A stretch of 64,000 nt of DNA, from NCBI GenBank assembly GCA_024642605.1, contig JAHEAT010000004.1:17150-81149 (forward strand), given 5' to 3'. Position numbers and translations under genes: made by a program. The notes below the pieces were generated by a model, which searched no databases, was not told where the DNA came from, and worked only from the letters and a program-made list of their open reading frames with translations. The DNA is from Microbacteriaceae bacterium. Lineage in GTDB: Bacteria > Actinomycetota > Actinomycetes > Actinomycetales > Microbacteriaceae. Shown here piece after piece: positions 1 to 64,000 of the stretch; the first letter of the stretch is position 1; every line of letters begins with the position of its first letter.

Positions 1-1
1 A

Positions 2-79
2 CAGATTGCTAAGGGCTCAACGATTTCACTCGTGTACTACATACCTTTCGCCAACCCCACCCCAGACCCTCAGGGCTAA
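2..79 (+). CDS. 3' end of an upstream gene, probably a PASTA-domain protein (partial)
   Basis: An open frame enters from the left edge and stops with TAA at 77-79, 31 bases before pknB. The 25 visible residues include KGSTISLVYYIP followed by a Pro/Asn-rich tail. A KGS-x-I-x-L strand is how many PASTA repeats end, so this may be the C-terminus of a second Ser/Thr kinase (the PknA position of the actinobacterial pknA-pknB pair) or of a penicillin-binding protein. Too little is visible to decide. Confidence 0.55.
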   Translation, partial: QIAKGSTISLVYYIPFANPTPDPQG

Positions 80-109
80 ACTAACTACCAGAACAGCGGA
101 GTAAGAAAC

Positions 110-2104
110 TTGACCGAAAACCAACGAATCCTCGCAGACCGATATGCCGTAGGCAGCCTGATCGGCCGCGGCGGCATGGCAGACGTCTATGAAGGAATCG
201 ACAACCGACTTGGTCGCAAGGTTGCCATCAAGTTGCTTAAATCAGACCTCGCCAACGACCCGAGCTTCGAGGCTCGCTTCAAGCAAGAAGCTCAGGCATC
301 GGCACGCATGGCGCACCCAACCATCGTTCGCGTCTACGATGCCGGCGAAGAGATTTCCACCGACTCCAACGGCAACGAACGCCGCACTCCATACATCGTT
401 ATGGAGTACGTCCGCGGAACATTGCTTCGCGATCTGATTCACGAGCGACCACTGTCTATTCCTGAAGCTCTCGGCTATGCCGAGGGTGTGCTTACCGCTC
501 TCGAGTTTTCGCACAAGGCTGGCGTGATTCACCGCGACATTAAGTCGGCAAACATCATGGTTACCGACACCGGCCTGGTTAAGGTCATGGACTTCGGCAT
601 TGCCCGTGCCATCAGCGACTCTTCAACCACGCAGGCTCACACCGTTGGCATCGTGGGCACCGCGCAATATTTCAGCCCAGAACAGGCGCGCGGTGAAACC
701 GTCGATGCCCGCACCGACCTGTATTCAACCGGTGTTTTGCTGTACGAAATGCTGGCAGGTCGCCCACCGTTTAAAGGTGACACCGCGGTTTCGGTGGCCT
801 ACCAGCACGTTAGCGAAGCGGTAACTCCGCCTTCGGTGCACAACCCGCAAATCAGCGCCGAACTCGACCTCGTTGTTTTGCGCGCGCTTTCTAAAGATCG
901 CAACGACCGCTACCAGAGCGCCGAAGAATTTCGCGAACACCTGCTTGCCGCCGACATCTCAACGCCGGCCCCGGTTTCCGAAAACCCGGTTGAGGCAATC
1001 TTTGAAGACGTGCCAACCGTCACCGCCGAAACTCCGATTGAGGCAACTGAGGCACTTGAGGTTGCCGACGAAGCGCCGATGCAGCCGCTAGACGAATTCG
1101 ACGCACTGCTTGCCGCCGCAACCGATTCGACCGCCACTTCGGCAATGCCGATTTCCACCGAGGCCACGGTAGCTGAGCCGATCGAACCTGAATCGCAGCA
1201 GCTAGAGAAATCCAAGCCGGTTTATCGCCCTAGCTTCGCCGACCCAATTCCTCCAACCGAGCTGATCGGAACCGACACCAACCCGTTCGGCGCTCTCGGC
1301 GTGAACTTCAAAGACGATTCAAACCTAGACACCACGGCTATCAGCGAGGCAGCGGCGTCGGTTACCACCAAGAAGCCATTGCTTCAGAACCCAGGTTTTC
1401 TATGGGGTGCTGGATCGGCATCGGTGGTTTTCGTAGTTGGCATGTTGGTTTGGGTGCTTTCGCTGGCGTTGCCTTCGATCAGCCCCAACCCATCGGGCAT
1501 TCAGGTTGCCAATGTTGTTGGCAGCAGCTACCAGTCTGCTTACGACGCACTCACGGCGCAAAAACTGTTGGTCGATAAGCAGTACGAGGCCAGCGACACA
1601 GTGCCGGTAGACACCGTGATTCGCACCGACCCTACCGCCGGAACATCGGTGAGCGAAAACACCACAATCACGGTCTTTATCTCTACCGGTAAGTCGCAAA
1701 TTGAAATGCCAGAACTCAAAGGCATGACCGAGATTATGGCAACCGACCTGCTCGGGCAGAGCAAGCTCGTGCTTGGAGAAATCTTGCAGGGGCATTCGGC
1801 GACTGTGCCGCAGGGCCAAGTTATCGAAAGTGATCCTTCAGCCGGCACCATGGTTGCCGAGGGCACCGTGGTTAACCTGACCATCTCTGATGGCCTCGTG
1901 GTTGTGCCAGATGTTCGCAACTACTCAATCAGCGAAGCCAAGAGCCTGCTAACGGCGGCCGACGTGGCTTTGACGGTTGAGATTGGCACCTTAGATGCCT
2001 GCGAGACCGACCCTCAGGGAACAACCGTGGTAGATCAGTCGATTCTGCCAGGCACAACGCCGGCCGGCTCGGTTATTACGCTCTACGTTTCGTGCACGCC
2101 GTAG
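110..2104 (+). CDS. pknB: Serine/threonine protein kinase with PASTA repeats (PknB type)
   Basis: Transmembrane Ser/Thr kinase of the PknB family, which senses muropeptides or lipid II and phosphorylates cell-wall and division proteins. Residues 1-275 are the kinase domain: glycine-rich loop GRGGMADVYEG (19-29), ATP-binding Lys41, catalytic loop HRDIKSAN with Asp143, and DFG Asp161. A long Ala/Glu/Thr/Pro-rich juxtamembrane linker follows, then one membrane helix at about 430-453 and three extracellular PASTA repeats starting near 464, 530 and 598. The start is a TTG preceded by CGGAGTAAG at a normal distance. The 664-residue length is normal for a three- to four-PASTA PknB. Next to trpG and crgA it sits in the conserved actinobacterial pstP-rodA-pbpA-pknA-pknB neighbourhood. 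Domain calls are read directly; function is by family. Confidence 0.96.
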   Translation: MTENQRILADRYAVGSLIGRGGMADVYEGIDNRLGRKVAIKLLKSDLANDPSFEARFKQEAQASARMAHPTIVRVYDAGEEISTDSNGNERRTPYIVMEYVRGTLLRDLIHERPLSIPEALGYAEGVLTALEFSHKAGVIHRDIKSANIMVTDTGLVKVMDFGIARAISDSSTTQAHTVGIVGTAQYFSPEQARGETVDARTDLYSTGVLLYEMLAGRPPFKGDTAVSVAYQHVSEAVTPPSVHNPQISAELDLVVLRALSKDRNDRYQSAEEFREHLLAADISTPAPVSENPVEAIFEDVPTVTAETPIEATEALEVADEAPMQPLDEFDALLAAATDSTATSAMPISTEATVAEPIEPESQQLEKSKPVYRPSFADPIPPTELIGTDTNPFGALGVNFKDDSNLDTTAISEAAASVTTKKPLLQNPGFLWGAGSASVVFVVGMLVWVLSLALPSISPNPSGIQVANVVGSSYQSAYDALTAQKLLVDKQYEASDTVPVDTVIRTDPTAGTSVSENTTITVFISTGKSQIEMPELKGMTEIMATDLLGQSKLVLGEILQGHSATVPQGQVIESDPSAGTMVAEGTVVNLTISDGLVVVPDVRNYSISEAKSLLTAADVALTVEIGTLDACETDPQGTTVVDQSILPGTTPAGSVITLYVSCTP

Positions 2105-2121
2105 CGGCCGACAAGTAACTT

Positions 2122-2775
2122 CTAAAGATTGACCATTGGGCTGAGCGACTTTGCGCGCTCGGCCGCGCCGACCAAGCCAATCGACTCTAGCCAGTTGCCC
2201 AGCATTTGGTAGCCACCCTCGGTGAGCACGCTCTCTGGGTGATACTGCACACCAAAGATGGGGCGAGTTGCGTGACGCAAGCCCATGATCACGCCGCCTG
2301 CGCTGTTTTCACCTGGCACGGTTCGTGCGGTAACAATGAGGTCAGGCGGCACGGTTGAATCTACAACCGCGAGCGAGTGGTAGCGGGTTGCCGTAAAAGG
2401 TTGTGACACGCCTTCGAATACCAGCGAACCGTCGTGCTCAACCTTCGAGGTCTTGCCGTGCATGAGTTCTTCGGCTTGGCGTACGGTGGCGCCCATGGCT
2501 TCGGCGATTGCCTGATGTCCGAGACACACACCAAAAACCGGCAGGTCATTTTCGAGCGCAAATTTCACAACTGGGATGCTCAATCCGGCGTCTGCCGGAG
2601 TGCCCGGCCCTGGAGAAATGAGCACTGCGTCGTAGTTGCTCAACAGGGCGGGGAGCTCATCCTTGGTCACAACATCGTTGCGTAAAACCTCGGTTTGCGC
2701 GCCTAGTTGCTGAAGGTAGCCGTTGAGCGTGTAAACGAAGGAGTCGTAATTGTCGAGCACGAGGATTTTAGTCAT
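2122..2775 (-). CDS. trpG: Glutamine amidotransferase subunit of anthranilate/aminodeoxychorismate synthase
   Basis: Class I glutamine amidotransferase (217 aa) that releases ammonia from glutamine for anthranilate synthase (tryptophan) or aminodeoxychorismate synthase (folate). The catalytic triad is visible: Cys84 in GVCLGHQ, and His179 and Glu181 in QYHPESV. The oxyanion segment ISPGPGTP lies at 53-60. It ends 17 bases from the convergent pknB stop. The same gene sits beside pknB in mycobacteria (annotated trpG or pabA). No TrpE/PabB partner is in the window, so whether it serves one or both pathways cannot be told here; the name pabA would be equally acceptable. Confidence 0.93.
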   Translation of the reverse strand: MTKILVLDNYDSFVYTLNGYLQQLGAQTEVLRNDVVTKDELPALLSNYDAVLISPGPGTPADAGLSIPVVKFALENDLPVFGVCLGHQAIAEAMGATVRQAEELMHGKTSKVEHDGSLVFEGVSQPFTATRYHSLAVVDSTVPPDLIVTARTVPGENSAGGVIMGLRHATRPIFGVQYHPESVLTEGGYQMLGNWLESIGLVGAAERAKSLSPMVNL

Positions 2776-2811
2776 GACACGTTAAGCCTATCCTGCGCTT
2801 ACAATTGCCCT

Positions 2812-3111
2812 ATGTCTGAATCTGTAGAGAAGAACAACAAGCCAGCTAAAGCTTCGAAGCCAGCCAAGCCTGCAAAACCTGCCAAGGCCGCCAAGCTCAG
2901 CGGAGACAACCTGCCAAACCCGGTCTGGTTTAAGCCAGTGATGTTTGGTTTCATGTTGCTCGGCCTAGCTTGGATCGTCACCTTCTACATCTCGGGTGCG
3001 CAGTTGCCTCTCGGCGGCATGTTTCCTGAGGTTAACATCGGCAGCTGGAACATCGCCATCGGCTTTGGTTTGCTTATGGTCGGCTTCGGCATGGCTACTC
3101 GCTGGAAGTAA
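2812..3111 (+). CDS. crgA: Cell division protein CrgA
   Basis: Small actinobacterial septation protein (99 aa from the ATG at 2812). The first 30 residues are a Lys/Pro/Ala-rich cytoplasmic tail with repeated PAK units. The conserved part follows: NPVWFKPVMFGFMLLG, a first membrane helix at about 42-60, a short external loop with LPLGG, and a second helix at about 78-95 ending in RWK. CrgA recruits or stabilises divisome proteins (FtsZ, PBPs, CwsA) in actinobacteria. The frame stays open upstream to 2707, but that part overlaps the start of the divergent trpG, and the ATG at 2812 gives the family-typical length. Divergent from trpG, convergent with the rhomboid gene. Confidence 0.93.
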   Translation: MSESVEKNNKPAKASKPAKPAKPAKAAKLSGDNLPNPVWFKPVMFGFMLLGLAWIVTFYISGAQLPLGGMFPEVNIGSWNIAIGFGLLMVGFGMATRWK

Positions 3112-3125
3112 TCCAGCCCCAAACC

Positions 3126-3944
3126 TTAACTCAGCAGCTTTACCGCAAAGGTGACGCTTGCCGAAATCATCAACGCCGCTAGCCCGACGAGCAACCCGAG
3201 TTGCATGTTCGACTGCTCGGCGCGACGCGTCTTTGAGTATATAAAAGCAACCAGCCCGCCAATTACAAGGCCACCGATGTGCGCTTGCCACGAGATGCCT
3301 GGGTTTAGAAAAGTGAAAACCAGGTTGATGGCAATGACGCCAACGATTGAGTTTGAGTTTGCCCCGAGGCTGCGAAGCACAATGAAGTAAGCACCCATCA
3401 GGCCGAAGATTCCGCCCGATGCTCCTAGAACGCCACCCACCGGATTACCGAACAGCAGCACGGCAACCGAACCGCCCAAGATCGACAGCAAGTAAAGAGC
3501 AAAGAACCGCAGTCGGCCGAGCATTGGTTCGAGCACTCCACCCAAGATGTAGAGCGTGTACATGTTGAGCACGATGTGCAGTGCAGAGCTCGGGTCGGTT
3601 AGTAGGTTATCCGAGTGAATAAAGCCACACGTGATCATGCGCCAAGGTTCGGCGAGTGTGGCAATCGGTACGTAATAGAGGTAGTCGGTGAGCAGGCCGC
3701 CGGTGAGAATCTGCAGCGCGTAGAGCACCACATTGGCCAGGATGAGCGCCTTGGTGATTACCGCACCACTCGGCGTGCGGCGTCGAAGAAGCGTTGGCGT
3801 CTTAGAAGAGCTCGTGTTGCTACCGGCATCTTCGGGGCACAAAAATCCCACCGAAGCCTCGGTTTGGCACTGCGGGCAGATAAGTCGTTCGCAGCGTTGG
3901 CAACGAACGTAAGCCTCGCGGTCAGGATGCCGGTAGCAAAACAT
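3126..3944 (-). CDS. Rhomboid family intramembrane serine protease with N-terminal zinc-ribbon
   Basis: Integral-membrane serine protease (272 aa). The first about 38 residues form a Cys/His cluster (CYRHP, RCQRC, CPQC, LCPEDA) typical of the B-box-like zinc module fused to actinobacterial rhomboids. The membrane domain (about 62-268) has six to seven hydrophobic helices, the active-site GASGG with Ser176, the second catalytic residue His222 in AHIGG, and the HIVLN segment in the helix that normally carries the oxyanion Asn. Its substrate is unknown. It starts 7 bases downstream of ppiA on the same strand, so the two are probably cotranscribed, as in many Microbacteriaceae. Confidence 0.92.
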   Translation of the reverse strand: MFCYRHPDREAYVRCQRCERLICPQCQTEASVGFLCPEDAGSNTSSSKTPTLLRRRTPSGAVITKALILANVVLYALQILTGGLLTDYLYYVPIATLAEPWRMITCGFIHSDNLLTDPSSALHIVLNMYTLYILGGVLEPMLGRLRFFALYLLSILGGSVAVLLFGNPVGGVLGASGGIFGLMGAYFIVLRSLGANSNSIVGVIAINLVFTFLNPGISWQAHIGGLVIGGLVAFIYSKTRRAEQSNMQLGLLVGLAALMISASVTFAVKLLS

Positions 3945-3951
3945 CGAAGAG

Positions 3952-4479
3952 TTAGACGCGCTCGATTGAAACGCTCTGGATGATTACCTCGGCGAGTGGT
4001 CGGTCTTGTGCGCCGGTTTCGACGGCTGCAATCTTGTCGACAACGGTCTTGCTGGCTTCGTCGGCAACTTCACCAAAGATGGTGTGCTTGCCCCAGAGCC
4101 AAGAGGTGTCGGCGACTGTAATAAAGAACTGCGAGCCGTTAGTGCCAGGCCCAGCGTTGGCCATCGCTAGCTTGTATGGCTGGTCGAAGCGAAGTTCGGC
4201 GTGTGGCTCGTCTTTGAAGTTGTAACCCGGGCCGCCGTATCCCATGCCCAGTGGGTCGCCGCCCTGAATCATGAAGCCTGGGATGATGCGGTGAAAGATC
4301 ACGCCATCGTAGAGCGGTGCGGTGGTCTTAGCGCCGGTCTTAGGGTCTGTCCACTCCTTGGTGCCTTCGGCCAAACCTTCGAAGTTGGCTACGGTGATTG
4401 GAGCGTGGTCGCCAAAAAGGTTGATCTTGATGTCGCCGTGGTTGGTGTGCAAAGTTGCTACAGAAGTGTGGATAGTCAT
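3952..4479 (-). CDS. ppiA: Peptidyl-prolyl cis-trans isomerase, cyclophilin type
   Basis: Cytoplasmic cyclophilin (175 aa) catalysing prolyl isomerisation. Family signatures are visible: FHRIIPGFMIQGGDP with the catalytic Arg, GPGTNGSQFFIT, and LWGKHTIFGEV. There is no signal peptide. The ATG start gives MTIHTSVATLHTNHGDI, which matches the usual first beta strand. It is the first gene of a leftward pair with the rhomboid gene and lies divergent from the glycosyltransferase at 4545. In mycobacteria ppiA also lies in the origin region next to the crgA cluster. Confidence 0.95.
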   Translation of the reverse strand: MTIHTSVATLHTNHGDIKINLFGDHAPITVANFEGLAEGTKEWTDPKTGAKTTAPLYDGVIFHRIIPGFMIQGGDPLGMGYGGPGYNFKDEPHAELRFDQPYKLAMANAGPGTNGSQFFITVADTSWLWGKHTIFGEVADEASKTVVDKIAAVETGAQDRPLAEVIIQSVSIERV

Positions 4480-4544
4480 GGCTCTATTGTCGCACTTTGA
4501 GACTCGGTAGACTTGAACTTCAGACAGACAGTGAGCCCCTTAGC

Positions 4545-5768
4545 GTGCACATAGCGATTTTTCTAGACCAGCATCCGAGGTCACTGGGTGGTATCCAAAC
4601 CTCGGTGATGCTGCAGAAAAAGTACCTCGAGCGTGCCGGCCACCGCGTAACCATCATCTGTCCAAACTCCAGCAAGGTTCGAGCCACCGACGGTTTTTGG
4701 CTGCTGCCATCTTGGCCAATTTCGCTCAACGGTGAGTTCACTTTCGTTAGCAACGTAAGACGTTCGCGCAAGCGACTCGACCGTGGTTTTAACGAGCTGC
4801 ACGACAAGTTCGACCTGGTTCACATTCAGGGCGACATGTGGTCGGGCATTATTGGCCTCGGGTTCGCTCAACGCCAGCGCCTGCCGATTGTGCAGACCAT
4901 GCACTTCAACCTGAGCTCGGCCATTCAAAACCTTTTGGGCAAGTGGCCAACCAGATTCTTGTTCTGGTTGTTCTCGCGCGAACTTCTGAAGCACGTCAAC
5001 CGCCCTCGCAACGGCACCACGGGTGACCCTTGGCACTACCTACGGTTACTGGCAGCCGAGGCTTCGATCGTGTTTGCCCCATCGCACCACTTTGCGCACG
5101 ACCTCGTAGAAAACGGCGTTGCCGAGCAGGTTAAGGTCATGCACAACGGCATCGACGACGACACCATCGCCTCGATTCTGGCCCACGCCAAAGAACACCC
5201 AACGGTTCGCGTTGCGGGCGAACCGGTGCGCTTGGTTTGGTCGGGACGTTTGCAAATCGAGAAGCGTCCGCTCGAATTCATCCGTGCGTTCGCTTTAGCA
5301 GACGTCAACGCCACCGTCGACATCTACGGCAAGGGATACCAGTTCAAGAAGGCAGCAAGGCTCATCAAAGAGCTCGGGCTCGAGAGCAAGGTGAAACTTC
5401 GCGGCAGCGTGCCTTACGCCAAGATGTTGCGCATTTTTGCCGACGCAGATGCCCTGGTGCAAACATCGGTGGGCTTTGAAACTCAAGGCATGACGGTTTA
5501 CGAGGCGGCAGCCACCGGTACCCCGAGCATCTTGTGCGACACCAACATCGCTGGCGAGTTTGCTGCAGGTTCGCACTGGGTGGTCAAGGATGCCTCGGTG
5601 GAGGCACTGGCAGATTCGATTCGGCAGGCGGTTAACGACATCGAGGCGGGCGACCGTCGCGGCGACAACCTGGTGAACGAAGAGCACCTGCTGCAGTCTG
5701 GAGCAACCGCAATCATGCTCAACTATTATCGAAGCGTCATAGAGCACCACGAATCGCCTAAGTATTAA
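4545..5768 (+). CDS. GT4-type glycosyltransferase, first of a tandem paralogous pair
   Basis: Retaining GT-B glycosyltransferase (407 aa from the GTG at 4545). The N-terminal Rossmann half has HIAIFLDQHPRSLGGIQTSVMLQKKYLE and VHIQGDMW. The C-terminal nucleotide-sugar half has LVWSGRLQIEKRPLEFI, VDIYGKG and the E-x7-E region GFETQGMTVYEAAATGTP, characteristic of GT4. A TTG at 4497 is in frame, but the GTG at 4545 makes the N-terminus align residue for residue with the next gene (MHILFFSDHHPDSLGGVQTS) and gives nearly the same length. Acceptor and sugar donor are unknown; envelope glycolipid or exopolysaccharide synthesis is plausible. Confidence 0.85.
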   Translation: MHIAIFLDQHPRSLGGIQTSVMLQKKYLERAGHRVTIICPNSSKVRATDGFWLLPSWPISLNGEFTFVSNVRRSRKRLDRGFNELHDKFDLVHIQGDMWSGIIGLGFAQRQRLPIVQTMHFNLSSAIQNLLGKWPTRFLFWLFSRELLKHVNRPRNGTTGDPWHYLRLLAAEASIVFAPSHHFAHDLVENGVAEQVKVMHNGIDDDTIASILAHAKEHPTVRVAGEPVRLVWSGRLQIEKRPLEFIRAFALADVNATVDIYGKGYQFKKAARLIKELGLESKVKLRGSVPYAKMLRIFADADALVQTSVGFETQGMTVYEAAATGTPSILCDTNIAGEFAAGSHWVVKDASVEALADSIRQAVNDIEAGDRRGDNLVNEEHLLQSGATAIMLNYYRSVIEHHESPKY

Positions 5769-5816
5769 ACCCGGTTTTGCAAAAGCAAACGGCCCACGAG
5801 TAGAGAGGTAACGGCA

Positions 5817-7043
5817 GTGCACATTTTGTTTTTCTCTGACCACCACCCCGATTCACTCGGCGGCGTTCAAACCAGCCTTTTGCTTCAAAAAAAGTATCTC
5901 GAGAACCTCGGCCACAAAGTCACCGTGGTCGCATCGCGCCGTTACCGTCGCGGTCGCACCGAAGGGTTTATCGAGGTGCCCTCGTTGCCGCTGCCGCCAA
6001 CCGGCGCGTATTCGATTCAGCCATCGTTGCACCTTGCCTTTCGCAAGGCAGAGCGTGCGCTAGCCGAATTGGCCGAACCGGTTGATGTGGTTCACATTCA
6101 GGCCGACATGTGGCAGGCAATCGTTGGCGCCAAATGGGCCATCGATCACAAGATTCCTCTGGTCTGGACGGTGCACACCAATCTGCAGGTTGCCTTTGAC
6201 CACAATGTTGGCAAGATCGGCCGCAAGACCGTTGGTCAGGTGATGAACCTTTGGGCTTCTAGCTTCTTGCACCAAGACATGCCAAAAAAGAGCGGTTCGC
6301 TTTGGGCCTTTCAGGAACAAATCGCTCGAAACGCCAACTTCGTGGCAGCACCATCTGGGCACTTCGCGCAGGAGCTGGTGAACCACGGAGTTATCGACAA
6401 GACTCTGGTAATTCCAAACGGCGTTGACGACGAGGTGGTCGAAGGCATCGAGATTCGCGCCGCCCACGCCGCCGAAGATTTGGCCACCCGCAAAATCAAG
6501 ATCATCTGGGCCGGCAGATTGAGTTCTGAAAAGCGCATCAGTGAATTCTTGGGTGCCTTTGCCCAGGCCGACCTTAAGAACGTCGAACTCGATGTTTACG
6601 GCTCGGGCCAACTCGAGGCAAAGGTGCGTTTGCTGGTGCACCACCTGGGCATTGCCAAAGTTGCCCACATCAAGGGCCGCCTGCCACACAAAAAACTGGT
6701 TGCCACGTTTGCCACCGCCGACGCCGTTTGCCAAACATCGCTGGGCTTTGAAACCCAGGGCATGACCGTGTATGAATCGATTTCGGTTGGTACGCCGGTA
6801 TTTGTGGTCGACCCGCAGATTGCTGGCGAACTGCCGGCCGAAAACGTGTGGGTTTCAAAGAAGCCCGATGTCGACTCCATGGCCAAGAGCTTGCGCGCGA
6901 TGGTTGCCGACATTCGTTCGGGCAACACCAAGCGTGCCGTAAACACCGGCGAATGGACCGTGCTTCAAAGCAAACTCACCGATAAATGGCTAAAGATTTA
7001 CGGCGACGCCATAGACCAAGGCCCAAAGCGATTTCACATTTAG
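5817..7043 (+). CDS. GT4-type glycosyltransferase, second of a tandem paralogous pair
   Basis: Second GT-B/GT4 enzyme (408 aa) with the same motif order as its upstream neighbour: SLGGVQTSLLLQKKYLE, VHIQADMW, IIWAGRLSSEKRI, LDVYGSGQ and GFETQGMTVYESISVGTP. The GTG start is preceded by AGAGAGG at a good distance. The pair is most simply a tandem duplication followed by divergence, mainly in the central region that often determines the acceptor. It lies 48 bases after the first copy and 9 bases before an MFS transporter, suggesting one transcription unit. Substrates cannot be assigned. Confidence 0.87.
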   Translation: MHILFFSDHHPDSLGGVQTSLLLQKKYLENLGHKVTVVASRRYRRGRTEGFIEVPSLPLPPTGAYSIQPSLHLAFRKAERALAELAEPVDVVHIQADMWQAIVGAKWAIDHKIPLVWTVHTNLQVAFDHNVGKIGRKTVGQVMNLWASSFLHQDMPKKSGSLWAFQEQIARNANFVAAPSGHFAQELVNHGVIDKTLVIPNGVDDEVVEGIEIRAAHAAEDLATRKIKIIWAGRLSSEKRISEFLGAFAQADLKNVELDVYGSGQLEAKVRLLVHHLGIAKVAHIKGRLPHKKLVATFATADAVCQTSLGFETQGMTVYESISVGTPVFVVDPQIAGELPAENVWVSKKPDVDSMAKSLRAMVADIRSGNTKRAVNTGEWTVLQSKLTDKWLKIYGDAIDQGPKRFHI

Positions 7044-7052
7044 ACTCAAACG

Positions 7053-8324
7053 GTGAGTGAAACTACAAAACTTCGCAGGTCGCCAAACTTCGTTTGGCTC
7101 TGGACCGGACAAACCATTTCGGTACTCGGTTCGCAACTTTCTGGGCTAGCTCTCCCGGTTTTTGCCGTTACCTTGCTGGGCGTCACCGAGGCGCAACTTG
7201 GGCTTCTGGGAACCTTCGACAACGCAGCTTTCTTGGTATTCGCCCTGCTTGCCGGAGCTTGGGTTGACCGCTGGGTGAAGCGTCGAGTAATGATCGTGGC
7301 CGACCTGGTTCGCATGGTTTCGGTAGCGGCGATCCCCGTTCTCTACTTCACCGGCTTGTTTCAGTTTTGGCACCTGCTGGTTCTGGGTGCCATCATCGGC
7401 ACGGCAACGGTGTTCTTCGATGTGGCCTCGCAGTCGATTATCCCGATTCTTTTTAAAGACGAACAGATTGGCTCGGCCAACTCTGCAATCGAAACCTCTA
7501 GTCAGATTGCCGGCATCGGCGGGCCGTCGCTGGTGGGTTGGCTCCTGCTGTTCTTGAAAGCGCCATTCTTGCTCTTGGCCGATGCGGTTTCGTTTTTGGT
7601 GTCGGCCCTAACGCTCTCGGTGATTCGCGATAACGAAGTACCTAAACCAACCGAAGACCGCCGTAAGCTGCGCGAAGAAATTGCCGAGGGCCTAAAGTTT
7701 GTTTGGAACCAGCCACTGATTCGACGCATCTCTTTTACGACTGCAACCTCGAATCTCTTTAACTCGTTGGCCATGGTGCTGTTTCCGATTTTCATCTTGC
7801 GCTACCTCGATATATCGGTTGGTGTTTGGGGTCTGATGATGTCGGTGGCTTCGGTGGGTGGCTTGCTCGGGGCCATGTCGGCCAGCAAACTGATGAAGAT
7901 TATCGGCGAGGGTCAACTAATCGTTTATTCGGCAGTCGCCAGCGGGTTGGTTTTTCTTGTGATTCCAATCGTCGCATTCTTGCCTCACGACCTAGCCCCG
8001 TGGATTCTCACGGTGGTTGAATTTTGCATCTCGTTCTTGGTGCTCACCTACAACATCACTCAGGTTTCGGCTCGCCAGCGCCTGTGCCCAAAGCCGCTGC
8101 TCGGCCGCATGAACGCATCGATTCGCTTTATGGTTTGGGGCGTAATGCCAATCGGTTCGCTAATCGGTGGGCTAATCGGCCAAGGGTTCGGTGTGGTTAC
8201 GGCGCTGATTGTTGGAGCGGTTGGCAACTTCTTCTCGGCACTGTGGATCTTCTTTAGCCCACTCCGCACCATGCGCACCATGCCATCGGTGCCAGAAGGC
8301 AGCGAAGAAGATTCGGCCAACTAG
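7053..8324 (+). CDS. MFS transporter
   Basis: Twelve-helix major facilitator (423 aa, GTG start). It begins SPNFVWLWTGQTISVLGSQL, typical of the MFS_3/enterobactin-exporter-like group, with the loop 2-3 motif GAWVDRWVKRRVMI and a central SAIETSSQIAGIGGPSLVGW segment. Members usually export drugs, siderophores or metabolites; the cargo here is unknown. Only 9 bases separate it from the glycosyltransferase pair, so it may move a product of those enzymes, but that is only a context inference. Its stop lies 3 bases before the end of the convergent CoA-transferase gene. Confidence 0.88.
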   Translation: MSETTKLRRSPNFVWLWTGQTISVLGSQLSGLALPVFAVTLLGVTEAQLGLLGTFDNAAFLVFALLAGAWVDRWVKRRVMIVADLVRMVSVAAIPVLYFTGLFQFWHLLVLGAIIGTATVFFDVASQSIIPILFKDEQIGSANSAIETSSQIAGIGGPSLVGWLLLFLKAPFLLLADAVSFLVSALTLSVIRDNEVPKPTEDRRKLREEIAEGLKFVWNQPLIRRISFTTATSNLFNSLAMVLFPIFILRYLDISVGVWGLMMSVASVGGLLGAMSASKLMKIIGEGQLIVYSAVASGLVFLVIPIVAFLPHDLAPWILTVVEFCISFLVLTYNITQVSARQRLCPKPLLGRMNASIRFMVWGVMPIGSLIGGLIGQGFGVVTALIVGAVGNFFSALWIFFSPLRTMRTMPSVPEGSEEDSAN

Positions 8325-8327
8325 CCG

Positions 8328-9554
8328 CTAGATAAGTCCGAGTTCGGCGCCGGCACTGCGCAAGCCCGCGCGGGCGTCAGGGTGGGCAGCTTGCTCAATT
8401 AGGTTTGTTGCCTGTTCGTGCTCGGTGTGGCCAAAGCAGTCGGCCACTCCCTGCTCGGTAATCACGTGCGAGTGCTGAAAGCTTGTGACGTACTCGGTTA
8501 GTCGAGGCACAATGGTTGAGGTCTTGGCCTTCGGGTGCCAAGACTGAAGCGCCATGATCGACTTGCCGCCGTGAGAGTGCAAAGCGCCAACGATGAAGTC
8601 GGTAGACCCGCCAAAGCCCGAATAGATTCGACCATTTACGTGGCTGGCGTTTGCTTGGTCGTGAAGATCAACCTGCAGGGCCGTGTTGATGCTAGTCATT
8701 CGCTGTTGTCGCGAGATGTTTGCCGGGTCGTTGGTGGTTTCGGTTCTTCGCATCTCGATCGCATCATTGAGGTTGACCCATTCGTAGAGTTCGCGACTAC
8801 CAAAAATAAACGAGGCAGTTATCGGTCGACCACTGTCGAGGGCGTTGGCGCGACTCAAGGCCAAGATCCCGTCGCTAAACATCTCGCTCCACACGCGCAG
8901 ATCACGCTTTTCAACCAGGCGAGTAACCACTGCGTCTGGAATCGCGCCGATACCGAGCTGCAGGGTTGCGCCATCAGAAAGCAGAGATGCCACGCGACCG
9001 CCGATAACCTCGGCTGCTTCATTGCGCGCGCCAGCCGGTTTTTCTGCGAGTTGCTCATCGACTTCAACCACGTAGTCGATCATGCTCTCGTCTAGCTCGC
9101 CATCACCAAAGGTGTAGGGCATGCGGCTGTTTGCCTGAGCAATCACGATTCCGCCGGTTGCGCGGGCAGCCTCGATGGCGGCCGGAAGAATGTTTACCTC
9201 GGTGCCGAGGCTGAACTTGCCATCGCGCATCTGTGAAGTGTTGATCATCACCACATTGGGCACGAAGTGGTCTCGAAAAAGCACCGGCACCAAACTTAGG
9301 CGCGAGGGAATGTAATTTAGGCGCTCGTGACGACGCATTCCGGCACCGACAAACGCCGATTCGTAGGTGATGCCAACACGATCAGGAATGCCACGCTGAG
9401 CATTCACCATGTGCAGACGGAATTCGGGCAGGCTGGCCTCGGCTAGGGCCAAGAGTGTGCGCGGTGTGGCGAAGTTACCCGAGGCAACGATTCTAGGGTT
9501 CGGTGCCAGGCGAGCGAGAATATCGCTCAGCTCGCTAAAGGTAACTTTCTGCAC
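8328..9554 (-). CDS. Acetyl-CoA hydrolase/CoA-transferase family protein
   Basis: Family I CoA-transferase-like enzyme (408 aa) of the acetyl-CoA hydrolase/4-hydroxybutyrate CoA-transferase group. Visible signatures are LQLGIGAIPDAV, VWSEMFSDG (its Glu aligns with the glutamate that forms the CoA thioester in the family), SGFGGSTDFIVGAL and the C-terminal VITEQGVADCFGHT. Such enzymes move CoA between acetate, succinate, butyrate or hydroxybutyrate, or hydrolyse acetyl-CoA. No other pathway gene is adjacent, so the acyl substrate is undetermined. Only 22 bases separate its start from that of the divergent MmcQ-like gene. Confidence 0.85.
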   Translation of the reverse strand: MQKVTFSELSDILARLAPNPRIVASGNFATPRTLLALAEASLPEFRLHMVNAQRGIPDRVGITYESAFVGAGMRRHERLNYIPSRLSLVPVLFRDHFVPNVVMINTSQMRDGKFSLGTEVNILPAAIEAARATGGIVIAQANSRMPYTFGDGELDESMIDYVVEVDEQLAEKPAGARNEAAEVIGGRVASLLSDGATLQLGIGAIPDAVVTRLVEKRDLRVWSEMFSDGILALSRANALDSGRPITASFIFGSRELYEWVNLNDAIEMRRTETTNDPANISRQQRMTSINTALQVDLHDQANASHVNGRIYSGFGGSTDFIVGALHSHGGKSIMALQSWHPKAKTSTIVPRLTEYVTSFQHSHVITEQGVADCFGHTEHEQATNLIEQAAHPDARAGLRSAGAELGLI

Positions 9555-9576
9555 AGTTACAAACTACCCTTAATAA

Positions 9577-9936
9577 ATGACCGTCACTTGGGCCTTCATC
9601 GATGAGCTAGCCAGCCAATTCACTTCTTGCAAGGTTGTGCCTGGCGAGCGCCGTGAGTGGTGCGTGAAAGGCAAAGCTGTTGCTTGGGAGAGGCCGCTGA
9701 GCAAACGCGACCTGGCCGCCTTGGGGGCAGGGGCTCCGGCTGGTCGAGTGCTTGCGGTGCACGTTGAAGACTTGGATGTTAGAGAGGCTTGGTTGCAGGC
9801 GCATCCGAGTGTTTGTTTTGTAAGCCAGCACTTTGCCAACTACCCGGCGGTGTTGGTAGACCTCGAACTCGCCGATGAGAGCCTGGTTCGCGAGCTGTTT
9901 GCCGAGACTGCTGCTTGGCTCGAAGCCACACGCTAG
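9577..9936 (+). CDS. MmcQ/YjbR family protein
   Basis: Small cytoplasmic protein (119 aa) with the MmcQ/YjbR (DUF661) pattern: a WERPLSKRDL segment after a short beta region, LAVHVEDLDVREAWL, then a HFANYPAVLVDL core strand and an acidic C-terminal helix. Family members have a DNA-binding-like double-wing fold, but their role is unproven. No clear ribosome-binding site precedes the ATG, and the start lies 22 bases from the divergent CoA-transferase start, so the message may be leaderless. Its stop codon overlaps the end of the convergent LysE-type gene by 4 bases. Confidence 0.75.
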   Translation: MTVTWAFIDELASQFTSCKVVPGERREWCVKGKAVAWERPLSKRDLAALGAGAPAGRVLAVHVEDLDVREAWLQAHPSVCFVSQHFANYPAVLVDLELADESLVRELFAETAAWLEATR

Positions 9937-10541
9937 CGAAGCGCAATTACCGCGGCGATAATCACAAAAACCAATGACATTGCACGGTTTAGCACGATGC
10001 GGTTGGCAGCTTTACTGAGCCAGCTGCCAAGCACACTGGCTAGCGACATGTAAAACAGCGTGATCAGCGCAAAACCTACGATCACGATTATCCACAGAAT
10101 GACAAGATCACCAAAGGTGTTTAAGCCCTGAGCCACCACCATTGGCACAATCGACGAATAGAAGAGCAGCGGCTGTGGGTTGCTAATGCCAACCAGGTAA
10201 CCGCCGAGCACAGACGTGGCGCGACCGGAGGTTTTGGCAGGTTGGGCTAGCTGTGCATCGGTGGGTTTTGCCAGCCAAAGACGCGCGGCTGTGAATAACA
10301 AGAAACCTGCGCCGAAAATCTTGAGAATCACAAAAAGCTGAGGGTTAGTGGCGAGCAGTGCCCCGATGCCAAAGAAGGCCAGCGAGATCATCGTGGTTTT
10401 CGCGAGGGCGATGCCAAGCGCATATTGCAGCGCCGAGGCTCGACCGCCAACGATGGTGCGGCTCACGATGAGCATGGTGTCGGCGCCCGGTGCACCTGCG
10501 GCCAGCAGGTAGGCGACGGTGAAAAAAGCGTATGCGTGCAC
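9933..10541 (-). CDS. LysE/RhtB family amino-acid exporter
   Basis: Membrane exporter (202 aa, GTG start) with the N-terminal family pattern LLAAGAPGADTMLIVSRTIVGG in place of the usual SPGPD-type loop, five to six hydrophobic helices, and the mid-protein GYLVGISNPQPLLFYSSIVP (the NPK/NP-type loop). RhtB/LysE proteins export threonine, homoserine, leucine or other amino acids; the substrate here is unknown. Its start codon is only 14 bases from that of the divergent MFS gene. A second, distinct LysE-superfamily gene lies at 14334-14939. Confidence 0.87.
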   Translation of the reverse strand: MHAYAFFTVAYLLAAGAPGADTMLIVSRTIVGGRASALQYALGIALAKTTMISLAFFGIGALLATNPQLFVILKIFGAGFLLFTAARLWLAKPTDAQLAQPAKTSGRATSVLGGYLVGISNPQPLLFYSSIVPMVVAQGLNTFGDLVILWIIVIVGFALITLFYMSLASVLGSWLSKAANRIVLNRAMSLVFVIIAAVIALR

Positions 10542-10555
10542 GAGAGTAGTCTGGC

Positions 10556-11824
10556 ATGGTGAACAAAGGTGATTCGTGGCGCGCGCTGAAGCACTACAAC
10601 TATCGTCTTCTCTACCCAGCCTCGCTGCTTTCGAACATCGGCACCTGGGCTCAGCGAATTGCTCAAGACTGGCTCGTCATGGAGCTCACCGACAACAACC
10701 CGGTAATTCTCGGGTTGGTCACGGCGCTTCAATTCTTGCCATCGTTATTACTGTCGCTCTGGGGTGGCCTGCTAGCCGATCGGTTCGACAAGCGAAAATT
10801 GTTATTTCTCACCAACCTCGGTGGCGGGCTTGGCTCGGCCCTAATGGGAATTCTTGTAATTACAGGCTGGGTGCAAATCTGGCACGTTTACGTGCTGGCC
10901 TTTGTGGTGGGAGTGTTTAGTGCTGTCGATGCTCCGATTCGTATCTCGTTTAACAGCGAACTTGTTGGCAAGGATGACCTGCCGAACGCGGTTTCTCTCA
11001 ACTCGGCTAACTTCAACCTGGGCCGGCTGATTGGTCCGGCTGCTTCGGGTTTACTCATCGCAGCGTTCGGCACCGGCCCGTCGTTTTTGATCAACTCGCT
11101 CACCTACCTGGCGATAATCGTTGCGCTGTGGCGCATCCGTGTGGGCGAACTGCACCGAAACGTAAAGCCCAACCGTGCGGCAAGTTTGCGCGAGGCTTTC
11201 AAGTATGTGCTGGCCAAGCGCAACATCGCCATCGTGATGTTGACGGTATTCTTTGCCACCACCTTTGGCCTCAACTATCAAATTTTCATGGCTGTGATGG
11301 CGACCACCGTGTTTCACAAGGGCCCGAGTGAGTTTGGTGTGCTTGGGTCGGTGTTGGCCATCGGATCGTTCACCGGCGCGGTGCTCGCGGCTCGGCTCGA
11401 ACACCTGCGTCGACCATCTGTGATTGCTTTGGGTGCGGTTGGTTTTGGGCTATCGCTAACCTCGATTGCTTTTGCCCCGAGCTTCGAAATGTTTGCCCTC
11501 GGCCTGCCACTCGGCGGTTGCATCGCACTGCTCACCCTGGTGTCGGCTAACTCTTATGTGCAAACCTCAACCGACCCTGCGCTGCGCGGGCGCGTGATGG
11601 GCATCTACCTGTTGATCTTCATGGGTGGCACGCCAATCGGCTCGCCGCTGATTGGTTGGGTCGCCGACCAAATCGGAATTCGCTACACGATATTCGGGTG
11701 TGGGCTAATTGTGGCTGTCGGTGCGCTGGTTTGCATCTGGTTGCTGCGCGGAGGCAGGGGCGATGCCCAGGGCACCACCGAACCGCCAACCGATACCAGC
11801 GCGATCAACGTGGTTGGTCGCTAA
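10556..11824 (+). CDS. MFS transporter (MFS_3 type)
   Basis: Twelve-helix major facilitator (422 aa). The N-terminus, ALKHYNYRLLYPASLLSNIGTWAQRIAQDW, is characteristic of MFS_3 exporters, with the loop motif GGLLADRFDKRKLL and the second-half VMGIYLLIFMGGTPIGSPLIG. Cargo is unknown. The ATG lacks an obvious ribosome-binding site and lies 14 bases from the divergent LysE gene. The stop codon abuts the convergent GH31 gene with no spacer. Similar in class but not in sequence detail to the MFS gene at 7053. Confidence 0.88.
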   Translation: MVNKGDSWRALKHYNYRLLYPASLLSNIGTWAQRIAQDWLVMELTDNNPVILGLVTALQFLPSLLLSLWGGLLADRFDKRKLLFLTNLGGGLGSALMGILVITGWVQIWHVYVLAFVVGVFSAVDAPIRISFNSELVGKDDLPNAVSLNSANFNLGRLIGPAASGLLIAAFGTGPSFLINSLTYLAIIVALWRIRVGELHRNVKPNRAASLREAFKYVLAKRNIAIVMLTVFFATTFGLNYQIFMAVMATTVFHKGPSEFGVLGSVLAIGSFTGAVLAARLEHLRRPSVIALGAVGFGLSLTSIAFAPSFEMFALGLPLGGCIALLTLVSANSYVQTSTDPALRGRVMGIYLLIFMGGTPIGSPLIGWVADQIGIRYTIFGCGLIVAVGALVCIWLLRGGRGDAQGTTEPPTDTSAINVVGR

Positions 11825-14266
11825 CTACTTCTTGCGGCCAAAGAGTTTCTTCTCGGGCTTAATGTTTACAACAACAAGTGCGCTGCCATTGGCATGCTCG
11901 GTGCCGAAGATGCTGAAACCTTCGCCGCTTTCAGAAACGGTTACCTGCTCAACTCCCCGCGCGGTGTGCCAGAACACCTCGAACTCGGTGCGAGCGAAAG
12001 CATCGAAACCTTTGCCTGTCGTTCGCGACTCAAGCAGGGTGCGTTCGCCGTTTCTAACGAACGTGAACTCGGTGCGCAGCTTCTTGCCGTCGAGAGCCTC
12101 AAACGTCAGTCCGTCATCCTCTTGCAAAAAGGCTCGAGTCTCGCAGTTGGCTTCAGGAACAAAAACATGTAGTTCGAGTTTCTTGGGTGCCAAGTTGTGG
12201 GTATTTTGCGGGGCAGTCTCGAGCATCGGGATGACTGCACCCGCGGTTGCAAAGACCGGAATGCGGTCTAGAGGCGCCTGCGCCTTAATCCATTTGCCGT
12301 CACTTACGTGGTGTTCGCCGGTGTGCCAATCAAACCATTCGCCTTCTGGCAGATAAACCATGCGAGAGGTTTCGCCGGGTCCGTAGATTGGGGCAACCAT
12401 CAGGCTGGTTCCAAAGATGTATTGGTCGTCGATGGTTCTAGCTGCTTTGTCTCCCTGATAGGCGAGCACCAACGGAGCCTGTATCGGCATTCCGGTTTCA
12501 GAGGCCAGAACAAAGCTCGAATAGATGTATGGCAGAAGGCGGTAGCGCTGCTTCCAGGCTTCGCGAACTCGAGCAAGAACATCCGGGCCAAAAGACCACG
12601 CGTACTGGTCGATGGTGTTGATAACCGAGTGCACGCGGGCAAACGGGGTGAGCGCACCGTACTGCACCCAGCGCGTGTATAGCTCGGCATTGGTGTCTTC
12701 GGCGAAACCCCCGATGTCGGCGCCAACAAAACTTTGACCCGAAACCGAGAGCCCGTTGCCCATCGGGATGCTCAGCCAGAGGTGATCCCAGCGCGACATG
12801 TTGTCGCCCATCCAGTTGGCGGCGTAACGCTGAATTCCTGCGCTACCCGCTCGACTCAATACAAAGGTTCGAAGGTTTGGCATCGCTTTGCGAAGCCCTT
12901 CTACCGTGCCCATCGCCATCAGCATTGCGTACTGGTTGTGAAAACGCTCGTGTTCGAACTTGCCTTGGTCGAAGCGCATCGGCAGCGGATCTTTGTCTCC
13001 GGTGGCCGGTTCGTTCATGTCGTTCCAGATGCCGGCCAACCCACTCTTGACGTGTTCGGCATTTAGCTCGCCCCACCAGGCACGAGCCTTCTCGTTGGCG
13101 AAGTCGGGAAATGCGGTATCGCCCGGCCAGACCTGCCCGATGTAAACCTCGCCGTTCTCTTTGAGCGCGAACACGCCCTTCTCGAGCCCGTCGTCGTAAA
13201 CCTTGTAACCCGGGTCCTCTTTTACGCCAGGGTCGATGATGGTGATTACCTTGATGCCTTTCTCACGAAGACGCGCGAGCATCGCCGGGGCATCTGGGTA
13301 AAGCTCCTTGTTCCACGTGAAAACGCGGTAGCCATCCATGTAGTCGATGTCGAGCCACAGGCTGTCTAGCGGAATGTCGAACTCTGCGTGCTTCGCGGCA
13401 AGGGCCTCTACGTCGGCTTGCTTGTAGCCATACCAGCGGCACTGGTGAAAACCCAGAGACCACAGCGGCGGCAACGCGGTACGGCCGGTTAGTGCCGTGT
13501 ATTCATACAAGATGTCTGACATCGCGCCACCGGCAAAAACGTATTCGGTGTACTGGCCGCCGTTGAACTGAATCCTGATTTCGTCGGTGGGGGTTAGGTC
13601 GTATGCGCCACGATAACCGTTGTCGATAAACGATCCGCTCATCCCTGCAGTCTCGGCATCTTGGTGGTAATAAAACGGGATGCTCACATAGTATGGGTCG
13701 AACTCGGTAGAGGTGTTGTCGGCTCGAGGGTCAGACTTTTCGTATTGCCCTGTGAACTCGCCAGAAGCGGTTGGGTTTAATACGTCGGTGTTCCACAGGG
13801 TGAAATCGCGGCCGCGACGGTTGAAACCGCCGGTCTTTTCTCCGAGGCCATAGATTGGGTCGTCGACCCCAACCTTGCGTCGAATCACAAACTCATCGCC
13901 CCTTCGGGCATAGCCCCACGACCCAGCTTCATCTCGAACAGATTCAAAAACAACGCTGCCATCAGTGCGGTAGGTGTCTAGCGAGAACGGTTCGTGTTGC
14001 ACGCGAACTACAAGTGCTGCGGTCACGAGAGTGGTCACGCCATTATTGGTCTTCAGTTTGAACTTTGACGAAAGCGTTGGTTCTTCGGCGATCGCATAGG
14101 TTGGGTTCTCATCGAAAACGCCACCCACCGAAATTTTTATTCGAACGACATCTGCGTTAATCACGTCGATACGCAACTGCTCATTGTCAACTTTGGCAAG
14201 AAAGCCTGTTTTGGTTTTCGATACAGAGTTGACTCGCTTGAGTGGCACGAAGTGTTCGGTTTTCAT
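11825..14266 (-). CDS. Glycoside hydrolase family 31 alpha-glucosidase
   Basis: Retaining alpha-glycosidase (813 aa from the ATG at 14266). An N-terminal beta domain includes IYGLGEKTGGFNRRGRDFTLWNTD. The catalytic barrel has the nucleophile motif GIWNDMNEPA, the acid/base region WMGDNMSRWDHL and SFVGADIGGF, all diagnostic for GH31. C-terminal beta domains follow. There is no signal peptide, so it probably acts on imported maltooligosaccharides, isomaltose or similar glucosides in the cytoplasm. A TTG at 14311 is also in frame, but neither start has a clear ribosome-binding site; the ATG was preferred because MKTEHFVPLKRVNS begins the recognisable fold. No sugar transporter is adjacent. Confidence 0.9.
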   Translation of the reverse strand: MKTEHFVPLKRVNSVSKTKTGFLAKVDNEQLRIDVINADVVRIKISVGGVFDENPTYAIAEEPTLSSKFKLKTNNGVTTLVTAALVVRVQHEPFSLDTYRTDGSVVFESVRDEAGSWGYARRGDEFVIRRKVGVDDPIYGLGEKTGGFNRRGRDFTLWNTDVLNPTASGEFTGQYEKSDPRADNTSTEFDPYYVSIPFYYHQDAETAGMSGSFIDNGYRGAYDLTPTDEIRIQFNGGQYTEYVFAGGAMSDILYEYTALTGRTALPPLWSLGFHQCRWYGYKQADVEALAAKHAEFDIPLDSLWLDIDYMDGYRVFTWNKELYPDAPAMLARLREKGIKVITIIDPGVKEDPGYKVYDDGLEKGVFALKENGEVYIGQVWPGDTAFPDFANEKARAWWGELNAEHVKSGLAGIWNDMNEPATGDKDPLPMRFDQGKFEHERFHNQYAMLMAMGTVEGLRKAMPNLRTFVLSRAGSAGIQRYAANWMGDNMSRWDHLWLSIPMGNGLSVSGQSFVGADIGGFAEDTNAELYTRWVQYGALTPFARVHSVINTIDQYAWSFGPDVLARVREAWKQRYRLLPYIYSSFVLASETGMPIQAPLVLAYQGDKAARTIDDQYIFGTSLMVAPIYGPGETSRMVYLPEGEWFDWHTGEHHVSDGKWIKAQAPLDRIPVFATAGAVIPMLETAPQNTHNLAPKKLELHVFVPEANCETRAFLQEDDGLTFEALDGKKLRTEFTFVRNGERTLLESRTTGKGFDAFARTEFEVFWHTARGVEQVTVSESGEGFSIFGTEHANGSALVVVNIKPEKKLFGRKK

Positions 14267-14333
14267 GAGTCCAGCGTAATCGCTGTGTCTTCTACCAATT
14301 GTTGAGTGCAACAGACGTTATGAACTCGTGGTG

Positions 14334-14939
14334 TTAGAACTTCATAGTGGCGAGAGTTATGGCAAGCGCCACCATGATCGCCGAAATCAACGAGTCGAGA
14401 ATCTTCCAAAACGCAGGCTTAGCCATAAAGCGTGAGGCGGCCACCGCGCCGAATCCCAGTGAAAAGAACCATAGGATGCTGCCGGTTGATGCTCCTGCGG
14501 CGAACCACCAACGGTCTTGGGTGAACTGGTTTGCTACCGCGCCGAGAAATACCACGGTGTCGAGGTATACGTGCGGATTAAGCCAGGTCATGGCCAGAAC
14601 GGTGAGCAGTGTAGTTTTGAGGTTTGCCGATTGCGTGGCGCCACTGGCATCGAGCTTATTGCTGCCTAATGCCGAACGAATCGACTTGAAGGCAAACCAA
14701 GCCAGATAGGCCACACCTGCCCAGCGAATGATTTCTAAAGCAACCGGTTGAGAGTTGATGATCGCGCCAAGCCCGGCGACGCCAGCCACAATAAGCACTA
14801 CGTCTGAAATCGCGCAAACCAGCACGATGAGTAAAACAAACTGCTTAGTTAGACCTTGCCGAATGACAAAAGCGTTTTGAGCGCCGATCGCGATGATGAG
14901 CGAAAGCCCGGCAAGCAGGCCAGAAACGTATGCAAGCAC
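14334..14939 (-). CDS. LysE/ArgO family basic amino-acid exporter
   Basis: Six-helix exporter (201 aa) with the LysE/ArgO N-terminal signature LSLIIAIGAQNAFVIRQG and the central TWLNPHVYLDTVVFLG motif. This group exports arginine and lysine (ArgO, LysE) and is usually controlled by a LysG/ArgP LysR-type regulator, which is not present in the window. The family call is firm; the exact amino acid is not. The 125-base gap to the divergent gene at 15065 should hold promoters for both, but I see no clear operator. Confidence 0.88.
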   Translation of the reverse strand: MLAYVSGLLAGLSLIIAIGAQNAFVIRQGLTKQFVLLIVLVCAISDVVLIVAGVAGLGAIINSQPVALEIIRWAGVAYLAWFAFKSIRSALGSNKLDASGATQSANLKTTLLTVLAMTWLNPHVYLDTVVFLGAVANQFTQDRWWFAAGASTGSILWFFSLGFGAVAASRFMAKPAFWKILDSLISAIMVALAITLATMKF

Positions 14940-15064
14940 CAGCCAAGTCTGCCACGTCTAGGTTGACGTTCAGCCCTCTGGTGCTTTGTTTGATTGCCGA
15001 TGTGTTTGGCGCGCAACAAAAACTTTGCGAATGGTATGAGGATGCTCTTTAGCTGCTAACGAGT

Positions 15065-16171
15065 ATGGTTAGCCGCATGACAATCACTTTTGATTTGACT
15101 GCCGAGCTTCTGAAGCCCGTGGTTGCTCGATTACTCTCTGACGAATCAGTCTCAATCAGCTCCTTCGAGGTCGTTGCTCTCAAACCCGGCGCTGGCAACC
15201 CCACATCGCTCGGTGTCTACCGTGTGCTGGGTTTAGTGGCGACCGAAGCCCAAGACGATATTTCGTTCTCTGTTGTTGTAAAGCATCTTGGTGATGGTTC
15301 ACCACAAATCGATTCGAGTGCCCCAGAATCTTGGAACTATTGGCGCCGTGAAATAGAGCTATTCGAGTCGGACATCGTCGAGCGAATTCCCTCTCACATC
15401 AGATACCCTCGCTACCTTGGTCAATCAGTTCTAAATGACGGAACGGCACTGTTTTGGAATGCCGATCTGGGTGATCTTGCAAAATCTACGTGGACTTGGG
15501 AGCAATGTCTCGAAGCGGCTGCACTCGCCGCCGACCTAAACGCCATGCCTACAGACGGTTTTGAAAGGTTCGAATGGCTCAACCGAAACCAGGTTGCTGG
15601 TTGGGGTGAGTTTGAGAAAGATTGGCTAGACCCGTATCTGGATCAACTTCGTGCTGAGGCCGATTCGCAAGCATCGCTTAAGAATCAATTCGATGCCATC
15701 TGGCCTTTTTACATCGACCGTTCGATCATCGAACTTGCCATGAGCGCGGGTCGCCACGGATTCACGCACACCGACTTCAACCTCAACAATCTGATGCCCG
15801 AAGCTGGTGGCATTATTGTGCTCGACTGGCAATTAGCCGGCATGGGTCGCATTGGTTCAGACGTGGCATCAATTTTCAACACCGCCTTCGAGTTAGATGT
15901 TATCGAAGCAACCCGCGCGCAGTTCGAGCAACTTTGTGCCGTTTACACTCAACGATTTAACGAAATCAGCAGTCAACCGATTGATTTGAATGAGGTTCGC
16001 CTTGCAGTTGCCATTACCGGGGTTTTCATTCTCAGGTGGATGAGCTTCTTCGTCTTTCACATGAAGTCAATGGCGACAGAAACCACGATCGACTTTGAGG
16101 GCTTGGTCGAGCACATCGCGAAAAGCCCGATGGGCGTTTATGCACAAGTGCTGCACGAACTTGGACTCTAA
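15065..16171 (+). CDS. APH-fold phosphotransferase family protein
   Basis: Cytoplasmic protein of 368 aa with an aminoglycoside-phosphotransferase/choline-kinase-like fold. The catalytic loop reads HGFTHTDFNLNNL (the H-x-D-x4-N pattern) and the metal-binding strand IIVLDWQLAGMGRIGSD. The N-terminal half contains a GAGNPTSLGVYRVLG loop and a VVVKHLG strand whose Lys may contact ATP. The substrate is unknown; such proteins phosphorylate small hydroxylated metabolites, sugars or antibiotics. The start is either ATG 15065 or ATG 15077; neither has a strong ribosome-binding site. The codons look slightly more A+T-rich than its neighbours (by eye), which could hint at acquisition. Confidence 0.75.
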   Translation: MVSRMTITFDLTAELLKPVVARLLSDESVSISSFEVVALKPGAGNPTSLGVYRVLGLVATEAQDDISFSVVVKHLGDGSPQIDSSAPESWNYWRREIELFESDIVERIPSHIRYPRYLGQSVLNDGTALFWNADLGDLAKSTWTWEQCLEAAALAADLNAMPTDGFERFEWLNRNQVAGWGEFEKDWLDPYLDQLRAEADSQASLKNQFDAIWPFYIDRSIIELAMSAGRHGFTHTDFNLNNLMPEAGGIIVLDWQLAGMGRIGSDVASIFNTAFELDVIEATRAQFEQLCAVYTQRFNEISSQPIDLNEVRLAVAITGVFILRWMSFFVFHMKSMATETTIDFEGLVEHIAKSPMGVYAQVLHELGL

Positions 16172-16207
16172 CTCGCTTCTGATTTCAGCCTTACTTCGAT
16201 CTGGATT

Positions 16208-16471
16208 CTACTTTTCGCAGGCGATGCCGTCTTTATCGCGGTCTTTACTGGCGTTGTCGTTGTAAACCTTCGCATTAACGGTCGGCTTGTGCTTTGTAGC
16301 GCCCCCGTGATTTACAACCTTGGAAGACTTAGATACTCCACCCGGGTAAACCTTATTGAGCTCGGCGCAGTTGGAGAATTTTTTGTCGATGACCAATGAT
16401 TGCGCGCCGGCGCTATGTTCGGTTCCCACCAATAAAAGTACTGTGGCGGCAACTGCGAGAAGTTTCTTCAT
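16208..16471 (-). CDS. Secreted excalibur calcium-binding domain protein
   Basis: Short exported protein (87 aa). The signal peptide is KKLLAVAATVLLLVGTEHSAGAQS, with cleavage expected after AGA. The mature part carries the excalibur domain: FSNCAELNKVYPGGV at the start, then DRDKDGIACEK, whose D-x-D-x-D-G-I-x-C core binds calcium, with the two Cys expected to pair. Such domains occur on surface nucleases and wall-associated proteins, but here the domain stands alone, so its function is unknown. It lies between a convergent APH-like gene and the tRNA-Ile/tRNA-Ala operon. Confidence 0.85.
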   Translation of the reverse strand: MKKLLAVAATVLLLVGTEHSAGAQSLVIDKKFSNCAELNKVYPGGVSKSSKVVNHGGATKHKPTVNAKVYNDNASKDRDKDGIACEK

Positions 16472-16566
16472 TTTCGTTGTCCGATCGCATTTAGAACTAT
16501 AGGTTTCACAGTACTCACGCTAAGAGTTTGGTGAAAGTCAGTTAAGCACAAAAACAGCGTTAAAGG

Positions 16567-16598
16567 AAAAACGGCCAGTCATTTCTGACTGGCCGTTT
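16567..16598 (-). terminator. Rho-independent terminator of the tRNA-Ile/tRNA-Ala unit
   Basis: A 13-bp perfect stem (16569-16581 with 16586-16598) and a four-base loop, reading GAAA on the minus strand, is followed on the minus strand by TTTTCCTTT. It lies 10 bases after the 3' end of tRNA-Ala. Confidence 0.85.
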
Positions 16599-16607
16599 CC
16601 ACTTGCG

Positions 16608-16680
16608 TGGAGACTAGGGGGGTCGAACCCCTGACCCCCTGCTTGCAAAGCAGGTGCTCTACCAACTGAGCTAAGTCCCC
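16608..16680 (-). tRNA. tRNA-Ala (anticodon TGC)
   Basis: A 73-base cloverleaf on the minus strand. The acceptor GGGGACT pairs with AGTCTCC (one G-U), discriminator A73. The D arm is GCTCAGTTGGTAGAGC, the anticodon stem-loop CCTGC-TTTGCAA-GCAGG has TGC as anticodon, and the T loop is GGTTCGACCC. No CCA is encoded, so the nucleotidyltransferase at 41259 must add it. It follows tRNA-Ile by 28 bases, the usual order downstream of gyrA in actinobacteria. Confidence 0.97.
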
Positions 16681-16708
16681 GTTGAACGTTTGCTTTCGCA
16701 ACCATCCG

Positions 16709-16782
16709 TGGGCCTAGGAGGACTTGAACCTCCGACCTCTTCATTATCAGTGAAGCGCTCTAACCACCTGAGCTATAGGCCC
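16709..16782 (-). tRNA. tRNA-Ile (anticodon GAT)
   Basis: A 74-base cloverleaf on the minus strand. GGGCCTA pairs perfectly with TAGGCCC, discriminator A. The D arm contains GCTCAGGTGGTTAGAGC, the anticodon loop is CTGATAA with GAT, and the T arm is GGAGG-TTCAAGT-CCTCC. CCA is not encoded. It is upstream of tRNA-Ala in the same unit. Confidence 0.97.
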
Positions 16783-16889
16783 TTAGAGCCCTTTTGAGTT
16801 TAGACGATTAAGCGCGATTGCTCAAACCGAGATTTGAACATCAGCCGCAAAAGTGCCCACTGACCAGTATTTAGTTGTGTTTTTGGGTG

Positions 16890-17303
16890 TTAGTTGTTGG
16901 TGAAACCAACCGATAGACCGCCGGTGAACTTTGCGATCACGTTGAAGATCAGAGCCCACACACCAGCCAGGATGGTTCCGATGATCATGTTGAACACCGA
17001 AATACCGAGGCTGAAGCTGAATACTCGAGCAAAGGTGAGCGTTTCTTGAACGCTCTGACCAGCATTGGTTAGGCCAACGGTTGAGAGCAGGCTGTTGAGG
17101 CTGCTACCCAAACCGGTGAAGGTTACGACGACCCACAAGAAGATGAATCCGACTATGGTGGCGATGCCTAGTGCAAGGGTAATGAGCAAGCCCATGCGCA
17201 CAGCCGACCAAAAGTCGATGTGTACGAGCTTGAGTTTTACCTGCTTAGCCGCTGGTGCACCAGCCGAGCTTGAACCGCGACGTGCAAAAAGTTTGCCTGC
17301 CAT
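16890..17303 (-). CDS. DUF3566 membrane protein
   Basis: Protein of 137 aa with two hydrophobic segments (about 35-60 and 95-127) and the DUF3566 entry motif VKLKLVHIDFWSAVRMGLLI. The short N-terminal tail is Ala/Ser/Lys-rich and looks cytoplasmic. DUF3566 proteins are almost always encoded directly after gyrA in actinobacteria, as here; their function is not established. Its ATG overlaps the gyrA stop (TAATG), so translation is probably coupled. Confidence 0.9.
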   Translation of the reverse strand: MAGKLFARRGSSSAGAPAAKQVKLKLVHIDFWSAVRMGLLITLALGIATIVGFIFLWVVVTFTGLGSSLNSLLSTVGLTNAGQSVQETLTFARVFSFSLGISVFNMIIGTILAGVWALIFNVIAKFTGGLSVGFTNN

Positions 17304-19882
17304 TATTCGTCTCCTTCTGCCACTTCGGCCACCGTTTCGACGGTTGCCTCAACTGATGGTGCAGCTTCGGTTTCTGAGGTTTCGACCAACTCTTCGTTGC
17401 TTTCGAGGTCTCTTTCCGAGTTCTTTGCTAGCCCGATGACGAAGTCGTCTTCTTCGAAGCGGGCAAAGACCACACCCATGGTGTCACGGCCTCGAGCTGG
17501 AACCTCGGATACCGCTGACCTCACCACTTTACCGCTCTCGAGCACCACTAGTACCTCGTCGTCTTCGCTAACGATCTGCGCACCAACCAGGTCGCCGCGC
17601 TTCTCTTCGAGCTTGGCTACCTTGATGCCGATGCCACCGCGGTTTTGCGGGCGATACTGGTCTACCGATGTGCGCTTAGCGAAGCCACCTTCGGTGACCA
17701 CGAACACATAAGAACCTTCGATGTCGTTAATGACGCTTGCCGAAAGTAGGCTGTCGTCGGCTCTGAAGTGCATACCGATGTTTCCGCTGGTGTCGCGGCC
17801 CATTGGGCGAAGACTTTCATCGCTAGCCGAGAAGCGAATCGACATTCCCTTTCGTGACACTAGAAGCAGGTCGTCGGCTTCTGAAACTAGAAGTGCCGAA
17901 ACCAGTTCGTCGTCTTCGCGAAGCTTGATGGCAATGATGCCTCCGGTGCGTGCGGTGTCGTACGCGCTGAGTGAGGTTTTCTTAACCAGACCGGTCTTAG
18001 TTGCCAACACCAGGTACGGAGCAACTTCGTAGTCTTTCATGTCGAGAACCTGAGCCACTTGCTCATCTGGTTGCAGAGCCAACAGGTTGGCTACGTGCTG
18101 CCCCTTGGTGTCTCGACCGGCCTCTAGAACCTCGTGAGCTCTAGCGCGGTAGACGCGACCCTTGTTGGTGAAGAAGAGCAACCAGTGGTGAGTGGTGGTT
18201 ACGAAGAAATGTTCAACCACGTCGTCGGCGCGAAGGTTGGCACCCTTTACGCCCTTGCCACCGCGGTGTTGCTGGCGGTAGTTGTCGCTCTTGGTGCGCT
18301 TGATGTAGCCACCGCGAGTGAGCGAAATAACCATCTCCTCTTCGGGAATGAGGTCTTCGGCGTTTACGTCACCGTCGAAGCCCGCAACAATCTGGGTGCG
18401 GCGGTCGTCTCCGTGCTTGCGAACGATTTCTTCGAGCTCTTCGCTGATGATCGAACGCTGGCGTGCTGGGTCGGCGATGATCGCCTTGAAGTCGACGATC
18501 TGCGCTTCGAGTTCGGCTGCTTCGTCGATGATTTTTTGACGCTCTAGGGCCGCAAGCTGACGCAACTGCATGTTGAGAATGGCGCGTGCCTGAAGCTCGT
18601 CGATCTTAAGAAGATCGATTAGGCCATCGCGGGCATCTTCTACGGTTGCGCTCTTGCGAATCAACGCGATTACGGCGTCGAGTGCATCGAGTGCTTTGAG
18701 GTATCCGCGCAGAATGTGTGCGCGCTCTTCGGCTTTGCGCAGTCTGAACTGGGTGCGACGAACAATCACTTCGATCTGGTGGTTAACCCAGTGGGTGATG
18801 AAACCGTCGATGCTCAAGGTGCGAGGCACGCCGTCGACTAGCGCAAGCATGTTGGCGCTGAAGTTTTCTTGCAGCGGGGTGAGCTTGTAGAGGTTGTTTA
18901 GAACTACGCGAGCAACCGCGTCTTTCTTGAGCACGATTACCAGACGCTGGCCGGTGCGACCAGAGGTTTCGTCGCGAATGTCGGCAACGCCCTGCAGGCG
19001 ACCTTCTTTAACTAGCTCGGCGATCTTAAGCGCAAGGTTGTCTGGGTTCACCTGGTAAGGCAACTCGGTAACAACTAGGCACGTGCGGTTGTGCAGTTCT
19101 TCAACGTTTACGATCGCTCGCATCGTAATTGAGCCGCGGCCGGTTCGGTAAGCATCTTCGATGCCGCGACGACCAAGGATGGTGGCGCCGGTTGGGAAGT
19201 CTGGGCCCTTGATGCGAGCGATGAGTGCTTCTTGCAACTCTTCGCGCGAGGCATCTGGGTTGGCCAGCGCCCACTGCGCGCCTTCGGCAACTTCGCGAAG
19301 GTTCTGCGGCGGAATGTTGGTGGCCATTCCCACGGCAATACCGATCGAACCGTTAACCAGCAGGTTTGGAAAACGGCTAGGTAGAACGGTTGGCTCTTGG
19401 GTGCGGCCGTCGTAGTTGTCTTGGAAGTCGACGGTTTCTTCGTCGATGTCGCGCACCATTTCCATGGCTAGCTGCGCCATGCGGCATTCGGTATAACGAG
19501 GAGCAGCAGCTGGGTCGTTTCCTGGTGAGCCGAAGTTTCCTTGGCCCGAAACCAACGGGTAGCGAAGGTTCCAGTCTTGAACTAGGCGAACCAGGGTGTC
19601 GTAGATTGCGCCGTCGCCGTGCGGGTGGTACTGACCCATCACATCGCCGACGACGCGCGAACACTTGCTGAACTGCTTGTCGGGGCGGTAACCGCCGTCG
19701 AACATCGCATAGACCACGCGGCGGTGAACCGGCTTCATTCCGTCGCGAACGTCTGGAAGTGCGCGGCCCACGATAACGCTCATTGCGTAGTCGAGGTAGG
19801 AGCGTTGCATTTCGGTTTGAAGGTCAACCTGTTCGACGTTGTCGATGAAGCCTGAACCGTTGTCTAGAGTCTCGTCTGCCAT
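17303..19882 (-). CDS. gyrA: DNA gyrase subunit A
   Basis: Type II topoisomerase subunit (859 aa) that breaks and reseals DNA. The catalytic Tyr130 lies in AAAPRYTE; the winged-helix/QRDR region runs [16 protein letters not shown] (85-100); the GyrA-box in the C-terminal beta-pinwheel reads [10 protein letters not shown], followed by the usual blade repeats and an acidic tail rich in Glu/Val/Thr. The residue equivalent to E. coli Ser83 is Gly91, while Asp95 (Asp87 equivalent) is kept. No intein is inserted. It follows gyrB by 28 bases on the same strand and overlaps the DUF3566 start. Confidence 0.98.
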
Positions 19883-19910
19883 TTTGTTCTCGTTCTCGTC
19901 TTCGTTCGGC

Positions 19911-21878
<1,968 letters not shown>

Positions 21879-22059
21879 TTAGGCCCTATGAACTGCGACC
21901 TCGGCGGCCGACTTAAATTCGGGGTTGCTAACCCTTAAATTCTACCTTTGACACCGACATTTATCGGGGATATGCAGAGATCGGTAATGGGCCGTTTTGC
22001 CCTTTATTTATGCGGAAGTTGCGGGTTACCAACATCTCGATTTGGCAACAAAATTGCGT

Positions 22060-22563
22060 CTACCCGTAGGTGTCTCTCGGGCCGCGACCGGGCACCGATC
22101 TCGGGCCTTTTTTCCACGACGGCGCGGTGGGTCCGAGCATCTTTAGAGAGGTGATATTCAGCTCGGCAAATTCGGCGTTTAAGCGTTCCAAGATAATGTC
22201 GCCCATTAGGCGCAACTGTGTAGCCCACACAGTCGATTTGCATCGAACAGTCAGAGTTCCATCAACTAAATCTTCGGGCATCGAGTTTGCCGCGGTGTCG
22301 GCTCCAACGATTTCAGCCCACTTCACATGCAGTTCGGCCTCGGCCATTTCGCCAGTCCAGCGAAACGCGCCTACGAGGTCATCCACCGATGAAATCGCCG
22401 AAACCGGGTCGCGACCGCGATCGAAAGGTTTTGATTTGGCTTTGGATGCTTTGGCTTCGATGCGTTTTTGGTCGCGGCTCATGCGCTTACCGGTGGCCGC
22501 CTCGCGCATTGTGTAGTAAAACTCTTGAGCAAAGTCGCGTTTCGGTGTCTTTGGGTCGCTCAT
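22060..22563 (-). CDS. dciA: DciA-like DUF721 protein (replicative helicase operator)
   Basis: Protein of 167 aa with a basic N-terminal region and a C-terminal DUF721/KH-like domain: VGAFRWTGEMAEAELHVKWAEIVG, then LTVRCKSTVWATQLRLMGDIIL and the tail KMLGPTAPSWKKGP. DciA is the widespread bacterial partner that delivers DnaB helicase in organisms without DnaC/DnaI. Its gene is conserved between recF and gyrB in actinobacteria. The start overlaps the recF stop by 4 bases. Since dnaB is at 44992, both halves of the predicted loader system are in the window. Confidence 0.88.
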   Translation of the reverse strand: MSDPKTPKRDFAQEFYYTMREAATGKRMSRDQKRIEAKASKAKSKPFDRGRDPVSAISSVDDLVGAFRWTGEMAEAELHVKWAEIVGADTAANSMPEDLVDGTLTVRCKSTVWATQLRLMGDIILERLNAEFAELNITSLKMLGPTAPSWKKGPRSVPGRGPRDTYG

Positions 22564-23741
22564 ACGCGGCTCACCACCGCTTGTTTCACGGCAAACCGAG
22601 TTGCGGTCAAGATGGCCGGCACGTCTTCTTCGGCTGCTGCGGTGATTAGCACCTGCTCATTGTTGGCGATTAGCTCGGCCAGGCGCAAGCGGCGACCAGC
22701 ATCAAGTTCGGCAAACACGTCGTCGAGTATCAAAATTGGGTCGCCGGTGCGGCTCTCTTGCTTTAGCAGCTCGATCGAAGCCAAACGCAAGGCCAGCGCA
22801 TAAGACCACATCTCGCCGTGGCTGGCGTAACCCTTGGCCGGCAGTTCGCCGAGCATCAAAATTATGTCGTCGCGCTGCGGCCCAGCCAGAGTGATGCCGC
22901 GTTCGAGCTCTTTGGGGCGAATCTCGGCGAGCTTTGCGGCGAACATTGCGGCAAGGGCATCGCGGTCGAGGTTTTCGAGGTTACCGCCGGCCAGATCTTC
23001 GGCCACGTCTGGCGAATCGCTCAGCAGCCCAGCGGTGTCTACCAGCAGCGATGACCGATAGACCAGTCGCGGCTCGTTGTTGGAGGTGGCGATCTTTTGG
23101 TAGGCGTCGAATAGGTGCGGTTGCAGAAGTTGAGCGATGTTGAGCCTGGCCGACACGATTTCGGTGCCGTACTGAACGAGCGAGGCATCCCAGGCGTCGA
23201 GTGTGCTCAGCGCCGAACCGGTGGTCTTGGTGATCTTGGCCGATTTGAGCAGCGCATTGCGTTGCTTGAGCACGCGCTCGTAGTCGGCATAGACGCCGGC
23301 CATGCGCGGGCGATGCTGCACCACAAGTTCGTCGATGAATGCGCGTCGGTTGGTTGGGTCGCGGCGAACGATGTCGATATCTTCGGGCGCGAAAGTTACC
23401 GATTGCACGATGCCGATGATGTCACGGATGCGCGGCAAATCGGCCTTGTTAACGCGGGCTTTGTTCTTGCCTTCGCGGTTGAGTTCGATCTCGAGTAGCA
23501 CGTCGCGCTCTTCGCTGCTAACCATGGCCCGCACGATGGCCGAGTTTGCCTTGGAGTTGATTAGCGGCTGGTAGCCGGCCACTCGGTGAGAGCTGAGCAC
23601 GCTCATGTAGCGCACCGCTTCGACCATGTTGGTTTTGCCTTGGCCGTTTGGCCCAATGATCAGGTTGATGCCTGGTTCGAAGGCAACTTCGAGGGTGCCG
23701 TAATTGCGAAAAGAGGCCAGGGTTAGATGCTTTACCAACAT
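22560..23741 (-). CDS. recF: DNA replication/repair protein RecF
   Basis: SMC-like ATPase (393 aa) that helps RecOR load RecA at single-strand gaps. Walker A IGPNGQGKTNMVEA is near residue 30, the signature region is SHGEMWSYALALRLA, and Walker B is PILILDDVFAELDAGRRLRL. No internal frameshift. It follows gnd and precedes dciA with a 4-base overlap, the conserved actinobacterial dnaN-gnd-recF-dciA-gyrB order. Confidence 0.97.
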   Translation of the reverse strand: MLVKHLTLASFRNYGTLEVAFEPGINLIIGPNGQGKTNMVEAVRYMSVLSSHRVAGYQPLINSKANSAIVRAMVSSEERDVLLEIELNREGKNKARVNKADLPRIRDIIGIVQSVTFAPEDIDIVRRDPTNRRAFIDELVVQHRPRMAGVYADYERVLKQRNALLKSAKITKTTGSALSTLDAWDASLVQYGTEIVSARLNIAQLLQPHLFDAYQKIATSNNEPRLVYRSSLLVDTAGLLSDSPDVAEDLAGGNLENLDRDALAAMFAAKLAEIRPKELERGITLAGPQRDDIILMLGELPAKGYASHGEMWSYALALRLASIELLKQESRTGDPILILDDVFAELDAGRRLRLAELIANNEQVLITAAAEEDVPAILTATRFAVKQAVVSRV

Positions 23742-23800
23742 CGCCCTGGCCCCTTCTCGCTTAGTTCAGTTACCTCTCAACAGTGAGTTGATTGGGGAGC

Positions 23801-24688
23801 TTACTTCTCGTTCTTGACTACAGCGTGGCCACCAAACTGGTTGCGCAGTGCTGCAACTGCCTTCATGGCAGGCGAGTCTTCTTGACGGCTAGCGAAGCGA
23901 GCAAACAAAGATGCGGTGATCGCCGGCATTGGTACTGCCTCGGCAATTGCCTCTTCGATGGTCCAGCGGCCTTCGCCCGAGTCGTTTACGAAGCCCTTGA
24001 TGTTGTCTAGGTTTGGGTCTTCCTCGAGTGCACGCACCAGGAGGTCGAGCAACCATGAACGAACCACGGTGCCACGCTGCCAGGCAGCGAAGGTTCCGTG
24101 AACATCCTTGATGATGCTCTTCTTCTCTAGAAGCTCGTAGCCTTCGGCGAACGACTGCATCATTCCGTATTCGATGCCGTTGTGCACCATCTTGGCGTAG
24201 TGACCGGCGCCGGTGTCGCCAACGTGAACGAAGCCCTCTTCGCGCTTGCCCTCTGGGCGAAGTGCGTCGAATACTGGCATCGCACGCTCAACGAGCTCAG
24301 CTGGGCCACCGACCATTAGGCCATAGCCGTTTTCGAGACCCCAAACACCACCAGAAACGCCGCAGTCTAGGTAGCCGATGCCGTGCGGTGCTAGCTCTTC
24401 GGCGTGACGAATGTCGTCGCTGAAACGGGAGTTTCCACCTTCAATGATTAGGTCGCCTGGCTCGAGGAACTTAACTAGCTCGTTGATTACGTCGTCGGTT
24501 GGTTGGCCGTGAGGAACCATGACCCAAACCGTGCGAGGTGCAGGAAGCGCCTTGACTAACTCCTCAACAGATTCGACGTCCGATACATCCTTACTGCGGG
24601 CGTAGCCGGTGACTTCGACACCGTTTTTGCGAAGACGTGAGCGCATGTTGCCGCCCATCTTGCCTAGACCAATCAGACCAATGTGCAT
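23801..24688 (-). CDS. gnd: 6-phosphogluconate dehydrogenase, decarboxylating (short form)
   Basis: Oxidative decarboxylase (295 aa) converting 6-phosphogluconate to ribulose 5-phosphate. The nucleotide-binding motif is GLIGLGKMGGNM, the substrate loop GVSGGVWGLENGYGLMVGG, and the catalytic Lys lies in GAGHYAKMVHNGIEYG. About 300 aa is normal for the short GntZ/YqeC-type enzymes, in contrast to the about 470-aa dimeric form. The reading frame opens at a TTG inside the ribosome-binding site (GAAAGG), so the ATG at 24688 is the start. It sits between dnaN and recF, as in many actinobacteria. Confidence 0.95.
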   Translation of the reverse strand: MHIGLIGLGKMGGNMRSRLRKNGVEVTGYARSKDVSDVESVEELVKALPAPRTVWVMVPHGQPTDDVINELVKFLEPGDLIIEGGNSRFSDDIRHAEELAPHGIGYLDCGVSGGVWGLENGYGLMVGGPAELVERAMPVFDALRPEGKREEGFVHVGDTGAGHYAKMVHNGIEYGMMQSFAEGYELLEKKSIIKDVHGTFAAWQRGTVVRSWLLDLLVRALEEDPNLDNIKGFVNDSGEGRWTIEEAIAEAVPMPAITASLFARFASRQEDSPAMKAVAALRNQFGGHAVVKNEK

Positions 24689-24717
24689 GTGTTTACCTTT
24701 CAAAGGGGGCGGGAGTT

Positions 24718-25860
24718 TTAGCGGTTAAGCAGGTTTGGTTGAAGCAGGTAGCGGTAGGTGTCACTGTCGGTCTTTTCTTTAGAACCGTGGCTAGTGATTA
24801 GTACCGGGCCTGGCTTGTTTGGGTCGTTGTTTGATGTGAAGGCAACCTTCACGAACTCACTGTGAACACCAGAGATACCTTCGAGAAGGAACTGCGGCTT
24901 TAGTGAGACAACGATCTCTTTACCTGTGAGCTCAGCACTGATGCTCTCGGATGCCTGAGCGGTTTCGTTTCCGCTTGCGTCAAGCGTCACCGAATCCTCT
25001 TTGAAATCGAACTTGATTGGGGCTTCGCGCTCGAGAACCAGGCCGACACGTCGAGTTGAGTCAACTAGATCGGCGGTGTTGATGATTGCGAAGTTTGGAA
25101 CATCAGCAGGGAAAAGCGACTTCACCGGTGGGAAGGTGCCCTTCATGAGGATGGTGGTTACCGAGCGGTTGTTGGCAGAGAAGCCGATGATCTCTTTGTC
25201 GCCCTCGGCGCTTAGGCCAATCTGAATTTCACCCTGGTGGCTAAAGTTTTTGGCAACTTCACTAAGGATGCGCGAAGGAACCAGCGATGTGTTTCCTACC
25301 GAAGCTGCGGTTGGCTTCCAAGAAACTTCGCGCATGGCCACGCGGTAGCGGTCGGTGGCTAGCAGGGTTAGAGCCTTTTCGCCAGCTTCGATGAGCACAC
25401 CGTTTAGTTGAGGGGTGACGTCTTCTTTTGAAACGGCCGGCAGAACCTGAGCAACAGCCTGCTGAAAGTCTTCGCCAGCTACCGAACCGGCAACCATTGG
25501 CATTTCTGGAAGTGGCGGGTAAGTTTCGATTGGCATAGTGGCCAGGTTGAACTTGGCGGCGCCACACTTAACCTCAACCTTGTTGGCTTCTAGGTTTACT
25601 TCGACTGGTGCATTTGGCAGCTTGTTGGCGATGTCGTTGAGTAGACGGCCAGAAACCAAAACGCGACCAGGTGTGTCAACCTTGGCGACGATCTCAACCT
25701 GAGCCGAAACCTCGTAGTCGAAAACCGAGAGTCGAAGTGCATTGGCGTCGGCCTCAACCAGGATGCCGGTGAGAATCAACATTGGTGCTCGCTGCGGAAG
25801 CAGACGACTTACGAAAGATACTGCTTCGCTCAGAGCGTCGCGGTTTACTTGAAACTTCAC
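24718..25860 (-). CDS. dnaN: DNA polymerase III sliding clamp (beta subunit)
   Basis: Beta clamp (380 aa), homodimeric ring that tethers DNA polymerase III. The first domain begins MKFQVNRDALSEAVSFVSRLLPQR; the middle carries TDRYRVAMREVSW, part of the partner-binding pocket, and the C-terminus ends in PNLLNR, a variant of the usual PMR/PVR end. Length is normal. It is separated from dnaA by the 348-base presumptive origin and reads away from it. Confidence 0.98.
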   Translation of the reverse strand: MKFQVNRDALSEAVSFVSRLLPQRAPMLILTGILVEADANALRLSVFDYEVSAQVEIVAKVDTPGRVLVSGRLLNDIANKLPNAPVEVNLEANKVEVKCGAAKFNLATMPIETYPPLPEMPMVAGSVAGEDFQQAVAQVLPAVSKEDVTPQLNGVLIEAGEKALTLLATDRYRVAMREVSWKPTAASVGNTSLVPSRILSEVAKNFSHQGEIQIGLSAEGDKEIIGFSANNRSVTTILMKGTFPPVKSLFPADVPNFAIINTADLVDSTRRVGLVLEREAPIKFDFKEDSVTLDASGNETAQASESISAELTGKEIVVSLKPQFLLEGISGVHSEFVKVAFTSNNDPNKPGPVLITSHGSKEKTDSDTYRYLLQPNLLNR

Positions 25861-26208
25861 GTGTCACCAGTCTTTGGTTGGGTAGTTGAAGATTTAACTT
25901 CCTAGGGGTCAATCCTGCCACAAATTCGAGCTGGGTATAGGGCTCGCATAAATCGTTATGGGTCAGGTTCAATTTCTCTTTAAATCTAATTTTCTTATTA
26001 ACGCTTGTGGAAATTGTGAATAACCACGTTCGAGGCATTGGTTAACTGGAAACTACAACGGTGAAAGATGTATACACATGTGTGCATAAATCTGTGGATA
26101 ACTAGAGGTCCTGTGAATTCAGAATTGAGTTTTCATTTAAAGTACCCAGTAATTCACTGATATTGGTGGGTTATCAACAGTTATCCACAGTTTTGTGAAC
26201 AGCCAGAT
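25861..26208. other. dnaA-dnaN intergenic region, candidate oriC core
   Basis: A 348-base non-coding gap with two perfect DnaA boxes, TGTGGATAA at 26093-26101 and TTATCCACA at 26181-26189, and one-mismatch boxes at 26015-26023, 26081-26089 and 26171-26179. Box pairs 26081/26093 and 26171/26181 are spaced 12 and 10 bases. The dnaN-proximal part (about 25950-26003) is A+T-rich with TTTAAATC and TTTTCTTATTAA, a candidate unwinding element. Actinobacterial origins characteristically lie between dnaA and dnaN. The call rests on box content and synteny; GC skew was not computed. Confidence 0.75.
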
Positions 26209-27654
26209 TTAGAACGAACGGTGGTCGTTTCTAACTTTGGTCATGATTTCGGTGACCTGGTTATAGATGTAGCGACGATCCTTCATCCACTCGGCAACCT
26301 TTCGGTTGGCATACATAACTGTGGTGTGGTCGCGGTTACCGAATAGCTGACCTATCTTTGGCAGCGATAGGTTCGTGAGCTCGCGGCAAATGTACATTGC
26401 AATCTGGCGGGCCATTGCAATGGCGGCTGTTCGTGAGTTGCCGTAAATCTCGTCGGGAGTGATCTTGTAATAGGTGCTCACTGCGTTGATGATTTCGATT
26501 GGCGCGATTACGGTGTCTTGGGCCGCCGGAGCGACATCCTTGAGAACTGTCTGTGTGAGCGCAAGGTCAACCTGCTTACGGCTCAGGTTTGCGTAGGCGA
26601 TAACACGGATGAGTGTGCCTTCAAGCTCGCGCACGTTCGACTGAACGCGCTCAGCAATGAACTCAAGGCACTCGTCTGGAACCTTCTTTTTCTCGAGTTC
26701 GGCCTTCTTGCGAAGAATGGCGATGCGGGTTTCGAGCTCTGGAGCCTGGATGTCTACGCGCAAACCCCACTCAAAGCGAGAAAGCATGCGTTCTTCGAAG
26801 CCTTTGAGGTCTTTTGGCGCTACATCCGAGGTGATTACCACCTGTTTGTTGGCGTCATGAAGTGCGTTGAAGGTGTGAAAGAAAGCCTCTTGGGTTTGGT
26901 CTTTGCCAGATAGAAACTGGATGTCGTCGATCAGCAGCACGTCGATGTCGCGGTATTCACTGAGAAACGCAGCCGAGCGGTTGTTCTGAATGGCGTTGAT
27001 GAAGTCGTTGGTGAACTCTTCGCTCGAAACGTAGCGAACCTTGAACCTGGGATACAGGCTCAGCGCGTAGTGCCCGATGGCGTGAAGCAAGTGAGTCTTA
27101 CCTAGGCCGGAGTTGCCGTAGATGAAAAGTGGGTTGTAGGCCTTGGCCGGGCTCTCGGCAACGGCGAATGCGGCCGCACGGGCGAAGATGTTTGTCGAAC
27201 CCATAACGAAGTTCTCGAATGTGTACTTATGGTTGAGCTTCGATTCGAAGTTTGCCGAGTTTCTCGATGGCGCGAAGCCCGAATCTGCTTGGATGGCCGG
27301 CAGCGAAGAACCGATCTCGTCTTCGGTGTTGGCTGCGGTTGAGGTTGCTACGACGGTGGGCGTATAGCTGTTGCCGATGCTCGAATTCACCACGATTGCG
27401 AAAGAGTTCACGAAACCAGCGTCTGCCTGGTTGGCAACCGATGTGATTGCGTCGTTGACCATGTCTTTCATTCGCTGTTCAAACATCGATCGAGTTAGGT
27501 CGTTTGGAACCTCAAGGTAGAGGGTGCTGCCGATCACACCTTTGACCACTGCCAGCTGGGCGAAGCCCATCATGGATGCGGCAACGCGCTGGTCTTTCTC
27601 CAGGTGCGACAGAGCGCTCTGCCAAAGATTGGCTTCAACGCTGGTGTCTGGCAT
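26209..27654 (-). CDS. dnaA: Chromosomal replication initiator DnaA
   Basis: AAA+ initiator (481 aa). N-terminal domain I spans about 1-90, a short linker about 90-140, the ATPase domain has Walker A GNSGLGKTH (180-188), Walker B VLLIDDIQFLSG and the arginine-finger/sensor region, and C-terminal domain IV carries LFGNRDHTTVMYANRKV, the helix-turn-helix signature that reads TTATCCACA boxes. The linker is much shorter than in Streptomyces. DnaA boxes lie on both sides of the gene, including its own upstream region. Confidence 0.98.
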   Translation of the reverse strand: MPDTSVEANLWQSALSHLEKDQRVAASMMGFAQLAVVKGVIGSTLYLEVPNDLTRSMFEQRMKDMVNDAITSVANQADAGFVNSFAIVVNSSIGNSYTPTVVATSTAANTEDEIGSSLPAIQADSGFAPSRNSANFESKLNHKYTFENFVMGSTNIFARAAAFAVAESPAKAYNPLFIYGNSGLGKTHLLHAIGHYALSLYPRFKVRYVSSEEFTNDFINAIQNNRSAAFLSEYRDIDVLLIDDIQFLSGKDQTQEAFFHTFNALHDANKQVVITSDVAPKDLKGFEERMLSRFEWGLRVDIQAPELETRIAILRKKAELEKKKVPDECLEFIAERVQSNVRELEGTLIRVIAYANLSRKQVDLALTQTVLKDVAPAAQDTVIAPIEIINAVSTYYKITPDEIYGNSRTAAIAMARQIAMYICRELTNLSLPKIGQLFGNRDHTTVMYANRKVAEWMKDRRYIYNQVTEIMTKVRNDHRSF

Positions 27655-27678
27655 CTGTTTCCCTTTTATTTACCCGAG

Positions 27679-27739
27679 TTCTCCACAATACTAGGCGAAT
27701 GTGGAGAGTGTGTGGATAACTTTTTTGGCCTGTGAATAA
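27679..27739. promoter_or_regulatory. DnaA boxes in the dnaA upstream region
   Basis: Within the 436-base dnaA-rpmH gap there is a perfect box TGTGGATAA (27711-27719) and one-mismatch boxes TTCTCCACA (27679-27687) and TGTGAATAA (27731-27739); a two-mismatch TGTGGAGAG lies at 27700. They begin only 25 bases upstream of the dnaA ATG, so they could serve autoregulation of dnaA or form a second origin subregion. The rest of the gap is A+T-rich without other recognisable elements until the rpmH promoter. Confidence 0.7.
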
Positions 27740-27960
27740 CTGATTCTTCGCACAAAAAATCTGTATCAAGACATTCAAGTGAATTGGTTCGGCAAATTGC
27801 AAATTGTGTCGGTGTGTCACGGCAACTTTTTTGGTAACGACTTGCCGGTGTTTGCCGACCGCGGCTCGCATTTTGAGTCGAAGGATAGTTTGCTCGGTTT
27901 ACTGCCGGGTAATCGGTCGAGCGCAGAATTCATTGACTTTTAGTTTTCTCAAATAAAAAC

Positions 27961-27990
27961 TTGACCAAACGGTGTTAATTGGCGTAGTTT
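27961..27990 (+). promoter_or_regulatory. Candidate rpmH promoter
   Basis: TTGACC at 27961-27966 and TAGTTT at 27985-27990, 18 bases apart, read toward rpmH. The transcript would carry a leader of about 95 bases before the rpmH ATG. Based on consensus only. Confidence 0.5.
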
Positions 27991-28090
27991 TAACAGGTTG
28001 CTCGGCGTGAGACTTGCCGAAGCTCAACGGTAAACGTCGGACCACCGACACTATCTCTAGTCTCAACCCTAGATTTTGGAGTGATCACCA

Positions 28091-28228
28091 ATGTCCAAGC
28101 GCACTTTCCAGCCAAACAACCGTCGTCGTGCAAAGACCCACGGTTTCCGTTTGCGCATGAAGACCCGTGCCGGCCGCGCCATCTTGGCTGCTCGTCGTCG
28201 CAAGGGCCGCGTCGAGCTTTCGGCCTAG
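28091..28228 (+). CDS. rpmH: 50S ribosomal protein L34
   Basis: Very short basic ribosomal protein (45 aa): [20 protein letters not shown], then [19 protein letters not shown], the L34 signature. It opens the rightward rpmH-rnpA-yidD-yidC-jag-rsmG-parAB block that diverges from dnaA. GGAG lies about 9 bases before the ATG, and the stop is 7 bases before the probable rnpA start. Confidence 0.97.
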
Positions 28229-28235
28229 CCAAAAC

Positions 28236-28586
28236 TTGCTCGCTCGCGCGAACAGACTGACCAACTCAGACCAGTTCCGCTCGGCAATGAAGAGCGGCCG
28301 TCGATTCGGCAGTCAACACCTAGTCATCTACCTAAAGCGGGATGAGACCTTGTCTCATGCCCGCTTTGGTTTTATCGTAGGCAAAACCGTCGCAGGGGCC
28401 GTGGGTCGCAACCTAGTAAAGCGCCGCATGCGAGCCATCGCCCGCGAAGTGCTAGCGCAGCATCCCGGCGGATTCGACGCCGTGGTTCGCGCACAGGCCG
28501 GTGCTGCCGAACTCGAGTGGAATAGACTTCGAGAAGAATTCCTGAGCTCAATTTCGGTTGGGCTCAAGAAGGTAGTCGATCAATGA
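28236..28586 (+). CDS. rnpA: Ribonuclease P protein component
   Basis: Basic protein subunit of RNase P (116 aa) that assists the catalytic RNA in 5' tRNA maturation. The start is taken as TTG 28236, which gives [23 protein letters not shown], matching the usual MLxxxxRL start; an ATG farther upstream (28167) lies inside rpmH. The RNR motif region reads [24 protein letters not shown]. Its stop overlaps the yidD start (ATGA). The RNA subunit gene rnpB is not in the window. Confidence 0.92.
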
Positions 28587-28933
28587 ATTCGGTTATTAGA
28601 GCGGTTGAATCGGTCTGGCTTTTGCCAAGAAACGCTTTTATCGCTTTCATACTCGGATGGCGCAAGCTGATCTCTCCGCTCTACGGAGACGTTTGTCGTT
28701 ACTACCCAACCTGCTCTGCCTATGGTCTCGGCCAGATTCAGCAGCGGGGCTTTGTTTTGGGCTCGGTGCTCACGGCTTGGCGAATTCTGAGGTGCAACCC
28801 TTGGAGCCATGGCGGAGTAGACGAGGTCAAGGCTGGATCTGGTCACTTTGCGGTGCACCACAACGGTTTCGTGGTTTCACGCGGTGGCGTCAACAAAGTT
28901 GTTGACTCAGCGCAGAAGGCTTCAACTAACTGA
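28583..28933 (+). CDS. yidD: Membrane protein insertion efficiency factor YidD
   Basis: Small protein of 116 aa: an N-terminal amphipathic stretch, then [32 protein letters not shown] and [13 protein letters not shown], the YidD signature with its conserved Cys residues. It helps insertion of membrane proteins together with YidC. A C-terminal extension of about 35 residues follows the usual end. It overlaps rnpA by 4 bases and precedes yidC by 130 bases; that gap holds only a weak AGCCCA/TGGGCT hairpin without a T-run. Confidence 0.94.
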
Positions 28934-29063
28934 AGAAGAAGTAGTTGTTTTCTGGTTTTTGAGCCCATCTCTCAAGGATTGGGCTTGGATGGCAGGAAAT
29001 AACTGCTTTACATAATGCTTTAGTCTTTTCCACCAGGATGAGACGCCAAAAGAAAGGCAACCA

Positions 29064-29993
29064 ATGCCGGATATTCTCTATCCAGTCAAGTGGATTGTGG
29101 AGCTGCTTCTAGTGGCTTTCCACAACCTCTTTACGTTCCTCGGGCTTCGCAGCGGCGACGGTCTAACCTGGGTGCTGGCCATCACAGGGCTGGTTCTCGT
29201 GGTTCGCGCTGCTCTGATTCCACTGTTTGTGCGCCAGATCAAGAGCCAGCGCGGAATGGTGCTGCTTCAGCCTGAACTCCAAAAGCTTCAGAAAAAGTAC
29301 AAGGGCAAGAGCGACCGCGAATCGCGCGAGGCGTTTGCCAAGGAGCAGATGGAGCTCTACAAGCGAACCGGTTCAAACCCGCTGTCGTCTTGTCTTCCGC
29401 TTTTGGCCCAAATGCCTATCTTCATGAGCCTCTTCTTCGTACTCAACGAAGCTCAGCACGCCAAGGCCGGTGTTGGCCTTCTGACCGCGCAGCTCTCAAA
29501 AGACTTCTCGCAGGCAACCTTCTTCGGTGCGCCACTGAGCGAAACCTTCCTTACCGCATCAACCAACACCGTTCGCTTCTTGGCCGCGGCCATGGTTATC
29601 TTGATGACTACCTCGCAGTTCATCACACAGCGCCAAATCATCTCGAAGAACCAGACCCCTGCAAACTTGCAGAACAGCCAGTACATGCAGACTCAAAAGG
29701 TCATGTTGTTCCTGTTTCCAATCATGTTCGCTATCTCGGGTGTCTCGTTTCCACTCGGCGTCATGTTCTACTGGTTGGTCTCTAACTTCTGGACCATGGG
29801 CCAGCAGTACGTTGTGATCAAGCGCATGCCAACCCCTGGTTCGGTGGCGCACGACCAACTGCAGGCACGCCTAGCCGCCAAGGGCAAGCTCGTTTTGCCC
29901 GAGGTAATCGAAGGCGAAGTGCCAGACGAACTAAAGCCAGAACCAAAGGGTCAGCGCAGCCAGCCAACCCGCAAGAAGCCTAAGAAGAAGTAG
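29064..29993 (+). CDS. yidC: Membrane protein insertase YidC
   Basis: Oxa1/YidC insertase (309 aa) with five to six hydrophobic segments. Visible landmarks are LVLVVRAALIPLFVRQIKSQRGM (first core helix with the conserved Arg in the groove), the cytoplasmic hairpin QPELQKLQKKYKGKSDRES, and SCLPLLAQMPIFMSLFFVL. The C-terminus is Lys/Arg-rich (RKKPKKK), which may contact ribosomes. It lacks the large periplasmic domain of proteobacterial YidC, as expected for a Gram-positive. GAAAGG precedes the ATG. The jag gene follows 6 bases later. Confidence 0.96.
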   Translation: MPDILYPVKWIVELLLVAFHNLFTFLGLRSGDGLTWVLAITGLVLVVRAALIPLFVRQIKSQRGMVLLQPELQKLQKKYKGKSDRESREAFAKEQMELYKRTGSNPLSSCLPLLAQMPIFMSLFFVLNEAQHAKAGVGLLTAQLSKDFSQATFFGAPLSETFLTASTNTVRFLAAAMVILMTTSQFITQRQIISKNQTPANLQNSQYMQTQKVMLFLFPIMFAISGVSFPLGVMFYWLVSNFWTMGQQYVVIKRMPTPGSVAHDQLQARLAAKGKLVLPEVIEGEVPDELKPEPKGQRSQPTRKKPKKK

Positions 29994-29999
29994 GAAATC

Positions 30000-30626
30000 A
30001 TGCCAAAGAAGCAAAACCCAGAAGTTACTGCCGAAGAAACCGTGGCAGAGGCCGAAGTCGTAGCAATCGATGAGGTTGTTGAAGGTGCCGATGACGCAGC
30101 AGACAGCGAAGCAGGCGAAGCTAAGGCCGACCGCAAGCACGGCCGTGACGAGGAGCCTCGCAGCGCCAAGGCCCTAGAAGAAGAGGGCGACATTGCCGCC
30201 GACTACCTAGAAGAGCTGCTTGACATCTTCGATCTCGACGGAGACATCGACATCGATGTGCGCCAAGGCCGCGCTTACCTCGCGATTTCGAGCGAAGACC
30301 CAAAGAGCAATCTGTCACTGATTGCCGAGCCAGAGACCGTGGAGGCTCTTCAGGAGCTAACTCGTCTTGCCGTTCAGGTTAAAACCAACTCATTCAGCCG
30401 TTTGATATTGGATGTCGGTGGCTCACGCCAGAAGCGTGCTGACGACCTCGGCCGCATCGTCAACCGAATTATCGAGAAGGTAAAAGACCAGGGCGAGGCT
30501 GTTCACATGAAGCCGGCTTCGTCGTACGAGCGCAAGATCGTGCACGACTTGGTTTCTGCGGCCGGACTCATCTCAGAGTCTGAGGGCGAAGGCAAAGAGC
30601 GCCACATCGTTGTAAAGCCTGCCTAA
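30000..30626 (+). CDS. jag: Jag/KhpB family RNA-binding protein (KH-R3H)
   Basis: Cytoplasmic RNA-binding protein of 208 aa. The N-terminal about 70 residues are acidic and low-complexity (Glu/Ala/Asp). A KH-type domain follows (LEELLDIFDLDGDIDIDV to LILDVGGSRQKRADDLGRI), then a C-terminal R3H domain with SSYERKIVHDLVSAAGLISESEGEG. Members pair with KhpA and affect cell-envelope growth. Fixed position directly after yidC. A good terminator follows. Confidence 0.92.
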   Translation: MPKKQNPEVTAEETVAEAEVVAIDEVVEGADDAADSEAGEAKADRKHGRDEEPRSAKALEEEGDIAADYLEELLDIFDLDGDIDIDVRQGRAYLAISSEDPKSNLSLIAEPETVEALQELTRLAVQVKTNSFSRLILDVGGSRQKRADDLGRIVNRIIEKVKDQGEAVHMKPASSYERKIVHDLVSAAGLISESEGEGKERHIVVKPA

Positions 30627-30641
30627 TCAAGGTTTGGAATA

Positions 30642-30669
30642 GGGTCGGAGCTAGCGCTCCGGCCCTTTT
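30642..30669 (+). terminator. Rho-independent terminator after jag
   Basis: A 10-bp stem (GGGTCGGAGC at 30642-30651 with GCTCCGGCCC at 30656-30665, one G-U) with a TAGC loop, followed by TTTTCCTTT. It separates the rpmH-jag unit from rsmG. Confidence 0.85.
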
Positions 30670-30707
30670 CCTTTGATCTGCAGCGCCGTTTAGGTTGGAT
30701 TGTGCGT

Positions 30708-30723
30708 GGTTTCACGTGAAACA
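30708..30723. promoter_or_regulatory. parS site 1 (upstream of rsmG)
   Basis: GGTTTCACGTGAAACA matches the bacterial parS consensus TGTTTCACGTGAAACA at 15 of 16 positions. It ends 15 bases before the rsmG ATG, so bound ParB could also affect rsmG expression. Confidence 0.9.
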
Positions 30724-30738
30724 TTGGAAGATTGAGAC

Positions 30739-31386
30739 ATGAGTAATCAGGAAGAACAGTTGGATTTCAGCCCAGAGGCGGAGCCTGCCGCTGCTACTTC
30801 TGTTTTTGGCGCTGGCATTGGCCTAGCGCGCCAGTACGCTCAACTTTTGGTGCGTGACGGTGATGTTCTAGGGCTACTCGGCCCACGGGAGTTGCCAAAG
30901 CTCTGGAGCCGCCACATTTTGAACTCAGCAGTAGTTGCCGAATTAGTGCCAGACGGCTCATCTGTCGCCGATGTCGGTTCCGGGGCGGGGCTACCGGGAA
31001 TTCCAATGGCGATCGCTCAGCCAAACGCGCATTTCACACTGATTGAGCCGATGGAACGCAGAAGCGACTGGCTTTCCCTTGTTGTATCTGAATTGGGGCT
31101 TAAAAATGTGTCTGTCTTGCGAGCCCGAGCCGAAGAAGTGGGGGAGGTTTACGACCTCGTCACCGCCCGGGCCGTGTCAGCGTTACCTAAGCTGCTTCGC
31201 CTCACCGTTCCGCTCACCCGCCACGGCGGGGCGGTCATTGCGCTAAAAGGCGGTAAGGCGCAACAAGAGGTTGAGGAATCTCGTAAATTGACCAAGAAGC
31301 TGGCAATTAAGGGCTTCGAACTTATTCACACCGGTGCACAGTTTCTCGACGAACCCACTTTGGTTGTTCGCACTACGCTAGTCTGA
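30739..31386 (+). CDS. rsmG: 16S rRNA (guanine527-N7)-methyltransferase RsmG
   Basis: SAM-dependent methyltransferase (215 aa) modifying G527 of 16S rRNA; loss of the orthologue gives low-level streptomycin resistance in other bacteria. Motif I is VADVGSGAGLPGIPMAIA, followed by FTLIEPMERRSDWL and VTARAVSALPKLL. Classical position between jag and parA. The gene starts just behind parS site 1. Confidence 0.96.
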   Translation: MSNQEEQLDFSPEAEPAAATSVFGAGIGLARQYAQLLVRDGDVLGLLGPRELPKLWSRHILNSAVVAELVPDGSSVADVGSGAGLPGIPMAIAQPNAHFTLIEPMERRSDWLSLVVSELGLKNVSVLRARAEEVGEVYDLVTARAVSALPKLLRLTVPLTRHGGAVIALKGGKAQQEVEESRKLTKKLAIKGFELIHTGAQFLDEPTLVVRTTLV

Positions 31387-31394
31387 TTGCACCC

Positions 31395-31607
31395 ATGGAA
31401 GACACTAAAAGCACCCCAAACCAGCTGGAAACGGCCGCTGAAAGCGACGTTTCGACCCCGGCGACGGTTGTACCGGGACACGGCTTTCCCGCCAATCGAC
31501 TGGAGTCTAGCCCCGAGCCCACGGGATGGCACGCTTCCGGTGCCAATTCAAACTCCCCAGGCACACTCGGCAACCTAAATAAGGTTTCACGTGAAACATC
31601 CCGATGA
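31395..31607 (+). CDS. Possible small ORF or displaced ParA N-terminal extension (uncertain)
   Basis: A 70-codon frame from ATG 31395 to TGA 31607 fills the gap between rsmG and parA. The predicted peptide is rich in Thr, Pro, Ser, Glu and Asn (disordered) and ends KVSRETSR, read through parS site 2. Actinobacterial ParA proteins often have exactly such a disordered extension containing VSRETS in frame, but here it is one frame away from parA. There is no clear ribosome-binding site. It may be a vestige of a longer ParA, a real short peptide, or chance. Confidence 0.3.
   Translation: MEDTKSTPNQLETAAESDVSTPATVVPGHGFPANRLESSPEPTGWHASGANSNSPGTLGNLNKVSRETSR
31583..31598. promoter_or_regulatory. 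parS site 2 (overlaps the parA start)
   Basis: GGTTTCACGTGAAACA, identical to parS site 1 and 15/16 to consensus. The GTG at 31591-31593 inside it is the parA start codon, and AAGG (31581-31584), the only ribosome-binding-site-like sequence at a proper distance, overlaps its left edge. Confidence 0.9.
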
Positions 31608-32490
31608 CTACCTGAGCGATTCACCGCTGCTTCGCGAGCTTTCTGAGAACAACACACGCCTAAGACGCTTGGACGAACTGACCTTTCCAAAGCCTAATTT
31701 CACCCGAATCTTTACCATTTCGAACCAAAAAGGTGGGGTCGGTAAGACCACCACCGCGGTAAACATCGCGGCAGCCCTCGCATCAAAGGGCCTCAAGGTT
31801 CTAGTGATCGACCTCGACCCACAGGGTAACGCCTCAACGGCACTTGGAATCGACCACCACAAGAACATCGAGAGCATCTATGACGTGCTCATCAAGGGCA
31901 TTCCGCTGGCTCAGGTAGTCAAGCAGTCTCCAGAGTCGCCCAATCTCACCTGCGTTCCAGCCACTATTCACCTAACTGGCGCCGAATTAGAGCTAGTTAT
32001 GACCGATCGCCGCGAATACAAGCTGCGTGAAGCAATCGGAAACTACCTCGCGCAGTGCGAAGTGCGCCCAGATTACGTATTCATCGACTGCCCACCGAGC
32101 CTCGGGCTTCTCACCATCAACGCTTGGGTCGCGGCGCTAGAGGTTTTGGTTCCGATTCAGTGCGAGTACTACGCGCTAGAAGGCGTGCAGCAGTTGCAGG
32201 ACTACATCGGCATGATCAGGCAGAGCCTGAACCCGGATCTTCAGGTGAGCACCGTTTTGCTGACCATGTTTGACAATCGCACCCGTTTGGCCGGCGACGT
32301 CGCCGCCGAAGTGCGCAATTTCTTCCCAACTCAGACCCTAACCACCGTGATTCCGCGGTCTGTAAGGGTTTCTGAGGCACCGTCTTACGGCAAAACCGTT
32401 GTGAATTACGACAGAAAGTCGTCTGGAGCCATCGCTTATCTTGAGGCTGCAGCCGAAATCGCTATTCGAGGAGAACAAAATGGCAGATAG
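31591..32490 (+). CDS. parA: Chromosome partitioning ATPase ParA
   Basis: Walker-type ParA ATPase (299 aa from GTG 31591). The deviant Walker A KGGVGKTT is at 47-54; LVIDLDPQGNAS and VFIDCPPSLGLLTINA follow. It moves ParB-parS complexes and, in actinobacteria, also links segregation to polar growth. The conserved N-terminal SPLLREL motif (11-17) argues for the GTG start rather than the next in-frame candidates. The usual longer disordered N-terminus is absent from this frame (see the small ORF at 31395). The stop overlaps parB by 11 bases. Confidence 0.95.
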   Translation: MKHPDDYLSDSPLLRELSENNTRLRRLDELTFPKPNFTRIFTISNQKGGVGKTTTAVNIAAALASKGLKVLVIDLDPQGNASTALGIDHHKNIESIYDVLIKGIPLAQVVKQSPESPNLTCVPATIHLTGAELELVMTDRREYKLREAIGNYLAQCEVRPDYVFIDCPPSLGLLTINAWVAALEVLVPIQCEYYALEGVQQLQDYIGMIRQSLNPDLQVSTVLLTMFDNRTRLAGDVAAEVRNFFPTQTLTTVIPRSVRVSEAPSYGKTVVNYDRKSSGAIAYLEAAAEIAIRGEQNGR

Positions 32491-33529
32491 AAAAGGCGGC
32501 CTAGGTCGCGGTATTGGCGCATTGATTCCAACTTCAGAAGTTCCAGGCGAGCGCCCGATCGACGTGTTCTTTCCGGCAGCGGGAACCAGTTCGGTACCTA
32601 ACCCAATCGATTCGTCTGCCTCAGATGCCACCGCTACTGGCAACCCATACGCCAACCAGGCGGCGGCCAACGGTCAGGCCCAAGCCGCCGATGGCGCTCA
32701 GCCACTTTTGGCAGTGCCTGGCGCACGTTTCGGATACCTAGACCTCGACGCAATCACCCCGAACCCCAAGCAGCCGCGAGCCGTGTTTGAGCCGGAGGCC
32801 TTCGCCGAATTGGTTCACTCAATTCGCGAGCTGGGCGTACTTCAGCCGATTGTAGTTCGCCCTCTTGGCGAGCAGGATGGCAGCCCAAGATATGAGCTCA
32901 TCATGGGTGAACGTCGCCTACGAGCCAGCAAACAAGCGGGTCTCGTCAAGATTCCAGCGGTGATTCGCGACACCGCCGACGAAAACATGCTGCGTGATGC
33001 ACTGCTCGAAAACCTTCACCGAGCCGACCTCAACCCACTAGAAGAGGCAAGCGCCTACCAGCAACTTCTCGAAGATTTCGGCATCACCCAAGACCAGCTG
33101 GCTGAGCGAATTGGGCGTTCGCGACCACGCATCACCAACACCATCCGCCTGCTTCGCCTACCCGCCTCGGTGCAACGCAAGGTGGCAGCCGGCGTCTTGA
33201 GCGCTGGCCACGCACGTGCACTCTTGGCACTGCCAGACGAGGCAACCATCGTGGCAATGGCCGACAAGGTAATCAACGAAGGTCTTTCGGTGCGCGGCGT
33301 AGAAGAGCTAGTAGCGATCACGAAGCCTGTCGAGAAGCGCGGCAAAATTCGTGCTGGTAGCGGCCAGGATCACCTAAAAGGACTAGCCACACAGGTGGGC
33401 GACCACCTGGGCACCAAGGTGACCATCTCGCTTGGCAAAGCCAAGGGCATCATGAGCGTTGAGTTTGCGAGCATCGCCGATCTAAACCGAATCCTCGACG
33501 AAATGGGCATTGACCGCGAACAGCACTAG
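32480..33529 (+). CDS. parB: Chromosome partitioning protein ParB
   Basis: CTP-dependent DNA clamp (349 aa) that loads at parS. The N-terminal KGGLGRGIGALIP is the ParA-stimulating motif. The CTP-binding N-domain has GERRLRASKQAG, then ENLHRADLNPLEEASAY; the helix-turn-helix is TQDQLAERIGRSRPRITNTIRLLRLP, and the C-terminal dimerisation domain ends the protein. The ATG at 32480 is preceded by GAGGAG and overlaps parA by 11 bases, so translation is coupled. Three parS-like sites lie within 3.1 kb. Confidence 0.96.
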   Translation: MADRKGGLGRGIGALIPTSEVPGERPIDVFFPAAGTSSVPNPIDSSASDATATGNPYANQAAANGQAQAADGAQPLLAVPGARFGYLDLDAITPNPKQPRAVFEPEAFAELVHSIRELGVLQPIVVRPLGEQDGSPRYELIMGERRLRASKQAGLVKIPAVIRDTADENMLRDALLENLHRADLNPLEEASAYQQLLEDFGITQDQLAERIGRSRPRITNTIRLLRLPASVQRKVAAGVLSAGHARALLALPDEATIVAMADKVINEGLSVRGVEELVAITKPVEKRGKIRAGSGQDHLKGLATQVGDHLGTKVTISLGKAKGIMSVEFASIADLNRILDEMGIDREQH

Positions 33530-33634
33530 CCGCTAAACAGGTGGCAGTAACCGTAAAACTCAGCGATATTGCCCTGTGATTAGGTTATGTAAACCTTAGG
33601 GTTTGGGCGGACTCTAGCCCAGCAAGCTCTCACG

Positions 33635-33700
33635 CTATAGTTGGCATAGGTGAGCTGGGAAGTCTGGTCGGCATGTATCTGCCAACCCCGAAAGGTCACG
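33635..33700 (+). ncRNA. Structured 5' leader of nhaA (candidate cis-regulatory RNA)
   Basis: A TATAGT -10-like box (33635-33640) would start a transcript near 33647. The roughly 50-base leader can form a hairpin GGTCGGC (33666-33672) with GCCAACC (33681-33687), and GTGA (33650-33653) can pair with TCAC (33696-33699) next to the ribosome-binding site GAAAGG (33690-33695) and the ATG at 33701. An alternative 7-bp pairing, GTTGGCA (33640-33646) with TGCCAAC (33680-33686), competes with the hairpin if transcription starts earlier. Fold read by eye. Cation-sensing leader RNAs are known upstream of nhaA genes in other bacteria (nhaA-I, nhaA-II motifs); identity with one of them is not established. 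Confidence 0.5.
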
Positions 33701-34825
33701 ATGCTCTCATTCTTCAAGATCGAGCGAAACGCAGCCCTCCTACTTTTGATTGCGGCCGTTATCGGGCTCGCAATTGCGAACTCCCCGTGGGCATCCTCGT
33801 TCAATGTTTTACGTGAAACATCACTTGTCGTGCCATTTACCGACCTAAATTTAACCGTCACCCACTGGCTCGGCGAAGGGCTGATGACCGGGTTCTTTTT
33901 GCTTATCGGCCTAGAACTCAAGCGCGAAGCGACCATCGGAGCTCTGAAAAAGCCCAGCGCAATACTTGTTCCTGGATTCGCGGCTCTTTTCGGGGCGCTA
34001 GTGCCTGCTCTCGTATTCGTTTTACTAGTTGGCGGTGAGGCCGGCTCGGGCTGGCCGATACCAATGGCTACCGATGTCACCTTTGCCTTGGCTGTATTCG
34101 CAGTCTTCGGCAGAAACATGCCGCGCTCAGCAAGGGCTTTTCTGCTGTCGTTCGCAGTTATCGACGACCTGATCGCCATTCTGGTGATAGCGATATTTCT
34201 AACCGCAAACCTAAACTTTGGCTCACTGATGCTCGCGGCGGTCTGTTTGGCGGGCTTCACCCTTGTTTTGCGCAGCCAAATGGCATGGATACGCCTGATT
34301 TCAGTGATACCGGCGGTACTCGCCTGGTATTTCACCCTGCAATCGGGTGTCTCACCGCTAGTCACCGGCGTGATTCTCGGTCTGCTTGTGCCAACTGGGC
34401 TCATAGAGAAACTCGAGGAGGCACTGCATCCCTGGGTTTCACTGGTTGTTTTGCCGCTTTTTGCACTGGTGGCGGCCGGAGTAACTCTCGGAGGTACCTC
34501 GCAGCCATTTGTCATCGGCTCGGCCCTCAGCATCGCCATTTTGCTTCGCCCAATCGGCAAAATCTTTGGCATCACGGCCGGCGCGCTGCTGGGCAGGGCA
34601 TTGGCTAGGGGCGAGTCTTTTACCGGGATGCGCTCAAGCGACTACCTGCGAATCTCGGTGTTGGGCGGAATCGGGTTCACGGTGGCACTTTTGGTTGCCA
34701 ACTCGGTGTTTGGGGCCTCATCGAGCCTTGCCACCACCGCAATCGTGGCTACCTTGATCGCCATGGTTGTCTCGATGGCAATCGGCGCATGGGCGCTAGC
34801 GTCGAGAAAGAGCCCAGCGCTTTAG
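33701..34825 (+). CDS. nhaA: Na+/H+ antiporter NhaA
   Basis: Electrogenic sodium/proton antiporter (374 aa from the ATG at 33701, with GAAAGG before it). About twelve membrane segments. The essential Asp pair is Asp155-Asp156 in FAVIDDLIAILVIA; the N-terminal LLLLIAAVIGLAIANSPW and the PMATDVTFALAVFAVFG segment are family hallmarks. It maintains pH and sodium homeostasis. A parS-like site is embedded in its coding sequence (NVLRETS). Convergent with the ligase gene at 34883; the 57-base gap contains no strong terminator. Confidence 0.95.
   Translation: MLSFFKIERNAALLLLIAAVIGLAIANSPWASSFNVLRETSLVVPFTDLNLTVTHWLGEGLMTGFFLLIGLELKREATIGALKKPSAILVPGFAALFGALVPALVFVLLVGGEAGSGWPIPMATDVTFALAVFAVFGRNMPRSARAFLLSFAVIDDLIAILVIAIFLTANLNFGSLMLAAVCLAGFTLVLRSQMAWIRLISVIPAVLAWYFTLQSGVSPLVTGVILGLLVPTGLIEKLEEALHPWVSLVVLPLFALVAAGVTLGGTSQPFVIGSALSIAILLRPIGKIFGITAGALLGRALARGESFTGMRSSDYLRISVLGGIGFTVALLVANSVFGASSSLATTAIVATLIAMVVSMAIGAWALASRKSPAL
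33805..33820. promoter_or_regulatory. parS-like site 3 (inside nhaA)
   Basis: TGTTTTACGTGAAACA matches parS at 15 of 16 positions; the C of the left TTTCACG half-site is T. It lies within the first 40 codons of nhaA, 0.28 kb after parB. Confidence 0.8.
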
Positions 34826-34882
34826 CAGTCGGGTTTAAAAGCCGAAAATGCTAAGCCCGGCTGAGTGGGTAACAACGCTGCT

Positions 34883-35854
34883 TTAGCCGCGGCCACGAAG
34901 AGCGGCTTCGGCCAAGCTCAAGTAAACCTGGCCGAGCGAGTGCCCTTCGGCCAAAATGGCCTGAGGTAGCAGCGAAGTTTCAGTTAGACCCGGCAAAACG
35001 TTGGCTTCCAAGAACCAGGCCACACCCTTGGCATCAACAATCATGTCGATGCGAGACAGGTGACGAAGGCCCAAAAGTTCGTGAACCAAGATTGCCATCT
35101 TGCCAGCACGTTCGGCGACGGTTTTTTTGAGTCTTGCCGGCACGAAATATTCGGTTTCGCCAGCGGTGTAACGCTCCTGGTAGCCAAAGTTTCCGCTCGA
35201 AGGAACAACTTCAACGGCCGGCAGCGCAAGTGGGCCTGCGCCGAGGTCGATAACACTGATTGCCAGTTCGGTACCTTCGACAAAACGCTCGATGATGGCT
35301 ACATCGCAGTAAACATAGGCATCGATCATCGCCCGCGAGAGGTCTTCGGCTTTACGAACGATGGTTACACCGTGGGCAGATCCGCTTCGGGCGGGTTTAA
35401 CGACCAGCGGCAGTGCTAGCGAAGCGGTTACCGCAGCCAAAACACCATCGGCGTCGAGCTCTTTGAAGGTGTCTTTCGGCAGGGTGATCGACGCTGGAGT
35501 CTGAACGCCGGCCTTGCTCACCAAAACCTTGGCGATCGACTTATCCCAGGCCAGGCGCGATGCAGGGCCAGAAGCTCCAACGAATGGCACGCCAGTAACT
35601 GCAAGGATGTCGCGAAGCGCACCATCCTCGCCAGAAGCACCGTGCAGAGTCGGCCAGATGACGTCGGGCTTATCTTTTTTGATGTTGGCAAGAAGTTCTT
35701 GGTCGGGTTCACGCAAAATCACGGTTGCGCCAGCCTCGGTGAGGGCATCGGCCACGCGGCGGCCCGACTTTAGCGAGATTTCACGTTCGTGAGAGATACC
35801 GCCAGCCAAAACCTGAATGGTTAGGCCCTTATGCGCCTTGTTCTTTGGAATCAC
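34883..35854 (-). CDS. ddl: D-alanine--D-alanine ligase family ATP-grasp enzyme
   Basis: ATP-grasp ligase (323 aa). The N-domain begins IQVLAGGISHEREISLKSG, whose serine-containing SHEREISL loop is typical of Ddl. The ATP site is LPLVVKPARSGSAHGVTIV; the metal-binding end reads IDMIVDAKGVAWFLEANVLPGLTETSLLPQ, where E-x-N and the SL-x-P loop match Ddl. It probably makes D-Ala-D-Ala for peptidoglycan. Because many actinobacteria carry a second, canonical ddl elsewhere, a related amide-forming ligase cannot be excluded. The start overlaps the upstream aminotransferase stop by 4 bases, so the two form an operon. Confidence 0.82.
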   Translation of the reverse strand: MIPKNKAHKGLTIQVLAGGISHEREISLKSGRRVADALTEAGATVILREPDQELLANIKKDKPDVIWPTLHGASGEDGALRDILAVTGVPFVGASGPASRLAWDKSIAKVLVSKAGVQTPASITLPKDTFKELDADGVLAAVTASLALPLVVKPARSGSAHGVTIVRKAEDLSRAMIDAYVYCDVAIIERFVEGTELAISVIDLGAGPLALPAVEVVPSSGNFGYQERYTAGETEYFVPARLKKTVAERAGKMAILVHELLGLRHLSRIDMIVDAKGVAWFLEANVLPGLTETSLLPQAILAEGHSLGQVYLSLAEAALRGRG

Positions 35855-37110
35855 TTGTTGCCCTCTCGATTGAAGGTTTCTAGAAGCTCAGTCTGCAGAT
35901 TGATAACCGTAGCCAAACGCTTGATGCCTAGGTTGATGTTCTCAGGAGTCGGGAACGAATAGCAAATTCGCAACTTGTTTTGCCCCGTGCCATCGCCGTA
36001 GAAAGCGGTGCCAGGCGTATATGCCACGAGTTCTTTGACGGCGAGCGGCAGCATCGCTTTCGAGTCGATACCCTCGGGAAGAGTTATCCACAGGTAGAAC
36101 CCGCCATCTGGCTGGGTTGTGGATAACTTCGGCAGGTATTCGGCCATGGCGTCGAGCGCTGCATCCCTGCGTTGCTTGTAGACACCGCGGAAAGTGTCGA
36201 TCTGACCCTGCCAGTCTGCACTCGAAAGGTATTCGCTAATCATCGACTGGCTAAACATCGACGGGCACAAAATGGCCGACTCTTGAGCCAGCACCAATTT
36301 TTCACGGATGGCGGGCGGCGCCAAGACATAGCCGACTCTGAAGCCTGGCGCCAAAATCTTGGAGAACGAGCCCAGGTAAATGACGTTGTCGTCGAGGGTG
36401 CGAAGCGCGTCGGGCACCTTTTTATCGAAATAGAGCAAACCGTAGGGATTATCTTCGAGAATCAAGATGCCGTTTCGGCGGCACAGCTCAACAATCTTGG
36501 CACGACGGCGCTCGGCGAGGGTTACGCCAGATGGGTTGGCGAAGTTAGGCACCAAATACAAGAACTTAATGCGACGACCCTCAGCCTTTAGGCGCGCGAT
36601 TGTTGCCTTAAGAGCCTCTGGTTGCAAGCCATCGTTGTCGGTTTCGACGTGCTCGATGTGCGCCTCGTAGTGACGGAAGATACCGATGGCACCAACGTAA
36701 GAAGGCCCCTCGGCCAAAACCACGTCACCCTTGTCGAGAAACAGCCCCGAAACCAGGTCGAGTCCGTGCTGCGAACCGGTGGTCATTACGATGTCTTCAA
36801 CCGAAGATTTGACGCCCTCGAGAGCCATGAGCTCACGAACCTGGTCGCGAAGCTTTAGATCGCCCTGTCCGCCAGAGTATTGAATGGCGAGATCGCCGCG
36901 AGTGGTCATTACCTGCTCGTAGGCCTGGTGCAGCAGCTCTTTTGGCAGGGCGTGCACGTAAGGCATTCCGCCGGCGAGAGAAACAACCTCTGGGCGGCTG
37001 ACCACCGCAAAGAGCGCGCGAACTTCAGAAACCGAGAGCGAGTGCGCTCGTGAAGCATAGGAATCCAACCAGATGTCGAAGTTGGTGCCCTTGTTGCTCG
37101 TATTCGTCAT
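35851..37110 (-). CDS. PLP-dependent aminotransferase (fold type I, LysN/MocR-like catalytic domain)
   Basis: Class I/II aminotransferase (419 aa) without the GntR N-terminal domain of MocR regulators. Visible are the cofactor region MTTGSQHGLDLVSGLFLDKGD, PNFANPSGVTL, the ILEDNPYGLLYF Asp-x2-Tyr motif, the PLP Lys in YLGSFSKILAPGFRVGYV, and the C-terminal KLRICYSFP Arg. Closest functional labels would be 2-aminoadipate or aromatic/branched-chain aminotransferase; the substrate is not determined. It is translationally coupled to the Ddl-like ligase. Two perfect inverted DnaA boxes lie inside its coding sequence at 36084-36126. Confidence 0.86.
   Translation of the reverse strand: MTNTSNKGTNFDIWLDSYASRAHSLSVSEVRALFAVVSRPEVVSLAGGMPYVHALPKELLHQAYEQVMTTRGDLAIQYSGGQGDLKLRDQVRELMALEGVKSSVEDIVMTTGSQHGLDLVSGLFLDKGDVVLAEGPSYVGAIGIFRHYEAHIEHVETDNDGLQPEALKATIARLKAEGRRIKFLYLVPNFANPSGVTLAERRRAKIVELCRRNGILILEDNPYGLLYFDKKVPDALRTLDDNVIYLGSFSKILAPGFRVGYVLAPPAIREKLVLAQESAILCPSMFSQSMISEYLSSADWQGQIDTFRGVYKQRRDAALDAMAEYLPKLSTTQPDGGFYLWITLPEGIDSKAMLPLAVKELVAYTPGTAFYGDGTGQNKLRICYSFPTPENINLGIKRLATVINLQTELLETFNREGNK
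36084..36126. promoter_or_regulatory. Inverted pair of perfect DnaA boxes inside the aminotransferase gene
   Basis: TTATCCACA at 36084-36092 and TGTGGATAA at 36118-36126 face each other 34 bases apart. They are encoded in the minus-strand codons for YLWITL and KLSTTQ. Perfect 9-mers; no non-coding DNA here. Confidence 0.55.
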
Positions 37111-37141
37111 GTTTCTCCGTGATGCTTTGGTGCAGTTAGGC

Positions 37142-37179
37142 GAAAACCCAGCATATTGCTTACCGCAACGCTGGGTTTC
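37142..37179 (-). terminator. Terminator after trxA
   Basis: AAACCCAGC (37144-37152) pairs with GCTGGGTTT (37170-37178), with an inner TTGC/GCAA pairing. On the minus strand the stem runs into TTTTCGCC. It closes the trxB-trxA unit and precedes the aminotransferase gene. Confidence 0.8.
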
Positions 37180-37210
37180 GTTAAAGCCTACCGACTAAGT
37201 CGGTTGCTGA

Positions 37211-37531
37211 CTACTTGATGAAGTCGGCGAGGTCTGCAAGCAGTGCAGGCTTTGGCTTTGCGCCAACCATCTGCTTTACGAGCTGGCCACCCTGAAAAAC
37301 CTGAAGAGCAGGGATGCTGATGATGCCGTACTGCTGAGCCAAAGCTGGCTCGTTGTCGACGTTCACCTTTACGATTTCGATCTTGTCGCCGTATTCGGCC
37401 GAGATTTCGTCGAGAATTGGAGCCACTTGGCGGCATGGGCCACACCATTCTGCCCAGAAGTCAACTAGAACAGGCTTGGTGTTCTGCAGAACATCGGCCT
37501 GGAAGGTTGCGGTGGTTACGTTTTTTGCCAT
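37211..37531 (-). CDS. trxA: Thioredoxin
   Basis: Cytoplasmic thiol-disulfide carrier (106 aa from the ATG at 37531). The active site is WCGPC with Cys30 and Cys33, in VLVDFWAEWCGPCRQVAP; the cis-Pro loop is GIISIPALQVF. An in-frame TTG upstream falls in the ribosome-binding region (TTGGAAAAACACATG) and was rejected as start. It follows trxB by 43 bases, giving the classical trxB-trxA operon between murJ and parAB. Confidence 0.97.
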   Translation of the reverse strand: MAKNVTTATFQADVLQNTKPVLVDFWAEWCGPCRQVAPILDEISAEYGDKIEIVKVNVDNEPALAQQYGIISIPALQVFQGGQLVKQMVGAKPKPALLADLADFIK

Positions 37532-37574
37532 GTGTTTTTCCAACTCTTTCTATGTAGGCGAATAAGGGTTTGCT

Positions 37575-38507
37575 CTAGTGAGCGGTTAGGTAGTGCTCCG
37601 CGTCTAGTGCGGCAACACAACCGGATGCTGCGGCCGTAATCGCCTGACGATAAGTCGGGTCGATCACGTCACCGGCAGCGAATACGCCCGGAAGCGAAGT
37701 CTTCGAAGAACGCCCCTCAACCTGAATGAACTTCTCGGCGGTTAGTTCGACCTGGTTTTCAACCAGCCAAACGCGCGGGTCATTCCCGACCGCGATAAAC
37801 AGGCCATCGAGTTCGAGCTCGCGAGTAGAGGCATCGACGGTGTTTCGAAGGGTTACACCCGAAAGTTTTGCCTCGCCGTGAAGCTCGGCAACCTCGTGGT
37901 TCCAGACGACTTCGATCTTTGGGTTGGCCAACGCGCGGTCGGCCATGATCTTCGATGCCTTAAACGAGTCGCGGCGGTGAATGAGGTAAACCTTGTCGGC
38001 GAATCGGGTTAGAAAGTTAGCTTCTTCCATTGCCGAGTCGCCACCGCCAACCACACCGACGGTCTTTTGTCTGAAGAAGAAGCCGTCGCAGGTGGCGCAC
38101 CAAGAAACTCCGTGGCCGCTGAGTTCTTTTTCGCGGTCGATGCCCAGCTCGCGGTAAGCAGCGCCGGTTGCCAGGATTACGGTCTTGGCTTCGAAGGTTT
38201 GACCGCCACCGGTCTTGACGATCTTTACTTCGCCTTGAAGGTCAACTTCGATTACGTCGTCGAGTAGAGTTTCGGTGCCGAAGCGCTCGGCCTGAGCCTG
38301 GAAGTTGGCCATGAGGTCTGGGCCCATTAGTCCTTCAGGAAAGCCAGGGTAGTTTTCGACTTCGGTGGTCTTCATGAGTTCGCCGCCGGCTTCAACCGAA
38401 GACGCGATAAGCAGCGGGTTCATGCCGGCACGTGCCGTGTAAATAGCCGAAGTCCAGCCGGCAGGGCCAGAACCGATGATGATTACGTCGCGCAAATCTC
38501 TCTCCAT
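37575..38507 (-). CDS. trxB: Thioredoxin reductase (NADPH)
   Basis: FAD flavoprotein (310 aa) that passes NADPH electrons to thioredoxin. The FAD motif is IIIGSGPAGWTSAIYTARAG at the N-terminus, the redox pair Cys137/Cys140 lies in WCATCDGFFFRQ, the NADPH motif is VGVVGGGDSAMEEA, and the C-terminal GVFAAGDVIDPTYRQAITAAASGC closes the FAD site. Complete and of normal length. Upstream of trxA on the same strand and 20 bases downstream of murJ. Confidence 0.97.
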   Translation of the reverse strand: MERDLRDVIIIGSGPAGWTSAIYTARAGMNPLLIASSVEAGGELMKTTEVENYPGFPEGLMGPDLMANFQAQAERFGTETLLDDVIEVDLQGEVKIVKTGGGQTFEAKTVILATGAAYRELGIDREKELSGHGVSWCATCDGFFFRQKTVGVVGGGDSAMEEANFLTRFADKVYLIHRRDSFKASKIMADRALANPKIEVVWNHEVAELHGEAKLSGVTLRNTVDASTRELELDGLFIAVGNDPRVWLVENQVELTAEKFIQVEGRSSKTSLPGVFAAGDVIDPTYRQAITAAASGCVAALDAEHYLTAH

Positions 38508-38527
38508 TCAAGGGGGATGAGTTCAGT

Positions 38528-40168
38528 TTAGCGGCGAGTTATTCCCCTAAACGCTTTACTCACAGCGAGCCACGCAGCCCATGTTTCTTCGAGGCCGAGC
38601 AAGGCCAGCACCACGAAATAGACCAGCACCATAACCACCCCAACGCCGGCACTGGCAACCACCGCTCCAAGCACGGTTGCCAAGGCAAAGGCACCCTGCG
38701 AGTAACTGTGCGTAAACCACAGGATGCTGAAACCGGCAGCCGCGCTAACGACGGCGGCAACAAGCATCCGTGTGGTGGCGCTGGCAAGGCCCATGCCAAC
38801 GAAAGCGCCAATCTTGCGGCGAAGCAGACAATAGGCCACCAAGCTTTGAACCACGATGCTGAGGCTGCTGCAAAGTGCTAGCGCCGCTACGAGCCAGCGA
38901 GGTTCTACGGTAAACGCGATGGTGATCGCGCCGGCCACGAACACCAGGGTTTGAATCACGGTGAACACGAACGGTGTGCGGGTGTCTTCGAGCGCGTAGA
39001 AAGCGCGCTGCAACATGAAGACGAAGCTGAACGGCAAAAGACCCACCATGAAGGCGATGATTACGTTGCCAAGTGCGATGGTGGCCGGATACTCGCCGGC
39101 AAACACTCGCGCGATTGGGTAGGCGAGCACCATCAGAGTGGCGGTGGCCAACGCGCTGATTGCCAAAATGGCCCGCAGGCTTTTACCGACTCCGGCTTTG
39201 AAGGCAACTTGATCGCCCTCGTGTGCGTGGGCAGAAATTTTGGTGAAGGTGGCAGTTGCGATCGAAACCGTGGCTATCGAATGCGGGAGCATGAACACTA
39301 GCCAAGCGATCGAAGATGCGGCGATCGATGCGATGGCCAGCCCTTCGGTTGCACGAGCACCGATGGTGCTTGAAGCCACGATAGTTTGCACGAGGCCGCC
39401 TACCTGAGTAATCAGTACCATGCCCAGCGTCCAGCTGGCTGCCTTCGCTGCAGGTCGAAGCCCGACTCCGCGCCACTTGAAGTTGAGGCTCAGTTTTAGT
39501 CCGACGCGCTTCCAGAAGAACAGCAGAATCAGCGCCTGGGCGGCAACACCGGCGGTTGCAGTGGCGGCGATTAGCGCCACGTTTGCTGCATCCCAGTCGG
39601 CCACCAGACGGCTGCCGGTTGGGTCGGCACCAAAAATTACAACGTAACCAATCAGCCCGGCGATGGCCACCACATTGTTTAAAACCGGTGCCCACATAAA
39701 CGGGCCAAATGCGCTGCGAGCGTTGAGAACCTCGCCGAGCAGAGAGTAGAGACCGTAGAAGAACAGCTGCGGCAGACACCAGTATGCAAAGGCGGTGGCC
39801 AGTGCAAGTTGCTGCTGATTCCAGCCGTTGGTGTAAAGGCTCACCAGAAACGGCGCCGAGACCGTGGCAATCACGGTAACCGACGCGAACACCACGATGA
39901 TGAGCGTCACCAGTCGATCGATGTAGGTTTGCCCGCCATCGCTGTGTGAACGCGCTTTGACGATTTGCGGCACCAGCACCGCATTCAAAACTCCGCCAGC
40001 GATGATGGCGTAAACGTTGTTAGGCAGTTGGTTGGCAACACCGAACGCGTCGGCAGCGTCGGTGGTTACCCCGATGGTCAGGGCGAGCAGCACGGCTCGA
40101 GCGAAACCTAGAATGCGCGAGGTCACGGTACCCGCGGCCATGATTAGCGACGAACGAGCGGTGTTCAC
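38528..40168 (-). CDS. murJ: Lipid II flippase MurJ (MviN)
   Basis: Polytopic membrane protein (546 aa, about 14 helices) of the MOP superfamily. It begins SLIMAAGTVTSRILGFARAVLL, the typical MurJ entry, with FGVANQLPNNVYAIIAGGVLNAVLVPQI following. It flips lipid II for peptidoglycan synthesis. It lacks the C-terminal pseudokinase extension of the mycobacterial MurJ, as expected outside that lineage. Its start overlaps the DUF6049-like stop by 4 bases, within the conserved nudix-DUF6049-murJ-trxBA order. Confidence 0.94.
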   Translation of the reverse strand: MNTARSSLIMAAGTVTSRILGFARAVLLALTIGVTTDAADAFGVANQLPNNVYAIIAGGVLNAVLVPQIVKARSHSDGGQTYIDRLVTLIIVVFASVTVIATVSAPFLVSLYTNGWNQQQLALATAFAYWCLPQLFFYGLYSLLGEVLNARSAFGPFMWAPVLNNVVAIAGLIGYVVIFGADPTGSRLVADWDAANVALIAATATAGVAAQALILLFFWKRVGLKLSLNFKWRGVGLRPAAKAASWTLGMVLITQVGGLVQTIVASSTIGARATEGLAIASIAASSIAWLVFMLPHSIATVSIATATFTKISAHAHEGDQVAFKAGVGKSLRAILAISALATATLMVLAYPIARVFAGEYPATIALGNVIIAFMVGLLPFSFVFMLQRAFYALEDTRTPFVFTVIQTLVFVAGAITIAFTVEPRWLVAALALCSSLSIVVQSLVAYCLLRRKIGAFVGMGLASATTRMLVAAVVSAAAGFSILWFTHSYSQGAFALATVLGAVVASAGVGVVMVLVYFVVLALLGLEETWAAWLAVSKAFRGITRR

Positions 40169-40746
40169 TGGTTGACCTCGGCGCGTCGGCGCATCATTCG
40201 GCGCGCACCCATAAACCCGAGAGTGCCAACCACGGCGAAGAAGCCAATCAATATCGAGCCTTCAATGTCGCGCTGCACCGACATGTTCAAAACCTCCGGG
40301 TGCCCGAGGCGCACACCCGAAAAACTTGTAAGCCACACATTCAGTCGAACCTCGCCGTTGGCAATGGCCTGCACCGGAATGGTCGCGTTGCTGGTGGTGT
40401 TGGCCGGCGCGGTAAACGCGATTGCCTTCGGCATGGTCACGCGCAGGTTGCTCGGCTGGCTCCAAATAAGCACACGGATGTCGGTGTCGTAGTCGTTGCG
40501 AATCTGAATGGGCACGCGGCTGGCAGTCGCCACGAGGTTTATGTCGCTGCCGCGAACGATGTGGATTCGCCAGTCGGTTGCGCTCGCGGTGCTGTGCACG
40601 GCGACTGCCGAGGGAGGCTGGGTGGCGTTAGCCGAGGTAGCTGCGATTGGGGCGGTGGTTAGCATCAGTGCCAGTGAGGTGGCGACAAAACGCTTGCGTG
40701 GGCTCGCGATTTTGGTGCCCATCCCGCTAAAAAATCTCATCCGCAC
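40165..40746 (-). CDS. Short DUF6049-like secreted/membrane-anchored protein
   Basis: Protein of 193 aa: signal peptide (RFVATSLALMLTTAPIAATSANA), an extracytoplasmic beta-rich domain with VPIQIRNDYDTDIRVLIWSQPS and TIPVQAIANGEVRLNVWLTS, and one C-terminal membrane helix (about 163-181) with a basic cytoplasmic end (RRMMRRR). Position between the NUDIX gene and murJ matches the DUF6049 family, whose members are commonly around 700 aa in other actinobacteria. Only the C-terminal domain plus anchor seems to remain. Function unknown; a role with MurJ or envelope assembly is inferred from constant neighbourhood. Confidence 0.72.
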   Translation of the reverse strand: MRMRFFSGMGTKIASPRKRFVATSLALMLTTAPIAATSANATQPPSAVAVHSTASATDWRIHIVRGSDINLVATASRVPIQIRNDYDTDIRVLIWSQPSNLRVTMPKAIAFTAPANTTSNATIPVQAIANGEVRLNVWLTSFSGVRLGHPEVLNMSVQRDIEGSILIGFFAVVGTLGFMGARRMMRRRAEVNQ

Positions 40747-40755
40747 AAGCCAAGA

Positions 40756-41226
40756 CTACGCTCTCGACCGCTCAACCCACTCGAGCACGGCACGGGCCAT
40801 GCGTCGTTCGTTTTCGTGGCTCAGAAAAGTGTTTAGGTTGTCCAAGGCAATCCAGCGCGCTTCTACCGCTTCGTGGTTCGGGTCGTTTTCTACGGTCAGC
40901 TCGCCGCCGGTTTGCTTCATTAGGTAGTGGTGCACGGTTTTGGCAATCAGCTTTCGCCCTGCGGTGAACTCGTAGTCGATTGATCCGAGTTTGAGAATGA
41001 TCTCGGCGTGAATGCCGGTTTCTTCAAAAACTTCACGGATAGCCGCGGCCTCGAGCGTCTCGTCACCTTCGGGGTGACCCTTCGGAACACACCAGTCGAT
41101 GCGGTGGCTGCGGGTTTGGCGGCCAATCAGCGCAACGGTGTTGGAGCCGTTGGCGGCAAGCACAAAACCACCGGCGCTGGTTTCTTCAACCCGCTGCCGA
41201 CGAGGCTGTCTCGACCGCTCTTCCAT
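40756..41226 (-). CDS. NUDIX hydrolase (MutT-like)
   Basis: Small pyrophosphohydrolase (156 aa). The NUDIX box is complete: GHPEGDETLEAAAIREVFEETG. The N-terminal RVEETSAGGFVL and IDWCVPKG segments match the MutT4-type protein encoded in the same place in mycobacteria (next to the CCA-adding enzyme). Substrates could be oxidised nucleotides or dinucleoside polyphosphates. ATG 41226 was chosen; a TTG two codons earlier is possible. It diverges from pcnA with a 32-base gap. Confidence 0.88.
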   Translation of the reverse strand: MEERSRQPRRQRVEETSAGGFVLAANGSNTVALIGRQTRSHRIDWCVPKGHPEGDETLEAAAIREVFEETGIHAEIILKLGSIDYEFTAGRKLIAKTVHHYLMKQTGGELTVENDPNHEAVEARWIALDNLNTFLSHENERRMARAVLEWVERSRA

Positions 41227-41258
41227 AAGCAAAGACTACCTGTGGCAAACTTGAGAAC

Positions 41259-42677
41259 ATGCAGACGGTAGCCGAGGCGCTCGCAAACCTGGAGCGGACT
41301 ACCGATAGTCCGCTGTTTGTCGAACTCGGAAAACGCTTCACCGAGGCCGGTTTCGAGTTGGCTCTGGTCGGCGGGCCAGTGCGCGACGCCTTCTTGGGCC
41401 GCAAAGCACCCGACCTCGACTTCACCACTTCGGCAACTCCCGATGAGATCATCCGTGTGCTCAAGGGGTATGTCGACACCCACTGGGACATCGGCCGCGA
41501 GTTTGGCACCATCGGCGCTCGCATCGGCGACGACACCGTTGAGATCACCACCTACCGCGCCGACACCTACGACCCGTCGAGTCGCAAACCCGAGGTGGCT
41601 TTTGGCAACAACCTAAACGACGATCTGTTTAGGCGAGATTTCACCATCAACTCGATGGCCCTTCGCCTGCCCGAGAAAACCTTTGTCGACCCCTTCAACG
41701 GTTTGCGCGATCTGATTGCCGGCGTCATTCGCACCCCGGGTTCGCCCGAGGTTTCGTTCGGCGACGACCCACTTCGCATGATGCGCGGAGCACGCTTTGC
41801 TTCGCAGCTCGGCTTTGAGATCGAACCAGCAACCTTCGAGGCGATGACCTCGATGGCGCAACGCATCGAGATCATTTCGGCCGAGCGCGTGCACGATGAG
41901 TTTGTGAAGCTGATGCTGGGCAAGCATCCGAGGTTGGGTCTCGAAGCGTTGGTCGACTCTGGTTTGGCCGAGCGCGTGCTGCCCGAGCTGCCGGCGCTGC
42001 GCCTCGAGGTTGACGAACACCACCACCACAAGGATGTCTACGAGCACACGCTGCGCGTTGTGGAACAAGCCATCTCTTATGAGTCCGACTACGGCCTCGA
42101 AGGCGATTTCGTTTTGCGTTTTGCGGCCCTGCTGCACGACATTGGAAAGCCGGCAACCCGTCGACTCGAGCCCGGCGGTGGAGTTACCTTTCATCAGCAC
42201 GATCTGGTTGGCGCTCGTTTGGCCAAGCGCCGCATGCGCGAGCTGCGCTTCGACAACGACACCATCCGTGATGTTTCACGTTTGATTGAGTTGCACCTGA
42301 GGTTCTTCGGTTACGGCGAGCAGGCGTGGAGCGATTCGGCTGTGCGCAGGTATGTGCGCGATGCCGGCGACCAACTCACTCGCTTGCACGTGCTTACTCG
42401 CAGCGATGTCACCACGCGCAACCAGCGCAAGGCCGACCGCCTCTCACACGCCTACGACGACTTGGAGCAGCGCATCGCGGCTCTTCGAGAGCAAGAAGAG
42501 GTTGATTCGATTCGCCCAGATTTGAGCGGCGAAGACATCATGCGCATTCTCAACCTCAAACCGGGGCGCGAAGTTGGTGAGGCTCGCTCGTTCTTACTGG
42601 AGCTGCGTCTAGACGAAGGCGCTCTCGGGGCCGAAGAAGCCGAAAAGCGCTTGCTTGCCTGGTGGTCTGCTCGCTAG
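41259..42677 (+). CDS. pcnA: CCA tRNA nucleotidyltransferase
   Basis: Class II nucleotidyltransferase with HD domain (472 aa). The polymerase head has LVGGPVRDAFLGRKAPDLDF with metal-binding Asp52 and Asp54, then RRDFTINSMAL and GDDPLRMMRGARFASQLGF. The HD domain has FAALLHDIGKPATR. It adds or repairs the 3' CCA of tRNAs, which both tRNA genes in this window need because neither encodes CCA. Often annotated pcnA in actinobacteria; a role as poly(A) polymerase is not implied. Divergent from the NUDIX gene, followed by the rpsF operon. Confidence 0.93.
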   Translation: MQTVAEALANLERTTDSPLFVELGKRFTEAGFELALVGGPVRDAFLGRKAPDLDFTTSATPDEIIRVLKGYVDTHWDIGREFGTIGARIGDDTVEITTYRADTYDPSSRKPEVAFGNNLNDDLFRRDFTINSMALRLPEKTFVDPFNGLRDLIAGVIRTPGSPEVSFGDDPLRMMRGARFASQLGFEIEPATFEAMTSMAQRIEIISAERVHDEFVKLMLGKHPRLGLEALVDSGLAERVLPELPALRLEVDEHHHHKDVYEHTLRVVEQAISYESDYGLEGDFVLRFAALLHDIGKPATRRLEPGGGVTFHQHDLVGARLAKRRMRELRFDNDTIRDVSRLIELHLRFFGYGEQAWSDSAVRRYVRDAGDQLTRLHVLTRSDVTTRNQRKADRLSHAYDDLEQRIAALREQEEVDSIRPDLSGEDIMRILNLKPGREVGEARSFLLELRLDEGALGAEEAEKRLLAWWSAR

Positions 42678-42681
42678 ACTA

Positions 42682-42785
42682 GTGAGGTTGCCCAAAGCAC
42701 CTCACGGTGTTCTTTGCAACAGATGCCAATACCCTCCTGTTATGGAAGTCCCATAACCGCTTAGTCCGAAGGAGGTGGGTTAGTC
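42682..42785 (+). promoter_or_regulatory. Structured leader of rpsF, probable S6:S18-type autoregulatory element
   Basis: Two hairpins are visible: GTGAGGT (42682-42688) with ACCTCAC (42699-42705), and GTTATGG (42739-42745) with CCATAAC (42751-42757). The second is flanked by CCTCC (42733-42737) and GGAGG (42771-42775); GGAGG is the ribosome-binding site, so pairing would hide it. An ACCG step lies directly 3' of the hairpin, reminiscent of the CCG bulge in the known S6:S18-binding leader before rpsF. The fold is by eye; assignment is by analogy. Confidence 0.6.
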
Positions 42786-43250
42786 ATGCATCTATACGAG
42801 CTCATGGTGATCCTCGACCCTACAGTCGATGAAAGAACCGTTGCTCCAAGCCTAGATAAGTTCCTCAACGTGATTCGCAACGGTGGAGGCACCGTTGACA
42901 ACGTTGACATTTGGGGACGTCGCCGCTTGGCTTACGAAATCAACAAGAAGACCGAAGGCATCTATGCCGTCGTCAACCTGAAGGCCAACTCGGCCGACGT
43001 GGTTGAGCTAGACCGTCAGCTTCGCATCAGCGAAGCCGTCATGCGCACCAAGGTGTTGCGTGCCGACGAGGCAGTCGTAGCGATCAAGCCTGTTGTTGTT
43101 CCAGAAGTTTCTGCAGCCGAGAAGGCCGCGGATGCCGCAGAAGAGAAGCCTGCAAAGGCAGCTCCGAAGGCAGCCGCCGCTAAGGCCCCAGCTGCAAAGG
43201 CCGCCGACAAGGCGCCTGCCAAGAAGCCTGCCGCCAAGAAGGCTGAGTAG
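42786..43250 (+). CDS. rpsF: 30S ribosomal protein S6
   Basis: S6 (154 aa), which binds 16S rRNA with S18. The core (1-about 98) starts [18 protein letters not shown] and contains [25 protein letters not shown]. The C-terminal about 48 residues are a low-complexity Ala/Lys/Pro tail absent from shorter S6 proteins but common in actinobacteria. First gene of rpsF-ssb-rpsR-rplI; GGAGG precedes the ATG by 10 bases and can be masked by the leader fold. Confidence 0.97.
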
Positions 43251-43255
43251 TCGCA

Positions 43256-43759
43256 ATGGCTGGCGAACTAAACGTCACGATTGTCGGCAACCTTGCCGAT
43301 GATCCTGAACTTCGTTACACCCAGGGTGGCGTGGCTGTTGTTTCGGTTCGCGTGGGTTCAACCCCTCGCACCTTCAACCGTCAAACCAACGCATGGGAAG
43401 ACGGCGAGACCGTTTGGGTACGTTGCACCGGATGGCGCGAACTTGCCGAGAACATCTCGCAGTCGCTAACCAAGGGAGCCCGCGTCGTCGTGACCGGTCG
43501 CCTGAAGGCACCATCTGCTTACCAGGCCGCTAACGGCGAAGCTCGCGCTTCGCTCGAACTCGAAATTGACGAGATCGGTGCATCCCTGCGTTACGCAACC
43601 GCCGCCATCACCCGTCGCGCTCGCGAAGCCGGTGACCGTGCCGTTTCAGATTCACCTTGGAACGACGCTCCTGCTTCGGCAGCACCGACCTCAGCCAAAG
43701 GTGGCGATGCTTGGGCAAACCCAGGCTCAGCCGCTGCCAGCGACGACACCCCGTTCTAA
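43256..43759 (+). CDS. ssb: Single-stranded DNA-binding protein
   Basis: OB-fold SSB (167 aa). The N-terminus reads LNVTIVGNLADDPELRYTQGGVAVVSVRVGS, with VWVRCTGWRELAENISQSLTKGARVVVTGRL in the core. A Gly/Ala/Ser-rich linker leads to the acidic tip ASDDTPF, the docking site for replication and repair proteins. It lies 5 bases after rpsF and cotranscribes with rpsR. Confidence 0.97.
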   Translation: MAGELNVTIVGNLADDPELRYTQGGVAVVSVRVGSTPRTFNRQTNAWEDGETVWVRCTGWRELAENISQSLTKGARVVVTGRLKAPSAYQAANGEARASLELEIDEIGASLRYATAAITRRAREAGDRAVSDSPWNDAPASAAPTSAKGGDAWANPGSAAASDDTPF

Positions 43760-43786
43760 TACAGAAATCTTCCTAGGAGAAAAATC

Positions 43787-44056
43787 ATGGCTGGAAAAGT
43801 CAACAGCGACCGCGCAGGCAAGAAGCCTATGCGCAAGGGCAAGCTAGACAAGCTTGGCCCGGTCAAGGCAATAAAGGTTGGTGTTATCGATTACAAAGAC
43901 ATCGCCACCCTCAAGAAATTCATCTCGGACCGCGGCAAGATCCGCGCCCGTCGCATCACCGGTGTTTCGGTTCAGGAACAGCGTCTAATCGCCCGCGCAG
44001 TCAAGAATGCCCGTGAAATGGCCCTGTTGCCATACGCCGGTGCAGGCAGAAACTAA
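43787..44056 (+). CDS. rpsR: 30S ribosomal protein S18
   Basis: Basic ribosomal protein (89 aa) that forms a heterodimer with S6. The core has [51 protein letters not shown], the S18 signature. No CxxC zinc motif is present. GGAG stands before the ATG. rplI follows after 13 bases. Confidence 0.97.
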
Positions 44057-44069
44057 GGAGCAGCCAAGA

Positions 44070-44522
44070 ATGTCGAAGCTAATTCTTACTAACGAGGTCA
44101 CTGGCCTCGGTTCTGCTGGTGACGTCGTTGAGGTTAAAGACGGCTACGCACGCAACTTCCTGATTCCTAACGGTTTCGCAGTTATCTGGAGCCAGGGTGG
44201 CGAGAAGCAGATCGCACAGATCCGCGCAGCTCGCGACGCTCGTGCTCTTGCATCCGTTGAAGAGGCAGTAACCCTCAAGGCACGTCTCGAAGAGAAGCCA
44301 ATCGTTCTTGCCGTCAAGGCTGGCGTTGCTGGCCGTCTATTCGGCGCCGTCAAGACCGCAGATGTAGTTGCAGCAGTTGTTGCAGCAGGCATCAGCGAGC
44401 TAGACAAGCGTAAGGTCGAGATCACCTCGCCTATTCGCTCAACCGGTAACCACGAGGCAACCGTTCGTCTTCACGGCGATGTAGTTGCCAACATCACCCT
44501 TCAGGTGGTCGCAAAGAAGTAA
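44070..44522 (+). CDS. rplI: 50S ribosomal protein L9
   Basis: L9 (150 aa from the ATG at 44070, preceded by AAGGAG). The N-terminal RNA-binding domain is [35 protein letters not shown]; a connecting helix and the C-terminal domain ([15 protein letters not shown]) follow. The frame is open upstream into rpsR, but the internal ATG is the family start. Last gene of the operon, followed directly by a terminator. Confidence 0.97.
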
Positions 44523-44538
44523 GCGGTTTTCCGCTTTA

Positions 44539-44574
44539 GGTGGCAAGTCTTCGGGCTTGCCGCCTTTTCTTTTA
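44539..44574 (+). terminator. Rho-independent terminator after rplI
   Basis: A 9-bp stem, GGTGGCAAG (44539-44547) with CTTGCCGCC (44556-44564), one G-U, 8-base loop, then TTTTCTTTT. It ends the rpsF operon, so dnaB needs its own promoter. Confidence 0.9.
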
Positions 44575-44674
44575 CCCGGATGCGGATGCGCATGTTTTCG
44601 GCCCCGAAGTGCCTAGCGACCAGTTCGACCGGGCTGGTATTCACTCGAATCAGGCAGAAAGCGCTCTAGAAGCC

Positions 44675-44887
44675 TGTGGATAACTTGTGGAGAACCAGTC
44701 TTCGGCGTGTCGTTTTTTGGAATTGTCCACAACCCTAAGGTTCTTGTTTAGGGTTTGTTAAGATTACTTATCCACAAGCAAAATTCGTTGTATTTACAGG
44801 GATGTAGGCATAAAAACCATCGAAATCCCACAGGGTTCTCCACAAGTTACCCACAGAGACAACGGCGTGTTGCGGGGGTTATCCACA
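44675..44887. promoter_or_regulatory. DnaA-box cluster upstream of dnaB
   Basis: Seven sites in 213 bases of the 469-base rplI-dnaB gap. Three are perfect: 44675-44683 (reverse), 44768-44776 and 44879-44887. Four have one mismatch: 44686-44694 (reverse, TTCTCCACA), 44723-44731 (TTGTCCACA), 44836-44844 (TTCTCCACA) and 44847-44855 (TTACCCACA). Two pairs (44675/44686 and 44836/44847) are spaced exactly 11 bases, one helical turn. This is denser in perfect boxes than the dnaA-dnaN gap. About 44575-44674 shows nothing recognisable. Confidence 0.8.
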
Positions 44888-44911
44888 AGTCCACTCACAG
44901 CGGTGTTTTTC

Positions 44912-44940
44912 TTTACGGTGTCAGTGGTAAATGCTAGACA
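44912..44940 (+). promoter_or_regulatory. Candidate dnaB promoter
   Basis: TTTACG at 44912-44917 and TAGACA at 44935-44940 with 17 bases between. The nearest DnaA box ends 24 bases upstream of the -35 element, so DnaA bound to the cluster would sit next to RNA polymerase. Consensus-based guess. Confidence 0.45.
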
Positions 44941-44991
44941 TCTCTAAGAAGTCTCAAACGACCTCGAAGACCCTATATTTACGGAGCAAAC

Positions 44992-46350
44992 ATGGCCCAG
45001 GCGCAAACCACCGGCAACGTTTCAAACGAACGCGTGCTCCCGAACGACCTAATGGCCGAGCAATCAGTGCTGGGTGGCATGTTGCTATCTCAAGAAGCTT
45101 GCGCCGAAGTGTTCGAGCTCATCGCCGGCTCCGACTTCTATGCTCCAAAGCACGAGATCATCTTTAACGCGCTCTACGACGTTTACGGTCGCGGCGAACC
45201 AACCGACGTAATCACTATCACTGCAGAGCTCACCCGTCAAGGTGCTTTGGTGCGTATGGGCGGCGCCGATTACCTGCACACCCTCACATCCATCGTTCCA
45301 ACCGCTGCGAACGCGGGCTTCTACGCCAAGATTGTGCAAGAAAAGTCGGTGCTTCGTAAGCTGATTGAGGCCGGCACCCGTATTGCCAGCGCCGGATACG
45401 CTGCCGAAGGTGAAATCGAAGACCTCGTAAACACCGCGCAGGCCGATATATATGCGGTGGGAACATCCGCGCAAAGAGACGAATACGCGTCTCTCAGCAA
45501 GTCGCTTGAAAGCGCAGTCGAAGAAATGGAGATCGCCGAGCAAAAGGGCGACGAAATCACCGGCATTCAAACGGGCATCTACGATCTAGACAACATGACT
45601 CACGGTTTGCACGGGGGCCAGCTAGTTATCGTTGCCGCCCGACCGGGTGTTGGTAAGTCGACCTTTGCACTCGACATCGCCCGCAATGCGGCCATCAATC
45701 ACAAGAAGCCGGCGCTGTTCTTCACTCTTGAGATGAGCCGCAGTGAAATCGCCATGCGTTTACTTTCGGCTGAGAGCGACATCTATTTGCAGTCGATGCG
45801 TAAGGGCAACATGTCGCGCGAAGACTGGAAGAAACTGGCCAATGTTCGCGGCACCATCAGCGATGCCCCGTTGTTCATCGACGACAGCCCAAACCTCACG
45901 CTGGTTGAGATTCGCGCCAAGGCTCGTCGCCTCACTAAGCAGCTCGGCCTCGAACTCATCATCATCGACTACCTGCAGCTGCTTTCGTCTGGCAAAAAGA
46001 CCGAGAGCCGTCAGCAGGAGGTTTCGGAGTTCTCGCGTTCGCTAAAGCTTTTGGCCAAGGAGCTCAATGTTCCGGTGGTTGCGCTCTCTCAGCTGAACCG
46101 TGGTTTGGAGCAGAAGGCCGGCGGCGACAAGACCCCCGAGCTTCACCACCTTCGTGAGTCGGGCTCGCTCGAGCAAGACGCCGACGTAGTTCTGCTGTTG
46201 CACCAGGAGGCGATGGGCCAGAAGGATCACCCACGTGCTGGCGAAGCGGATATCATTGTTGCCAAGCAGCGAAACGGACCAACCGGCAAGGTTCCGGTTC
46301 TGTTTCACGGCCAATACTCCAAATTCGTCAACCTACAGAAGACCACTTGA
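44992..46350 (+). CDS. dnaB: Replicative DNA helicase DnaB
   Basis: Hexameric 5'-3' helicase (452 aa). The N-terminal primase-binding domain (about 18-115) starts LPNDLMAEQSVLGGMLLSQEA. The RecA-like motor has Walker A ARPGVGKST (216-224), LIIIDYLQLLSS, and the DnaB motif LRESGSLEQDADVVLLLHQE near the end. No intein, unlike many actinobacterial dnaB genes. It stands alone behind the DnaA-box cluster and its stop overlaps the start of the following membrane protein gene. Confidence 0.97.
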   Translation: MAQAQTTGNVSNERVLPNDLMAEQSVLGGMLLSQEACAEVFELIAGSDFYAPKHEIIFNALYDVYGRGEPTDVITITAELTRQGALVRMGGADYLHTLTSIVPTAANAGFYAKIVQEKSVLRKLIEAGTRIASAGYAAEGEIEDLVNTAQADIYAVGTSAQRDEYASLSKSLESAVEEMEIAEQKGDEITGIQTGIYDLDNMTHGLHGGQLVIVAARPGVGKSTFALDIARNAAINHKKPALFFTLEMSRSEIAMRLLSAESDIYLQSMRKGNMSREDWKKLANVRGTISDAPLFIDDSPNLTLVEIRAKARRLTKQLGLELIIIDYLQLLSSGKKTESRQQEVSEFSRSLKLLAKELNVPVVALSQLNRGLEQKAGGDKTPELHHLRESGSLEQDADVVLLLHQEAMGQKDHPRAGEADIIVAKQRNGPTGKVPVLFHGQYSKFVNLQKTT

Positions 46351-46874
46351 GAAAAACACTAATTGTTCGCGCGGCCGTTGCTGCGGCCGTTGCCATCGCC
46401 ATCACTTTCACTCAGGCGCACAATGCTTTCGTTGGTTTGATTGCGGTTCTCGCTTTTGCCACCGGTATCTTGGCGGCCGAAGTTTGGCAGGCAGTCGCTA
46501 CCGACGATCGCCAGCTCAAGGGCACGGTAATTAGGTTTGCTGCCGGAACGGTCTTGCTCTCGGGCGTAATCGGTTACTCGATGCCTGGCGCACCGCTTCT
46601 TGAAGTGATGAACCTAAACGTTCTGCTGGTTGGCTACGCGCTGTTCACTATCGAGATCTTTCGTGCGATTCGCAGCGGATGGCGCGAGCCGGAGGGTCGC
46701 GACCACCTGATTGTGGCCACATTGCACATTTTGATTACCGGCTTGTTCTTTATGAATGCCCTAAAGGTCATTCAGCTTGGCGAAGTACCGGCCGTTGGTT
46801 TCTTCGGGGCTTATGCCGCCCTGCTGGCCGTTATCTGGGGGCTTCGAGCATTCGACCCCAAGCAACAGGGTTAG
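46347..46874 (+). CDS. Polytopic membrane protein of unknown function
   Basis: Protein of 175 aa with about six hydrophobic helices (roughly 5-22, 26-46, 60-78, 88-108, 120-140, 148-168) and few loops; arrangement resembles small HdeD/DUF308-like proteins, but no diagnostic motif is seen. A TTG start overlaps the dnaB stop (TTGA), so translation would be coupled to dnaB; there is no better start. I do not recognise the family. Confidence 0.7.
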   Translation: MRKTLIVRAAVAAAVAIAITFTQAHNAFVGLIAVLAFATGILAAEVWQAVATDDRQLKGTVIRFAAGTVLLSGVIGYSMPGAPLLEVMNLNVLLVGYALFTIEIFRAIRSGWREPEGRDHLIVATLHILITGLFFMNALKVIQLGEVPAVGFFGAYAALLAVIWGLRAFDPKQQG

Positions 46875-46883
46875 GCTTAACCC

Positions 46884-47111
46884 ATGTCAAACCCAACCCC
46901 ATCTAGCAAGCTCGGTGTTCGCGTTTATCTAACTCTGTCGGCAGTAGCCGGTTTGCTCGTCGGTTTGATTTGGTGGGGTGGCGTTCGTCGCATCGAAGAT
47001 TCGCTCATCGCTGGGGGCCTGACCTTCATCATCGTTTTGGTGGTAATCGCCACCTTTGCTCTAATGGTCAAAGATGAGCCGGCTCCAACCAACGAGCCAC
47101 GACTGAAGTAG
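46884..47111 (+). CDS. Small two-helix membrane protein, hypothetical
   Basis: Protein of 75 aa with two membrane segments (about 12-31 and 40-62), a WWGGVRR turn between them and a short acidic/proline-rich tail. It starts 9 bases after the preceding membrane protein, likely the same unit. No family recognised. Confidence 0.65.
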   Translation: MSNPTPSSKLGVRVYLTLSAVAGLLVGLIWWGGVRRIEDSLIAGGLTFIIVLVVIATFALMVKDEPAPTNEPRLK

Positions 47112-47126
47112 TTTTGCCGGCGAGGT

Positions 47127-48518
47127 TTATTCGCCGAAGCGCTCGGCCAGGTTCTTGGCCAATCCAACGTAGGTGTTTGGTCGCAGTGCGATCAGACGGT
47201 TTTTGGCGTCGTCTGAGATGTCGAGCCCCTGAATAAATTCGATTAGCTCTTCGTGGCCGATTCGTTTGCCACGAGTGAGTTCTTTGAGCAAGGCGTAAGG
47301 GTCGCTGATTAGTGAACGACCAGCGGCAACCTCCGCGCGAATAACCGTTTGAATGGCTTCGCCCAAGACTTCCCAGTTGTCTAGCAGGTCGGCTTCAAGA
47401 ACACCAACCGACAACTCAACTTCGCCGAGACCACGGGTGGCGTTGTCGAGAGCAAGCATTGAGTGGCCGAGGCCAAGGCCAATGTTGCGCTGCGACGAAG
47501 AGTCGGTGAGGTCGCGCTGCATGCGAGAGGTAACCAGCGTCGATGCGAGCGAGTCGAGAATGGCGCTCGAAAGTTCGAGGTTCGATTCTGCGTTTTCGAA
47601 CCGAATCGGGTTGACCTTGTGCGGCATGGTTGACGACCCGGTGGCACCCGCCTGCGGAATCTGCTTGAAGTAGCCGAGCGAAATGTATGTCCAGATGTCG
47701 GTGCAAAGGTTGTGCAAAATTCGGTTGAAGTGTGCCACAGCGGTGTAGAGCTCGGCCTGCCAGTCGTGTGATTCGATCTGAGTGGTGAGCGGGTTCCAGG
47801 TGAGGCCGAGCGAGGTTACGAAGTCGCGCGACTGGGTGATCCAGTCGACCTCTGGGGCGGCAACCACGTGAGCCGAGAACGTGCCGGTGGCTCCAGAGAA
47901 TTTGCCTAGGTATTCGGTCTTTTCGATGCGCTCAACCTGACGGCGCAGACGGTGAACAAAAACCTGTAGTTCTTTACCCATGGTGGTTGGCGTGGCTGGC
48001 TGACCGTGAGTTCGCGACAGCATCGGCACCGAAACATACCTGTGCGCCAATTCGGTGAGCTTGGCGATTAGCCCCTCGGCCTTCGGCAACCAAACATCGG
48101 TGATGGCGTCTCGCACGGTGAGCGCATAAGAGAGGTTGTTGATGTCTTCGCTGGTGCAGGCGAAGTGGGTTAGTTCGAGCAGATCTTCTCGGCCCAACTC
48201 AACGAGCTTGGCACGAATGAAATATTCCACGGCCTTCACGTCGTGCTTGGTGGTTGCCTCGGTGCGAGCCAGCGTTTCAACATCGGCATCTGAGAAATTG
48301 GTGACAATCGCGCGCAGCTTTTCGGCTTCTGGCTCTAGAACCGGCTTACCGGTTTGCAGTAGGTCGCGGTTGGCCAGTTGAATGAGCCACTCGATTTCAA
48401 CCTTCACTCGAGCACGGTTTAGACCAGCCTCGCTCAGGTGGTCGCCAAGATCGGCAACCGCAGCGCGGTAGCGCCCGTCGAGAGGGGAAAGGGGCTGCAC
48501 CGAAAGTTTGCTCACCAC
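47127..48518 (-). CDS. purB: Adenylosuccinate lyase
   Basis: Purine biosynthesis enzyme (463 aa) that removes fumarate from SAICAR and from adenylosuccinate. It starts VQPLSPLDGRYRAAVADLGDHLSEAGL, contains SRTHGQPATPTTMGKE (catalytic His region), and carries the fumarase/lyase superfamily signature GSSTMPHKVNP. The 463-aa length and the LSPLDGRY entry match the E. coli-type PurB rather than the shorter Bacillus/Thermotoga type. Convergent with the small membrane protein gene at 46884. Confidence 0.96.
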   Translation of the reverse strand: MVSKLSVQPLSPLDGRYRAAVADLGDHLSEAGLNRARVKVEIEWLIQLANRDLLQTGKPVLEPEAEKLRAIVTNFSDADVETLARTEATTKHDVKAVEYFIRAKLVELGREDLLELTHFACTSEDINNLSYALTVRDAITDVWLPKAEGLIAKLTELAHRYVSVPMLSRTHGQPATPTTMGKELQVFVHRLRRQVERIEKTEYLGKFSGATGTFSAHVVAAPEVDWITQSRDFVTSLGLTWNPLTTQIESHDWQAELYTAVAHFNRILHNLCTDIWTYISLGYFKQIPQAGATGSSTMPHKVNPIRFENAESNLELSSAILDSLASTLVTSRMQRDLTDSSSQRNIGLGLGHSMLALDNATRGLGEVELSVGVLEADLLDNWEVLGEAIQTVIRAEVAAGRSLISDPYALLKELTRGKRIGHEELIEFIQGLDISDDAKNRLIALRPNTYVGLAKNLAERFGE

Positions 48519-48630
48519 TCCATTTTGCCAGACATCCGTGCAGCTGGTGTCTGCCTGTTAGCAAGTGTGAGTTATCCACCGAATATTCCGGTTGGCATTT
48601 TTCACGGATGCTTGACCCAAAACTTTTTGC

Positions 48631-48831
48631 ATGCAATCTCTCATTCTTCGATTCGACGAAATCAACGCCTTCATTCACTCGGCTAAACCCGACGCCGCTC
48701 TTTGGTCTGGAGACGCCTCGCGCGCCTTTGAACGCGAGGTAGAAACACTCCTTAACGACCTCACGCACCTGCGCGCTCAGCTTTCGAGCCTGCCGGCGTT
48801 CAGTCTCGACATCTTTGGGGTGGCGTCGTGA
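48631..48831 (+). CDS. WXG100-like mini-protein
   Basis: A 66-aa protein predicted as two helices joined by a turn LWSGDASRAFEREVETLL (24-41). W-x-G followed by AF in the next helix is the hallmark of WXG100/ESAT-6-like proteins, which normally are about 100 aa; this one is clearly shorter. No signal peptide. Its stop overlaps the GTG start of the serine-hydrolase gene (GTGA), indicating coupled translation. No ribosome-binding site is evident. No type VII secretion ATPase is in the window. The resemblance is motif-level only. Confidence 0.6.
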   Translation: MQSLILRFDEINAFIHSAKPDAALWSGDASRAFEREVETLLNDLTHLRAQLSSLPAFSLDIFGVAS

Positions 48832-50081
48832 GTTTGGTTAGTTACGGCGGCGACCCTCGCATTGTTGCTACGCGCTCAGAAATAGAGCGAGGCCGCGGCA
48901 CTCTTCAGTTGGCTCAAGATCGGTTGCGCGCTGAGTTTGAACTCACCGACTTTCTCATCGACCCGGTGCAACGCGCATTACTCGCCTTGCATGCACCGGG
49001 CATTCTCTTTCGCATCGAGAAACTTCAGTGGGCTTGCGCGGCTGCCGCCGAGGCCTACCTTTCGGTAGAAGCTCGAGTCACCAATCGCATTCACTGGGTC
49101 ACCCAGTTTGTCGCTCAAAATCCGTTGCTCATGGCGCTTATTCCAATCGGCGTGCGGGCCAGAATTCCTTTGGCACTTATGGGAGCAATCGCCGCCACCC
49201 AATTAGTCGACGGCAAAACTTCTAGGGTGTTGGCGCGAGAAACCATCGACGCTTATTCGAGCCTCACCGGGGGTAGAGCGAGTTCGGGCGACGACGCCAG
49301 AGCGGGTGCCCAGCAGATGATCAATCAGGCCGGGCTTCTGGGAGTGCTTGGCGCGAATGCTCCCGCGCTCGCCGGGGTTGGTGCCGCGCCCATGCACGCA
49401 GCACCTAACTCGGTTGCCCAAATAACTTCGAGGTTGGCGCAGACGCATCACGCCAAAAAACCAACCGTGGTAATCGAGCGGTACACCGACGGCAAGCGAA
49501 AGCTGTTCATGGTTTATCTACCAGGCATGCGCAGCAAAAACCCGTTCAACATCTCTGAGCCATTCAACATTGCAGCCAGCGTTCACGAACTGGCCGACTC
49601 AGATCACGCGGCCTGCCAACTTGCGGTGCGCGATGCGCTGCAGAGTGCGGGTGTAGGTAAAGGCGACGCCGTGGTGGTGGCCGGCTATTCTCAGGGCGGT
49701 CTGGTCGCCGCCGAACTGGCAGCGGCCGGGCAAAACAATGTGGTCGGGGTATTAACCGTGGGGGCACCGGTTGGGCACGTGACGATTCCAGAGGGCATCC
49801 CGGTTATGTCGATCGAACATGCCAACGACGTGGTGCCCGCGCTCGCCGGCAAGATCAACCCGCTCACCGAAAACTGGGTGACCGTGGGTCGCGAGGTTGA
49901 AGTGAAGGTTGGGCAAACCGCGCTCGTCGCGCACGAGCTCGAGTCATACCAAAAGACCGCCGGCATGATCGACGAATCGGCCGCTACGGGAGTGGCGCGC
50001 ATCCGCGACGAACTGCTCAGCAAATTCGAGGGTCTGCGGTTGGTCGAAACCCAAACCTTCAACTACGAAGGCGGGCGATAA
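48828..50081 (+). CDS. Serine hydrolase (alpha/beta fold, cutinase/PE-PPE-like site) with helical N-terminus
   Basis: Protein of 417 aa. Residues 1-95 are strongly helical and charged; 96-128 is hydrophobic; 150-200 is a Gly/Ala-rich linker; 210-417 is an alpha/beta hydrolase. The nucleophile elbow is AGYSQGG with Ser288, the acid is probably Asp334 in EHANDVVPAL, and the base His369 in VAHELESY. GYSQG is the elbow of cutinases and of the PE-PPE hydrolase domain. Coupled to the WXG100-like gene upstream, so the helical N-terminus may pair with that mini-protein as in LXG/WXG effector systems. Substrate unknown. Confidence 0.7.
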   Translation: MSLVSYGGDPRIVATRSEIERGRGTLQLAQDRLRAEFELTDFLIDPVQRALLALHAPGILFRIEKLQWACAAAAEAYLSVEARVTNRIHWVTQFVAQNPLLMALIPIGVRARIPLALMGAIAATQLVDGKTSRVLARETIDAYSSLTGGRASSGDDARAGAQQMINQAGLLGVLGANAPALAGVGAAPMHAAPNSVAQITSRLAQTHHAKKPTVVIERYTDGKRKLFMVYLPGMRSKNPFNISEPFNIAASVHELADSDHAACQLAVRDALQSAGVGKGDAVVVAGYSQGGLVAAELAAAGQNNVVGVLTVGAPVGHVTIPEGIPVMSIEHANDVVPALAGKINPLTENWVTVGREVEVKVGQTALVAHELESYQKTAGMIDESAATGVARIRDELLSKFEGLRLVETQTFNYEGGR

Positions 50082-50113
50082 ATGTTTGCGAAGCTGAAAG
50101 ACCGAACGCGCTT

Positions 50114-50539
50114 CTAGAGAATGCGCAGAAGTTTGAAAAGTCCGCGAGTTAGAAACGAGGCGATGCTCAAGATGATGGCACCCAAGATGGCCCAGCCCAA
50201 CGACTGAATGGTGAGGCCCTCCTGAGTGAAACCGTCGATGCGAAACACGTCGCCACCAACCAAGCGGCTCAACCAGGCAACAAACAACAGCAGAGCGCCA
50301 TTGATGAGAAGCGAGATAAGGCCGAAAGTGAGAATGTAAAGCGGAATCGCCAAAACCTTGATCACCGGGGCAATGATTGAGTTGACCAACCCGAAAATCA
50401 GCGCAACCAGCAAATAAGAAAGAATTGAACGCCAAACGTCACTGCCGCCGTAAGGGGTGAGGTGAATGGCAGGAACCAGCAAAGTAACCAGCCACAGAGC
50501 AACTGCATTGACCACGGTGCCAACTAGAAATCGTTTCAT
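50114..50539 (-). CDS. Phage_holin_4_2 family membrane protein
   Basis: Protein of 141 aa with four membrane segments. It begins LVGTVVNAVALWLVTLLVPAIHL and contains FGLVNSIIAPVIKVLAIPLYILTFGLISLLINGALL, the pattern of the family named after holin 4 TMS group IV. Chromosomal members are widespread and not phage genes; function unknown. It diverges from the dehydrogenase operon (36-base gap between starts) and converges with the hydrolase gene. Confidence 0.88.
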   Translation of the reverse strand: MKRFLVGTVVNAVALWLVTLLVPAIHLTPYGGSDVWRSILSYLLVALIFGLVNSIIAPVIKVLAIPLYILTFGLISLLINGALLLFVAWLSRLVGGDVFRIDGFTQEGLTIQSLGWAILGAIILSIASFLTRGLFKLLRIL

Positions 50540-50575
50540 GAAACGATTCTCGCACCCAGCGACTAAATTGAAGGG

Positions 50576-51706
50576 GTGACCTTAGAACAATCTCGCGATG
50601 TGCCAATGGTGCAGCTGCTCACCCCCGAAGGTGAATACGGCGTAGCCAAGCAGTGGGGCGAGTACGCCAAGTACATCGACAAGCTAACCGAGGCTGACTT
50701 TCTAAAGTTCTACCGCGACATGGCGCGCATGCGTCGCTTCGACAAAGAAGCCGAAGCCTTGCAGCGTCAAGGTCAGCTCGGCCTATGGATTCCAGCCATC
50801 GGTCAAGAGGCTGCCCAAATCGGTTCGGGTTACGGCGTTGGCCACAACGACCACATCTTTCCTTCATACCGAGAGCACGGCGTAGCAATCACTCACGGCA
50901 TCGACCTGATGTCGATTCTCAAAATGCTCCGCGGAGTTAACCACGGCGGCTGGAACCCAGAAGAAACACGCTTTCACCTCTACGCAATAGTGCTCGGCAG
51001 CCAGGTGCTGCACGCCACCGGCTACGCCATGGGCGTGAAAATGGACGGCAAAGTTGGCAACGGAAACCTCGAAGATGACCTCGCCGTAATCTCGTACTTC
51101 GGCGACGGCGCAACCGCCGAAGGCGACGTGAGCGAATCGTTTCTCTTCGCCGCCATCAACGACTCACCAATAGTGTTCTTCTGCCAGAACAACCAGTGGG
51201 CAATCTCGTCTTCAGTAGCCAGCCAAACCAAGGTTCCGCTTTACCAGCGCGGTGCAGGCTTCGGTGTGCCGGGCATCCGCATCGATGGCAACGACATTCT
51301 TGCCTCATACGCCGTAACCGCAAAACACATGGATGAAGCGCGCGAAGGCGCCGGCCCGTTTCTCATCGAAGCGCTCACCTACCGCATTGGTGCCCACACC
51401 ACCTCAGACGACCCAACCAAATACCGCGACAGCGCCGAAGTTGAATATTGGAAAGCGCGCGATCCGCTGGCCCGCTTCGAAACATTCCTAAGGCGCCAGG
51501 GCATTAAGCAAGACTTTTTTGACGAAGTTGCCGAAGCCGGCGAAAAGCTTTCAACCGAAATTCGCGAAGCAACCTTCGCCCTGCCAGCCCCGCCGGTTGA
51601 GCACATGTTCAAGTACGTCTACTCAGAACCACACCCGCTCATCGAAGAGCAGCTCGAATGGCTGCACAAGTATGAAGCCGGCTTCGGAGAGGCGGCACAC
51701 GAATGA
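50576..51706 (+). CDS. pdhA: 2-oxoacid dehydrogenase E1 component, alpha subunit
   Basis: Thiamine diphosphate-dependent E1 alpha (376 aa, GTG start). The ThDP motif is SYFGDGATAEGDVSESFLFAAINDSPIVFFCQNN; IGQEAAQIGSGYGV and the phosphorylation-loop region RIGAHTTSDDPTKYR are also typical. It decarboxylates pyruvate or branched-chain 2-oxoacids. In actinobacteria with AceE-type pyruvate dehydrogenase this heterodimeric complex is often the branched-chain one (bkdA), so the substrate is not certain. First gene of E1alpha-E1beta-E2, overlapping the next gene by 4 bases. Confidence 0.9.
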   Translation: MTLEQSRDVPMVQLLTPEGEYGVAKQWGEYAKYIDKLTEADFLKFYRDMARMRRFDKEAEALQRQGQLGLWIPAIGQEAAQIGSGYGVGHNDHIFPSYREHGVAITHGIDLMSILKMLRGVNHGGWNPEETRFHLYAIVLGSQVLHATGYAMGVKMDGKVGNGNLEDDLAVISYFGDGATAEGDVSESFLFAAINDSPIVFFCQNNQWAISSSVASQTKVPLYQRGAGFGVPGIRIDGNDILASYAVTAKHMDEAREGAGPFLIEALTYRIGAHTTSDDPTKYRDSAEVEYWKARDPLARFETFLRRQGIKQDFFDEVAEAGEKLSTEIREATFALPAPPVEHMFKYVYSEPHPLIEEQLEWLHKYEAGFGEAAHE

Positions 51707-52686
51707 GTAACTTCGTAGAACTCTCGATTGCCAAGGCAATCAACGCCGGCCTTCGAAAGTGCATGGCCGAAAACCCTAAGGTTCTCATGTTCGGCGAAGA
51801 CGTTGCCCAGCTCGGTGGCGTTTTTCGTGTAACCGAAGGCCTGCACGCCGAGTTCGGCGACAAGCAAATCTTCAACTCACCAATCGCCGAGTCGGGCATC
51901 GTCGGCACCGCAATCGGTTTAGCCATGCGCGGCTATCGCCCGGTTGCCGAAATTCAGTTTGACGGTTTCATCTTTCCTGCCTTCGACCAGATCACCACTC
52001 AGCTGGCCAAAATGCAGAACCGCTCCGAGGGCTTCACCCCAATGCCCATCGTTATTCGCGTGCCTTACGGCGGCGGCATCGGCGCGGTTGAACACCACAG
52101 CGAAAGCCCCGAAGCCTACTTTGCCCATACCGCCGGCCTTCGTGTAATCAGCCCGAGCAACCCGAACGATGCCTACTGGATGATTCAGCAGGCCATCGAA
52201 TCGAACGACCCGGTTATGTTCTTTGAGCCGAAGCGTCGCTACTGGCAAAAAGGCCCGGTCAACTTGGATGAACCGCCGATGGGCCCATACCAGGCGCGAG
52301 TTCTTCGCGAAGGCCAGCACCTCACCATCGCAACCTACGGCCCGATGGTTGCCGTGGTACTTCAGGCTGCCGAGATAGCCGCCGCCGAAGGCACCAGCAT
52401 CGAAGTGATCGATCTGCGTTCAATTTCTCCAATTGACTTTGCAACCATCGTCACCTCGGTGAAGAAAACCGGGCGCCTGATTGTGGCTCACGAAGACAGC
52501 ACCTTCGTGTCGGTGAGCAGCGAAGTGGCAGCTCGTGTTGCCGAAGAGGCTTTCTACCACCTCGAGGCTCCGGTGCTTCGCGTTGGTGGATTCGATGTTC
52601 CGTACCCCGCCGCCAAGCTCGAAGAAGTATTCTTGCCTGACGCAGACCGAATTCTCGAAGCGGTCGACCGATCGCTGGCTTACTAG
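51703..52686 (+). CDS. pdhB: 2-oxoacid dehydrogenase E1 component, beta subunit
   Basis: Beta subunit (327 aa) of the heterotetrameric E1. Signatures: MFGEDVAQLGGVFRVTEGL, PIAESGIVGTAIGLAMRGYRPVAEIQF, VRVPYGGGIGAVEHHSES and the C-terminal RVGGFDVPYPAAKLEEVFLPD. It completes the ThDP active site with the alpha subunit. Overlaps E1 alpha by 4 bases and precedes E2 by 9; AGGAGG at 52685-52690 forms the E2 ribosome-binding site. Confidence 0.93.
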   Translation: MSNFVELSIAKAINAGLRKCMAENPKVLMFGEDVAQLGGVFRVTEGLHAEFGDKQIFNSPIAESGIVGTAIGLAMRGYRPVAEIQFDGFIFPAFDQITTQLAKMQNRSEGFTPMPIVIRVPYGGGIGAVEHHSESPEAYFAHTAGLRVISPSNPNDAYWMIQQAIESNDPVMFFEPKRRYWQKGPVNLDEPPMGPYQARVLREGQHLTIATYGPMVAVVLQAAEIAAAEGTSIEVIDLRSISPIDFATIVTSVKKTGRLIVAHEDSTFVSVSSEVAARVAEEAFYHLEAPVLRVGGFDVPYPAAKLEEVFLPDADRILEAVDRSLAY

Positions 52687-52695
52687 GAGGTTGAC

Positions 52696-54108
52696 ATGAC
52701 CAAACTTGCGTTCTTCAACCTGCCAGACGTTGGCGAAGGCCTTACCGAAGCCGAGATTGTCTCTTGGAAAGTTAAGGCCGGCGACACCGTCAGCGTTAAC
52801 CAGATCATCGTAGAAATCGAAACCGCCAAGTCGCTGGTTGAGCTTCCTTGCCCGTTCGCCGGAGTGGTTAGCGAACTCATGGCCAAGGAGGGCGACACCG
52901 TTGAGGTTGGCAACCCGATCATCTCGGTGACCGTGCCAGACACTACAAACAATTCGGCCGTCACCACTTCGATTCCGGTTATCGCCGAAAACGCAGCCAG
53001 CGCGCACCAGGCCGTTGCCGATGCAGCCGCGTCGGTTTCGGTTGAAGCGAAGAACCCAACCTTGGTTGGTTATGGCGTTTCAAACTCGGTCGCCAACTCG
53101 CGTCGTCGTCGCCCGGGGGCAGTGAACCCACCGGTTGCTCCAGGAGCATCGCCGGGCTTCACCAACCCTTCGGCTCCGGCCACCACCGCCATCCCGGTTA
53201 TCGCCGAGGCGGCAGCGCAAGGCGCGCTCAACCTTCCGGCTACTCCAGACGGCGTAATTGCCAAGCCGCCGGTTCGCAAACTTGCCAAAGACCTAAACGT
53301 CGACCTTGCCAAGATTTCGGGCACCGGCCTCGGCGGCGAAATCACACGTGAAGACGTAATGGGTGGCGCGCAGCAGGCATCGGTGTTTAGAAACCTCAGC
53401 ACTCCGGCTCCTAAGAGTGAGCGCGAGGAGCGCATCCCGGTAAAGGGCGTGCGCAAGGCGATTGCCAACGCGATGGTTTCGAGCGCTTTCACCGCACCGC
53501 ACGTGAGCATCTTTGTTGACGTCGACGCCACCCGCACCATGGAGTATGTGAAGCGCCTAAAGGTGTCAACCGACTTCGCCGGCGTGAAGGTAACCCCGCT
53601 CTTGATCATGGCCAAGGCCATGATTTGGGCGATTCGCCGCAACCCGATGGTCAACTCTACTTTCACCGACGAAGAGATCATCGTTCACAACTTCGTCAAC
53701 TTCGGTATCGCTGCAGCGACCCCTCGAGGCTTGATTGTTCCGAACATCAAGGATGCCGACAAGATGTCGATGCTCGAACTTGCCGAGGCTATCGGCCAGT
53801 TGGCAGCCACCGCGCGCGACGGCAAAACTACGCCTGCCGACATGAAAGACGGAACGATCACCATCACCAACATCGGTGTCTTTGGCGTCGACACCGGAAC
53901 CCCGATCTTGAACCCTGGTGAAGTTGCCATTGTGGCTCTCGGTTCGATTCGCCCTAAGCCTTGGGTGGTCAACAACGAGATTCAGGTTCGCCAGGTAACC
54001 ACCATCGGCGCCACCTTCGACCACCGAGTGGTTGACGGCGACGTAGCCAGTCGCTTTGTGCAAGACGTCGCCTCGGTTATCGAAGAGCCAGCGCTTCTTC
54101 TTGACTAG
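52696..54108 (+). CDS. 2-oxoacid dehydrogenase E2 component (dihydrolipoyl acyltransferase)
   Basis: E2 core (470 aa): one lipoyl domain with Lys45 in [12 protein letters not shown], an Ala/Pro/Val linker containing two near-identical segments ([11 protein letters not shown] and [11 protein letters not shown]), a peripheral subunit-binding domain [29 protein letters not shown], and the catalytic domain ending in [10 protein letters not shown] with His443 and Asp447. One lipoyl domain is common for branched-chain E2. No E3 gene is adjacent, so a shared lipoamide dehydrogenase from elsewhere is expected. Confidence 0.93.
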
Positions 54109-54124
54109 CTCGAGGGAGTAAGCA

Positions 54125-54589
54125 ATGAGAGTATCGAAACCGCAAATAGCCGGTCTGCTTCTGGCTCTCTACGGACTGATTTACCTGACCATTTTGGTTC
54201 TGCCCGATGAGTGGCTCAAGATCGATTCGATCTTCGAGTTCTACGAATACGACGGCGTTACCGCCACCTTGATGCTGCTGCGCTTTTTGGTTGGGCCGCT
54301 AGTTGCCCTGATAGCGGGTTTGCTTAGTTTTCTTCCAACGTTTGATGCGCTTTACTCCCACATCAATACGGTGCTGGTATCTGCAGCCTCACTAGCAATC
54401 GGATTCACGTTTGCCTACATATTGATTTCGGCTGGCCACGAACAGGGTTCGGTTTTTGGCGAACTAATCGGTTACCCGGGAGAAACTGCGTCGTTTTGGA
54501 TTCTGGTGCGCTTAGCTCTTCTGTTGGCCATCGCGGCTCTGGTGATCTCAACGCGCGAACTTCGCAAGCAGCCGCACGAAAATAAGTAG
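54125..54589 (+). CDS. Four-helix membrane protein, hypothetical
   Basis: Protein of 154 aa with four membrane segments (about 8-26, 49-68, 77-103, 123-142) and a basic tail. It follows the E2 gene by 16 bases, with GAGGGAG before the ATG, and so probably belongs to that operon. I do not recognise a family; the position is the only functional hint. Confidence 0.7.
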   Translation: MRVSKPQIAGLLLALYGLIYLTILVLPDEWLKIDSIFEFYEYDGVTATLMLLRFLVGPLVALIAGLLSFLPTFDALYSHINTVLVSAASLAIGFTFAYILISAGHEQGSVFGELIGYPGETASFWILVRLALLLAIAALVISTRELRKQPHENK

Positions 54590-54619
54590 GGTCGCCCGCC
54601 ACCCCCTCCAAGTGTCTTA

Positions 54620-54649
54620 TTGACAATCATTATCAGTAAGACTTAGGCT
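54620..54649 (+). promoter_or_regulatory. znuA promoter overlapped by a Fur/Zur-type box
   Basis: TGACAATCATTATCA (54621-54635) is a 7-1-7 Fur-family palindrome with two mismatched pairs or fewer. The -35 TTGACA (54620-54625) is inside it; TAGGCT (54644-54649) is an 18-base-spaced -10. The expected start point falls at or next to the znuA ATG (54656), so the mRNA is probably leaderless. Zur itself is the fourth gene downstream. Confidence 0.75.
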
Positions 54650-54655
54650 GGCAAC

Positions 54656-55585
54656 ATGTTCGCCACCTCAGCCCAGCGCCGTGCAATGCGCTCGCTCGCG
54701 GTAGCCGCCACCGCTGCGGCTCTGGCAACATCACTCACTTCATGCGCCACCTCAGCCACCGGCTGGAAGGCCGGCACCGGCCCAATCAAAATTGTCGCAA
54801 GCACCGATGTTTGGGGTTCGATGGCAAACCTGATTGCCGGCGACACCGCCACGGTCACCGCACTCATCTCTAACTCCAACCAAGATCCCCACTCGTTCGA
54901 AGCCTCGGCTCGCGATCAGTTGGCGGTCAACGAAGCCGACATCGTCATTATGAACGGAGGCGGTTACGACGACTTCGTCGAAAAGATGATTGCCGCCGAC
55001 CCCACCCCCGCCATCGTGGTGAATGCGTTCAAGGCGGCCGGCGACGATGCCAGCCGAAACGAGCACATCTGGTTCGATGTCGACCAATCGGGTGATGTCG
55101 CGGCAGTAATAGCCGGTGCCATCGAGGCCGTCGATTCGCGCGCATCCGAGAAGGTTTGGGCCAACCTCGACGCCCTTCGCGGTCAACTTGCTACCCGAAA
55201 AGCCACGCTCAACACAATGAAAACAGCCGCCACCTGCGGCAATGTCTTTGCCACCGAGCCCTTAATTGACTACCTGCTCGAAGATGCTGGCTGCACCAAC
55301 CTCACGCCCGAAGAATACGCGCGAGCCATCGAAGAAGAGCGCGATGTGCCACCGGCTGCACTCAACGAGGCGAAACAGATTCTGCAAGGCGACATCGAGT
55401 TCATCGCGGTGAACGCCTCGGTAACTTCGAGCCAGATCAGCTCGCTCATCGAGGGCGCGAAGCCGGGCATCCCGGTGTATTCGTTTAGCGAATTGCTGCC
55501 TCAAGACCCAGACACCTTTGCCTACCGGGGCGATTACCTGGCCATGCTCGATGGTGCGATAGCCGAGATAGAAGGCAAGCAGTGA
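54656..55585 (+). CDS. znuA: Zinc ABC transporter substrate-binding lipoprotein
   Basis: Cluster A-I metal-binding protein (309 aa). The lipoprotein signal ends in the lipobox LTSC with Cys30. Zinc ligands are likely the His in QDPHSFEASA, the His in RNEHIWFDVD and a later acidic residue. No long His/Asp-rich metal loop is present. It delivers Zn2+ to ZnuBC; manganese cannot be excluded from sequence alone, but the zur gene in the operon favours zinc. It has no ribosome-binding site, consistent with leaderless translation. Confidence 0.9.
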   Translation: MFATSAQRRAMRSLAVAATAAALATSLTSCATSATGWKAGTGPIKIVASTDVWGSMANLIAGDTATVTALISNSNQDPHSFEASARDQLAVNEADIVIMNGGGYDDFVEKMIAADPTPAIVVNAFKAAGDDASRNEHIWFDVDQSGDVAAVIAGAIEAVDSRASEKVWANLDALRGQLATRKATLNTMKTAATCGNVFATEPLIDYLLEDAGCTNLTPEEYARAIEEERDVPPAALNEAKQILQGDIEFIAVNASVTSSQISSLIEGAKPGIPVYSFSELLPQDPDTFAYRGDYLAMLDGAIAEIEGKQ

Positions 55586-56376
55586 GTCAACCAATTCTCA
55601 AGGTAGAGGGCGCGACACTCGCCTTCGACGACAAAACCCTCTGGAGCAACCTCAACCTCGAGGTAGCACCGGGTGAATTTATCGCGGTGCTCGGCACCAA
55701 CGGTTCGGGCAAGACCTCGCTGCTCAAAGCAATTCTCGGGCAGGTAAAGCTTTCGGCCGGCACCGTAAAGCTCGCCGGTAAAAGCACCGGTCACGGCTCG
55801 CAAAACATCGGCTACATTCCGCAGCACCGCTCGGCAGGTGCGGCACCGATGCTGGCGCGCGACCTTCTGCGTATGGGCCTGAGTGGGCACCGTTACGGAT
55901 TCTCGCTGCATCCCAGAGCCGACCGCGCGCGGGTGAACCACATCTTGGATTGCATCGACGGCCACAACCTCGCCAACCAGCCGATTGCCGAACTTTCGGG
56001 TGGTCAGCTGCAACGCTTCAGGGTGGGCCAGGCGGTCATCGATGAACCCGACTTGATCTTGGCCGACGAACCGCTGAGTGCACTCGACCTAGCGCAGCAA
56101 AAGAACGTGGCCGACCTGCTCGACCAAGAGCGCAAGGAACACTCGGCAGCAGTGATCTTTGTGACTCACGACGTCAACCCGATTCTGGGCATGGTCGATC
56201 GGGTGCTTTACTTTGCCAATGGCCAATACAAAATCGGCACTCCCGACGAGGTGTTGCGCAGCGAAGTGCTGAGCGAGCTCTACGGCACCGAGATCGACGT
56301 GGTTCGCAACCAGGGCCGCATCGCGGTGCTCGGCACGCAAACCCACGATCACCACCCCGACGAGGAGTGGGCATGA
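55582..56376 (+). CDS. znuC: Zinc ABC transporter ATP-binding protein
   Basis: ABC ATPase (264 aa). Walker A GTNGSGKTS (38-46), signature LSGGQLQRFRVGQAV, Walker B LILADEPLSALD and the switch His in IFVTHDVNPI. The C-terminus ends in a His-rich tail (THDHHPDEEWA) that might bind metal. The start overlaps znuA by 4 bases and the stop overlaps znuB, so the operon is translationally coupled throughout. Confidence 0.94.
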   Translation: MSQPILKVEGATLAFDDKTLWSNLNLEVAPGEFIAVLGTNGSGKTSLLKAILGQVKLSAGTVKLAGKSTGHGSQNIGYIPQHRSAGAAPMLARDLLRMGLSGHRYGFSLHPRADRARVNHILDCIDGHNLANQPIAELSGGQLQRFRVGQAVIDEPDLILADEPLSALDLAQQKNVADLLDQERKEHSAAVIFVTHDVNPILGMVDRVLYFANGQYKIGTPDEVLRSEVLSELYGTEIDVVRNQGRIAVLGTQTHDHHPDEEWA

Positions 56377-57197
56377 TTTTCAACTTCGATAACTATGGCC
56401 AGCTCATTCCGCTGGTTGCCAACTCGCTCATCGCCGCGGTTCTGCTCGGCTTGGTCGGCGGCCTCATCGGCATCTTCGTGATGACCCGAGACATGTCGTT
56501 TGCCGTGCACGGCATCAGCGAGCTGTCGTTTGCCGGTGCTTCGATCGCGTTGCTCTTGGGCGTAGATGTAGTGGCCGGCTCAATCGGAGGCTCGCTAGTT
56601 GCTGCACTCATCATTGGAGTGCTGGGTCAGCGCGCTAAAGACCGCAACTCGATGATTGCCGTGCTGATGCCCTTCGGCTTAGGGCTCGGCATTGTCGCGC
56701 TCTCGCTATATCAGGGTCGAGCCGCCAACAAGTTCGGTTTACTCACCGGTCAGATCGTTGCCGTCGATACCGTTGCGCTGTCTTGGCTGGCCACGATTTC
56801 GCTCATCATCATCGTTGTGCTCGCGGTCATCTGGCGCCCACTCACCTTCGCCTCGCTCGACCCAGAGGTTGCCGAGGCCAGGGGTGTCAAAACCGGAGCT
56901 CTCTCGGTGGCCTTCTTGGTGCTGCTCGCGCTCGCGGTGGCTGCCAGCGTTCAGGTGGTTGGGGCCCTTCTGGTGTTGAGCCTGCTGGTTACCCCGGCGG
57001 CGTCGGCGCTTAGAGTTACGTCTTCGCCCAAGTTGGCCCCCGTTTTGAGCGTTGGCTTCGCACTCGTTTCGGCGGTCGGCGGCATTCTGCTGGCGCTCGG
57101 CGGCGGACTGCCGATCAGCCCTTACATCACCACGGTTTCGTTCGCCATCTACCTAATCTGTCGCCTGATTGCATGGATGCGCGGGCGCACCCAATGA
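56373..57197 (+). CDS. znuB: Zinc ABC transporter permease
   Basis: ABC-3 family permease (274 aa from ATG 56373, which overlaps the znuC stop as ATGA). Seven to nine helices; DMSFAVHGISELSFAGASIALLLGV is the conserved segment facing the ATPase, and VVGALLVLSLLVTPAASAL the C-terminal signature. A GTG two codons earlier is possible. The stop overlaps the zur start. Confidence 0.94.
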   Translation: MIFNFDNYGQLIPLVANSLIAAVLLGLVGGLIGIFVMTRDMSFAVHGISELSFAGASIALLLGVDVVAGSIGGSLVAALIIGVLGQRAKDRNSMIAVLMPFGLGLGIVALSLYQGRAANKFGLLTGQIVAVDTVALSWLATISLIIIVVLAVIWRPLTFASLDPEVAEARGVKTGALSVAFLVLLALAVAASVQVVGALLVLSLLVTPAASALRVTSSPKLAPVLSVGFALVSAVGGILLALGGGLPISPYITTVSFAIYLICRLIAWMRGRTQ

Positions 57198-57580
57198 GCA
57201 CGCCGACCAAGCGCAACACCTGGCAGAAAGACGCGGTGAAACACGCGCTTTCGGAGGCATCCGGGTTTGTTAGCGCGCAGCAGTTGCATCAGGTGCTTCA
57301 CGCGCACGGCTCACCCATTGGTTTGGCCACCGTTTATCGGGCGCTGGCCGACCTGGCAGTCAACGGCGATGCCGACAGCATCACCTCAACCGACGGGCAG
57401 TTGCTCTACCGCGCCTGCGGCACTTCGCACCATCACCACCTTATTTGTCGAGAGTGTGGCAAGACCGTTGAGATCGACGCCGACTCCGTTGAAGGCTGGG
57501 CCGAGAAGGTTGCTGGGCAGCACGGCTTCAGAAATTCGAGCCATACGGTGGAGATTTTTGGGCTTTGCTCCGATTGCTGA
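57194..57580 (+). CDS. zur: Zinc uptake regulator Zur (Fur family)
   Basis: Fur-family metalloregulator (128 aa). The winged helix includes HGSPIGLATVYRALADLAVNGDADSI; metal ligands are expected in SHHHHLICRECGKTVEID and in FGLCSDC, whose two CxxC pairs form the structural zinc site. ATG 57194 overlaps the znuB stop; a longer frame opening at 57173 lies inside znuB and was not used. Encoded in the zinc-uptake operon, so it likely represses its own transcription through the box at 54621. Confidence 0.93.
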   Translation: MSTPTKRNTWQKDAVKHALSEASGFVSAQQLHQVLHAHGSPIGLATVYRALADLAVNGDADSITSTDGQLLYRACGTSHHHHLICRECGKTVEIDADSVEGWAEKVAGQHGFRNSSHTVEIFGLCSDC

Positions 57581-57710
57581 AATAAAAACTTGCTTAAGCC
57601 CTAGAAACTCGCCTAAACTTGAGCAGTTGCCATGTGCAACCCTAGTTTTCACTCAAGCCAAAAGCTAAATCCCAATTGTGGGTATTGCTGGCTTGCCTAA
57701 AGGAGAAGAA

Positions 57711-57947
57711 ATGGCAGCTTACTGTCAGGTGACTCAGACTGGCCCACAGTTCGGCCACGCTGTGTCGCACGCTCAGAACAAGACCAAGCGTCGCTTCAAC
57801 CCAAACATTCAGAAGAAGACTTACTTTGTTCCTTCGCTGAAGCGCAACGTAACCCTCACCCTCAGTGCCCGCGGCATCAAGGTAATCGACGCTCGTGGTA
57901 TCGAGTCGGTTATTGCAGAGCTTCTTGCACGTGGCGAGAAGATCTAA
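57711..57947 (+). CDS. rpmB: 50S ribosomal protein L28, cysteine-poor form
   Basis: L28 (78 aa from ATG 57711, preceded by AAAGGAG). It reads [20 protein letters not shown], then [17 protein letters not shown]. Only one Cys is present instead of the C-x2-C pairs of the zinc-binding form, so this is the C-minus type. First of rpmB-rpmG-rpsN. The 130-base gap after zur has no Zur-like palindrome, so despite the neighbourhood zinc control is not evident. Confidence 0.95.
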
Positions 57948-57961
57948 GGAGCCGAAGCTAA

Positions 57962-58132
57962 ATGGCTAAGAAAGACAAGGACATTCGTCCGATCATCAAG
58001 CTGAAGTCGACTGCCGGCACCGGTTACACCTACGTAACCAAGAAGAACCGCCGCAACGACCCAGACCGCATCGTTCTAAAGAAGTACGACCCAGTAGTGC
58101 GTCAGCACGTTGAATTCCGCGAGGAGCGTTAA
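57962..58132 (+). CDS. rpmG: 50S ribosomal protein L33, cysteine-free form
   Basis: L33 of 56 aa: [20 protein letters not shown], then [24 protein letters not shown], with no cysteine at all (zinc-independent form). It starts 14 bases after rpmB with AAGGAG in the gap and ends 3 bases before rpsN. Confidence 0.96.
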
Positions 58133-58135
58133 TAG

Positions 58136-58441
58136 ATGGCTAAGAAAAGCAAGATTGCTCGTAACGAGCAGCGCAAGGTAATCGTTGAGCGCTACGCAGC
58201 TCAGCGCCTAGCCCTAAAGAAGGCGCTTGTCGACCCAACCAGCACCGACGCAGAGCGCGAAGCCGCTCGCCTAGGTCTGCAAAAGCTTCCACGCAACGCA
58301 TCGCCGGTTCGTGTTCGCAGCCGCGACGCAATCGACGGTCGTCCTCGTGGTGTGCTCACCAAGTTCGGTCTTTCGCGTGTTCGCTTTCGCGACATGGCCC
58401 ACAAGGGTGAACTGCCAGGTATTACCAAGTCGTCCTGGTAA
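58136..58441 (+). CDS. rpsN: 30S ribosomal protein S14, cysteine-free form
   Basis: S14 (101 aa) of the long, zinc-independent type: [57 protein letters not shown] and a [11 protein letters not shown] end. The short zinc-binding form would be 61 aa with two CxxC motifs. Last gene of the three-gene ribosomal cluster, followed by a strong terminator. Confidence 0.97.
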
Positions 58442-58455
58442 ATCACAAGTTTTAG

Positions 58456-58486
58456 AAAACCCGCCGGTTCGCCGGCGGGTTTTTTG
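58456..58486 (+). terminator. Rho-independent terminator after rpsN
   Basis: ACCCGCCGG (58459-58467), loop TTCG, CCGGCGGGT (58472-58480), then a run of six T. Textbook structure. Confidence 0.95.
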
Positions 58487-58617
58487 CTTAAAACCGCGTG
58501 GTTAAGCCTAAGTAACGGCTTCGCAACACGCCGAAACAAATAACAAGCGCTTTAGTGCTGGGGGCTAATGTGAAAGGGACAGTACGTCACAAAACGTCTA
58601 AAGTCCAGGAGGACATC

Positions 58618-58902
58618 ATGGCTAACACCCTAAACAAGGGCGACCTAGTTGCCGCAGTAGCAGCACACACCGGTGAGTCACAGGCAGCCGTCAACCGCGT
58701 AGTTGACGCTCTGTTCGAGACCATCGCAAAGACCGTTGCCGCTGGCGACAAGGTCACCATCCCAGGCTGGCTATCGGTTTCGAAGGGACACCGCTCGGCT
58801 CGCACCGGACGCAACCCACAGACCGGCGCAACCATCCAGATTGCAGCTTCGAACACCGTTAAGGTTTCTGCAGGCAGCAAGCTAAAGGCAGCCGTCAAGT
58901 AG
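58618..58902 (+). CDS. hup: HU family DNA-binding protein
   Basis: Histone-like protein of 94 aa from ATG 58618 (AGGAGG upstream). The core reads MANTLNKGDLVAAVAAHTGE, with GWLSVSKGHRSARTGRNPQTG forming the DNA-bending arm. It lacks the long Lys/Ala-rich tail of mycobacterial HupB, so it is the plain HU type. Monocistronic between two terminators; the 176-base upstream gap should hold its promoter. Confidence 0.96.
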   Translation: MANTLNKGDLVAAVAAHTGESQAAVNRVVDALFETIAKTVAAGDKVTIPGWLSVSKGHRSARTGRNPQTGATIQIAASNTVKVSAGSKLKAAVK

Positions 58903-58921
58903 TCTTCACTACTCAAGCTTT

Positions 58922-58952
58922 AGGCGTCGACGAAAGTCGGCGCCTTTTGCTT
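58922..58952 (+). terminator. Rho-independent terminator after hup
   Basis: AGGCGTCGAC (58922-58931), loop GAAA, GTCGGCGCCT (58936-58945; one T-G pair), followed by TTT. Confidence 0.85.
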
Positions 58953-58995
58953 TAACCGAGATCGGCAATGTCGGTTTAGTGCCTAGGCTTAACGG

Positions 58996-60975
58996 GTGAA
59001 CAAATCCCCAACCGCTCGCCCTTTCGCCTTGGTGGCATTGGCGACCGTTGGCGCAGTGGCGTTGGTCTCGGTGGGTTTGATCGCTTCGATAACCGGGCTC
59101 ACCAACCCGTTGCAACTTGCCGACCCGGGCGATGTAGTGCGCTGGGGGTTGCCTGCTCTCAAGGCCGCAACCAACGTGGCAATGGCCGTTGCCATCGGTG
59201 GGTCGGTATTCGCAGCTTTTGCACTGGCCGATAAAACTCGCGAGCTCGGTCGCGCGCTAAACATAGTTGCCGGGGCCTCGGTGGCCTGGGTGCTAATCGG
59301 TTCGGTCGGCTACCTCTTCACCTACCTTTCAATCACCGGCAGCCCGCTAAGTTTCGATGCGACTTTTACTGCTGGTCTTCAACTGTTCATCACACAGATC
59401 GCACTCGGTCAGGCTCTGGCGCTCAACCTGGCTGGCGGGCTGCTGCTCGCCACCCTTGCCCTCATGGTGCGTTCGCTCAAGTCGACTTTTTGGCTCGCGG
59501 CCATTGGGCTCGCATCCATCGTTCCACTCGCAGTTTCTGGCCACGCGGCCGGAACCAGCAATCACGCCATGGCGGTTAACTCAATCGGCATGCACCTCGT
59601 GGCAATCGTCATTTGGGTTGGCGGCTTGGTGGTGGTTACCATCGTGGCTCGTGGCCAGGTGATCGAGCAGCAGCGCACTTTGCTCGCCCGCTACTCAACC
59701 TTGGCTCTTGCCGCCTTTGCGCTAACCGCCGTTTCGGGCGCCGCGTCAGCCTTAGCTCGCATCAGCCTGCCTCAACTTTTTTCAACCACCTACGGCAACC
59801 TCGTGCTGGCCAAGGTGGCGGCTCTGATTCTTCTGGGATGCCTCGGCGCGGCCTACCGCCTAAGGCTCCTGCGGCGCATTGATGAAGCCACCGGCAACCG
59901 CGTCTTCTGGAATCTGGCCACAGCCGAACTTGCTCTCATGGGGCTTGCCGTTGGTTTGGCCACGGCGCTCGCTCGCACCGGCGCGCCCGCAGCTACCAAC
60001 CTCGTGCAAAACCCGAGCCCCGCGCGCATCCTTACCGGGTCTGATGTGCCAGCAGAACTCACGCTCGGGCGCTGGTTCTCGGAGTGGCGCTTCGACTTGG
60101 TGTGGGCAACCATTTGCGTGGTGGCGGCCGGCGCCTACATTTGGGGAGTGGTTCGACTCAAACGTCGCGGTGACAGCTGGTCGATCGCGCGCACGTTATC
60201 TTGGCTGGCCGGCCTCGGTTTGCTGTTCTACATCACCAACGGTGCAATCAACGCTTATCAGGAGTACCTCTTTTCGGTGCACATGATTGGCCACATGCTG
60301 ATAAGCATGGGTGTGCCGGTGCTGTTAGTGCCAGGTGCCCCGATCACGCTGCTGCTTCGTGCCGTTGCCAAACGTAGCGACGAATCGCGCGGAGTGCGCG
60401 AGTGGGTGCTCTGGGCCGTTCACACTCCTTGGGCTCGGTTTGTTTCGCACCCGATTTTTGCTGCCGTCAACTTTGCAGCTTCGCTCGTGCTCTTCTACTT
60501 CACTCCGGCGTTTTCGTGGTCGGTTCACGATCACCTCGGTCACGAGTGGATGACCGTGCACTTCTTGATTACGGGTTACCTGTTTGTGCAGGCGATTATC
60601 GGTATCGATCCGGGGCCGCATCGCATCGCGTATCCGGTGCGTCTGATGTTGCTTATTGGCACGCTCGCCTTTCACGCCTTCTTCGGCCTTGCCCTCATGG
60701 ATGGCGCTTCGCTGCTGCTGCCCGAATGGTATGGGGCAATGGGGCGCCTTTGGGGCTCAACGCCCATCGCCGACCAACACGATGGTGGAGCTATTGCGTG
60801 GGGTATCGGTGAATTGCCGACCGCGGTGCTTACGATTATCGTCTCGGTGCAATGGGCCAGGGCAGATCAGCGTGACTCCACGCGTCTTGACCGCGCCTCT
60901 GACCGCTCGGGCAATCAAGATTTAGAAGATTACAACGCCATGCTGGCCCGTCTAGCTAAGCGTGAGGAACGGTAG
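58996..60975 (+). CDS. CopD/cytochrome c oxidase assembly (CtaG) fusion membrane protein
   Basis: Large polytopic protein (659 aa, GTG start). The first half (about 1-330) is a CopD-like copper-resistance domain with SGHAAGTSNHAMAVNSIGMHLVAIVIWVGG. The second half (about 345-620) is a caa3_CtaG domain with FSVHMIGHMLISMGVPVLLVPGAPITLLLRA, HPIFAAVNFA and a LGHEWMTVHFLITGYLF segment, whose His and Met residues may carry copper. The fusion is common in actinobacteria and links copper import with cytochrome oxidase maturation. The helicase gene follows after 3 bases. Confidence 0.93.
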   Translation: MNKSPTARPFALVALATVGAVALVSVGLIASITGLTNPLQLADPGDVVRWGLPALKAATNVAMAVAIGGSVFAAFALADKTRELGRALNIVAGASVAWVLIGSVGYLFTYLSITGSPLSFDATFTAGLQLFITQIALGQALALNLAGGLLLATLALMVRSLKSTFWLAAIGLASIVPLAVSGHAAGTSNHAMAVNSIGMHLVAIVIWVGGLVVVTIVARGQVIEQQRTLLARYSTLALAAFALTAVSGAASALARISLPQLFSTTYGNLVLAKVAALILLGCLGAAYRLRLLRRIDEATGNRVFWNLATAELALMGLAVGLATALARTGAPAATNLVQNPSPARILTGSDVPAELTLGRWFSEWRFDLVWATICVVAAGAYIWGVVRLKRRGDSWSIARTLSWLAGLGLLFYITNGAINAYQEYLFSVHMIGHMLISMGVPVLLVPGAPITLLLRAVAKRSDESRGVREWVLWAVHTPWARFVSHPIFAAVNFAASLVLFYFTPAFSWSVHDHLGHEWMTVHFLITGYLFVQAIIGIDPGPHRIAYPVRLMLLIGTLAFHAFFGLALMDGASLLLPEWYGAMGRLWGSTPIADQHDGGAIAWGIGELPTAVLTIIVSVQWARADQRDSTRLDRASDRSGNQDLEDYNAMLARLAKREER

Positions 60976-60978
60976 TTA

Positions 60979-62349
60979 GTGGAGCAGGTAAGTCTTTCGC
61001 AAGAGCAACTCGCGTTGTTCAAATACATCGAAGGTGAGCACACCAACATCTTCGTAACCGGCCGTGCCGGCACCGGTAAGTCGACTCTGCTGAGTTACCT
61101 GGTTGAGAACACCAAGAAGAACTTTGCCGTTTGCGCTCCAACCGGTGTTGCTGCATTAAACGTGGGTGGGCAAACCATTCACTCGTTGTTCGGGTTTCCA
61201 TTTGGGCTGCTTGGCACCGAAGATGTGGTGCGCCACATGGGCAAGCGCACCCGAGAGGTTTTGCGCAACATCGAGATGCTGGTGATCGATGAGATTTCTA
61301 TGGTTTCGGCCGACCTTCTCGACGCCATGAATCGCATGATGATTGCGGCTCGCGGCCGTAACCGCGGCCCGTTCGGTGGCGCACAAATTGTGATGTTCGG
61401 CGACCCCTACCAGCTGGCCCCGGTGCCGCCTGGTGATCCAGCCGAACGTGGCTGGTTGGCTGAGAACTATCAGAGCAACTGGTTTTTTGATGCTCACGTT
61501 TGGCGCGACGCCGACCTCGAGCGCTACGAGTTGGGTGAGATTTTTCGCCAACACGACGAGCACTTCAAAGAGATTCTCAACGCCATTCGCGATGGCTCGT
61601 GCACGAAAGAGATGCTCGACACTCTCAACTCGGCCGGCAACCGCTTTGCCCCCAACGACGACATCATTCGACTTTGCACCGTAAACCAAACCGTCGACAG
61701 CATCAACGTGACTCGACTCAACAAACTCGGCACCACCGCCAAGCAGTTTCAGGCCAAGTTCGCTTCGGGCGATGCCCAGAGCTTTGGCCGCAACTTGCCC
61801 GTTGAGATGAACCTCACGCTCAAGGTGGGCGCTCAAGTGATGTTCATTAAGAACGACGACCAGAGCAACCGCAAAACCAAAGAGGGCCTAACGGTGCGCC
61901 GCTGGGTGAACGGCACCATCGGCCACGTGGTAGAAATTCACTCCGAGAACCACGTCTCGGTTGAGGTTGACGGCGAGGTGCTCGACGTCGGTATCTCCAC
62001 CTGGGAGAAGGTTCGGTACGAGGTCGAAGAAGACTTCGATGAGGCAACTCAAAAGTTCAAAGAGGTTTTGGTGCCAATCACTTTGGCCGAGTACCAGCAG
62101 ATTCCTCTTCGCCTCGCTTGGGCGGTAACGGTTCACAAGTCGCAGGGTCAAACCTACGAAGAAGTTATTGTCGATATGGGTCGCGGAGCTTTCAGCCCCG
62201 GTCAAACCTATGTTGCTCTAAGCCGCGTGCGCTCACTCGATGGGCTTTATCTAACTCGAGCCATCACCATGAACGATGTCATGGTTGACGAAGATGTCAT
62301 TCGCTTCATGGGCGCTAAACCTAACGCCGCCATCGAGCGACTTTTCTAG
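60979..62349 (+). CDS. PIF1-type DNA helicase
   Basis: Superfamily 1B helicase (456 aa, GTG start). Walker A is VTGRAGTGKST (26-36), motif Ia CAPTGVAALNVGGQTIHSLFG, Walker B MLVIDEISMVSADLLDAMNRMM, motif III GDPYQLAPVPP, and motifs V/VI AVTVHKSQGQTYEEVIVDMG and TYVALSRVRSLDGLYLT. PIF1 enzymes unwind G-quadruplexes and R-loops 5' to 3'. The sequence is complete. It lies 3 bases behind the CopD/CtaG gene and probably is cotranscribed with it. Confidence 0.92.
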   Translation: MEQVSLSQEQLALFKYIEGEHTNIFVTGRAGTGKSTLLSYLVENTKKNFAVCAPTGVAALNVGGQTIHSLFGFPFGLLGTEDVVRHMGKRTREVLRNIEMLVIDEISMVSADLLDAMNRMMIAARGRNRGPFGGAQIVMFGDPYQLAPVPPGDPAERGWLAENYQSNWFFDAHVWRDADLERYELGEIFRQHDEHFKEILNAIRDGSCTKEMLDTLNSAGNRFAPNDDIIRLCTVNQTVDSINVTRLNKLGTTAKQFQAKFASGDAQSFGRNLPVEMNLTLKVGAQVMFIKNDDQSNRKTKEGLTVRRWVNGTIGHVVEIHSENHVSVEVDGEVLDVGISTWEKVRYEVEEDFDEATQKFKEVLVPITLAEYQQIPLRLAWAVTVHKSQGQTYEEVIVDMGRGAFSPGQTYVALSRVRSLDGLYLTRAITMNDVMVDEDVIRFMGAKPNAAIERLF

Positions 62350-62384
62350 TTCTCAAGTGGCCCAATCACCTGATTTGCCTTTAC

Positions 62385-62421
62385 TCTACAATTTGTAGAG
62401 AATAGTTCTACAACATGTAGA
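62385..62421. promoter_or_regulatory. Two tandem palindromic operators upstream of the copper genes
   Basis: TCTACAATTTGTAGA (62385-62399) is a perfect 7-1-7 palindrome and TCTACAACATGTAGA (62407-62421) matches it with one mismatched pair. Their centres are 22 bases apart, two helical turns. They cover the likely -10 region (GAGAAT at 62398) and end just before the ribosome-binding site GAAGGA. TACA-n-TGTA operators are typical of the BlaI/MecI/CopY repressor family. The cognate regulator is not in the window. Confidence 0.75.
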
Positions 62422-62435
62422 TTGAAGGATTAATC

Positions 62436-63353
62436 GTGCAAAAGAAACTCGCGCTCTCGGCAATTGCCCTAGCAACCATCCTCGCCCTGTCTGCCACAAC
62501 CGCGGCATCCGCCCACGTTAGCGTGCTCCCAGGAGTGACAGCTGTAGGCTCTTCCACCGCAGCCCTAACGGCTGGGCAATCGGGCACCCTTTACTTCAGA
62601 GTCGGGCACGGATGCACCGACGAAACCGGCATCAAAAACCCAACCACCGGCGTGAGCATGGCCGGAACCTCTTGGCCAACATCGGTCTTTTCGGTACACG
62701 TCCCGATTGAAGCAACCGGCACCGGCAGCACTGTTCCGAAGCCTCAATACATTCCTGGTTGGAAGAACCGAGTGACCAAGAACATCACCGACGGGTCGTA
62801 CGACGTTACCTGGAGCGCGGTGTCTCCAGATTTCTACCTTCCAGATGCACCCGAAGGTGACGGTGGCGGAAAGATGTTTATGGACTTTGGTGTTGCTATC
62901 AAATGGAAGGCCGGTATCACAGGCTCAGACGTGTGGTTTGCATCCAGTCAGTCGTGCGTGGTCGACATGACCAACAAGCTAGCGTTTAAGTCGCCGGCTG
63001 CGGTAGCTGTTAGCAAGATCAAGGCGAAGTCGGTTCTCACCCTCGCTGGGCAAAAGAAGAACGCCTTCAAGCTCGTTGATGTCAAAGTGAACGGCGAAGT
63101 CTTGCGATCGCAAGTCGCACTCAGCAAGACCGGTTCTCTCAACCTCAGCCTCACCTCGGCTGAGTTGGCGCGAGTTAAGGCAAAGGGCGCTCTCGTTACA
63201 GTAGTGAAGGGAGCAGACATTCTTGGCTACACCGGCGGTGCGGTTGCTTCTCGCAATATCTTCGTGAAGTGGGATGTCACCGACGGGTCGGGCAAAGACA
63301 CCGTACTCGATGACACCGAGCACAATTCGGCTCCAAAGGTTACTGTTCTCTAA
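62436..63353 (+). CDS. YcnI/DUF1775 family copper-associated exported protein
   Basis: Exported protein (305 aa, GTG start). The signal peptide ends TTAASA, leaving His27 at or next to the mature N-terminus (AHVSVLPG), the position used by YcnI to bind Cu(II). The YcnI domain spans about 27-185 with LYFRVGHGC and IPGWKNRVTK; two Cys (in VGHGCTDET and SSQSCVVDM) may pair. The remainder (about 186-305) is a second beta-rich region. No C-terminal membrane helix is visible, unlike many YcnI proteins. Upstream partner of CopC; stop and start overlap (TAATG). Confidence 0.85.
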   Translation: MQKKLALSAIALATILALSATTAASAHVSVLPGVTAVGSSTAALTAGQSGTLYFRVGHGCTDETGIKNPTTGVSMAGTSWPTSVFSVHVPIEATGTGSTVPKPQYIPGWKNRVTKNITDGSYDVTWSAVSPDFYLPDAPEGDGGGKMFMDFGVAIKWKAGITGSDVWFASSQSCVVDMTNKLAFKSPAAVAVSKIKAKSVLTLAGQKKNAFKLVDVKVNGEVLRSQVALSKTGSLNLSLTSAELARVKAKGALVTVVKGADILGYTGGAVASRNIFVKWDVTDGSGKDTVLDDTEHNSAPKVTVL

Positions 63354-64000
63354 TGAAGAGAATTGCTGTGGTTGTGCTGGTTGCCTGGAGCGCACTTGTG
63401 TTCGGAGCAACCAGCGCATCCGCGCACGCCTCGCTAACCTGGTCTTCACCTGCCATCGGCAGCACGCTTGAATCTGCACCCACCGATGTCACCCTCGTGT
63501 TCGATGACGACATCCAAGTGATAGACGGCGCTAACATCATCGAAGTCACCAACCAGGATGGCGCACACTTTGAAACGGGTGGCACGCAAGTGAACGCCGC
63601 CAAGGTGTTTGTCTCGTTGAACTACCTGGCCGACGGCACCTACACGGTTGCCTATCACGTCGTTTCGGCGGACGGTCATCCAGTTTCTGGCGAGTACTCC
63701 TTCGAACTCAACACCGGTTCAACGCTTATGGCAATCGACAGTGTAAAGCGCGGAGGGGAAACTGGGGACTCGGCCGAACCCCAAGATTCCACTGCATACT
63801 CAACCGAAGACGAAGCCAGCGACGTCGAGAGCACGGAAGAACCAGAACCGGTAGATGTCACCATGGAGACACCAAAGAACTCCACGGTTGGGGCGAAAGC
63901 TTCAGGCAGCTCTGGCACGACCGTTTTCGTTTGGCTGCCGGCTCTTGCGGTTTTGCTAGGCGGAGGGGCGTTCTGGGTCTTCAAGGTGCGCAAGCCTAAG
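63353..64000 (+). CDS. copC: CopC domain copper-binding protein (3' end beyond the window)
   Basis: At least 216 aa, open to the last base. Signal peptide ends TSASA, so His25 begins the mature protein (HASLTWSSPAIGS). The CopC Cu(II) site is completed by Asp107 and His109 in SADGHPVSGEYSF. An acidic Ser/Glu/Thr-rich linker follows, then one membrane helix (about 190-210) and a basic end KVRKPK, which suggests that the true stop is very close to the window edge. Translationally coupled to the YcnI gene. Probably handles extracytoplasmic copper with YcnI and the CopD domain encoded at 58996. Confidence 0.9.
   Translation, partial: MKRIAVVVLVAWSALVFGATSASAHASLTWSSPAIGSTLESAPTDVTLVFDDDIQVIDGANIIEVTNQDGAHFETGGTQVNAAKVFVSLNYLADGTYTVAYHVVSADGHPVSGEYSFELNTGSTLMAIDSVKRGGETGDSAEPQDSTAYSTEDEASDVESTEEPEPVDVTMETPKNSTVGAKASGSSGTTVFVWLPALAVLLGGGAFWVFKVRKPK

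Follow-up and report, generated by a model that had tools for sequence, protein, structure and literature searches.

Why is the gene for the replicative helicase, dnaB, preceded by a dense cluster of DnaA boxes that lies away from the presumptive replication origin? An earlier note on this DNA had offered two answers for this lineage, namely that DnaA may control dnaB transcription or that the cluster may titrate DnaA. We followed up both in the window, that is, the whole 64-kb stretch of DNA analysed, and in related genomes. Our results point, with a probability of about 0.78, to an array that serves the dnaB promoter as a regulatory region responsive to DnaA, through which DnaA most likely raises dnaB transcription. 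We infer the occupancy of the array by DnaA in this organism, the sign of activation, the ATP dependence and the timing within the cell cycle.

Genes around the array

The array and the presumptive origin are framed by the following features.

24718-25860, minus strand: dnaN gene
26015-26189: presumptive oriC boxes in the dnaA-dnaN gap, five, two of them perfect
26209-27654, minus strand: dnaA gene
27679-27739: boxes upstream of dnaA, in the rpmH-dnaA gap, three, one of them perfect
44007-44522, plus strand: rplI, ribosomal protein L9 (PF01281 and PF03948), as the listed open reading frame, with a likely start at 44070
44538-44575, plus strand: terminator-like hairpin with a T-rich tail, 3' of rplI
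44992-46350, plus strand: dnaB, replicative helicase (PF03796 and PF00772)

The earlier calls of dnaB, rplI, dnaA and dnaN were right, as was the placing of the origin some 18 kb from the cluster (about 18.5 kb by our coordinates). The segment from 17.3 to 27.7 kb of the window carries dnaA, dnaN, recF, gyrB, gyrA and the helicase-operator gene dciA, and the segment from 30 to 33.5 kb carries the genes for an R3H-domain (Jag-like) protein, GidB, ParA and ParB. Given the terminator-like hairpin after rplI, dnaB is probably transcribed on its own, separated from rplI transcription. An RNA element in the gap was considered and rejected, as an Rfam search of 44400-45100 returned no match at the gathering threshold. 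The dciA gene (22060-22563) belongs to the recF-gyrB neighbourhood, and Pfam calls DciA the antecedent of DnaC/DnaI; DciA is therefore probably the loader of DnaB in this lineage.

DnaA boxes in the rplI-dnaB gap

Seven DnaA boxes lie in the rplI-dnaB gap (44523-44991); three match TTATCCACA perfectly and the other four differ from it at one position. These are the same seven sites in 213 bases, and the same three perfect ones, that had been described before. They are listed here with the other elements of the array; slots are given relative to the conserved TGTC of the putative promoter.

44675-44683, minus strand: perfect DnaA box, starting a divergent pair at the rplI-side end of the array
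44686-44694, minus strand: DnaA box with one mismatch, 11 bp from the box at 44675 (2-bp gap)
44723-44731, plus strand: DnaA box with one mismatch (TTGTCCACA), in a slot near -195 in relatives
44733-44753, no strand assigned: inverted repeat CCCTAA-N8-TTTAGGG, immediately 3' of the box at 44723, conserved, with one copy in the window
44768-44776, plus strand: perfect DnaA box, slot near -150
44836-44844, plus strand: DnaA box with one mismatch, opening the second 11-bp pair, slot -83
44847-44855, plus strand: DnaA box with one mismatch, closing the second 11-bp pair, slot -72
44879-44887, plus strand: perfect DnaA box, closest to the dnaB promoter, slot -40
44912-44940, plus strand: putative dnaB core promoter, with a weak -35 TTTACG (44912), the conserved TGTC (44919) and a -10-like TAGACA (44935)

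Five of the seven boxes are oriented towards dnaB. Two pairs, 44675/44686 and 44836/44847, have a start-to-start distance of 11 bp, and 24 bases separate the end of the last box (44887) from the start of the weak -35-like hexamer (44912); both figures agree with those given earlier. The window as a whole contains nine perfect boxes, compared with a mean of 0.23 and a maximum of 2 in 100 dinucleotide-preserving shuffles, so that the former estimate of about 0.5 expected per 64 kb was of the right order. At up to one mismatch there are 26 boxes, as against a mean of 6.7 and a maximum of 15 in shuffles. The 213-bp stretch before dnaB holds 7 of these 26 and is the densest cluster in the window; by the same measure, the oriC gap has five and the rpmH-dnaA gap three.

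A loose form of the inverted repeat occurs at 36 of 80 dnaB loci, compared with an expectation of about 0.0009 per 450 bp of single strand elsewhere. It folds weakly as single-stranded DNA (z -2.0; 8 of 200 shuffles equally good), and we therefore regard it as possibly a protein site. The array also encloses an AT-rich stretch at 44747-44796 (50 bp, 28% G+C); only 8 of 12,790 segments of 50 bp sampled in the 64 kb are at or below 28% G+C. This stretch could ease strand opening, or it could belong to the regulatory DNA.

Conservation in relatives and across the class

A Micrococcales MAG (L001) encodes a DnaB identical to the one in the window, and the relatives that follow are labelled, for example, Micrococcales, Microbacteriaceae, Rhodoluna or Aquiluna. 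From these names we take the relatives to be freshwater bacteria, and refer to them as such. Of 214 DnaB relatives from one scan, the best 80 were examined: each carries one or more boxes in the 700 bp before its DnaB match, and in 62 the number is four or more. Relatives, too, have divergent boxes, most of which lie 221-244 bp before the promoter TGTC. The rplI gene was located in 75 of the 80 loci and ends more than 1.6 kb upstream in 17 of them. Since none of these 17 loci lacks a box in the 270 bp next to the dnaB match (L075 has only a single reversed one-mismatch site there), the boxes travel with dnaB and not with rplI.

Conservation extends well beyond these relatives. Of 118 genomes sampled from the class to which a Microbacterium halotolerans genome belongs, 113 gave a match to DnaB and 110 yielded upstream DNA; this DNA was 400 bp or longer in 107, the usable set. 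Boxes were counted between 400 and 30 bp upstream of dnaB as TTATCCACA or TTGTCCACA with one mismatch allowed, and expected counts were computed from first-order Markov sequences. At least one box was present in 102 of the 107 genomes (10.4 expected), at least two in 85 (0.7 expected) and at least three in 60 (0.0 expected), while five genomes had no box in this interval. With TTATCCACA alone, the corresponding numbers were 84, 59 and 25 of 107, where 3.8, 0.0 and 0.0 were expected. The preference in orientation also holds, with 234 boxes pointing towards dnaB and 66 away from it. Lack of conservation in related genomes had been named as an outcome that would refute the proposal; the boxes are instead kept, and the 102 of 107 genomes indicate that the link between DnaA boxes and dnaB is old and under selection in the class. 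The attribution to "this lineage" was too narrow, the range of the boxes being class-wide. Outside the class sample the feature is weaker: 13 of only 24 genomes of the phylum, whose class is not given, have at least one box (1.6 expected), and 6 of the 24 have at least two.

A putative dnaB promoter and the placement of the boxes

In alignments of 34 relatives, the TGTC is nearly invariant and is followed 12 bp later by a TAKACA-like sequence. When 79 loci and the window were scanned for a strict form of this TGTC/-10-like motif, 43 of the 80 sequences had it; the remaining locus sequence, 2.56 Mb when both strands are included, gave four matches. In a broader set it was present in 44 of 190 sequences, nearly all of them freshwater, with only L060 and L150 lying outside that group. 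A generic sigma-70 promoter scan gave no promoter in the rplI-dnaB gap, and the -10 resembles a sigma-70 element only poorly. We therefore took the core promoter of dnaB from conservation, which places it presumably at this motif.

The start of the nearest box lies 28-29 bp upstream of the TGTC in 24 of 44 motif sequences and 38-40 bp upstream in 18; in the remaining two it is at 44 and 107 bp. The distance from the TGTC to the ATG, by comparison, ranges from 48 to 111 bp in 43 motif sequences. In the same 43, plus-strand boxes occupy slots near -28, -39, -72, -83, -94, -105, -150 and -195 from the TGTC, and minus-strand boxes are mostly near -221, -232 and -243. The window fits this scheme with plus-strand boxes at -40, -72, -83, -151 and -196 and minus-strand boxes at -233 and -244. 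Because the nearest box keeps its distance to the TGTC and the TGTC-to-ATG distance varies, the array is positioned with respect to the putative promoter, and neither to the ATG nor to rplI. With TAGACA as the -10 element, the centre of the nearest box would precede the transcription start by about 52 or 64 bp, which would be an activator position directly behind the polymerase.

An 11-bp register

The 11-base spacing first noticed in the window recurs upstream of dnaB in the relatives. Across the 80 loci, boxes of the same orientation are spaced by about 11, 22, 32-33, 44, 55, 66 bp and onwards, and the commonest adjacent spacings are 11 and 12 bp. For 45 distinct arrays from 58 freshwater loci, which are related by descent so that their slot statistics are not independent, the register has a vector strength of 0.81 at 11.1 bp; the best of 1000 random placements reached 0.22. 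Given that the freshwater arrays share descent, the analysis was repeated on the class sample. There, 57 distinct arrays gave a vector strength of 0.64 at 10.8 bp, as against 0.38 for the best of 500 random placements, a less sharp register from statistics that ignore relatedness. In empty slots, the mean match to the box at offsets 12, 43-44, 53 and 55 is above that at most other offsets. This pattern is suggestive of cryptic boxes in these slots but uneven, and our interpretation does not draw on it.

Such spacing has a counterpart in E. coli. According to the available portion of PMC11317965, E. coli DnaA favours pairs of boxes with a gap of 2-3 bp, and one additional base pair abolishes binding. 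A gap of 2-3 bp corresponds to the 11-12 bp start-to-start step of the dnaB array, and both close pairs in the dnaB gap of the window have the gap preferred in E. coli.

A second element common to dnaB and dnaA

The regions upstream of dnaB and dnaA have another short element in common, in addition to DnaA boxes.

44863-44871, plus strand: second element CGGCGTGTT (RACACGCCG on the opposite strand), conserved, between two box slots
44703-44711, plus strand: upstream second copy, CGGCGTGTC, not general in relatives
27810-27818, minus strand: second element in the rpmH-dnaA gap, GACACACCG on the dnaA sense strand

At dnaB, 41 of 43 motif sequences have GGCGTGTY (RACACGCC when read on the opposite strand) with its start 55 or 56 bp before the TGTC, and the looser GGYGTGTY is present in 52 of 58 freshwater dnaB gaps. 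The upstream position of CGGCGTGTC is represented by nine copies, 205-222 bp upstream of the TGTC, among the 43 sequences. For dnaA, the comparison covered the window and 29 relatives, a set of 30 sequences that includes near-identical ones. Within 400 bp upstream of the gene, GACACRCC was found on the dnaA sense strand in 15 of the 30 and on the opposite strand in none. Because an element of the RACACRCCG type lies upstream of both genes, a second regulator common to dnaA and dnaB probably exists; the common element points to a co-regulator of both initiation genes. We also considered a class-wide spread of the element and dropped it: GGCGTGTY occurs in class upstream regions in 8 of 107 on the plus strand and 14 of 107 on the minus strand, where 3.2 are expected (computed for the plus strand), which is above chance but scattered. 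The claim is accordingly kept for the freshwater group.

WhiA is a candidate for the factor at RACACRCCG, and no more than a lead, because its known motif in Streptomyces venezuelae is GACAC, as given in the available part of PMC3781837. Two observations speak against it: in 39 of 52 loci the element at dnaB begins with A, and neither dnaB nor dnaA is mentioned in the main text of PMC3781837.

DnaA and dnaB in other bacteria

An association of DnaA with the dnaB promoter is already known in kind, so that the link is less new than had been implied. As reported in the available portions of PMC7738170, five regions of the M. tuberculosis genome are strongly bound by DnaA in vitro, one of them upstream of dnaB (Rv0057), the homologous regions of M. 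smegmatis are bound in vivo, and a mycobacterial DnaA mutant that binds less upstream of dnaB under-expresses dnaB. The window resembles this case in several respects: the same gene is the target, the phylum is the same, and DnaA sites lie upstream of dnaB. Moreover, oriC, rpmH-dnaA and dnaB make up three of the five M. tuberculosis regions, and the same three places carry the clusters here. The likeness is drawn from the published description rather than from a comparison with the mycobacterial sequence. DnaA binding was measured in mycobacteria and is inferred for the window, whereas for the window the slot register, the promoter anchoring and the second element are described.

More distant systems resemble the array in part. 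The available text of a review (PMC8203912) places predicted DnaA boxes upstream of dnaB in Caulobacter crescentus and counts dnaB in the DnaA regulon; this phylum is distant, and a phased array is not among the features described in that text. In E. coli, going by the same limited view of PMC11317965, double DnaA boxes occur at nrdA, purH, polA and DARS and were needed for binding of DnaA in vivo at the site tested. Among these, nrdA is comparable to dnaB as a replication-supply gene with box pairs separated by 2-3 bp. E. coli differs from the window, in what is available of PMC11317965, in that dnaB is absent from the 16 DnaA-bound regions, and in having one double box per bound region (none for dnaN) as against the ladder of slots seen here.

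The published link between DnaA and the dnaB promoter was thus found for mycobacteria and Caulobacter only. In a literature search with most subscription journals outside its scope, nothing on dnaB promoters in this class was found beyond PMC7738170, nor were the class-wide range, the promoter-anchored slots or the RACACRCCG element common to the dnaB and dnaA promoters. The portion available of a cyanobacterial paper (PMC6478999) uses the dnaB promoter only as a tool, and the terms helicase, dnaC and rplI are absent from the main text of a B. subtilis paper (PMC4447404).

Proposed role and alternatives

We propose that DnaA monomers would occupy the boxes in register on one face of the helix, at about 11 bp per slot, over a region that begins some 28 bp before the core-promoter TGTC and extends back to about 244 bp from it. 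The 2-3 bp gaps between neighbouring boxes would allow cooperative binding, and the nearest DnaA would sit directly upstream of RNA polymerase. Bound DnaA would then increase dnaB transcription, so that the supply of helicase would track active DnaA, and hence the initiation programme. Activation is supported by analogy, as the mycobacterial mutant with weaker binding makes less dnaB (PMC7738170, available portions). The earlier proposal of DnaA control over dnaB transcription therefore gains support from the conservation, the recurring 11-bp spacing and the fixed distance of the boxes to the promoter. Against an activator, the array extends back to about -250 and exceeds most activator sites in length; an array of such length could equally serve repression or titration.

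The array might instead be mainly a sink that titrates DnaA near oriC and delays initiation, with any regulation of dnaB incidental. Its boxes outnumber those of oriC in the window (7 versus 5) and in the relative G001 (8 versus 6), and with oriC 16-19 kb away, as in the window, G001 and G003, the array would be duplicated soon after initiation. Reportedly, a cluster of high-affinity boxes near oriC in Streptomyces coelicolor, D78, is a titration site whose deletion raised initiation; belonging to the same class and similarly near oriC, it would be a parallel. However, a pure sink needs no promoter anchor, and here the distance to the dnaB promoter motif is fixed; the array also remains at dnaB where rplI is distant, and in G003 oriC has the larger number of boxes (5 versus 4). 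Of the two functions first proposed, transcription control is thus favoured over a pure titration site, because the boxes are fixed relative to the putative dnaB promoter. We regard the sink as unlikely, although the regulatory array would additionally hold some DnaA as a side effect.

Only slightly less credit is due to the reverse sign, in which DnaA on the array would repress dnaB, as it does dnaA in E. coli, and release it when oriC draws DnaA away. Autorepression by DnaA is known in several bacteria (PMC8203912, in its available text), and the dnaA promoter regions of the same genomes do carry boxes. Nevertheless, all boxes with at most one mismatch start at least 28 bp upstream of the TGTC of the putative core promoter, and the M. 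tuberculosis mutant with less binding at dnaB makes less dnaB mRNA (PMC7738170, same portions), which makes repression a doubtful reading.

A second or former replication origin, which the several boxes and the AT-rich stretch (50 bp, 28% G+C from 44747) might suggest, we reject as highly improbable. It is the dnaA-dnaN gap that has the usual gene order, a box layout largely conserved in relatives and the lower G+C minimum, at 24% compared with 28% in the dnaB gap. The conserved divergent layout occurs beside dnaA and dnaN, at 25861-26208 and in the homologues, and not in the dnaB gap, where five of seven boxes face dnaB and a promoter motif anchors the array. The G+C skew is weak and noisy in the window, G003 and G001. 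A datA- or DARS-like locus that alters the nucleotide state of DnaA is just as improbable, since the clustering of boxes near oriC would fit it but the promoter anchoring would be left unexplained, and the DnaA-bound regions of E. coli in Table 1 of PMC11317965, which include datA and DARS, do not include dnaB.

Beyond the regulatory array itself, we tentatively suggest that the Actinomycetes dnaB promoter might be a standing sensor of DnaA, a nucleoprotein filament on a promoter-anchored ladder of 11-bp slots rather than single boxes, which would read active DnaA out as helicase supply, and that in freshwater members dnaA and dnaB might be further linked through a second factor binding RACACRCCG, with a WhiA-type protein as candidate. 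To our knowledge, the matching of helicase supply to initiation has been little studied. The promoter-anchored slots offer a clean test bed, as any single slot could be scrambled or moved by half a turn of the helix.

Box clusters elsewhere in the genomes

Among six genomes of relatives, G001 and G002 have their largest number of perfect boxes at the dnaB array (6 of 34 and 5 of 24); in G003 to G006 the array is not outstanding, with one or two perfect boxes among 12 to 26. When clusters were defined as boxes with at most one mismatch and neighbours no more than 120 bp apart, those with at least three boxes were found solely at oriC, rpmH-dnaA and dnaB, both in 283 kb of G003 and in 400 kb around the origin of G001, and likewise in the window.

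Two further sites in the window lie inside genes. Two perfect DnaA boxes form an inverted pair at 36084-36126, 34 bp apart, within an aminotransferase gene (open reading frame 35851-37110, minus strand). Every base of both boxes is kept in L044 and L002, while identical codons in all three sequences make up only 114 of 330 comparable ones. The protein of L044 and L002 reads LSTT..LWIT at this place; this reading and either box are absent from all 26 other covering orthologues, after two repeats (of L044 and L018) and one sequence that does not cover the place were left out. The pair looks like a lineage-specific DnaA site inside coding sequence. A lone perfect box at 10088-10096 lies in the open reading frame of a LysE-type transporter (9933-10541, minus strand), with a one-mismatch box 202 bp away.
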